Virus record (IMG/VR): IMGVR_UViG_3300025096_000080
Location: 1 to 31,303 of that record
Strand: one strand, 5' to 3'
Length of the DNA: 31,303 bases
Source of the DNA: a virus
Each line of letters begins with the position of its first letter. Position 1 is the stretch's first letter. Under the pieces are notes generated by a model, which was given only the letters and a program-made list of their open reading frames with translations, was not told where the DNA came from and ran no database searches. Shown in pieces: positions 1 through 31,303 of this stretch. A program made the position numbers and the translations under genes.

Positions 1-486
1 ATTAACTGCGAGAGCAAGATCACCAATTGCAGGTACGAATACACTTCCACTCAAAGAAATATTAGGTGCTGATAAATCTAACCGACCACTAGATTTTAAA
101 AGTGTACTAGTACCACTCAAAGTAAGTGCTGAAGTTGATATTATACTAATTTTGTTACTATTAATTGTCGTTGCTACAGATTTTATATCTAGTAAAGGAC
201 CAGTAAATAATGTAGGACCTTTGACAGATGTAGTACCAACAATAGTTACTGTTCCTGTTATATTAGTTGGTCCTGTAACTTCAACTGCTATTGGATTTGT
301 GATGTTAGACATCACATTAAGTGCTGCATTAACAACTTTATTCATGCCAGCACCAACAAAACATTGGTATATGTTTGCACTTCCTGGTGGAATGAATGAT
401 TGGGGTATATTTAATGCAGCACCGACAACAGGTGCTTTAACCTCCAAATAACCTGTTGAAATATCTGCAAAATTTGATGATGACAT
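1..486 (-). CDS. Spike- or fibre-like structural protein, 3' end outside the window
   Basis: The frame is open from an ATG at 486 to the left edge of the window, giving 162 codons with no stop, so only the N-terminal part is seen. The protein begins MSSSNFADIST. It has a Gly/Pro-rich head, then short alternating hydrophobic and Thr/Ser/Asn strands (for example ITGTVTIVGTTSVKG and LDLSAPNISLSG) that look like a beta-helix or beta-prism tail spike or fibre. It starts 6 bases after the stop of the beta-helix spike gene, so the two are probably co-transcribed as late baseplate genes. I cannot name a T4 counterpart. No enzymatic motif is visible. Confidence 0.7.
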   Translation of the reverse strand, partial: MSSSNFADISTGYLEVKAPVVGAALNIPQSFIPPGSANIYQCFVGAGMNKVVNAALNVMSNITNPIAVEVTGPTNITGTVTIVGTTSVKGPTLFTGPLLDIKSVATTINSNKISIISTSALTLSGTSTLLKSSGRLDLSAPNISLSGSVFVPAIGDLALAVN

Positions 487-492
487 AATTCT

Positions 493-1104
493 TTACTCCA
501 CTAATCCTGTAGATCCGCATGATTGGGATAAACCCTTTAATAAATTTTCCCAATTTCCATCCAGTAGAGATGTAATATTTTTTGTCATTGTTTGGGGAGG
601 AAGTTGCTTAAACATTCCCATTGCCTGTATAAAATTCTCCGAAACAATATTTACTCCACTCGTTCCATTCAAACATAATCTACTACCAGCAAGACGAACT
701 TCTTTAGTTGAGGCTATAATTACATGACCATTTGAAGATAGTAAAAAATTTCCCTCGTTCTTACCACCTGTTGTTTCTATATGAATATTTTTTGCTTTAA
801 GATGTATATTTCCCCTTTCAGCATTAATAATTAAATCACCATTTTTAGCAACAATTGATCTTGCAATCGCCTCTTTTTGTGTCCCATCAAGACCATGTCC
901 AGAAACTTCATGGTAAGTTCCTTGTATATGTTCAACTTTATCACCGTTATTATGGTAAACCATGTGATTATTTGCTGACGTTATAATGCAAAAATCTCTA
1001 TGGTCATCTAAAGATTCTGGTCCTATAGGACCACAATGAACATAAGCATGTGGATTATTAGCAATTGTATAATCTGGTGCTGGATCTGAAGGTGGTGTTG
1101 TCAT
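493..1104 (-). CDS. gp5 C-terminal-type beta-helix spike protein
   Basis: About 203 aa. Residues roughly 80-160 are a run of short strands with regular polar turns (NGDLIINAERGNIHLKAKN, then HVIIASTKEVRLAG), the pattern of the trimeric beta-helix in T4 gp5 and VgrG needles. The probable role is the membrane-piercing needle under the baseplate hub. There is no lysozyme or OB domain here; those functions lie in separate genes upstream on this strand. I chose the ATG at 1104 because it forms a 4-base ATGA overlap with the stop of the preceding gene. An ATG at 1116 would add four residues and a longer overlap. The assignment rests on repeat pattern and context, not on a catalytic motif. Confidence 0.65.
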   Translation of the reverse strand: MTTPPSDPAPDYTIANNPHAYVHCGPIGPESLDDHRDFCIITSANNHMVYHNNGDKVEHIQGTYHEVSGHGLDGTQKEAIARSIVAKNGDLIINAERGNIHLKAKNIHIETTGGKNEGNFLLSSNGHVIIASTKEVRLAGSRLCLNGTSGVNIVSENFIQAMGMFKQLPPQTMTKNITSLLDGNWENLLKGLSQSCGSTGLVE

Positions 1105-3782
1105 CTCGAAATACAATCAATTACTGTTAACAATTTATCAGTGCCTATAATTTCCAATTCATCCTCTTTAAGGTCTGAAATAGGTGTAAATTTAAGCACA
1201 GATCTAAATCTAGCTCCTACTCCAGTCCTACTATTTATTCTAATATTTGGAAGGACTGTATATCCTTTTGGAGATGATACAACTCTAATATTAACAATTT
1301 CACCATCTGGAGAAACTTCAAGTTCAAATTCTGGTTTATCGTCAAGATTTCCTTCTACTTCAACATCATCATCTTTATCATATCCAGTTCCAGTATTAAC
1401 AATTATAATCGTACCAATTTGCGAAACGACTTGCGATGGGTCTTCAGGAGTAAGATCATCATCACCTCCACTACCAGTTGGGTCAGTTATTCCTGGTAAA
1501 ATTATTATATTCTGATCCTTCCCGTCCCCATCCTGATTAGAATCAGTTTCTCCATCATTATCTCCAGGTATTCCCGTATCTTCATCTCCACCTCCTGGGG
1601 TTGAAGTACCTCCTGAACCACCAGATGGTGTCTCATTACCTCCACCAGTACCAGGAGGTATTGGATTGGGATTAACATCATCTTCACCACCACCAGGTGA
1701 ATCTTCAAAATCTCCATCATCATCATCGTTATCATCATCTGGATCGCCAGATGGATCTTCAACATCATCATCAGCGCCATCATCAACATCACCAGTTACA
1801 TCACCAGCGCCATCACCATCACCAGCGCCATCATCAACATCACCAGTTACATCAATATCAGGATTCGTCTCAGGTTCTGGAATAGAGTCTGGATTAGGAT
1901 CAACAGTAGTATCTTCAATTAATTTTGATACAATAAGTTTAATTATCTCGACAGAAGTATTTTCGAAAGATAATGCTTTTGAATTTAATGCCGTAAGAGT
2001 ATAATACAATTCTTTAGTAGTTTCACCTTCACCAAATTCAATATCAAGTGGAATAACTAAAGATGCCGATCCATTAGGAACTAATCCACCATAGATTATT
2101 TCTGATGTATCAGATTCCTCATCATAACTACCAAGAGAAACTTCAGTTGCATTACTAGTACTCCAAGAAAACCTAACTACACTTCCTTGAATAGGATCTT
2201 CTGGATCTGCTCCAAATGATTCTATTATTGGTGGATCTGTGTTAATTGGATCATTTGGGTCAGATTCAATATTTTCATCTTTATATACTATAATTTCAAT
2301 ATTTCTAGTAACTTCATTTTGTGGATGATCCGTAAAAGTTTTTATTGCTGTAAGTACATATCTTTTTGTAGTTTCATCTTTACCAGCAGGAAAATTAACA
2401 TCATTTTCTGATATGTTTATAGTACGTCTTCCATTAGCAGGTAGATCACCAAGACCTTCAACGTTTAACCTCACCTTATCCGCATTCGATGTTTTCCAAC
2501 TAAGAGTTACTGTATTGTTAACTCCAACTCTATCTGGAACTGATTCAAACTCTCTAATTATTGGTTGAGATCGAACTTGATCAGTATACCCAATTCCAGT
2601 ATTTGTAATCACAACATCAGTAACTTCGCCACCATCAATAATTGGATATCCATTTGCACCAACACCACATCCTCCAGGATCTACAAGAGACATAAATGGA
2701 CTTGATTCGTATTCAAATCCTGGATAAAAAAGATTAACTCCAACAATCTGACCAATGTTATTAACAACAGCACCACCTACAGCTGCTGCACCGCCACCAC
2801 CAAAAAATTCAACCTGAACACCACACTCGAAGGAACCACTATAGCAACCACCTGGAGAAACATATCCAGTATTTTCTGGATCTCCTACTCCAAAAAAATC
2901 ATTCATCCATCCAGTAGCAGATTTGGATATACCACTGCTAAAATTAAAATTATACCAATTATCAGTTTTAGTATTTTGAGGACCACCAAATGGTCCAGCT
3001 GTAAATTCTTTCAATTCTTCATTACATTCTGGTTGCTCACATAAAAATCCTTCAAATCCTAATATAAAATCAATTGCTTGAAAAACAGATCCCATAACTT
3101 TTGATACAGGAGCAAGTGCTCGATTAATAGAATTGAAAAAAGGTTTCATTGCCCTATCAATATCATTAAGAAGTTTGTTCAATATTGCATTAACATAATT
3201 TTCAACAGCACAAAAAGGTATATTGATAATTTTTGCCATTAATGAATATAAAAAATCACCAACCATTTTAAATAATCCATTAATAATATCATCAAATTTA
3301 CAGAATACTTTATCTAATGTAATAGCCAATGCAGACTTAGTGGCCTCCTTTGTTTGTGGTGGATTTGTTAAGTAAATTAAGTCATCAATTCCTTTTTTAA
3401 TTTTTCTAAGAACCCATTCTCTCGCTCTTTGAGTAATAGTTTTAAGAACTCCAACTATTTCTGTTATTGTTGCACTTACTTCACTTTGTAGATTTGATAC
3501 AGCCTTTATAGTTCCATTGATATACTTATCTCCATACTTCTTCATTCCTCTAAGAAAAATAAAAAATTTTTTCAATGAAACGTATATATTTGATGCATTA
3601 TTTTTTCCACACGGAGCAGACTTGATATGTGACATGGCACACAATTCTCTATATGCATGATATGCTAAAGAATTACACACAAGAAATGGTATTCCTTTGG
3701 AATCATCATTTAAAGAATCGATAGTACCCTGGAGGTTCTTACGAGAATTACCATTATCTGCATTGTGAACTTCGTTTGTCAT
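1101..3782 (-). CDS. Large baseplate structural protein with Ig-like domains and acidic linker
   Basis: 893 aa. The N-terminal 250 or so residues are helical with amphipathic or hydrophobic stretches. Two Ig/PKD-like beta domains lie near residues 410-510 (LSWKTSNADKVRLNVEG) and 515-610 (FSWSTSNATEVSLG). Residues about 635-760 are extremely rich in Asp, Gly and Pro. Two Gly-Tyr beta motifs (VVITNTGIGYT near 390 and IIIVNTGTGYD near 790) flank this middle part. The gene lies between the OB-fold gp5-like gene and the beta-helix spike gene, so it probably belongs to the central spike or hub, perhaps as a decoration or connector. The family is not recognised. The acidic linker is encoded by near-triplet repeats, which can expand or contract. 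Confidence 0.8.
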   Translation of the reverse strand: MTNEVHNADNGNSRKNLQGTIDSLNDDSKGIPFLVCNSLAYHAYRELCAMSHIKSAPCGKNNASNIYVSLKKFFIFLRGMKKYGDKYINGTIKAVSNLQSEVSATITEIVGVLKTITQRAREWVLRKIKKGIDDLIYLTNPPQTKEATKSALAITLDKVFCKFDDIINGLFKMVGDFLYSLMAKIINIPFCAVENYVNAILNKLLNDIDRAMKPFFNSINRALAPVSKVMGSVFQAIDFILGFEGFLCEQPECNEELKEFTAGPFGGPQNTKTDNWYNFNFSSGISKSATGWMNDFFGVGDPENTGYVSPGGCYSGSFECGVQVEFFGGGGAAAVGGAVVNNIGQIVGVNLFYPGFEYESSPFMSLVDPGGCGVGANGYPIIDGGEVTDVVITNTGIGYTDQVRSQPIIREFESVPDRVGVNNTVTLSWKTSNADKVRLNVEGLGDLPANGRRTINISENDVNFPAGKDETTKRYVLTAIKTFTDHPQNEVTRNIEIIVYKDENIESDPNDPINTDPPIIESFGADPEDPIQGSVVRFSWSTSNATEVSLGSYDEESDTSEIIYGGLVPNGSASLVIPLDIEFGEGETTKELYYTLTALNSKALSFENTSVEIIKLIVSKLIEDTTVDPNPDSIPEPETNPDIDVTGDVDDGAGDGDGAGDVTGDVDDGADDDVEDPSGDPDDDNDDDDGDFEDSPGGGEDDVNPNPIPPGTGGGNETPSGGSGGTSTPGGGDEDTGIPGDNDGETDSNQDGDGKDQNIIILPGITDPTGSGGDDDLTPEDPSQVVSQIGTIIIVNTGTGYDKDDDVEVEGNLDDKPEFELEVSPDGEIVNIRVVSSPKGYTVLPNIRINSRTGVGARFRSVLKFTPISDLKEDELEIIGTDKLLTVIDCISR
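1772..1854. repeat. Direct repeat (two 32-bp copies) in the acidic linker
   Basis: A 32-bp sequence occurs exactly at 1772-1803 and again at 1823-1854, an offset of 51 bases. It encodes the repeated DVTGDVDDGA motif of the Asp/Gly linker. The offset is a multiple of three, so loss or gain of a unit keeps the frame. Confidence 0.85.
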
Positions 3783-3787
3783 TATTT

Positions 3788-4291
3788 TTATTTTCTAAAG
3801 AAACTTCTAGGTAAATTATGTTTATTTTGTTCTCTTTTCTCTCCAATTTCTTTATTACTTTTCGTATGATAAAGAGCTGGTTGTATATTTTTAAACCAGG
3901 TTAATGATTTTTTAAATTCTGTACTTTTCTTTTGCTCTGCTTCACTATATGTAATTTCATAAGAAGGATCACTTCTTCCTAATACACCAACTATTAATGG
4001 TTGTAGTTTTTCTGGATCATAATTTAAAAATAATCCAATAACCCATTCACCACCACATATTCCAGTACTCATCCTATTTAGAGATCCATGACTGGTTGAT
4101 CTCATAATAAACGCCCATTCTAACGCATCATCAGGAAGGTCAGATCCTAAAGATGGGTGATAACCAATTATTCTAACTTTAACACGATCACCCCATCCTT
4201 TAGGATCTTCTAAGTTTACAGTCTGTCCTAAAGGAACTTGTCCTATAAACCATTTTGGGGGTAATTTTCCAAAAAATTCTGGATTAAACAT
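3788..4291 (-). CDS. gp5 N-terminal OB-fold-like baseplate hub protein
   Basis: 167 aa. It begins MFNPEFFGKLPPKWFIGQV. The first 120 or so residues look like the OB domain of T4 gp5: a strand-rich core with WGDRVKVRIIGYHP, an aromatic WAFIMRSTSHG segment and GEWVIGLFLNYDPEKLQPLIVGVLG. In T4 this domain sits on the gp27 trimer and is followed in the same chain by lysozyme and beta-helix domains. Here the chain ends after a basic tail, so only the OB adaptor remains. It overlaps the hub gene by 8 bases, which suggests translational coupling. The gp5-type OB call is fairly secure from motif and position. Confidence 0.75.
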   Translation of the reverse strand: MFNPEFFGKLPPKWFIGQVPLGQTVNLEDPKGWGDRVKVRIIGYHPSLGSDLPDDALEWAFIMRSTSHGSLNRMSTGICGGEWVIGLFLNYDPEKLQPLIVGVLGRSDPSYEITYSEAEQKKSTEFKKSLTWFKNIQPALYHTKSNKEIGEKREQNKHNLPRSFFRK

Positions 4292-5630
4292 TGGAAGTTA
4301 TCTCCGTACTTGTATATATGCCAGGTGTATCACGCACTATCCTCAGAGAAGTGTATGAAGATCTAGGAGTAAAATCATGACATAGGTGAGTTATCATATA
4401 TTTACCACTATTTAATTCACTTTTATTACCTTTATGTTTACTATCAAAAGAAACTTTTTGAAAAATACAATTTATAGTATCTCCAGCATTTAATCCCAAA
4501 TTACATGGAACTATTATATCAATCACATGCGACATCAGTAAATTATATCTTTGTATTGATCTAGATAGATAAAATTTTTCACTATTCACAACAGTTGTAC
4601 TTATTCCAGGATTAGTAGAACCAGTATCTGGAAGTGAAAATATAGTTCTTGAAAAATCAACATTAGTCAACCAATCAGTATCAATAGTTTTATCTGACTC
4701 ATTATATAATGAGTCAGGGTCTATTATACCCATACCCATACCCAAAGTGGGATATGCAAACGTTGATAATGATTTATAATTTTCGCTATAACTAAAATCA
4801 CTTATATTAAAAGACGTTTCCTTTATCATAGGAACACCAGAATACATATTACTTAAAATATTGCTATTATTGTGATAAACAGGTTCTTTTAATATCTTAA
4901 AATCATTTCTTCTATCATCAGTATCAAACATCACATCTGTATGTGTATAAGTTGCGACAGGTTCTGATTGAATAATACTATCAATTGATTTATAGTTCAT
5001 ACCATTTTGAGTCTCCCAGAAAAAATATCCAGGTCCACCTGTAGCAGAAATAGATTTTTTAGATAAAGAAGTAATAATGTCAAATGGTCTATTACCATTC
5101 ATTCGAAAAGAATCACTATTTGATGTTTGATCTACAAAAACTTTAGTTGGAGAAAATCCCATCTCATCGGTTAATATTTTTTCAACAGAACTGGAAATAG
5201 TATTATGATAACTCTTAAAACTCTTATGAGTACCATTTATAACAGAAGACTCTGACAGTAAACTCAAACTAACAGATTCAGATTGACTAGTTTGCAAAAT
5301 AGGAGTTGGATTTGAAACTTTAAACGGACTTTTCCTAAAATCCAAAAATCCAGATTCATTCTCAATAAAAAATTCTACAGATTCTTCACCTTTACCAATA
5401 ATTGGTAAACTATCCCTCAATGTTCCAAGTCTTCTTTGAACATCAACATTAGAACTTGCTCTCACAAGATCTCCAACATCATAATAAGTTAATGATGCTG
5501 TGAGTATTGGAGAAAAAATGCTTTCATAATACTTAAATCCTATTGTCTTTGCTTCGATAGGAATCGTGACATTACCTTTTGGTCTTCCGATTAGTATTTG
5601 TTTATAATGAGATGAATTACTATATGACAT
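4284..5630 (-). CDS. Baseplate central hub protein, gp27/VgrG-hub-like
   Basis: 448 aa, close to the size of phage hub proteins. The C-terminal segment (CNLGLNAGDTINCIFQKVSF, then GKYMITHLCHDF) is the late beta-barrel pattern of phage hub proteins: a binding loop followed by a G-x-Y-x-I-x-x-x-x-H strand. A segment near residues 180-200 (NRPFDIITSLSKKSISATGG) also fits. The role would be the trimeric ring joining tail tube to spike. It is followed at an 8-base overlap by the OB-fold gp5-like gene, the expected partner, and it starts 4 bases after the upstream lysozyme-like gene ends. Overall sequence identity to T4 gp27 appears low. Confidence 0.75.
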   Translation of the reverse strand: MSYSNSSHYKQILIGRPKGNVTIPIEAKTIGFKYYESIFSPILTASLTYYDVGDLVRASSNVDVQRRLGTLRDSLPIIGKGEESVEFFIENESGFLDFRKSPFKVSNPTPILQTSQSESVSLSLLSESSVINGTHKSFKSYHNTISSSVEKILTDEMGFSPTKVFVDQTSNSDSFRMNGNRPFDIITSLSKKSISATGGPGYFFWETQNGMNYKSIDSIIQSEPVATYTHTDVMFDTDDRRNDFKILKEPVYHNNSNILSNMYSGVPMIKETSFNISDFSYSENYKSLSTFAYPTLGMGMGIIDPDSLYNESDKTIDTDWLTNVDFSRTIFSLPDTGSTNPGISTTVVNSEKFYLSRSIQRYNLLMSHVIDIIVPCNLGLNAGDTINCIFQKVSFDSKHKGNKSELNSGKYMITHLCHDFTPRSSYTSLRIVRDTPGIYTSTEITSNV

Positions 5631-5634
5631 GTCT

Positions 5635-8364
5635 TTAAGAAATTAGAGATCTATTATCCATTCCAGATCCTGACTTTGGCATAATAACAACTGGAACCAT
5701 TTGTTTTACAGGAACTTCAACGATTTGAGGTGGACCAGAAAACATAGCAATAGTTGATTCTTTCAAAATTAACACTGATGCGTTTGCGTCACCATATTCA
5801 CCATTAGAATCTACAAATAAAGGATTGGATGAAGATTGAGATTGTTTTTCTTTATTTTCTAAAAATTTTTTAATTTCCAGTAAAATCGTTTTATTCGTTT
5901 CTCCTGTAATTTTATATTCAGTCCCAAATAATCCCGTTCCAAATGCACCTTTAGTATCTTTTAATACAAGTTTACCATCAATAATTTGAACATTTATATT
6001 TCCTTGCCCATATAGGACTTCAGATTTACCCATTTGTTTAAGTAGTTTTAAAATACTGCTACTTATTTCTTTATTACTTTGTTGTGATGTTTTAGTTTTA
6101 GGTGATTCTAAATCTGGGGTATTCTTAAGTTTTTTTAGAAGCGGCATAATATTTCCATAAGCATTATTCATTCCATCACCATCATGAGCACCACTACCAG
6201 AAGTTTTCTTAATAGAAGCAAATGGTCCCGCTAATCTATCATTAAATTGAGCATCAGTAATTTCCCCTCTTTTCCATTCTTGATATCCAGAACGATTTAA
6301 CCAATGATTGGACATTAGATCCTGTGTTTCTTTATTGAATAAGGTGGTGGAAGTATCAATTCCCATACCTTTAGCAACGCTTTTTACCTGTAGCATTTGA
6401 TAAGCGCCCATAGCAGCACTTCTTTGGTTCTCACCATATCCCAAAGATGCCTGGTGATTCAAATAATCAGTTTGAAGTTGGTCAACTTCATCAATAGTCA
6501 TCTTAGTGATATCTTCTTTACCACGAGAGAAAGTTGCTCTATTTCTTTTATACATTGAACCATAATCATTTCCAGATTCAAGTCGTCTAATAGCTGTCTT
6601 TAGATCTGGTGCATTAACTGGAGCTCCACCCAATAATTGTTTCGTTATTAATGGTCTTAATTGTTTCCAACCAGGATATGGATTAGTCTTATCGTATGGT
6701 CCACCAACTGGGAAAAAATCAACGCTCTGGTGTGGTCCGTTGCCACTACCAACTCTCTCCCTTGTTGCAGGATTTTCAAATTCCGCTGCTGTTGCTTTTC
6801 TACCTAAAACTTGTCCCGCTCTAATAGTATCCCCATCTTTAACTTTAAGTTCTCCATCAGGAAAATGGGCATATAGTGCATCAAAAGAAGTTCCTGGTTT
6901 TTTTGGATCTTCACTTCGTATAATTACATGATTTCCATATCCAGCTCCATCTCTTCCATCACCACCCTTCACATTAGGGTTATATCGATGACCAATTCCA
7001 CCTGGTATAACTTCCCCATCAAATAGTGCAACCATATTAGGACTGGGACCTGTAATGTCATATCCAGATTCTCTAGATCGATCTTCACTAATAAGAGTAC
7101 CCTTTGTTTTCCATAATTCTGCCTCGTTAAAAGATTGTCTTTCGGTTTCTTTATAGTCATCTGGAAGACCAGATGATTCTCTTTTATTTCTAGGATATTT
7201 TAACGATAATAAAGAATCGTATGATTTCATAAATGTTTCAAATAATGAAATGTTTTTGCCACTTTCATTTAAATTATTTTCTGCCTTTAAAGTATTGGAT
7301 TTATATGTATCAAAATAATTCACAGTTTGAATTGCTTTTCTACCTTTAGCAGTTGTTCCACCTTTGACAGTCATTTTTTGAGTAGAAACTGTTCCTCCTA
7401 CTGAAAAGGATTGAATTTTTTCTAGGTCTTTCAAAGCATTATATCTTTCAACATTTTTTCCAGCATTAAATTCATCAGTTGTTGCAGACCAACTTTCTGG
7501 TTTACCTTTCTGCATAGCACCCATAACACCATCTCTTGGTGCCATTATCATTGGCAATCCTCCACTAGTAGCACCTGGAGTATTCATTGTAGTTGTTCCA
7601 GTTTCTGGATTATATGCAGGTGCAGGTGCAGTTATTTTTTGTTGTGCTTTTGCTTTTGCTGGTTTAATTGCGGCAGATTTTACTTCAGGATCTTTTAGTG
7701 CCTCACTATAACTTGGATATGTTTTTTTAGTTGTATTTGAATAATATTTACCATCTATCTCTGCTAACTCTTGATTAACTTTATCATTCTCATTAGAATT
7801 TTTATCTAAATTAAAAATATCAAAACTTAGAGATGATAAAAACTTATCTGTTTCTCCAATAAGTTTTCCTGCACTTCTGAGTGTATCAAGTCCCAATTGA
7901 AATGATCCACCAATCACTGGCAATAAAACTTTGGTTAAATCAAGTATTCCCTTCATTCCAACTACAACAATATCAAATACTTTTGAAATAGCTGGACCTA
8001 TCCAAGGATTATCCTTAAAAAATTTCCCTACTGCAGTAAATGCTTTTTGCAGTCCCTTTAAAAGTTTTGGTAAATTATTAACCAAAACGCCAAGTACAAG
8101 TATTCCAAATACTTCTTTAAACTTATCAATTATACTTTTCGGTTTAGATAATAAAGTTGTAGCTATATTTTTTAATGCTGATTTTTGTGCACCAGTTTCT
8201 ATTTTCTTCTCTTTTTTCTTAACTTTTGTTTTTCCAGAAATAATAAAATTAAATCTCTTTTCATCCTTCTTTATTTTAGTTACTTTTTTTCTTTTTGAAG
8301 AAATTAAAGACTTTATATTAAAAATATTAAATTTTAATTTTTTTACGCTCTTTGTACTTTCCAT
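5635..8364 (-). CDS. Tail protein with M23-like and lysozyme-like domains
   Basis: 909 aa. Residues 1-60 are very basic. Residues about 75-160 are hydrophobic and helical. Residues about 430-550 resemble an M23 peptidase fold (MVALFDGEVIP, YGNHVIIRSED, LYAHFPDGELKVKDGDTIRAGQVLG), but the usual HxH zinc motif reads HQS and the first zinc His is not evident, so this part may be inactive. Residues about 590-745 resemble lambda-R-type GH104 transglycosylase: Glu596 in IRRLESGNDY, then AMGAYQML, ETQDLMSNHWLNRSGY and GPFASIKK. It could open peptidoglycan during DNA entry, replacing the lysozyme missing from the gp5-like chain. It lies between the tape-measure candidate and the hub gene. Domain calls are by eye. 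Confidence 0.75.
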   Translation of the reverse strand: MESTKSVKKLKFNIFNIKSLISSKRKKVTKIKKDEKRFNFIISGKTKVKKKEKKIETGAQKSALKNIATTLLSKPKSIIDKFKEVFGILVLGVLVNNLPKLLKGLQKAFTAVGKFFKDNPWIGPAISKVFDIVVVGMKGILDLTKVLLPVIGGSFQLGLDTLRSAGKLIGETDKFLSSLSFDIFNLDKNSNENDKVNQELAEIDGKYYSNTTKKTYPSYSEALKDPEVKSAAIKPAKAKAQQKITAPAPAYNPETGTTTMNTPGATSGGLPMIMAPRDGVMGAMQKGKPESWSATTDEFNAGKNVERYNALKDLEKIQSFSVGGTVSTQKMTVKGGTTAKGRKAIQTVNYFDTYKSNTLKAENNLNESGKNISLFETFMKSYDSLLSLKYPRNKRESSGLPDDYKETERQSFNEAELWKTKGTLISEDRSRESGYDITGPSPNMVALFDGEVIPGGIGHRYNPNVKGGDGRDGAGYGNHVIIRSEDPKKPGTSFDALYAHFPDGELKVKDGDTIRAGQVLGRKATAAEFENPATRERVGSGNGPHQSVDFFPVGGPYDKTNPYPGWKQLRPLITKQLLGGAPVNAPDLKTAIRRLESGNDYGSMYKRNRATFSRGKEDITKMTIDEVDQLQTDYLNHQASLGYGENQRSAAMGAYQMLQVKSVAKGMGIDTSTTLFNKETQDLMSNHWLNRSGYQEWKRGEITDAQFNDRLAGPFASIKKTSGSGAHDGDGMNNAYGNIMPLLKKLKNTPDLESPKTKTSQQSNKEISSSILKLLKQMGKSEVLYGQGNINVQIIDGKLVLKDTKGAFGTGLFGTEYKITGETNKTILLEIKKFLENKEKQSQSSSNPLFVDSNGEYGDANASVLILKESTIAMFSGPPQIVEVPVKQMVPVVIMPKSGSGMDNRSLIS

Positions 8365-8365
8365 A

Positions 8366-10867
8366 TTACACCAAGATACCTAAAGTTTCTGGAACTGTAT
8401 AATTAAAATCATTATTTGAATCAAATGGTGATATAGAAGGAATTGGAGCCGCATCAGAATCTGTAACAGATGGTTTTGGTGTAGATTTTTTGGAAAGATC
8501 TAAAACTTTAGGAGCAAGATTAACAACATTAACAGATGGAGCACCAGAATTCTTTTCAATAACCAATGGACCCACAGTCATGGTTGTGGGAGAATTTTCG
8601 ATGTTTTGTATATTTATTGTAGGTGTAGGTGTAGATATATTACTTTCAAGTTGTTTTTCGCTGTTATTAATAGGAAATGGTACAATTTCAACCGCCTGCA
8701 ATGGTGTCTTGTTAGACATCTTATTTACACTTTGGGGTGTTGAAGAAATTTGGGGAGTAACTTTATTAGTATTTCTTAAACTTGAGGGAGAAGTAGGAGA
8801 AGAAGTATTTTTAGAATTGGATATTTTACCACTACTTCTCATTGTCGACATGGGAGAAGAAGTATTTTTAGAATTGGATATTTTACCACTTTTTATAGAA
8901 AGATCTGAACCAGTTTCGATACTTCTCATTGTCGACATGGGAGAAGAAGTATTTTTAGAATTGGATATTTTACCAATACTTGTAAGTGGTGATTTTCTAG
9001 ATGATGATAGTCCTGGTGAACCGCCACCAGGTGGGTCCACAGGTTGTCTTCTACGTGCTTTACGCTTACGTTTTTCTATTTCTCTCTTTTCTTTATCAAA
9101 TAATTCTGTAAATTCCGTAAGTAATTTACGAAATACTAAATTCATCTTTTCACTTTTTTTATTATTTTTATCTTGTATTATAGTTGATTCTGCAAACTGT
9201 CTCCACAATCTTCCTGCATTATCATTAATATCTTTCAAAAGTGGACGAAAAAGATTTGCTGATGATGTTTTTATAACTTCCTCACCTGGAGCAAGAAGTG
9301 CTTTTACAGTATCTTGAACTCCAGATCCAATTCCCCCTACAGTTCCTTTAATACGTTCAAAAATTGAACCACCTTCAGAATAACCTTTTGGTTTTGGATT
9401 ATCTACAATGCCACCACGATTAAGTGGGACAGTACCACCTTGAGAAAAAGCACCCATTCCAGTTGGATCTCGACGTAACCCAAGAGGGTCATTATACATG
9501 TCAGGTATATTATCACCACCTGCATCTTTAATCCTAGTGCCTGATATTAATGCTTCAATATCTCCAGGTGTCATTTTCTTGTCGGTGGCACCTGCCGCTA
9601 GTGCTTCCCTCTTAGCATTATCGGCAGCAGCAATATTGTCAGATTTAAGTTTGCCCACCGCAGACATAGCAGATGCAATTTCTTTCATCCCTGCTTCGCC
9701 TATTATGGCACCTAAAATGGCACCAACAACTCTAGCGCCAAGAATAGGAATTGGTGCAAATGCTATTGCACCATATGTTGCACCAGCAGACGCTCCAGCT
9801 AGACCAGCTAGAGCTCTATCCATAGACTCACCAGTTGCCATATCAATAGCAAAACTAAGAGCAGGTGCCTTGATTGGTAAATTTTTAAAGAATTCTTTAA
9901 GTACTTTTTTACCACCTTGTTTTGCGACTTGATTGGATCCTTTACTAACATTAAAATTAAAAGGTTTAAGTTTACTTAGATTTCTAGTAAATGCATTTGA
10001 TCCTTTACTAACATTAAAATTAAAAGGTTTAAGTTTACTTAGATTTCTAGTAAATGCATTTGATCCCCCAGTAACATTTCTCCTACCCTTAAAACCATTA
10101 AGAAGTGATCTAAGTCCTTTTCCAATTTTACCACCTTGTTTTGCGACACCTGTGGTAACTCTAGCACTGCCACCTGTACCCTTAAAACCATTAAAAAGTG
10201 ATTTAAGTCCTTTTCCAATTTTAGATATTTTTTGAACTAATCTTAATATTTTGAAAGCACCAAAAACTACTAATAGTTCTTTCCAATAATCCCCCAAGAA
10301 ATTAAAGAACTTTTCCAATTTTTCTTGGTTTTCTTTTTTAGATAACCAGTTGAAAGCAGTATTTAATACTATACCAGTTATTATTATTGAAAGAAAGTCT
10401 AATATTCTTTGAAATATACTTTTAGCTGGAGCGATTACAGTATTTAATGCCCTACCAATTAATGATTTACCACGACTTTCTATTTTTTTCTCTTTTTCAG
10501 AAATTTTATTTGCAGTTATTCTTTTCTTTGCTAATCTTAAATTCTCTTCTCTTTCCTTTATCCTCTCGTTATAATCTAAGGATAATTGTTCTCTAATTTC
10601 GTAAAGTAGTTTATTCGATTCTTTTAAAACATCAACTATATCTAAATTTGATTTGAAAGGTTTAATCGAGTTAAACGATTCTTTTGATTTATCAGTATCA
10701 GTATTTAATTTAGCAGATGTAAGTTTTGGTGCTACCTTATTGAAAGAAAAAGTACTTTTTTTAGCAGTTATACCAGATCCTAAAGCACCACGATTTAGAG
10801 GAGAATTTATGTTTCTTCTACCAATTTTAGGAAGAGATGGTGCTTTATAGACTTGATTAATTTCCAC
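8366..10867 (-). CDS. Probable tail tape-measure protein
   Basis: 833 aa, starting at GTG (10867) with an 11-base overlap on the small ORF before it. The next internal Met is far downstream, so GTG is the likely start. It has a helical charged N-terminus (about 85-140), hydrophobic segments near 150-210 and an Ala/Gly-rich hydrophobic block near 330-390. FSQGGTVPLN and YSEGGSIFE are common in tape measures, and a low-complexity Ser/Thr/Pro C-terminus follows. Its place directly after a chaperone-like gene with a frameshift signal supports a tape-measure role (length ruler and DNA-entry factor). Its N-terminal hydrophobic region resembles that of the next protein. Internal exact repeats are listed separately. 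No direct similarity to T4 gp29 can be claimed. Confidence 0.65.
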   Translation of the reverse strand: MEINQVYKAPSLPKIGRRNINSPLNRGALGSGITAKKSTFSFNKVAPKLTSAKLNTDTDKSKESFNSIKPFKSNLDIVDVLKESNKLLYEIREQLSLDYNERIKEREENLRLAKKRITANKISEKEKKIESRGKSLIGRALNTVIAPAKSIFQRILDFLSIIITGIVLNTAFNWLSKKENQEKLEKFFNFLGDYWKELLVVFGAFKILRLVQKISKIGKGLKSLFNGFKGTGGSARVTTGVAKQGGKIGKGLRSLLNGFKGRRNVTGGSNAFTRNLSKLKPFNFNVSKGSNAFTRNLSKLKPFNFNVSKGSNQVAKQGGKKVLKEFFKNLPIKAPALSFAIDMATGESMDRALAGLAGASAGATYGAIAFAPIPILGARVVGAILGAIIGEAGMKEIASAMSAVGKLKSDNIAAADNAKREALAAGATDKKMTPGDIEALISGTRIKDAGGDNIPDMYNDPLGLRRDPTGMGAFSQGGTVPLNRGGIVDNPKPKGYSEGGSIFERIKGTVGGIGSGVQDTVKALLAPGEEVIKTSSANLFRPLLKDINDNAGRLWRQFAESTIIQDKNNKKSEKMNLVFRKLLTEFTELFDKEKREIEKRKRKARRRQPVDPPGGGSPGLSSSRKSPLTSIGKISNSKNTSSPMSTMRSIETGSDLSIKSGKISNSKNTSSPMSTMRSSGKISNSKNTSSPTSPSSLRNTNKVTPQISSTPQSVNKMSNKTPLQAVEIVPFPINNSEKQLESNISTPTPTINIQNIENSPTTMTVGPLVIEKNSGAPSVNVVNLAPKVLDLSKKSTPKPSVTDSDAAPIPSISPFDSNNDFNYTVPETLGILV
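8796..8975. repeat. Near-tandem 55-bp repeats in the tape-measure C-terminus
   Basis: A 55-bp sequence is found exactly at 8834-8888 and 8921-8975, with a truncated third copy (about 38 bp) at 8796-8833. It encodes the repeated GKISNSKNTSSPMSTMRS block. The 87-base offset keeps the frame. The exact identity suggests recent duplication. Confidence 0.85.
9936..10061. repeat. Exact tandem 63-bp duplication in the tape-measure gene
   Basis: Two perfect back-to-back 63-bp copies lie at 9936-9998 and 9999-10061. The first bases of a diverged third copy follow at 10062. Each copy adds the 21-residue block beginning GSNAFTRNLSKLKPF. The flanking coding sequence also carries a looser repeat (KIGKGLKSLFNGFKG and KIGKGLRSLLNGFKG). 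Confidence 0.9.
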
Positions 10868-11033
10868 TTTGTTGTGCTTTTAAATTTTCTTCTTCAACAT
10901 GCTGTTGTAAAAGTGAAACATAAATTTCCCTTTCAAAAGGAACCATATTTTCTAATTCTGTCAAGCTATATTTATGGTGTTGCATCAATGCAAAATTAAC
11001 TCTGTAATATGACTCAAGATTGGTATGAGCCAT
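10857..11033 (-). CDS. Small helical ORF, likely frameshift extension of the tail chaperone
   Basis: 58 aa starting at an ATG at 11033, two bases after the gp26-like stop codon. The sequence is helical, including YYRVNFALMQHHKYSLTE and MVPFEREIYVSLLQQH. This resembles the short second component of tail-assembly chaperone pairs (lambda T-like), and may be what is called gp51 in cyanophage annotations; that name is uncertain. The ORF is in the -1 frame relative to the upstream gene, and that frame is open back to the slippery heptamer at 11042-11048. It could therefore be translated alone or as the tail of a fusion of about 300 aa. It overlaps the tape-measure GTG start by 11 bases. Confidence 0.75.
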   Translation of the reverse strand: MAHTNLESYYRVNFALMQHHKYSLTELENMVPFEREIYVSLLQQHVEEENLKAQQSGN

Positions 11034-11035
11034 AC

Positions 11036-11758
11036 TTAGGTGAAAAAACTTGCTAATCCCTCAAGAACAACTTCGGAATCAACATTGGTATTTGGATTTG
11101 TGATATTAACAGTATGCATTAATTTTGGCATAGTCGCAAAAAAGTTTTCAATTTCCTTTAACTGCTTTGTATTCATTTGCTCCACAAAGTCTTTTAATTC
11201 TTTATGTGTACAATCTTTCGAAGACCAAGATTCTTCTTTATTATAAATCATATCGACACACGAAATGATCACATCCAAAGATTTGTCAACATTATCATCA
11301 TTAGAATTATATTCAAAATTATTTTCAATAAATTGATCTAATGAAGGATACTTCATTTTCATTGAAAGTTCATCATCTAATCTAATAATTTGTTCATGCT
11401 CAGGATTTCTCTGAACTGAGATGCTATCAATATCAACTGTTGTTTTAACCTGCGTTTCTGCATCATCAGGACAAATAATATTTACTTCAACACTTTCACC
11501 AACAGATTTTGCTCTAACATTTAGGAAAATATATTCAATATCAAAAGTTGCTAAGTCTTTAATCTTAACACCTCTTGTACTAATACAATCACCCAATATT
11601 TGCACAATAGCACTAGTGATTTGCTTCATGTTTTCAGATTCTAATGCCATGATCAGAATCTTTTCTTCTCTAACAAGAAAAGGTCTATATTTAATTTTTT
11701 TACCAGTAGATGGAATTTCCATCTCATATAGTGGCGTACTAATCTTTGGTAAAGGCAT
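11036..11758 (-). CDS. gp26-like baseplate hub / tail assembly chaperone
   Basis: 240 aa, beginning MPLPKISTPLYEMEIPSTGK. The opening (PSTGKKIKYRPFLVREEKILIMA) and the middle (ISTRGVKIKDLATFDIEYIFLNVRAKSVGE) are characteristic of the protein annotated as gp26 hub subunit in T4-like cyanophages. It sits between the tube-initiator-like gene and the small ORF that precedes the tape measure, the place of the tail-assembly chaperone in other tailed phages. A slippery heptamer near its end (11042-11048) may produce a longer fused form. A CTAAATA late-promoter candidate lies 27 bases before the ATG. Whether it is a structural hub part or a chaperone cannot be decided from sequence. Confidence 0.75.
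   Translation of the reverse strand: MPLPKISTPLYEMEIPSTGKKIKYRPFLVREEKILIMALESENMKQITSAIVQILGDCISTRGVKIKDLATFDIEYIFLNVRAKSVGESVEVNIICPDDAETQVKTTVDIDSISVQRNPEHEQIIRLDDELSMKMKYPSLDQFIENNFEYNSNDDNVDKSLDVIISCVDMIYNKEESWSSKDCTHKELKDFVEQMNTKQLKEIENFFATMPKLMHTVNITNPNTNVDSEVVLEGLASFFT
11042..11048 (-). other. Candidate programmed -1 frameshift site
   Basis: On the minus strand the heptamer T TTT TTC lies in exact register with the gp26-like frame (AGT TTT TTC ACC TAA), two codons before its stop. After a -1 slip, translation continues through HLS into the 58-aa ORF. Six bases downstream a short hairpin can form (GTATG, loop GCT, CATAC). Slip site, register, spacing and gene position all match known tail-chaperone frameshifts. 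The hairpin is short, so efficiency is uncertain. Confidence 0.6.
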
Positions 11759-11785
11759 AATTTTGTATACAACTCATTGTATTTT

Positions 11786-11793
11786 TATTTAGT
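11786..11793 (-). promoter_or_regulatory. Candidate late promoter (ACTAAATA) before the gp26-like gene
   Basis: The minus strand reads ACTAAATA in the 61-base gap before the gp26-like gene, 27 bases upstream of its ATG. It differs from the T4 late -10 box TATAAATA at its first two... bases only in part (A for T and C for A) and matches the TCTAAATA boxes seen before other late genes in this window. There is no -35 requirement for this class. Confidence 0.35.
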
Positions 11794-11819
11794 ATCAGTT
11801 ATAGAATTAGAATCTTATG

Positions 11820-12602
11820 CTAAGCAGGAATATAGGATTTAGTGCGCACTAAATCCACTCCAAACAATTCAAAGGAGGGATCAATAGAAGAACCACCAGT
11901 AGAAGAACCACCAGTAGCAAAATTACTATTTGCACGTTCTCTTCGTACAATATATCTGTCATAATTTAATGTAACGGTTATTTTCATGATTTCAGATTCA
12001 CCATAAGCAACAGGTATCGATGCTACAGATTTGGGAAATGCATTTATCAATTGATAAGATATATTTGGTCTATTGCCAGATTTGTAATCTGTTTCAAATT
12101 TTTTAATATAGATACCATCACACTTATAATAATCTGGATAATTATATCTTCTGTAATAACCTGTACTTGCAGATCCATTTGCCTGTTGTTGAGGTTTATA
12201 ACCACCAGCACCACCAGAAATATAATCCATCCACAGTTCAAAAAATGTCAGAACTTCATATTTTCTATCAATATAAAAAGTAAAATCAATATCAGTGTTT
12301 ATTCTAGTATGTGCAAATTCTTGCCCAACACCCACATAATTATCTTTTACTTCTGCAGTAGCATATGTAGATGCAGGTAATGTTGCATTAGTACAAAGTA
12401 GACCCAATTTATTACCAAAATCACCATTAAAATCAATAGAACCATACTGTGTTCCGTTTCTCATAAATGATGTAAACGACGTAGTGTTAGTGGGTTGTTT
12501 CCAACTATTAGTTATAAAAACTTGATATAAATTAGTTTTTGCCAAATTTAAAAATGTTGGCAACATGCTCATAGATACATCACTAATTGCTGGTACTGTC
12601 AT
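11820..12602 (-). CDS. Tail-tube-type protein, probably gp54-like tube initiator
   Basis: 260 aa. The sequence is mostly beta. It has the gp19/gp54-family pattern: an N-terminal helix with LAKTNLYQVFI, a central TRINTDIDFTFYIDRKYEVL strand pair followed by FFELWMDYI, and a C-terminal KITVTLNYDRYIVRRE strand. In T4-like phages this fold forms the tail tube and its baseplate-proximal initiator ring. I favour gp54 because it neighbours hub, gp26-like and tape-measure genes rather than the sheath gene, but a second tube protein is possible. It diverges from gp4, with a symmetric promoter-like repeat between them. Confidence 0.65.
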   Translation of the reverse strand: MTVPAISDVSMSMLPTFLNLAKTNLYQVFITNSWKQPTNTTSFTSFMRNGTQYGSIDFNGDFGNKLGLLCTNATLPASTYATAEVKDNYVGVGQEFAHTRINTDIDFTFYIDRKYEVLTFFELWMDYISGGAGGYKPQQQANGSASTGYYRRYNYPDYYKCDGIYIKKFETDYKSGNRPNISYQLINAFPKSVASIPVAYGESEIMKITVTLNYDRYIVRRERANSNFATGGSSTGGSSIDPSFELFGVDLVRTKSYIPA

Positions 12603-12603
12603 T

Positions 12604-12642
12604 TCTAAATACTTACACGCACTATATTATAAAGTATTTAGA
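12604..12642. promoter_or_regulatory. Symmetric inverted repeat carrying two late-promoter-like boxes
   Basis: An 11-bp perfect inverted repeat (TCTAAATACTT and its complement, 12604-12614 and 12632-12642) is separated by 17 bases and fills the gap between divergent late genes. Each arm begins with TCTAAATA, one base from the T4 late box TATAAATA. The plus-strand box lies 30 bases before gp4 and the minus-strand box 32 bases before the tube gene. The two promoters would face each other and their transcripts would overlap. Confidence 0.5.
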
Positions 12643-13076
12643 TGGCATATAAAGGAAAATATAGACCTTCATATCCCAACAAATATAAAGGAAACCCAAC
12701 AAATATAATTTATAGGTCACTATGGGAAAGAAAATTTATGGTTTTTTGTGATAAAAATAATAAAATTTTGGAATGGGGAAGTGAAGAACTTGCACTCCCA
12801 TATAGATCACCATTAGATAATAGAATACATCGTTACTTTCCAGATTTTTATATTAAAGTTAAAGAAGGAAATGGTTATACCCAAAAATATTTAATTGAAA
12901 TAAAACCCAAAAAACAAACTGTCGAACCCAAAATTAAAAAAAAGAAAACCAGAGGTTACATATACGAAGTTACTGAATGGGCAAAAAACCAAGCAAAATG
13001 GAAAGTTGCCCAAGATTTTTGTGAAGATAGACAATGGAAATTTAAAATTATTACCGAAGACGAATTAGGTATCTAA
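12642..13076 (+). CDS. 4: Head completion protein gp4
   Basis: 144 aa, close to the 150 aa of T4 gp4. The opening MAYKGKYRPSYPNKYKGNP, the YRSLWERKF segment, EWGSEELALPY and YLIEIKPKK all match T4 gp4. Residues Glu29, Asp68, Glu86 and Lys88 form a PD-(D/E)XK-like constellation, as noted for this family. gp4 seals the packaged head so that the tail can join. It starts the only plus-strand operon here, and its stop is followed directly by the next ATG. Confidence 0.9.
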   Translation: MAYKGKYRPSYPNKYKGNPTNIIYRSLWERKFMVFCDKNNKILEWGSEELALPYRSPLDNRIHRYFPDFYIKVKEGNGYTQKYLIEIKPKKQTVEPKIKKKKTRGYIYEVTEWAKNQAKWKVAQDFCEDRQWKFKIITEDELGI

Positions 13077-13077
13077 T

Positions 13078-13482
13078 ATGCCAAGAAAAACATTAAAACA
13101 AAGAAAAACAGAAAACACAGATACGGATTTTAATGTCAATCGTCTTAGATCAGTAACCAACAGTATTGTTGGTACTGAAGATCCAGATGATCTAATGATT
13201 GAAATAATGAGTGTTCTTAATGAAAGTGGAAAGATTCCTAATGAAGGAAAATACTATGTTTTTGTTTATAATCCAAAAACACCCAATATAAGATATGATC
13301 AAAATCCATTAGTTGCAGTTTCTGATGTTTTTTCTTGGGGGTTTAGAGGTATAAACTTTCATTGGGGAAAAATTAGACAGTATACATGGGAAGAAGTAGT
13401 AGGACAGGTATATGAAGTATACCAATCGGAAATAAAAGATTTACAAACAATACCTTTTGGTAAATTTCGTCTAAATAGTTAA
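13078..13482 (+). CDS. Conserved-looking phage protein of unknown function
   Basis: 134 aa, starting one base after the gp4 stop. It has a basic N-terminus (MPRKTLKQRKTENTDTD), then a compact alpha/beta region with FVYNPKTPNIRYDQNPLVAVSDV, WGFRGINFHWGKIRQYTWEEV and a Tyr-rich end. I do not recognise a named family. Similar proteins sit beside gp4 and gp53 in cyanophage genomes as far as I recall. Operon position suggests a structural or assembly role in the late head-tail module. No catalytic motif is visible. Confidence 0.75.
   Translation: MPRKTLKQRKTENTDTDFNVNRLRSVTNSIVGTEDPDDLMIEIMSVLNESGKIPNEGKYYVFVYNPKTPNIRYDQNPLVAVSDVFSWGFRGINFHWGKIRQYTWEEVVGQVYEVYQSEIKDLQTIPFGKFRLNS
13470..13477 (+). 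promoter_or_regulatory. Candidate late promoter (TCTAAATA) before the gp48-like gene
   Basis: The 8-mer TCTAAATA lies at the 3' end of the preceding gene, 14 bases before the gp48-like ATG. It is identical to the boxes at 12604-12611 and 12635-12642. The short distance to the start codon leaves little room for a leader, so this may be a chance match. Confidence 0.25.
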
Positions 13483-13491
13483 AAAAATATA

Positions 13492-14370
13492 ATGCCAGAC
13501 GAATTTAGATATCCTTCAGATATGGATGTTGACAAAGAGACTGATTATTTCAGTATTAAATTATATAGATATGATCATCCAGATTTTAGTACGAGTTTCA
13601 CTGTAAAAGGATTGACCGATCCTCCTAAATCAGCAACACTCGTAGATGGGTGGATACAACTACCGATGCCATCAAATATACAAGATTCCAATGCCGTATC
13701 TTGGGGTGAAAGTAAGCTGAATGATCTTACTGCTGCAGGAGTCGCAGCAGGAGGGGCGCTAATGGACATTGATTTTGCTAATCTCAAAGGTGAGAAAGCT
13801 AAGAATCTTAAAGATAAGTTTGAAAAGATTGGAACTTCATTAAGCATAGAAAATATACAGACTTTAGTAAAAACTCAATTATCTGCAGAAGCAGTAAACG
13901 TTCTTGGTGGTAATGTTACTCTAGATCAAATTCTAGCACGTAGTAGTGGTCAAATTGTAAATCAAAATAATAGATTATTATTCAATGGTGTTACTCTAAG
14001 AGAGTTTAATTTTTCATTTAAATTAACACCAAGAAATGAAAAGGATAAGGTTAGTATTGTAAATATAATTAGAAAACTTAAAATGCACATGAATGCTAGT
14101 AACAATACGGGCGATAGTATGTTTATTAAAACTCCTGGTTACTTTGATATTGAATATAGAAAGGGGAATGATCAACACCCATTTTTACCATCATTTAAAG
14201 AATGTGCTTTAAAAAATATGGCAGTTAATTATACTGGTGAAAATGTTTATGCAACTTATCATGATGGAACACCAATTTCTATGATTATGGATTTAACATT
14301 TCAAGAATTGGTACCAATTTATGCAGAAGATTATAATGACAAAATTGGTACCATAGGAGTAGGATACTAA
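13492..14370 (+). CDS. 48: Baseplate tail-tube cap, gp48-like
   Basis: 292 aa. The C-terminal half has the gp48 pattern: LLFNGVTLREFNFSFKLTPR followed by an invariant-looking NIIRKLKMHM helix, then PGYFDIEYRKG and a final MIMDLTFQELVPI strand. This parallels KVFTWDLTPRSTEDL and TLEITMREI in T4 gp48. gp48 caps the hub and starts the tail tube. The N-terminal half (about 1-150) is more divergent. It is followed at one base by gp53, another baseplate gene. No strong ribosome binding site is seen, only an A-rich run before the ATG. Confidence 0.7.
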   Translation: MPDEFRYPSDMDVDKETDYFSIKLYRYDHPDFSTSFTVKGLTDPPKSATLVDGWIQLPMPSNIQDSNAVSWGESKLNDLTAAGVAAGGALMDIDFANLKGEKAKNLKDKFEKIGTSLSIENIQTLVKTQLSAEAVNVLGGNVTLDQILARSSGQIVNQNNRLLFNGVTLREFNFSFKLTPRNEKDKVSIVNIIRKLKMHMNASNNTGDSMFIKTPGYFDIEYRKGNDQHPFLPSFKECALKNMAVNYTGENVYATYHDGTPISMIMDLTFQELVPIYAEDYNDKIGTIGVGY

Positions 14371-14371
14371 A

Positions 14372-15073
14372 ATGAGTTATTTCAGAGAACTACCAGACTT
14401 AGATTACCAATCACCATTAGTTGATAGAACATCATCACTAGAATTTGTCAGAGCTAAGAATCTGTTTAGAAGGGTGAAATTTCGTAGTGATTTTAAAAAA
14501 ATTTATAATGCTTTTCAAAAATATACAATAATAGAAGATACTCGACCAGATCAGATTGCAAATCAATTATATAATGACTCCACTTTAGATTGGGTTGTCT
14601 TAATATCTGCTAATATACTAAATGTTAGAAATGAGTGGCCTTTATCAAATAGCAATCTTGAATCATATTCATATGAATTATATGGTGATAATTTAAATGA
14701 TGTCAAATATTATGAAACTATTGAAGTAAAAGATGCTAAAGGAAGAATTATTCTTCCTGCTGGAGAAATTGTAGATAAAAACCACAAAATACCAAAACCA
14801 GTAACAGATACACTACCAACACAATCATACATTGAGTATTATAATGTAGATACTAATTCATATACAAGAGTTGAAAATATTACTATACCTGTGACTAATT
14901 TTGAATATGAAGTAATGAAAAATGATAAAAAAAGAGAAATTACAGTATTAAAATCTAGATACCTAGAGCAATTTTTAGATGAATTGAGACTATTGATGAA
15001 ATATAAAAACTCACCACAATATGTGAATGATACTTTGATTAAAGCAGAAAATCTTAGAATTACTTCCCCATAA
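14372..15073 (+). CDS. 53: Baseplate wedge subunit gp53
   Basis: 233 aa. Residues about 40-95 match T4 gp53: the phrase TRPDQIANQLYNDSTLDWVVLISANI parallels its SPRPEELANAIYGNPQLYWVLLMCND, followed by a Trp-Pro turn (NEWPLS). The C-terminal helix (REITVLKSRYLEQFLDEL) corresponds to the T4 end. gp53 clamps neighbouring wedges during baseplate assembly. It is the last gene of the plus-strand operon and converges on gp32, with a hairpin terminator between them. Confidence 0.85.
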   Translation: MSYFRELPDLDYQSPLVDRTSSLEFVRAKNLFRRVKFRSDFKKIYNAFQKYTIIEDTRPDQIANQLYNDSTLDWVVLISANILNVRNEWPLSNSNLESYSYELYGDNLNDVKYYETIEVKDAKGRIILPAGEIVDKNHKIPKPVTDTLPTQSYIEYYNVDTNSYTRVENITIPVTNFEYEVMKNDKKREITVLKSRYLEQFLDELRLLMKYKNSPQYVNDTLIKAENLRITSP

Positions 15074-15097
15074 AAAAAGGGGGGAATATTCCCCCCC
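15072..15097 (-). terminator. Intrinsic terminator of gp32
   Basis: A six-base G/C stem with AATATT in the middle (15079-15096) is followed, on the minus strand, by seven T (15078-15072). It lies 9 bases past the gp32 stop. On the plus strand there is no T tract after the stem, so it mainly terminates gp32 transcription. Confidence 0.85.
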
Positions 15098-15105
15098 TCA
15101 CAATA

Positions 15106-16056
15106 TCAGTCTTCTGCCAGTTTAGCAAAGTAACTCAGCGTATCATCATCTTCTGTAGATGATTTGGTGATATCAGAACTGTTAAAATCACGACCATCAC
15201 TCAAAGAATTAAGTTCTTCCCTCATAGATTGAGGCATAGATTCTGAAGAACCACGATTCTGTTGACGGAACTCTTCTTCTTCCTGAATAGATTCTTGATC
15301 TTGAAACTTAGGAGTTCCTTTATTACCAAGAACATAATTCATACGCTTTTTCAGTTCATCATAAGTTTTGAACTGATCATTTGCAACGAGTTCGGAAAGA
15401 GAATACTGCTTTTTCCAAATTCCTTCCATAGCATCATCATCATCTAGAAGGGCGCTGGAGCGGGCAAACTCGGATGAATCATAGTTACGATAACCAGCAA
15501 CGTTCTTTGCCTTCAGCTTGAAGTTAGCGCCCTGCCAGAAGTCAAATGGATCGATTGCTTCCTCATCTTCAAACTCAGGTTGCATCGCAGTAGTGAGTTT
15601 ATCAAAAATCTTTTTGCCAAACTTATACAGGAATACTTTTCCCTCGTTTTCAGGATTGGCAGGATCTTTTACAACGTAGATATTAGCAATATAAGTCAGT
15701 TTACGCTTCTGCTTACGTGCAAGTTCTTTCCCAGCATCAGTACCATTATTCCAAAGTATGGAATTGTACTCAGAAACAGGATCTTTCCGTCCCATTGTAG
15801 TCAAAGAGTTTTCAATATACCAACCACCAGGACCCTGGAAGGCATGGGAGTACAGTTTAACAAACGGAAGATCTTCACCATTTGGTGCAGGTAGGAAACG
15901 AACAACTGCATAACCGTTGCCACTTTTATCACATTCCAGTTTCCAGAGACGCTCATCTCCTGGATTGGAAGAATTGTTCATTTTTTCGACTTCCTTAACC
16001 AATTTAGCGGTCAGAGAGCCCAGTTTGGATTGCTTTTTAAGGTCTGCGAAAGACAT
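15106..16056 (-). CDS. 32: Single-stranded DNA-binding protein gp32
   Basis: 316 aa (T4 gp32 is 301). It shows the N-terminal cooperativity region with KLGSLTAKLVK, the OB-fold core (LWKLECDKSGNGYAVVRFLP, TYIANIYVVKDPANPENEGKV, FLYKFGKKIFDKL, ANFKLKAKNVAGYRNYD) and an acidic C-terminal tail (STEDDDTLSY) used for protein contacts. It coats ssDNA in replication and recombination. The T4 zinc-binding cysteines are absent: residues about 81-100 read ENSLTTMGRKDPVSEYNS where T4 has Cys residues. It has a near-consensus promoter, a C-rich leader, an SD (GAGG) and its own terminator. Confidence 0.95.
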   Translation of the reverse strand: MSFADLKKQSKLGSLTAKLVKEVEKMNNSSNPGDERLWKLECDKSGNGYAVVRFLPAPNGEDLPFVKLYSHAFQGPGGWYIENSLTTMGRKDPVSEYNSILWNNGTDAGKELARKQKRKLTYIANIYVVKDPANPENEGKVFLYKFGKKIFDKLTTAMQPEFEDEEAIDPFDFWQGANFKLKAKNVAGYRNYDSSEFARSSALLDDDDAMEGIWKKQYSLSELVANDQFKTYDELKKRMNYVLGNKGTPKFQDQESIQEEEEFRQQNRGSSESMPQSMREELNSLSDGRDFNSSDITKSSTEDDDTLSYFAKLAED

Positions 16057-16095
16057 TTAGATTACCTCGGATTTGGGGGATTTGGGGGGATTTGC
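16057..16095 (-). promoter_or_regulatory. gp32 mRNA leader with AAATCCCCC repeats
   Basis: The minus-strand leader contains three copies of AAATCC followed by C runs (AAATCCCCCC, AAATCCCCC, AAATCC) just before the SD GAGG and the gp32 ATG. Such an unpaired repeated stretch is a plausible autoregulatory binding site, as gp32 represses its own translation in T4. The repeat itself is visible; the role is inference. Confidence 0.4.
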
Positions 16096-16101
16096 TTTTT
16101 T

Positions 16102-16130
16102 ATTATAACAAAAAAATGATCACTCGTCAA
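16102..16130 (-). promoter_or_regulatory. Near-consensus sigma70-type promoter of gp32
   Basis: On the minus strand TTGACG (16130-16125) and TATAAT (16107-16102) are separated by 17 bases. The -35 box lies in the last codons of the DUF1825 gene. gp32 can therefore be made independently of the upstream operon. Confidence 0.7.
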
Positions 16131-16452
16131 GATATTGGTTGAGTGATTCAACAGTTGCATTCATACTATCAAAAAGGGTATTCACATCAGTTTCTGGTGG
16201 AAAACCCATCATTGAAACTGATTTGCGTAGATTCTCTTTCATTTCAATCGCTTTAGGATCGTCTGAAAGAGATAGTCTAGTATACATTACCTGTTGCTTT
16301 TCTACCAAGTCTGTGAGGATTTGAATACGTTCCATCTGATCATCACGTGTCATTGCACTAAAAGACAACAAACTACCATACAATTTTTCTTGAAGATAAT
16401 TTATTTCTTCAAGTTCTTTTTGAATAATTTCAGATTCAAAAAAGTTACTCAT
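16120..16452 (-). CDS. DUF1825-type protein (cyanobacteria/cyanophage family)
   Basis: 110 aa. It begins MSNFFESEIIQKELEEINYLQ and contains KQQVMYTRLSLSDDPKAIEMKENLRKS and MGFPPETDVNTLF. These match my memory of DUF1825, a helical family nearly confined to cyanobacteria and their phages. The function is unknown to me. It overlaps the gp59 stop by 8 bases and its end carries the gp32 -35 box. Its presence is one of the better host clues in the window. Confidence 0.75.
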   Translation of the reverse strand: MSNFFESEIIQKELEEINYLQEKLYGSLLSFSAMTRDDQMERIQILTDLVEKQQVMYTRLSLSDDPKAIEMKENLRKSVSMMGFPPETDVNTLFDSMNATVESLNQYLDE

Positions 16453-17035
16453 TTACTAGATCTCTCAAAATCTTTTTGAATTTGAACACATCAATATTTA
16501 GAAAGGGAGAATATTTTTGGAGTTTTAAACTTACGGTTTCCCATACAGGATCTTTCAGTTTCTTATCAAACTTCTTTCTGAATGAGAATATTCTATCATA
16601 GATTACAAAAGTTTCAAGACTTATGTCTCCACCAAGAAATCTTTTTAAGATTACTGGATGACCTTTCAAACAACTGAATAGATTCTCTAATTCGTTGTTC
16701 AAGAGTAATTCGTTGCTTTGTTCTTTGAACAAGTAAGTCAAACTCTGTTGCCTTTTTGTCCAATCTGCGTAAGTCCTTTCTCCAGAACTGATAATTTCTC
16801 CAATCCATAAGTTTTGTGGGTTGTCGGCGTATGCGAAATTAGATACAAGAAATTTTATAACTTCCTGATTAGAATACTTCCTAGAAGTTCGTTCGAAAAA
16901 ATATTTATCCTTTCGCTTGTTAAAGGAAGACATTGTAGCACGGCATTTGCCACCATACTTAAAATAATCATACTTAGGGTTGGTAAAATGACTTTTCATT
17001 GAAAGATAAGTCTGATATACCTCAAAGGGCTTCAC
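16445..17035 (-). CDS. 59: Replicative helicase loader gp59
   Basis: 196 aa from a GTG at 17035. The N-terminus KPFEVYQTYLSMKSHFTNPKYDYFKY parallels T4 gp59 SVYKLYLMIKQHMNGKYDVIKY, and KRKDKYFFERTSRKY and NLWIGEI also match. The C-terminal half shows SLETFVIYD and DPVWETVSLKLQKY as in T4. gp59 loads gp41 helicase on gp32-covered forks. An upstream ATG at 17146 would add 37 residues inside the HNH gene that do not look like gp59; the GTG has a strong SD, so I chose it. It overlaps the HNH stop by 14 bases. Confidence 0.85.
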   Translation of the reverse strand: MKPFEVYQTYLSMKSHFTNPKYDYFKYGGKCRATMSSFNKRKDKYFFERTSRKYSNQEVIKFLVSNFAYADNPQNLWIGEIISSGERTYADWTKRQQSLTYLFKEQSNELLLNNELENLFSCLKGHPVILKRFLGGDISLETFVIYDRIFSFRKKFDKKLKDPVWETVSLKLQKYSPFLNIDVFKFKKILRDLVNE

Positions 17036-17447
17036 GGATGCGTTTCCTCCTCTCCTCTGTCGATAGACTTTCAATCCAGAACTTTCGGGACAATCTTGCT
17101 TCAGCATTACTCCATTGACGATGACATGGTTTACATAATAATTCACATTTCTGGTATTCTTTTTGTCGAAGACCAGTTTTGGTTGATGCTTCCTGAGTTT
17201 TCAAACTTGGGTCTATGTGATTAAACTCCAAGTTTTCAATAGTCCCACATCGAACACATTTACCACCCAGTTCTTTAAGAGCATTCTCTCGAAGAAACTG
17301 GTGTCTATCCCTTTCTTTCTGCTTAATACGATCCCCTTCTTGTAAATACCAAGCACGTTGACCGTCCTTAATATTTTTACGTGTTTCGGGGTTAGTCCTA
17401 TACTTTTTAGCATAGTCTAATGCATCTTGTCTATTCTTATAGGGCAT
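17022..17447 (-). CDS. HNH endonuclease
   Basis: 141 aa. It has a basic N-terminal half (MPYKNRQDALDYAKKYR) that may bind DNA, then a zinc-ribbon HNH core: Cys64-x2-Cys67 (CVRC), His77 in FNHIDP, and Cys105-x2-Cys108-His109 (CKPCHR). Free-standing HNH nucleases of this kind act as selfish homing-type elements in T4-like phages. It lies between gp59 and a small gene next to gp33 and overlaps gp59 by 14 bases, so it has become part of the operon. I use the ATG at 17447; a TTG at 17459 would add four residues. A TCTAAATA box lies upstream. Confidence 0.85.
   Translation of the reverse strand: MPYKNRQDALDYAKKYRTNPETRKNIKDGQRAWYLQEGDRIKQKERDRHQFLRENALKELGGKCVRCGTIENLEFNHIDPSLKTQEASTKTGLRQKEYQKCELLCKPCHRQWSNAEARLSRKFWIESLSTEERRKRIREAL
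17046..17050 (-). promoter_or_regulatory. Strong ribosome binding site deciding the gp59 GTG start
   Basis: The minus strand reads AGAGGAGGAAACGCATCC before the GTG at 17035. The GGAGG core is ten bases before the start codon and lies within the 3' end of the HNH gene. This favours GTG over the ATG at 17146. Confidence 0.65.
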
Positions 17448-17472
17448 TAGGATTTTCAAACAAATACATAAT

Positions 17473-17480
17473 TATTTAGA
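17473..17480 (-). promoter_or_regulatory. Candidate late promoter (TCTAAATA) before the HNH gene
   Basis: The minus strand reads TCTAAATA in the 45-base gap before the HNH gene, 25 bases before its ATG. It is identical to the boxes facing gp4 and the tube gene. It would give late transcription of HNH and gp59. Confidence 0.35.
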
Positions 17481-17492
17481 AAAACCTATATT

Positions 17493-17699
17493 TCAAATGG
17501 GGTCACTTTCATCACTCTCTTCAGTCTCAAATTCTGTAATAGCATCAATAGGAACTTCTGCACCTCCTATACGATACCAAGGAACCATCTCACCAGATAT
17601 ATAACTAAGTCGTTCCCCAATATATTCAAAATCAGGCATATTATAATCTCTTAAAACAGCCTGAAGACGATAATGTAATAATTCAGTTTGTGTGGGCAT
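17493..17699 (-). CDS. Small protein of unknown function next to gp33
   Basis: 68 aa. The start overlaps the gp33 stop (TAATG), so it is translationally coupled. It has a helical N-terminus (TELLHYRLQAVLRDYN), a short aromatic core with GEMVPWYRIGGAEV and an acidic tail (TEFETEESDESDP). I do not recognise a family. The coupling suggests a role alongside late transcription or replication, but nothing in the sequence proves it. Confidence 0.7.
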   Translation of the reverse strand: MPTQTELLHYRLQAVLRDYNMPDFEYIGERLSYISGEMVPWYRIGGAEVPIDAITEFETEESDESDPI

Positions 17700-17959
17700 T
17701 AGATTGGAAGTCTTGCTCTCGATGTTTTCTTCATAAAATTAAGTCTCGTAGCATCCCACTTCAGTTTTTCTTTCAGTGGTTTTGATATAAGTTTTGTAAC
17801 TGAGTCTACCTCAATATTATTAGATTCGCAATAAAAACATATTGCATCAATATAATTCATTTTCTCTTCTACAACAATCTTTTCGATTTCTAATGCAAAT
17901 TTAGATGGTGTTAGAAATTTACTTTCTAACACATTTTTTAAGTCTTTATTCGGTTCCAT
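17699..17959 (-). CDS. 33: Late promoter coactivator gp33
   Basis: 86 aa from the ATG at 17959. The core FALEIEKIVVEEKMNYIDAI parallels T4 gp33 NGFIIEKMVEEFGMSYLEAT, followed by CFYCESNNIEVDSVTKLI and a basic end. gp33 joins RNA polymerase to the sliding clamp gp45 for late transcription with gp55. The frame is open upstream to 18064, but the shorter start overlaps the exonuclease gene by only 14 bases and gives the usual size. The TCTAAATA boxes in this window may be its targets. Confidence 0.75.
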   Translation of the reverse strand: MEPNKDLKNVLESKFLTPSKFALEIEKIVVEEKMNYIDAICFYCESNNIEVDSVTKLISKPLKEKLKWDATRLNFMKKTSRARLPI

Positions 17960-18629
17960 AGAGTTCCAATTTATCTCTAACAAACTTTCTAATATATTCG
18001 GTAAGAAGTTTGATGTACTTTGATTTGTTTCGTTCTTCGTAGACAACACATTCTCCATTTTCACAAGCCATAATGATTACAAATTTTTTAACTGGAATAC
18101 CAGTCATTTCATACAACATACATGCATATGCAGCACATTGTACAAAATAGTTTTCGATCCACTCTCGTGGTTTCGGTTTTTTCGAAGTCTTAAAGTCAAT
18201 TATTGCTAATTCACCCTCGTATTCTGCAATACAATCGACGGTTCCAGCAATACCCAACTGCTTACTATATAGGGAGGTTTCAAGAGCATGAATATTATTA
18301 ATATTCTTTAAGGTTCCCTTGGAAATCTTAAATAAGAACTCAGAAATAGGAGGAACTTTTGGTAACTCTATATTCTTCAGGTGACACTCAGTGAGAGTGT
18401 GCATATCAGTTCCACGACGTGTTGCAGCCTTTGTGATTCGATTTGCTTCCTCATCACCAACTCTTTTTCTCCATTTTACAAAAATCTCCTTATTATAATG
18501 ACTAATCACCGAAGTAATAGAAATTAGTTTTAAGAGTTCTTCTTCATCAGGGACAGAATAATATCTGACCCCATCAATAGTCTCCCTCTCAAGTTGAGGA
18601 AGATTTAAATCAACATGATTAAAAGTCAT
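17946..18629 (-). CDS. PD-(D/E)XK exonuclease
   Basis: 227 aa. It has RRGTDMHTLTECHL (His77), HALETSLYS (Glu117), GIAGTVDCIAEYEGELAIIDFKTSKKPK (Asp132, Asp145, Lys147) and a Gln-x3-Tyr helix (QCAAYACMLYE). This is the RecB/Cas4-like nuclease pattern with motif order as in MGME1-type exonucleases found in cyanophages. It probably processes DNA ends during recombination or degrades host DNA. It starts 8 bases after phoH and overlaps gp33. Confidence 0.85.
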   Translation of the reverse strand: MTFNHVDLNLPQLERETIDGVRYYSVPDEEELLKLISITSVISHYNKEIFVKWRKRVGDEEANRITKAATRRGTDMHTLTECHLKNIELPKVPPISEFLFKISKGTLKNINNIHALETSLYSKQLGIAGTVDCIAEYEGELAIIDFKTSKKPKPREWIENYFVQCAAYACMLYEMTGIPVKKFVIIMACENGECVVYEERNKSKYIKLLTEYIRKFVRDKLELYGTE

Positions 18630-18636
18630 TTTCCAC

Positions 18637-19395
18637 TCATAAATTAGTTTCTTGTTTTGCTAAAAGATATTCTTTCACCAGACCAGATCTTACAATATCA
18701 TCCATATCAAACTCAACTAGATCAACAGAAGGCATAGATTGTAGGATTTTTATAAAATCAAAAATACCATTTCTATCATTTGTTTTACTCAAATCTGATT
18801 GGGTAGCATCACCACAGAACATAATTTTAGAATTTTCACCAATACGTGTGATTATACTATCAAGTTCGTGGAAAGTTAAATTTTGGAATTCATCAACAAT
18901 AATAATTGCATTATCAAGAGTAGTTCCGCGAAGAAAAGAAGTACTCCAAAACTTTATTGTTCCTTGCGATTTAAGATTGCCATAAAGCATTTCAAAATCT
19001 GCATCACTAGGCATCTGGAACATATATTTTACCATATTTTTATATGGAATTTGATATATATCTGCCTTATCTTCATGTGTACCAGGCAAAAAACCAATTT
19101 CTCTAGTTGCAACTAATGATCTAACTAGATAAATTTTCTCAAAAGGACTGTTTTCATCCAATACATTCTTGAGAGCATTATAAAGAGTTATAAAAGTTTT
19201 GCCAGTTCCAGCACAACCATAAGCAACTAGATGTTTATCTTCTTTATATGAATCAAAAAACTTTTTTTGATTATCACTGATAGGTTCAATATCAATAAGA
19301 TATTCTGATCCCAATGGTTTTCTGCGTTTTATCTGCTTTGCAGTGAGTCCAACACCAATAGGTTGCTCTGCAGATCCTCTTTTTCTTCTTGCCAT
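18637..19395 (-). CDS. phoH: PhoH-like ATPase
   Basis: 252 aa. It has the PhoH core: Walker A GCAGTGKT at residues 60-67, Walker B IIIVDEFQN with Asp168 and Glu169, and sensor region MFCGDATQSDLS. The N-terminus is basic. PhoH-like proteins are frequent in marine phages and are named for a phosphate-stress gene, but their role in infection is unsettled; RNA-related NTPase activity has been proposed. It lies between an unknown 82-aa gene and the exonuclease in the same operon. Confidence 0.93.
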   Translation of the reverse strand: MARRKRGSAEQPIGVGLTAKQIKRRKPLGSEYLIDIEPISDNQKKFFDSYKEDKHLVAYGCAGTGKTFITLYNALKNVLDENSPFEKIYLVRSLVATREIGFLPGTHEDKADIYQIPYKNMVKYMFQMPSDADFEMLYGNLKSQGTIKFWSTSFLRGTTLDNAIIIVDEFQNLTFHELDSIITRIGENSKIMFCGDATQSDLSKTNDRNGIFDFIKILQSMPSVDLVEFDMDDIVRSGLVKEYLLAKQETNL

Positions 19396-19404
19396 AATAG
19401 AATA

Positions 19405-19653
19405 CTAAATTTTTTTTACATTTGCACCAGGCATTGATGCTGCTTTTCCAAGCACATCATTCCATCCTGGATTTTTAGCAACTAACTTATTTTGCCAATC
19501 ACCAACCTCCCCTGGTTGAGGGCAAGTAGATGGATCTGACCAATCCCGTTTCCACTCAGAATTGTCATTACACCATTGTGGCCAATCATGGACACTCATA
19601 ATAACTTCTTTTTGTTCACCAGTTTTTTTATGAACTATAGGATATGTTGCCAT
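19405..19653 (-). CDS. Small conserved-looking phage protein of unknown function
   Basis: 82 aa beginning MATYPIVHKKTGEQKEV. It has several Trp residues (HDWPQWCNDNSEWKRDW) and ends PGANVKKI. I recall similar proteins near thyX and phoH in cyanophages. The start resembles FmdB-type regulators, but the zinc-binding CxxC pairs are absent. No function can be assigned. Confidence 0.75.
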   Translation of the reverse strand: MATYPIVHKKTGEQKEVIMSVHDWPQWCNDNSEWKRDWSDPSTCPQPGEVGDWQNKLVAKNPGWNDVLGKAASMPGANVKKI

Positions 19654-19680
19654 TGTTATAAATTCAATATAGAATATTTA

Positions 19681-20316
19681 TTATGCCCAATCAAGTGCTT
19701 CGGATACAGTAGGGAACTGCTCTATGAATACCTTCTTCGCACCTTCTGCAACCTGCATATGCTCCTTCTGAGTGCCGTTAGCAGTCCTCAGAGTTATGTA
19801 ATGAATCCAAGAACGACATGATCCTGTCATGTAGATTTTTGTGCCTACACATAATGGAAGCACATTTCTTGCACATTCCTTTGCCACACCACGATCAAGC
19901 ATCTGCTTATACAGTGACATGGCGGAATCAAACAGAGTGGCCATCTGTTTCTCTAGAATCTGAACCTCAAAAGAATCTAGATCGTCAATAGAGTTTTGAC
20001 GATTCTTGGTGTCCTGTCTTCTCAATTCTGGAAGGGGTATCTTGTCACCAAGTAAAGAACTATCAGCATAACGTTGAGAAAATTCTTGATAAGTAAACGA
20101 CCGATGTCTCAAAATTTGAGCTGCAATAGCACGAGTGGTCTCAATCTCCAAAGTCATAGTGGATTGCTCAAACACAGACCAGTGATTATGCTTGATGCAA
20201 TACCGTAAAAGACCAGCATACTTATCATTCTCCTGGTTGTTAGGATTAGAAACTCTGGCAATATATGCCATAGTCTGCTCTGCATCAGGTGTTACACTAA
20301 TAAATTTTACAGTCAT
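19681..20316 (-). CDS. thyX: Flavin-dependent thymidylate synthase ThyX
   Basis: 211 aa, normal for ThyX. The signature RHRx7S is present at residues 70-80 (RHRSFTYQEFS). His42-His45-type residues in IKHNHWSVFEQ, ERLPLPELR-like text (KIPLPELRRQ) and the C-terminal RNVLPLCVGTKIYMTGSCRSWIHYITLR also match. It makes dTMP from dUMP with methylene-tetrahydrofolate and FAD, supplying thymidine for this AT-rich phage. The start overlaps the preceding small ORF by 4 bases (ATGA). Confidence 0.95.
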   Translation of the reverse strand: MTVKFISVTPDAEQTMAYIARVSNPNNQENDKYAGLLRYCIKHNHWSVFEQSTMTLEIETTRAIAAQILRHRSFTYQEFSQRYADSSLLGDKIPLPELRRQDTKNRQNSIDDLDSFEVQILEKQMATLFDSAMSLYKQMLDRGVAKECARNVLPLCVGTKIYMTGSCRSWIHYITLRTANGTQKEHMQVAEGAKKVFIEQFPTVSEALDWA

Positions 20317-20483
20317 TTACCAAATCCTTTGTAATTTTGCTTTTCAATTTCCGAGATTTGTTCTTTAATAATAGAAAGTTCTTTTTTTATTTCCTTTACC
20401 TTTTCTTCGTCATAAAGGTGATCTTGCTTAATAAGTCTTTCAAGCAATTTCACAAGACGTTTAGATTTTACTGTATCAGTCAT
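20313..20483 (-). CDS. Small coiled-coil protein of unknown function
   Basis: 56 aa from the ATG at 20483. It is nearly all Lys/Glu-rich heptads (KSKRLVKLLERLIKQ, then KVKEIKKELSIIKEQISEIEKQ), which predicts a coiled coil. I chose this ATG because a GAGG lies six bases before it and the start overlaps the previous stop by 8 bases; starts up to 20507 are possible. It is coupled to thyX by an ATGA overlap. Confidence 0.6.
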   Translation of the reverse strand: MTDTVKSKRLVKLLERLIKQDHLYDEEKVKEIKKELSIIKEQISEIEKQNYKGFGK

Positions 20484-20652
20484 CATCATCCTCAAAAACT
20501 TCGTCATAATCTAGAATATAATCAGAAGGTAGATCATCAAAATTTTCTTGCTTTGTAGTATTCACATCAACATCAGATAAAACTTCTGCCTTTAGGGAAT
20601 CAATAAGCAATTCAAGATTTCGAACAATTAGTTTTAACTTTTCTCTATCCAT
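20476..20652 (-). CDS. Small acidic protein, first gene of the thyX operon
   Basis: 58 aa starting MDREKLKLIVRNLELLIDSLKAE, a short helix, and ending in an acidic tail (DYDEVFEDDDD). The family is not recognised. It follows a promoter (20674-20702) and its 3' end overlaps the start of the coiled-coil ORF. The basic coiled coil of the neighbour and the acidic tail here could interact, but that is speculation. Confidence 0.6.
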   Translation of the reverse strand: MDREKLKLIVRNLELLIDSLKAEVLSDVDVNTTKQENFDDLPSDYILDYDEVFEDDDD

Positions 20653-20673
20653 AAATTATTTCCAATATTAAAA

Positions 20674-20702
20674 ATTATAGCACAAAAAAAGGGGATGATC
20701 AA
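20674..20702 (-). promoter_or_regulatory. Extended -10 promoter for the thyX-phoH operon
   Basis: On the minus strand TTGATC (20702-20697), a 17-base spacer and TGCTATAAT (extended -10, TATAAT at 20679-20674) precede the 58-aa ORF by 21 bases. The -35 box lies inside the loop and stem of the terminator of the upstream gene. Confidence 0.65.
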
Positions 20703-20707
20703 TCCCC
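20684..20707 (-). terminator. Intrinsic terminator after the 56-aa Cys-rich ORF
   Basis: The minus strand reads GGGGAT, loop TGATC, ATCCCC, then seven T. It ends the short transcript of the gene at 20729-20899 and overlaps the spacer and -35 box of the next promoter. Confidence 0.8.
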
Positions 20708-20728
20708 CAAAATCTCTATATGTTAATA

Positions 20729-20899
20729 CTAGTCCAGTATTTTTCGGCAAATACGTTTACATGTTACTTGTTTTTCATCACACTCAATTAAACAATCAAA
20801 ATAATCATTTATTAAATCTAGTTCCTCGGTACATTTATCTAGTGTATGCTCAAAGTGTTTCCATTCCGATAATTGGTTGCGAGAAATGATATTGTGCAT
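20729..20899 (-). CDS. Small Cys-rich protein with twin CX3C motifs
   Basis: 56 aa. An AAGGAG SD lies six bases before the ATG. The C-terminal half has Cys36-LIE-Cys40 and Cys47-KRI-Cys51, two CX3C motifs six residues apart on predicted helices, plus Cys23. This could form a disulfide-bonded or metal-binding helical hairpin. I know no family for it. It is a monocistronic unit with its own terminator and a TATAAT upstream, arguing that it is a real gene despite its size. Confidence 0.65.
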   Translation of the reverse strand: MHNIISRNQLSEWKHFEHTLDKCTEELDLINDYFDCLIECDEKQVTCKRICRKILD

Positions 20900-21056
20900 A
20901 TCAACTCCTTATAATTTTATACATTGCAAAAATGACAAAACGTTTTGTTCTCAGATCATTGATGAACTCCATAATTCTATCATTATATATGCAATTTGTG
21001 TATAAATGCACACATTCTAGTAATAAAAATTTATGCCTATGTAGTTATGCTTAAAA
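20900..21056. other. Intergenic region, 157 bases
   Basis: AT-rich gap. On the minus strand a TATAAT (20987-20982) could serve the Cys-rich ORF, but no good -35 is seen at 17 bases (TGCATT). The start-proximal end carries the AAGGAG SD. I see no RNA gene or terminator here. Confidence 0.5.
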
Positions 21057-21257
21057 TTACTCTTGAGAAATGTTTTTAAGATAGTCCTTCTCTTTTTGAT
21101 ATGGAACTATCTCACCAGTATAGTGTTTCCATCCTTCTTGAATATCAGGAACTAACCGTTGGTCAACACGATAACAATATTTCCAGTTCACAGGTTGTAT
21201 ACAATTCATCACAACTACCGTCCAGAATGATATAAAATAATTGAAAATTGTATACAT
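21057..21257 (-). CDS. Small membrane-anchored protein of unknown function
   Basis: 66 aa from the ATG at 21257, which has AAGGA six bases upstream; an ATG at 21275 is less likely. Residues 1-20 (MYTIFNYFISFWTVVVM) form one hydrophobic helix, followed by a soluble tail with WKYCYRVDQRLVPDIQEGW and GEIVPY. This is probably a single-pass membrane or signal-anchored protein. The YRVDQRLVPDIQ region and the GEIVPY motif are faintly like GEMVPWYR in the 68-aa gene next to gp33. Confidence 0.65.
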   Translation of the reverse strand: MYTIFNYFISFWTVVVMNCIQPVNWKYCYRVDQRLVPDIQEGWKHYTGEIVPYQKEKDYLKNISQE

Positions 21258-21275
21258 TATTCTTCCTTGTGTCAC

Positions 21276-21302
21276 AAAAAAAGAGAGGATTAATCCTCTC
21301 TT
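21276..21302 (-). terminator. Intrinsic terminator after the DUF4278-type gene
   Basis: A perfect 22-base palindrome (21281-21302, AAGAGAGGAT and its complement) is followed on the minus strand by a T run (21282-21276). It is 14 bases past the stop of the DUF4278-type gene. The plus strand also has a short T run, so it may act in both directions. Confidence 0.85.
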
Positions 21303-21316
21303 TTACAGTAAGTTAA

Positions 21317-21484
21317 TCACTTAGTATAGAGTTTACCACGATAACAAAATGTACCATGGGTCTCATTCGATTCTACACAACTAGTATCATATTCAACACC
21401 ACGATATGTGGTAGCATGAATTTGAGCGTCGTGTAGTGCAGATGCTTTATTGATCTGCGTTTTGATCATTTGAAGTGTATTCAT
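21317..21484 (-). CDS. DUF4278-type small protein (cyanobacterial family)
   Basis: 55 aa with an AGGAG SD before the ATG. The C-terminal half, TYRGVEYDTSCVE followed by GTFCYRGKLYTK, has the LTYRGVxY ... KYRGxxY pattern I associate with DUF4278, a short family of cyanobacteria and cyanophages with no known function. The N-terminal 25 residues are helical. It shares the strong promoter at 21780-21808 with the gene before it and is closed by a terminator. Confidence 0.7.
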   Translation of the reverse strand: MNTLQMIKTQINKASALHDAQIHATTYRGVEYDTSCVESNETHGTFCYRGKLYTK

Positions 21485-21527
21485 GTTGTTACTCCTGAAA
21501 GTAGAGGGTTTTTAATTCCCCGTTCCT

Positions 21528-21716
21528 TCAGTCGTTTGCGTCCTCTATTCCAACTCTAAAACAAGCTGGATCTGTTACTTCCATAAACCGAAAAATAAAG
21601 TCCAACCTCTCAGAAGAACTAAGAAGTTCTGACTTATAAACTCCTTTTGCCAACCAGTCATAGTCTTGACAAGACAGTTGTGGTTGTGCTGCGAACAGCA
21701 TCAAAGATAGTAACAT
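21528..21716 (-). CDS. Small secreted or membrane-targeted cyanophage-type protein
   Basis: 62 aa. It begins with a hydrophobic stretch MLLSLMLFAA followed by CQDYDWLAKGVYKSELL and TDPACFRVGI. I recall similar short proteins in cyanophages. The leader lacks the usual positive charge and the LSC site is not a good lipobox, so export is only possible. It is the first gene after a consensus promoter with a structured leader, so it is likely made early and strongly. Confidence 0.65.
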   Translation of the reverse strand: MLLSLMLFAAQPQLSCQDYDWLAKGVYKSELLSSSERLDFIFRFMEVTDPACFRVGIEDAND

Positions 21717-21721
21717 AGGAT

Positions 21722-21774
21722 CAACGCTCCGTTGCGCGACTTACTTGCGTCCTCCTTACGGGGGATGAACGACA
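21722..21774 (-). promoter_or_regulatory. GC-rich structured 5' leader
   Basis: Between promoter and start codon lies a clearly GC-rich stretch in an AT-rich genome. Read on the minus strand it has a C5 run, an AAGGAGG without a start codon nearby, and then a hairpin CAACG-GAG-CGTTG (21734-21722) placed just before the ATG, whose GGAG loop is the likely SD. This suggests translational control or an RNA element. No known riboswitch class is recognised. Confidence 0.45.
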
Positions 21775-21808
21775 GGTCTATTATAGACCATTACTCCTAT
21801 TTAGTCAA
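21775..21808 (-). promoter_or_regulatory. Consensus promoter with palindromic operator at the -10
   Basis: TTGACT (21808-21803), a 17-base spacer and TATAAT (21785-21780) are present on the minus strand. The -10 is embedded in a perfect 7-bp inverted repeat around one base (GGTCTAT-T-ATAGACC, 21775-21789), a typical operator layout. The spacer also contains ACTAAATA overlapping the -35, resembling the late boxes. Confidence 0.7.
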
Positions 21809-21892
21809 GTACTTTTGTATAATGTGATACATTTTTATAAAATCTTAGGGAGTAAAAAAATTCTGGGAATATTTTTACCACTTATTGGGAAA

Positions 21893-22252
21893 TCACTTTC
21901 GCTTTTTCTTTTCATTGGGTGCTTTATACCCCCAGAGTTTTGGATTCACTGTACCATATCCAAAATCAATACTTTGTATTGATCCCTTACCGTACTTATC
22001 ATAATACATGTCAAAAAGTTTAGATATTTTACTACATCTCGTAAGATCAACATGTTGAACACCATCAACAGTGTATCGAATTAATCTTGCATCATTTGGC
22101 CAAGAGGAATCTTTAACTTGATCCAATGTTGCTTTTTCGACTAAAATACTACAACCGTACTTAGCTGCGGAATTTTCTTTTTCTTCTTTAGTCCATTCCA
22201 CAAGTGACTCTCCCATCTCCGTAGATTTTACTTCATCATATGTCTCATTCAT
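21893..22252 (-). CDS. Phage protein of unknown function
   Basis: 119 aa from the ATG at 22252, which overlaps the previous stop as ATGA. The N-terminus is acidic, the middle alpha/beta (DARLIRYTVDGVQHVDLTRCSKISKLFDMYYDKYG), and the end very basic (KAPNEKKKRK). No motif or family is recognised. The operon order after a DUF6433 gene is one I recall from cyanophages, so it is likely a real conserved gene. No terminator hairpin is clear in the 100 bases that follow. Confidence 0.75.
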   Translation of the reverse strand: MNETYDEVKSTEMGESLVEWTKEEKENSAAKYGCSILVEKATLDQVKDSSWPNDARLIRYTVDGVQHVDLTRCSKISKLFDMYYDKYGKGSIQSIDFGYGTVNPKLWGYKAPNEKKKRK

Positions 22253-22836
22253 GAACGATTCCCCCACTTAATATCAGGATATGCTGTAGAAACAATATCT
22301 TTAGTGATATTGTATTTTGTTTGTAACTTTTTATCTTTTATCAAAACTAAAATTTCTGCTTCTAAAGGATGTAAACCTCTAAGTATATCAATAAAAAGAG
22401 TTTCTCTACGTGTAGAAGTCAATCCAGGATTTCCATTACGAAGAAAGTTGTAAAACTTACGAAATTCTGCACGAATAGTTGTTTGTCCTTGATCATTCAT
22501 ACCAAGAGAATTGGTACCAAGTTCTTCCATTTTTTGAACTGCATCAGCAATTTTACCACTCATATCACCACTAAAAGCGTGTTGTTCACCATTAGTAGCA
22601 TATGGAACAGGTCCTTCTGGAAGAAGACTTACCACACTCTCATCAAAGTTCCAAATAAAAACTGCTTTAAGAGAATTTTCTCCATATTTTTGAAGAATCT
22701 CAATTTTTTTAGACTTACTACGTTGCTTAGAAACTAATTGTAAAACTTCAAAAGCAAAAGGATTGTTTGCAAGTTCTTGAACAGGTTTAGGTGCTGCTTT
22801 TTTTCTAGTCGTCGTCTTCTGATTGGTTGTCGTCAT
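22249..22836 (-). CDS. DUF6433-family protein
   Basis: 195 aa from the ATG at 22836. After a basic Thr/Lys-rich tail it has FEVLQLVSKQRSKSKKIEIL, AVFIWNFDESVVSLLPEGPVPY, RREFRKFYNFL-like text (IRAEFRKFYNFLRNG) and ETLFIDILRGLHPLEAEILVLIKDKKL. This matches the DUF6433 family of T4-like phages as I remember it; function unknown. Starts up to 22860 are possible. It overlaps the end of the small membrane protein gene by 32 bases, longer than usual here. Confidence 0.75.
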   Translation of the reverse strand: MTTTNQKTTTRKKAAPKPVQELANNPFAFEVLQLVSKQRSKSKKIEILQKYGENSLKAVFIWNFDESVVSLLPEGPVPYATNGEQHAFSGDMSGKIADAVQKMEELGTNSLGMNDQGQTTIRAEFRKFYNFLRNGNPGLTSTRRETLFIDILRGLHPLEAEILVLIKDKKLQTKYNITKDIVSTAYPDIKWGNRS

Positions 22837-23029
22837 GATAGTTTTCAAAATTAAATGCAATTACCTCATCGGGCATTAGGTTCCCGTTACCATCAAACAT
22901 TTCGGGGTGAGGTATTGGTACTTCCCGATAGTTCATCATATATTCTCTAATGGTCCATCCAACAACAGTTCCCAATATAAAAAACAGAATAGTCAAAAAT
23001 GATCCAAAAACTAAACTAACTGCTAACAT
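22805..23029 (-). CDS. Small single-pass membrane protein
   Basis: 74 aa. Residues 3-26 (AVSLVFGSFLTILFFILGTV) make one transmembrane helix. The rest is soluble: REYMMNYREVPIPHPEMFD, GNLMPDEVIAFNFEN and an acidic end (NQSEDDD). I recall similar proteins in cyanophages, function unknown. It lies between DUF6433 and a small basic ORF. Confidence 0.7.
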   Translation of the reverse strand: MLAVSLVFGSFLTILFFILGTVVGWTIREYMMNYREVPIPHPEMFDGNGNLMPDEVIAFNFENYHDDNQSEDDD

Positions 23030-23049
23030 TGTCTTTACCTCTTAGGAAA

Positions 23050-23238
23050 CTATTTTTCTTTTTTCTTTATATTTAAAGAAATCTCAAAATAAAAGTTAAT
23101 TTCTCTTTTACGAAAATTTAATATTTTATTGGTAATAAAGTGTAGAATGTTGGATTTTTTCTTTTTACCTCCACGTAAAACTAATTCAACTTGTCTATTA
23201 ATAGGAATCTTAGAATTATTTATATTATTATTAGACAA
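23050..23238 (-). CDS. Small basic protein of unknown function
   Basis: 62 aa starting at TTG (23238), overlapping the glutaredoxin stop by 8 bases. It contains RQVELVLRGGKKKKSN and FRKREINFYFEISL, then a Lys-rich end. No internal Met exists, so the TTG start is the only usual choice. The SD is weak. Coupling to the glutaredoxin gene and a coherent protein composition support it moderately. Confidence 0.5.
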   Translation of the reverse strand: MSNNNINNSKIPINRQVELVLRGGKKKKSNILHFITNKILNFRKREINFYFEISLNIKKKEK

Positions 23239-23464
23239 TTTGTTTTTCTTTTAAAAATTTAATTGTATCTATGCATCCACCCAAGTATTCATCATCACAA
23301 ATTACTTGAGGAAAAGTTGATCCTTTTCCAAATTTAGAAATAAAATCATCTCTAGTAAAGTCTTTTCCTAATGTAAGTTCTTCATATGCATTACCTGTCA
23401 ATTGTAGCACTTGTTTAACTTTATAGCAATACTTACAGTCTTCTTTGGTAAAAATAGTAAACAA
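23231..23464 (-). CDS. nrdC: Glutaredoxin
   Basis: 77 aa. It has the active site CKYC (Cys10, Cys13), the cis-Pro segment TFPQVICDD and the GGCID glutathione-binding turn. It reduces disulfides, most likely in phage ribonucleotide reductase, which is not in the window. It starts at TTG (23464), with a strong AAGGAGG ten bases upstream. It lies at the end of the glycan operon but with a 21-base gap, so it may be transcribed from the same message. Confidence 0.9.
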   Translation of the reverse strand: MFTIFTKEDCKYCYKVKQVLQLTGNAYEELTLGKDFTRDDFISKFGKGSTFPQVICDDEYLGGCIDTIKFLKEKQIV

Positions 23465-23485
23465 AATTAAAATACCTCCTTAAAT

Positions 23486-24307
23486 TTAAACACCATCCTC
23501 ATGCCAACATTCATTGTAACCATTTTTTTGGTCTTCATATGGATATGACATAAGATCTTTTTTAGGCCACTTTAAATCAATACCTTCTTTAGGGAATGAT
23601 TTAAATAATCTTTTTATTAAATTACTACTAATTTCATAGGTTTCATCCCACTGCTGACAGTTATCATATAGATACTTATCTTGTTGAATGAGCATAATTT
23701 TGACTCGATCATCAAAGTTAGAACAATAATGTGCACCAATATATGTTTCAGATCTGGTAAAATATGGATAATATTTCCACAAATCATTCTTTGTTATTTT
23801 GACTAAGTTTGTAATGTTATACGATTTTAATGGTATGTCAAACAACGTATATAGATCTGTAGTCTTTGCCCAAAAAAGATGATCTCTCGGATGAAATAAT
23901 AAATGTGGATATAAACCTGGAACAAATATACGATCTTGTTCCCTATTTTCTACAAAGAATTCATACATATTGAGCATACTATTACGATCATATAGTTGAT
24001 CTGTACGCATTTTTATAGAGTACTCTGTTGTAGATTTTTTTATTCCATTAATCGAACTACATATTTGAAGATTGACATTATCATCCCCAACAATTTCAGG
24101 TTTTTGATTTGCTACTAGTACAAATCTATCTACATACTTATCAATAAGATTGCTAAGTAGTGATAGGTTGTCAGTGTTCCAACAGGAAAGTATTATATTA
24201 TTCACAAAAGGAATATCAAAATAACTCTCTATAATTTCATTAGTAAATTCATCATATTTTCCTTGCAGAATAATATCAAGTTTTTCGTAGTCATTGTTAT
24301 TCCGCAT
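23486..24307 (-). CDS. WavE-like glycosyltransferase-family protein
   Basis: 273 aa. The order fits WavE lipopolysaccharide-synthesis proteins: an ILQGKYDEFTNEII start, NNIILSCWNTD, YSIKMRTDQLYDR (R-x-D core) and FHPRDHLFWAKTTDLYTLF. The family is thought to transfer sugars to LPS core in Vibrio. Here it closes a phage glycan operon and may act on host LPS or on a phage-made glycan. It starts 2 bases after the large glycosyltransferase gene ends. No membrane segment is visible. Confidence 0.75.
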   Translation of the reverse strand: MRNNNDYEKLDIILQGKYDEFTNEIIESYFDIPFVNNIILSCWNTDNLSLLSNLIDKYVDRFVLVANQKPEIVGDDNVNLQICSSINGIKKSTTEYSIKMRTDQLYDRNSMLNMYEFFVENREQDRIFVPGLYPHLLFHPRDHLFWAKTTDLYTLFDIPLKSYNITNLVKITKNDLWKYYPYFTRSETYIGAHYCSNFDDRVKIMLIQQDKYLYDNCQQWDETYEISSNLIKRLFKSFPKEGIDLKWPKKDLMSYPYEDQKNGYNECWHEDGV

Positions 24308-24309
24308 AA

Positions 24310-27300
24310 CTACTTTTTTTCGCGTTCAATATCATAATGTTTTAAATTATCAACGATAAGATTATGATAGTATGGTGTGAGATTATTATGGTCAATAAGA
24401 TCTAAGAACAATTCCTTAGATTCTTCAACTTTACCCCAATACCATCCAGAAGATGCTTTCTCAAAAAGTAATCCAAGTTTACCAGGATATTCAACATCTT
24501 GAGTTGTTTCTGGTGAATCAAAATCTGATATACTCAATCCTTGAGATGAAATTTGATAACAGTGATTCCATTGAGATCTTTTCTCATAAAATCTAGCAAG
24601 TAAAAAATATGCTTCTGGTCTGGTTGGTTTTATGCATAGTGCTTGCTGCAATAAGGATTCTGCAGTACCATCTCGGGTTCCTTGTTTATCGTAACAATGA
24701 TGGCATTTAATTAATGCCTCGTATTGCATATCATCACTATCAAACCTTTCAGCAGACCTTAAGAAATAAGATAAAGCTGGTGCAGTATGCCCTCGGCTTT
24801 CATACCAAATTCCTAGGTTGTAGTTCTTTTGTGCATTCTCACAATCTAATGAATATTCATACAACAATCTTTCAAGTTCAGTCTTTTCTCTCACAACAAT
24901 TTCTTGATTTGCAACTACATCATGCACTTGATGTTGATTTGCGAGAGATTCGTCAGTAGAAAATAAACTATTTAAAGATACATTATTATTACTCCACCAC
25001 TCAGTTACATAGTCATATGTTTCTTTATGATGACATTTATTTTTAGATTTTAATTCATCTACATGACCATAAAATGTTGATGGGTGATCTTGATCTTCAA
25101 CAAACAAATTTGTGGAATATACTTTACCAAGACCATAGAAAATTACATTTTCTGGCATGGGATAAAAATTGGCATGTGGAATATTAAGATTAAATGATTG
25201 ACCATCACAGTAGTGATCAATTAACTTTTTAGCATATCCCCTGGTTAAAATATATGCAGTTACAGACCAATCATACATAGACCTATCACGCAGTTTTACC
25301 TCTTCCTGCCCATCTCTAACACAGCAAAGTTGTACACATTCAGCATCTTCTGGTAGTTTTTGAATAAATTCAACCCAAGAAAAATTCCAATACTTAACTG
25401 TCTCAAGACTTAAATCATCTTCACAAAAGAATGCATATTCTTCATCAGTTTCATCATACCATTTTCTAATCATTTTGATGTGAGATACTACACACCCCTT
25501 TGTACCATCATCTAATGCATGTAGTTGCTCACCATATATTTGGTCTGCACATTCAGAAAATCTTTTTGATACCAAACCAATAGTTTTTTCAATTCCACAA
25601 CTAAAAAATTGTTTATTTAAACTATTTCTTCTTTCTACACTCTCTTCTAAACTTACATAATATACGCTAGGAAAATTTAATAACTTAATTTTATTTGGTA
25701 TATTTTTACTTTGATTCAATTTAAATGACATTTTTTTCCAATTGTTAAGAACGATGTTGTGAGAATTGTGATGATGAGCATTGATGTTATCATCCTCTCC
25801 TTCAATTTGATATGATGCTTTAAATGTTGTGTCTTCTAGAAATAATGGAATTGAATATACTTCTTCACTTAGTCCAAAAATGATAGTTTCAATAATAGGA
25901 ATAATAGCCCAATCGGGTCTATGTTCTATATCATGGCATTTAGCATCAAGATGAAATACCTCATCATAATAGTATGTATCAATTAATTTTTGTGCATATT
26001 TCCTGCTAATTAAATATGCACATCCAGACCAATCACTCCAATCTCTAGTTTTGAATACTATATCCAAACCATATTCATATTCTCGCAATAAACATAGTTG
26101 AACACATTCCCACTGTGGAGGTAATGAATTAAAGAACTCATCCCAGGTAAAATCCCAATACTTCACAGTATCTAAACATATATCATCTTCACAAAAGAAT
26201 GCATATTCTTCATCAGTGGAATTCAACCAACTTTTAATTGCTTTCAGATGTGAAGTTACTGGTCCTCTACTACCAATACTTAGTCTATGCAAATATTCAC
26301 TTCGAATATCATGCTCACTATCATCATACTTTTTAAAAATATGAGGAGTTATATGTTCTTTCAGTATACCATACTCTTCAAATTTTTCATATAAATTTTT
26401 TCTTCTATCTTCAGAATGTTCAACACTAATAAAATTAACTGGTGGAAGATTATTTAAGTTATTTTCCACATGTTTATCATTCATCGATGCCAAATAATAT
26501 CTTTCACTCTCATTAGTGACATTCCATACAGTTTTCGATTTAATATATGGTTGCGTAACTTCATCTATTTTAGATCCATTTATTTGATTATGCTTCATAG
26601 CCAGAAGATAATCAGTTTCCCATTCTAAATTCCCACCACTATAAGAAGAAGAAAGATTATATTTTATAGATTCACGTATTTCTTTTTGTTCATGTGTTGA
26701 ACTAAAATTTTCAACTCTTTTACGATCAGAATGTGGTAAATGTATTAGATAGTAGTCATAGTCTATTTTTTTATGCTCTAACCCATATAGTTCAAGTCTT
26801 TTATAAAGTTCATCATCTTCAAAAGAATAAAATTCTGAAAACGATTCATTATAACCACCAACTTCAATAAAATTCTTTTTGGAGATGTAAAGAAGACCTG
26901 TCAAATATCGATAATATGAACAATACGATCTAAAATAATCTTGTTGTTCATCAACGGTCAACTTCGACTTATCATATACATAAAGTCCTTGTGCTTCATC
27001 ATAAAATTCTTTATTTACTATAGATGATGTCCCACTAACAAATGAATTCTCATCAATTTTATACTTATCAAAGAAAGAAAAATATGGATTGATTATATAA
27101 TCACAATCAACTTTTAATATATAATCTCCAGTTGCTTGTTGAGCTGCCAGATTTAATGGTTGTGGTTGATTAAAATACTCAACATCATCTACACGAATAA
27201 TTTTAATTCTTTCGTCTAATTGAGTTAGATTTTTTAATGGTTCGTCGGATTTCCAATCAACAATAATAATCTCAGTTATTTCAGAATGACTTATCCAAGA

Positions 27301-27363
27301 ATTTAATGATACTCTCAGTGCTTCATTACGATTTTTACAAGCACATATTAATGAAATGGTCAT
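24310..27363 (-). CDS. Multidomain glycosyltransferase: GT2-GT25-GT25-TPR
   Basis: 1017 aa from an ATG overlapping the previous stop (ATGA); an in-frame start at 27390 is less likely. Residues 1-230 are GT2-like: MTISLICACKNRNEALRVSL, then LKVDCDYIINP as the DxD. Residues about 300-465 and 560-720 are two GT25-like LPS glycosyltransferase domains, each with an S-x-x-x-RR-x-x-L start (HSEDRRKNL, SVERRNSL), a VTSHLKAIKSW or VVSHIKMIRKW helix and FFCEDD. Residues about 850-1010 are TPR-like helices (YNLGIWYESRGHTAPALSYF, PEAYFLLARFYEKRSQW). One chain may therefore add several sugars in order. The acceptor is unknown. Confidence 0.8.
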   Translation of the reverse strand: MTISLICACKNRNEALRVSLNSWISHSEITEIIIVDWKSDEPLKNLTQLDERIKIIRVDDVEYFNQPQPLNLAAQQATGDYILKVDCDYIINPYFSFFDKYKIDENSFVSGTSSIVNKEFYDEAQGLYVYDKSKLTVDEQQDYFRSYCSYYRYLTGLLYISKKNFIEVGGYNESFSEFYSFEDDELYKRLELYGLEHKKIDYDYYLIHLPHSDRKRVENFSSTHEQKEIRESIKYNLSSSYSGGNLEWETDYLLAMKHNQINGSKIDEVTQPYIKSKTVWNVTNESERYYLASMNDKHVENNLNNLPPVNFISVEHSEDRRKNLYEKFEEYGILKEHITPHIFKKYDDSEHDIRSEYLHRLSIGSRGPVTSHLKAIKSWLNSTDEEYAFFCEDDICLDTVKYWDFTWDEFFNSLPPQWECVQLCLLREYEYGLDIVFKTRDWSDWSGCAYLISRKYAQKLIDTYYYDEVFHLDAKCHDIEHRPDWAIIPIIETIIFGLSEEVYSIPLFLEDTTFKASYQIEGEDDNINAHHHNSHNIVLNNWKKMSFKLNQSKNIPNKIKLLNFPSVYYVSLEESVERRNSLNKQFFSCGIEKTIGLVSKRFSECADQIYGEQLHALDDGTKGCVVSHIKMIRKWYDETDEEYAFFCEDDLSLETVKYWNFSWVEFIQKLPEDAECVQLCCVRDGQEEVKLRDRSMYDWSVTAYILTRGYAKKLIDHYCDGQSFNLNIPHANFYPMPENVIFYGLGKVYSTNLFVEDQDHPSTFYGHVDELKSKNKCHHKETYDYVTEWWSNNNVSLNSLFSTDESLANQHQVHDVVANQEIVVREKTELERLLYEYSLDCENAQKNYNLGIWYESRGHTAPALSYFLRSAERFDSDDMQYEALIKCHHCYDKQGTRDGTAESLLQQALCIKPTRPEAYFLLARFYEKRSQWNHCYQISSQGLSISDFDSPETTQDVEYPGKLGLLFEKASSGWYWGKVEESKELFLDLIDHNNLTPYYHNLIVDNLKHYDIEREKK
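25414..26217. repeat. 36-bp exact direct repeat between the two GT25 domains
   Basis: A 36-bp sequence at 25414-25449 recurs without change at 26182-26217. It covers the DEEYAFFCEDD active-site segment of each GT25 domain. The spacing (768) is a multiple of three. The surrounding domain sequence is much more diverged. Confidence 0.85.
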
Positions 27364-28202
27364 CTTATAGGTTCTCCAGTTTCGTAACAATTTGGTTCTG
27401 TATAAGCATTTGAATTTTCACATAATGCGTACTCATATCCATATTTTATATAAAGATCTGTATGTCCAGGAACTAATAAAGTTCCACCATTAGGACCAGT
27501 ATACCATCGTGTAGTATCCTCCGCAACTCTTACTGTAAATTGAACTCTTTTAAATTGTTTTATTTTTTCTGAATACCCAATTCTGCCAAAATATCTGACA
27601 TAAGATCGTTCTATATTCAAATGATGTGGACAATTTTTAAAATCTTCAATTACATCATTCGTATTAATATAGTTTTGAACAATACCAAGAACAAGATCAA
27701 CATCCGAAGAAGGAAAAATATGGTGTCTATCTGTCATTCCACCATACCCTTCCCCAAAAGGAATCCAAAAATGATCATTATCTAATAATGGATGCTGATC
27801 ATAATAAAAATAATCTGATCTTGTAATTATAATTCTATCATAACTTATTAATATATCACGTTTATTTTTCAAAATCCAATCTCTAAGAGCTAGAGTAATT
27901 GCACTAGAACCTTTTGATTTATATAACCCAGAAAATCCATTGTCTCCACATAGAGAAAAAACTTTTTTCCATATCCCGTTTTCTCCATAATTTTCTACAT
28001 AATAATCTGCCCATTCGTCATATTCAGGTAATTCCCAAATATACTTTGATTTTGAATATAATGACTCTATTTTATTCTCATTATACCCAAAACAAACTGC
28101 AAGATCTGCATTATATGGAACTAGTAAATTTTCATACATACTATTCCAAGTTTTTTCACCACCTCTAGCATTGCCAATTAATATAACTAATGTTTTTTTC
28201 AT
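27360..28202 (-). CDS. Glycosyltransferase-like protein of unknown family
   Basis: 280 aa. It starts MKKTLVILIGNARGGEKTW, a Rossmann-like first strand and turn, and later has DRIIITRSDYFYYDQHP (an R-S-D-x-x-Y motif similar to that in WavE and related phage glycosyltransferases) and DHFWIPFGEGYGG. I infer a sugar-transfer role from this and its position, coupled by 4-base overlaps to the genes on both sides. No donor-binding DxD is certain. Other possibilities include a sugar-modifying protein. Confidence 0.65.
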   Translation of the reverse strand: MKKTLVILIGNARGGEKTWNSMYENLLVPYNADLAVCFGYNENKIESLYSKSKYIWELPEYDEWADYYVENYGENGIWKKVFSLCGDNGFSGLYKSKGSSAITLALRDWILKNKRDILISYDRIIITRSDYFYYDQHPLLDNDHFWIPFGEGYGGMTDRHHIFPSSDVDLVLGIVQNYINTNDVIEDFKNCPHHLNIERSYVRYFGRIGYSEKIKQFKRVQFTVRVAEDTTRWYTGPNGGTLLVPGHTDLYIKYGYEYALCENSNAYTEPNCYETGEPIR

Positions 28203-28672
28203 AAAATGTTTTTGTAATAATTACACTTATCTGTACAGATACCTTTTGTAGATAATATTCTATCATATCTTTCCTCGTATTTATTATAATATCCAATAGA
28301 CTCTGGCAATACAATAATAGAGTTATTATACGGAAATTGACCTACTAAGACCATACCATATCCCTTACTAGTTAATACATACGCATCCGTATCATGATAA
28401 AAATAATGCAAATTAAAATCTACAGAAGAACAATACTCTAATGATTCGCGATCTTTACAATGAATCCAAAGTTTTTCTTGATTTCTTTGTAACCATTCCA
28501 AATTTACAGGATACTGTGGATTATCATGTCCAAGATATAATTCACCATTTTTTGATCGCAAATCAACTTCGACATCATAACCCAATTTTAATGCTTCATC
28601 AATGTAGTCTGGACTATTTTCCCTTTCAGGATTAGGACCATCTACATTTCCCCTATGAGCAATAATGTACAT
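28199..28672 (-). CDS. GDPD-like phosphodiesterase (short form)
   Basis: 157 aa. The N-terminal part has the glycerophosphodiesterase pattern: AHRGN with His6 and Arg7, Glu18-Asn19, VEVDLR with Glu35 and Asp37, and LGHD with His49. These are the usual catalytic and metal residues. Full GDPD proteins are 240-300 aa, so this is a reduced barrel or a related fold. It lies between the RuBisCO-like gene (1-base gap) and the glycosyltransferase-like gene (4-base overlap), suggesting a step on a phosphodiester or sugar-phosphate intermediate rather than phospholipid breakdown. Confidence 0.7.
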   Translation of the reverse strand: MYIIAHRGNVDGPNPERENSPDYIDEALKLGYDVEVDLRSKNGELYLGHDNPQYPVNLEWLQRNQEKLWIHCKDRESLEYCSSVDFNLHYFYHDTDAYVLTSKGYGMVLVGQFPYNNSIIVLPESIGYYNKYEERYDRILSTKGICTDKCNYYKNIL

Positions 28673-28673
28673 A

Positions 28674-29912
28674 TCAAAACTCTAAAACCCACTCAGGAAG
28701 AGAACCACCACCAGTCTCATATCCCCATTTGTCAATAGCAGCACGGAATTCTACACCAGGAGTCTTATCAATTGCTTGTCGCATCGCTAGAGCACCAGAC
28801 AGAGTGCCTCCAGGGTGTCCATGAACTGCTCCACCACAGTTTGCCAGGAAGTCAGTTCCAAATTTTTCAGCAGTGGTGTTGACAATTCCTGGATGCATAC
28901 CACAACTGAGTGCGGGTAAAACATTTCTGTGATGTAAAGTATCCATCACAGTTTTCAGTTCTACCTCATCATCACTCAAGTATCCACCCCACATACCAGC
29001 ATGGATGGTATCAACTCCACACAGACCTGCAAGGTCACAAAGAACACTCCAATCAATACCAAAGTTGTGACGCTTATCAGTCAGAATCTTATCTCCACTC
29101 TTTTGATAGTGAACAAATAATGGCAGATCCATCTTCCTCACAGAATTGTAGACACCAAGTCCACTCCAGAAATTAATATGGATACCATTACCACCATTAT
29201 CTGCAACAAACTTTGCACGATCAAGGATAGTATGATGGTCACCGTTAATACAGAAGCAGTAAATTACTCCCCTACCACAGTCATTGACAAGATTTGAAAT
29301 AAGTTCTACACGATCTTCAAGGCGACAAAAAGATGGATTGGAAAGAATCTCATCTTCTTTAATAAAGTCTACTCCACCATCAAGAAGTTCTTTAACCATC
29401 TCCGAAAGAGTTTGTGGAGAAATTCCAGTTTTTGGTTTCACAATAGCACCAGAAAGTGGTTTATCGTAACGGTTAACAAACCTGCGGATACCATCAATAC
29501 CATACTTAGGTCCCAAGAACTGTGCTTCAACATCAACAGGAAAATCAAGTTTCCTAAGTCTACATGTTTTAAAGACATCAATATCAAGATGTCCACCCAT
29601 CAACTGACACATCAGGTGAGAAATGCCATCACCTTCCCAATCAGTATTCACTTTAGGAAAACCAATTTTTACTTCTCCAGAAGTCATATTAGTTAGTTTT
29701 TCCTCATCATCATAAATGACACAAGATGCAAGTTCAAAAAGTTCATCAGTTTCCCAACGATTACGAACTTTTGGATTACCCACACTTTGTCCAATTGCAA
29801 GTGCCCAAGCGGCATCTCGTAAGTTACCTATATTTTCATATGTTTCAATGTAAAATGTAGCAACAACACAACGATTTTTTTCTTGTTCTGTTAATTCTCT
29901 AAAAAATTTCAT
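28674..29912 (-). CDS. RuBisCO-like protein (Form IV-type, not a CO2-fixing RuBisCO)
   Basis: 412 aa, normal for RuBisCO large-subunit relatives. The barrel motifs are clear: GAIVKPKTGIS (Lys159, Lys161, equivalent to Lys175/177), DGGVDFIKEDE (Lys185 as carbamylation site, Asp187, Glu188), HYQKSG (His268), DTIHAGMWGGY (His304), ALSCGMHPG (Ser336) and CGGAVHGHPGG. Residues needed for carboxylation are changed: Arg295 is Tyr269, His298 is Ser272 and loop-6 Lys334 is Tyr311. The metal site thus remains, which favours enolisation, isomerisation or retro-aldol chemistry on a keto-sugar phosphate, as in known RuBisCO-like proteins. It is coupled to a cupin (4-base overlap) and a GDPD-like gene. Confidence 0.9.
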   Translation of the reverse strand: MKFFRELTEQEKNRCVVATFYIETYENIGNLRDAAWALAIGQSVGNPKVRNRWETDELFELASCVIYDDEEKLTNMTSGEVKIGFPKVNTDWEGDGISHLMCQLMGGHLDIDVFKTCRLRKLDFPVDVEAQFLGPKYGIDGIRRFVNRYDKPLSGAIVKPKTGISPQTLSEMVKELLDGGVDFIKEDEILSNPSFCRLEDRVELISNLVNDCGRGVIYCFCINGDHHTILDRAKFVADNGGNGIHINFWSGLGVYNSVRKMDLPLFVHYQKSGDKILTDKRHNFGIDWSVLCDLAGLCGVDTIHAGMWGGYLSDDEVELKTVMDTLHHRNVLPALSCGMHPGIVNTTAEKFGTDFLANCGGAVHGHPGGTLSGALAMRQAIDKTPGVEFRAAIDKWGYETGGGSLPEWVLEF

Positions 29913-30235
29913 ACTTTAACCTCAAATTTGTCTGTTGATATAGATGGTGTTTTTACACAGACCACTATACAGTCTTCCAAAAATACTGGATCTGCAACTT
30001 CATATCTATCTAATATGAATACATCACCACTGTTTATTTCTTTATTTTGAATTACCATTTTTCCAGAAACTAGAACATTATATTCTACACCTTTTTTATG
30101 ATAATGTGCAATCCACTTTTCATCTTTTTTATGATTTAAAACTGCCACTTCAAAATCTTTTGTTCTAAAAATAGAGGGTTCAAAATCACCAATGATCCAC
30201 CCTCTAGTATAATCAGAAAGTTTAGTAATGTTCAT
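29909..30235 (-). CDS. Small cupin protein
   Basis: 108 aa. The cupin core is visible: HYHKKGVEYNVLVSGKMVI (His-x-His and Glu), then NSGDVFILDRYEV. Such single-domain cupins sit beside sugar nucleotidyltransferases in phage and bacterial glycan loci and may be isomerases or sugar-binding proteins. The reaction is not predictable. The C-terminal conserved His of motif 2 is missing, so metal binding is uncertain. It overlaps the nucleotidyltransferase gene by 14 bases and the RuBisCO-like gene by 4. Confidence 0.8.
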   Translation of the reverse strand: MNITKLSDYTRGWIIGDFEPSIFRTKDFEVAVLNHKKDEKWIAHYHKKGVEYNVLVSGKMVIQNKEINSGDVFILDRYEVADPVFLEDCIVVCVKTPSISTDKFEVKV

Positions 30236-30944
30236 ATTTCATAAGAAAGGAATCTAAGTCTTCTGGAACTCCAACAGGATTATGTTGCCAATTTGGTATA
30301 TGATGAATACCAACTTTCAAACCATTTTTTATCATGTGATTATATGAAGGACCAACATAGAATTCACCATTAGGAGCTCTATCATCACATTCTATCATAC
30401 TCTCAGTACTTTGTACATAATACTTTCCCTTTCTCCAATAATGAATACCATTTAAAGAAATGTCACTCAACACCTCCTTCTCCTTTATCATTTTAACAAA
30501 ACCATTTTTGTCAATTTTGGCATAACTATTTTTGGGAGTAGTTGTACTATAAGTTACAACAACACCATCATACTTATAATACCTTGCAGTTGTCAAGAAA
30601 AGATTTGGATCCCACCACATAATCTGATCACAGTTTGCAATAATAAGTTCATCTTCATTATTAATATAATCTTTGAATAAAAGACAACTGGATGCAGGAC
30701 CTTCAGTTGTTTCTTCTACACTGATTATTTTTGCATCGGGAAGAATGTTGTGAAGTAATGTGCAAACCTGATCATAATAACTATCCTTTCTGATTACAAA
30801 ATGATATACCCCAATTAATCCAAGAGACTCAATAACTCTTTGAATCATTGGAGTACCATGTATATCAATTAAAGGTTTTGGTATTTTGTAAGTATCTCTA
30901 GGAAATCTAGTTCCTTCACCCGCCATTGGTATTAAAATATTCAT
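30222..30944 (-). CDS. Sugar-phosphate nucleotidyltransferase
   Basis: 240 aa. The N-terminus has the signature PMAGEGTRF and KPLIDIHGTPMI of the NTP_transferase family, with NCDQIMWWD as the metal-binding Asp region and NPVGVPEDLDSF near the end. It activates a sugar-1-phosphate (or a similar group) as a nucleotide sugar for the glycosyltransferases downstream. The specific sugar cannot be told. It starts directly at the preceding stop codon. Confidence 0.88.
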   Translation of the reverse strand: MNILIPMAGEGTRFPRDTYKIPKPLIDIHGTPMIQRVIESLGLIGVYHFVIRKDSYYDQVCTLLHNILPDAKIISVEETTEGPASSCLLFKDYINNEDELIIANCDQIMWWDPNLFLTTARYYKYDGVVVTYSTTTPKNSYAKIDKNGFVKMIKEKEVLSDISLNGIHYWRKGKYYVQSTESMIECDDRAPNGEFYVGPSYNHMIKNGLKVGIHHIPNWQHNPVGVPEDLDSFLMKYEHY

Positions 30945-31303
30945 TCACTTTACCTCAATAAACTTATTGTATCTCTTTTTTCTAGCAAATCCAATTCCCC
31001 AATCTTGAGGACATGCATTTTCAATAACATCCCATCTAGTTTTATCCAAATTATTAATAAATTTATTTGGACCTGGATGACATGTTGTGTCATGTAGACC
31101 AACTATTCCATTTGGTGCTAACAATTTAGTATATTCCCAATCAGACAATACTTGATTAATACTATGCCATCCATCAATAAAAATGAAATCAAATTTTTTA
31201 ATTCCCCAAAACTCATTGAACATATTCATATTTTCATCAATATATAAACTATTATTTTGAATAGTATGAATATTATTATCTGGATCCCTTATAAAAGACC
31301 TGT
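30945..31303 (-). CDS. Methyltransferase-24-like protein, 5' end outside the window
   Basis: The frame is open from the stop at 30945 to the right edge, so at least 118 residues are present and the start lies outside. An internal ATG at 31229 is not the likely start because the frame continues upstream. The fragment has FDFIFIDGWHSINQVLSDWEY followed by LLAPNGIVGLHDTTCHPG, the end of a class I SAM methyltransferase of the type found in cell-surface loci. The SAM-binding Gly motif would be outside the window. Its stop is followed directly by the nucleotidyltransferase ATG. Confidence 0.75.
   Translation of the reverse strand, partial: RSFIRDPDNNIHTIQNNSLYIDENMNMFNEFWGIKKFDFIFIDGWHSINQVLSDWEYTKLLAPNGIVGLHDTTCHPGPNKFINNLDKTRWDVIENACPQDWGIGFARKKRYNKFIEVK

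Follow-up and report, generated by a model that had tools for sequence, protein, structure and literature searches.

A separate clade of RuBisCO-like proteins in phage glycan operons: a possible sugar-phosphate enzyme exchanged with ribulose-5-phosphate enzymes

A relative of RuBisCO encoded among the glycosyltransferase genes of a virus raises the question of which reaction it performs there and which pathway it serves. The window, that is the whole stretch of DNA analysed (31,303 nucleotides), was the entire IMG/VR record IMGVR_UViG_3300025096_000080 and possessed genes for a T4-like baseplate, a tail tube, gp32, PhoH and ThyX. As its gp32 was closest to that of Synechococcus phage S-SKS1 (80% identical) and the gene just downstream of the operon matched almost only cyanophages, the virus is judged from its genes to be of the T4-like cyanophage type. 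Elsewhere in the window (1101-4291), a gp5-like baseplate hub/lysozyme was encoded in two pieces, ORFs 3788-4291 and 1101-3782, which align with consecutive portions of phrog_1922; the gene may be genuinely split, or the break may stem from an error in the sequence.

The gene for the RuBisCO-like protein (RLP), an ORF running from ATG to stop, belongs to a tightly packed operon in the order nucleotidyltransferase, cupin, RLP, GDPD-like gene and glycosyltransferases (Table 1). The original prediction had placed it in a phage glycan operon, coupled to the cupin and the GDPD-like gene and flanked by the nucleotidyltransferase and the glycosyltransferases; the neighbours and the overlap and single-nucleotide gap around the RLP gene agreed with this description. 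The GDPD-like protein was assigned to the GDPD family from its fold and its HRG, E/D and H motifs: its predicted structure was a compact GDPD fold (pLDDT 94), the top Foldseek matches were GDPDs (probability 0.95-1.0, with E-values of only 1e-3 to 1e-2), and residues H6, R7, E35, D37 and H49 were invariant in its family. Its sequence did not reach the threshold of the Pfam GDPD model.

Table 1. Genes of the RLP operon in the window (positions are those of the window).
Feature	Position	Strand	Remarks
WavE-like LPS synthesis protein	23486..24307	-	
Large glycosyltransferase, GT2-type N-terminal part and GT25-type part	24310..27363	-	
280-aa protein of no recognised family; putative glycosyltransferase by context	27360..28202	-	4-nt overlap with GDPD-like gene
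Compact GDPD-like protein, 157 aa; HRG, E/D and GHD motifs kept	28199..28672	-	1 nt past RLP stop
RuBisCO-like protein, 412 aa	28674..29912	-	Pfam, PDB, predicted fold, tree
Small single-domain cupin, HxHx4E motif	29909..30235	-	4-nt overlap with RLP
MobA/RmlA-type nucleotidyltransferase, phrog_3980	30222..30944	-	14-nt overlap with cupin
Methyltransf_24-type methyltransferase, truncated at window end	30945..31301	-	

The RLP matched the Pfam family RuBisCO_large (PF00016; E = 5.3e-42; 144.5 bits against a cut-off of 30.1) and had 99 distinct matches among PDB sequences, the best being a form III RuBisCO (2cwx; 9e-41). Its structure, predicted with AlphaFold2 from 38 homologues, adopted the RuBisCO fold (pLDDT 93.4; pTM 0.91), and Foldseek and VIA-align set the model on RuBisCO and RLP structures (Z 38-43 to 50 entries), with a Z of 43.4 and an rmsd of 2.3 over 381 residues for 2cwx and a Z of 42.1 for the MtnW enolase (2oem). 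The overlay that had been proposed as a check thus landed on the RuBisCO fold, and membership in the RuBisCO superfamily, as first claimed for this ORF, was confirmed by sequence matches, predicted fold and phylogeny. Pairwise dN/dS with homologues ranged from 0.03 to 0.07, indicating a gene under strong purifying selection.

The phylogenetic position was determined with references for forms I, II and III, YkrW, Photo, NonPhoto and OiaX, whose types were set by NCBIfam, PDB identity or tree position (IV-GOS, IV-AMC and Archaeoglobus IV-Aful sequences were left out). The RLP family formed one clade, supported at 100% SH-aLRT in a tree of 68 rows and at 100/100 (bootstrap/SH-aLRT) in a carefully built one of 47 rows, uniting the viral members with those of SAR11, Legionella, Azospirillum, Elusimicrobia, Verrucomicrobia and nanoarchaea. 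The clade was placed inside the superfamily, as anticipated, and outside the carboxylating forms I, II and III, IV-YkrW (MtnW; 160.9 of 409 bits with PRK09549 and 119.8 of 513.6 with TIGR03332), IV-Photo (1tel, 2qyg) and IV-NonPhoto/OiaX (3nwr, OiaX; OiaX model score of 157 against a 700-bit cut-off). Alphaproteobacterial RLPs added to the tree fell next to YkrW, away from this clade; three of them adjoined a cupin similar to the DeepYkr methylsulfurylase, the context from which their DeepYkr identity was taken. The window RLP shared neither their position nor a methylsulfurylase-type cupin neighbour. A 2007 ocean (GOS) survey had left 65 RuBisCO homologues in unplaced groups; some of these could belong to this clade, and "IV-GOS" may overlap it.

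Residue equivalences were read from an alignment with superfamily references and 38 diverse members of the family. Invariant across the 38 were the counterparts of Lys175 and Lys177 (K159 and K161 in the RLP), of the carbamate/metal triad Lys201, Asp203 and Glu204 (K185, D187 and E188) and of Ser379, Gly381 and Gly403 (S336, G338 and G360), with Lys177 being retained by this clade alone among the RLPs compared. His327 corresponded to H304 (His in 32 members and Gln in 6), and Arg295 to K271 (34 Lys, 1 Arg, 3 Ser). Two replacements were equally invariant, Q270 for His294 and Y311 for Lys334, while D274 stood for His298 in 34 of the 38 members, and Asn123, Thr65 and Glu60 were replaced by G107, N46 and G41 in the window RLP. 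As far as residues tell, the clade has the K/D/E carbamate/metal site of the superfamily, and the carboxylase residues (Lys334, Asn123, His298, Thr65 and Glu60) are all replaced in the RLP. The alignment supported the earlier reading of a RuBisCO relative without these residues, together with its assignments of Lys159, Lys161, Lys185, Asp187, Glu188, His304 and Tyr311 (for Lys334); two others did not stand, as Arg295 and His298 had been equated with Tyr269 and Ser272 and correspond to Lys271 and Asp274. Since Lys334 and Asn123 are required for carboxylation by RuBisCO, their loss makes CO2 fixation by the RLP improbable, and the residues kept make metal binding and proton abstraction possible. 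The Gln found at His304 and the Ser found at Lys271 in some members suggest that the substrate may vary within the clade.

Relatives of the RLP were encoded by 241 IMG/VR stretches (one scan with six peptides, all confirmed by tblastn), of which 80, ranging from 97% to 57% identity, were kept. The clade as a whole counts hundreds of marine viral sequences, besides a few bacteria and archaea, among its carriers. No relative was detected by tblastn among the 50,697 phage records of INPHARED, nor any full-length RuBisCO-like match in the BFVD viral structure library (best TM 0.40), so that the RLP is absent from the isolate phages of these collections. GTDB genomes yielded 21 loci, carried by SAR11 single cells, Azospirillum, an Elusimicrobia MAG, a Verrucomicrobia MAG, three Legionella species and others, including, among archaea, two nanoarchaeal MAGs (Pacearchaeota, Nanoarchaeia) and a Woesearchaeota fragment. 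Presence was patchy in Legionella (4 of 22 species, the fourth added after the first GTDB scan) and in the SAR11 sample (2 of 197 genomes), a pattern typical of glycan loci. Surveys of Elusimicrobiota and Azospirillales mostly returned other RLP or RuBisCO clades.

The gene neighbourhood was counted in the 63 viral loci that had 2.5 kb or more of sequence to either side, several of which are near-copies, so that the counts are not independent: a nucleotidyltransferase lay within 2.5 kb of the RLP in 62, a cupin was present in 54, a GDPD-like gene in 48, and all partners in 40. Recurrence of the cupin-RLP-GDPD order, on which the original prediction had made its case depend, is thus widespread, and the RLP is not a stray insertion. 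At cellular loci, the nucleotidyltransferase adjoined the RLP or lay one gene away in all but two short contigs, including those of SAR11, Legionella, Azospirillum, Elusimicrobia, Verrucomicrobia and a nanoarchaeon (located by reading the DNA for Verrucomicrobia and Azospirillum). The order was GDPD-RLP-cupin-nucleotidyltransferase, then CysD/CysNC-like genes, in Azospirillum, and RLP-cupin-nucleotidyltransferase in Elusimicrobia. The surroundings of one SAR11 copy (L084) resemble an O-antigen locus and encode epimerases and a flippase-like protein (by reading the proteins), and three Legionella species possessed a divergent LicD-type phosphotransferase gene beside the RLP-nucleotidyltransferase pair; homologues of this LicD were sought near viral RLPs and not found. 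The cupin/GDPD pair was considered and rejected as an RLP-specific feature, as both genes also occur with RpiB and HAD forms of the nucleotidyltransferase; they are part of a wider nucleotidyltransferase cassette.

Some loci possessed additional genes. The CysD and CysNC-like genes (sulfate activation) of Azospirillum directly follow the RLP module (L231:6750-9565) and hint at a sulfated glycan. In one subgroup (L029-L037, L074), the RLP module is followed by genes for an APH-like kinase, an AroB-like sugar-phosphate cyclase, an SDR and a radical-SAM-like protein, which suggest a cyclitol-type product there. In SAR11 (L089, L090, L092-L095), a second nucleotidyltransferase paralogue with a degenerate GxGxRF signature (PVAGPNNIFD in L092) lies directly upstream of the RLP, which is also flanked by an intact copy.

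In related phages, the nucleotidyltransferase was joined to other enzymes. In the Bellamy phage (gp206, L235:6838-7995), it is fused to RpiB and followed by a homologue of the window cupin, and the copy in SynMITS9220M01 has the same length and order; in S-SKS1 (SWZG_00042, L237:7001-8428), it is fused to DHBP synthase within a glycan operon; and in S-CAM9 it is fused to a HAD domain, as also in B23 by sequence reading. IMG/VR contained 30 loci with the RpiB fusion (PF02502, 4e-32), in most of which cupin and GDPD-like genes follow, and 10 with the DHBP synthase fusion (PF00926, 5e-65). RpiB (ribose-5-phosphate isomerase B) and DHBP synthase both act on ribulose-5-phosphate, so the RLP occupies the place of a pentulose-phosphate enzyme, and these fusions point to a sugar-phosphate role for it. 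Nucleotidyltransferases paired with phage RLPs mostly clustered in the tree of that family; as one RLP lineage (L047/L050, with SAR11 L083/L085) has its partner from inside the HAD-fused group, RLPs and nucleotidyltransferases appear to have been re-paired on one or more occasions. Since the gene flanking the operon of the window has a different location in S-SKS1, replacement at one and the same locus in the two phages was set aside, and exchange is claimed at the cassette level only.

These cassettes also differ in content. In Bellamy and L331-L360, genes for a KdsC-like phosphatase and a PfkB-like kinase precede the RpiB fusion, which is annotated only as 'phosphatase', and cupin and GDPD-like genes follow; homologues of the PfkB and KdsC genes were sought near viral RLPs and not found. 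In S-SKS1 and L320-L329, the DHBP synthase fusion is followed by genes for an APH-like kinase, a small HAD protein and a transaldolase-like protein, a separate unexplained sugar route in cyanophages.

From the clade, fold, active-site residues, conserved cassette and exchange with RpiB and DHBP synthase, we infer a candidate function to which we give an even chance: a non-carboxylating, Mg-dependent ketose-phosphate enolising isomerase that feeds the nucleotidyltransferase for glycan synthesis. Carbamylated Lys185, Mg2+ held by Asp187 and Glu188, and Lys159 would together enolise the substrate, a ketose phosphate that is probably of the pentulose type (ribulose- or xylulose-5-phosphate, for example); reprotonation of the enolised intermediate would give an isomer rather than cleavage products; the adjacent nucleotidyltransferase would activate this isomer as a nucleotide donor; and the glycosyltransferases of the operon would add the activated sugar to a virion or host-surface glycan. 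An RLP can perform a 1,3-isomerisation of this kind, as the DeepYkr RLP is a 5-methylthioribulose-1-phosphate 1,3-isomerase (PMC5893883). The isomerase reading was further favoured by the invariant metal-site, Lys175 and Lys177 residues, the cassette, the RpiB and DHBP synthase fusions, the glycan-type neighbours in L084 and Legionella, the DHBP synthase fusion of S-SKS1 (nearest by gp32), and the pairing of RLPs with more than one nucleotidyltransferase sub-lineage. Counted against it were HAD-nucleotidyltransferase cassettes with none of RLP, RpiB or DHBP synthase. Furthermore, the RLP and RpiB routes need not be parallel, the PfkB-like kinase and KdsC-like phosphatase of RpiB cassettes not having been found near the RLP, and, DHBP synthase being a lyase, exchange with it is no proof of an isomerase reaction.

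The chief alternative, although a rather unlikely one, is lyase chemistry: the RLP would cleave or decarboxylate its substrate, as OiaX does 3-oxo-isoapionate-4-phosphate and DHBP synthase does ribulose-5-phosphate, into a C3-C5 keto-phosphate that the nucleotidyltransferase would activate directly in CDP-polyol style. The inclusion of DHBP synthase among the exchange partners fits this, and the LicD-type gene by the Legionella pair points to a unit that is CDP-activated and linked by a phosphodiester, but the RLP lies outside the OiaX/NonPhoto clade, scores low with the OiaX model, and keeps Lys161 where OiaX has Ala. Action on 5-methylthioribulose-1-phosphate or another methionine-salvage compound is distinctly improbable, even though RLP-cupin adjacency is also a hallmark of the DeepYkr pathway (PMC5893883): the RLP falls outside the YkrW and DeepYkr clades, the accompanying cupin shows no similarity to that of DeepYkr that could be detected and belongs to a family also found with RpiB and without any RLP, and the neighbours, judged by reading rather than with dedicated models, included no recognisable gene of methionine salvage. 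A DeepYkr-type RLP-cupin pair was accordingly rejected by the tree and the cupin comparison. It is more improbable still that the protein is catalytically inactive or regulatory, or host cargo without a glycan role, as the loss of substrate-handling residues (Lys334, Thr65, His298) might suggest, given the invariance of the metal-site and Lys175/177 residues, the low dN/dS and the recurrence of the cassette in phages and several bacterial phyla. A true RuBisCO aiding CO2 fixation by phage or host has a negligible chance, since the protein, whose closest solved sequences are form III RuBisCOs and which keeps Lys175 and Lys177, has lost all five carboxylase residues and is not within forms I-III.

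To our knowledge, the functions of RLPs are catabolic or salvage ones, namely methionine salvage and the breakdown of apionate and hamamelose. The wider proposal, about which we are evenly divided, is that an old separate branch of the superfamily, present in bacteria, archaea and many phages, makes a sugar phosphate for a nucleotide-activated glycan donor, and that phages swap it with unrelated ribulose-5-phosphate enzymes. If this holds, a biosynthetic glycan role would be a new functional branch of the RuBisCO superfamily and may bear on the roles of non-carboxylating relatives of the RuBisCO ancestor; phages would gain a defined enzyme for altering surface glycans; and one nucleotidyltransferase family with RpiB, DHBP synthase or RLP would offer a direct, testable route to a new nucleotide sugar. 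Neither the superfamily nor the Form IV label is new, while the phage hosts, cassette and partner exchange of this clade appear to be: an open-access library yielded no paper that describes a RuBisCO or RLP in a phage or that places an RLP in glycan synthesis, which is weak evidence as subscription papers and preprints lay outside the search.

Compared with known systems, the RLP shares with form III RuBisCO (2cwx, 1geh) its fold, best sequence match, Lys175/177, carbamate/Mg triad, Ser379 and Gly381/403, but differs in its missing Lys334, Asn123, His298, Thr65 and Glu60, its separate clade and its glycan context. IV-DeepYkr RLPs are likewise non-carboxylating and encoded beside a cupin, and their ketose-phosphate isomerisation is the model for the proposed chemistry; unlike them, the window RLP belongs to a separate clade, has a dissimilar cupin and nucleotidyltransferase and GDPD-like partners, and is not placed in methionine salvage. 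IV-YkrW (MtnW, 2oem) resembles it in fold, in the Gly at the Glu60 position and in a possible enolase-type chemistry, whereas in MtnW the Asn123 position is Lys and Lys177 is absent, where the RLP has Gly107 and Lys161. With IV-NonPhoto/OiaX (3nwr), it has in common the Mg/carbamate site and, presumably, sugar-phosphate substrates, but not the clade or the profile score. The Bellamy RpiB and S-SKS1 DHBP synthase cassettes share the nucleotidyltransferase family with the RLP cassette, and the RpiB form also its cupin and GDPD-like families, but RpiB or DHBP synthase replaces the RLP and kinase, phosphatase or transaldolase-like genes are added. Finally, by description, the cassette may be likened to the CDP-ribitol pathway (TarJ/TarI, Bcs1), which has a reductase in place of the RLP and in which a ribulose-5-phosphate enzyme is paired or fused with a nucleotidyltransferase to supply the donor for glycan phosphodiesters.
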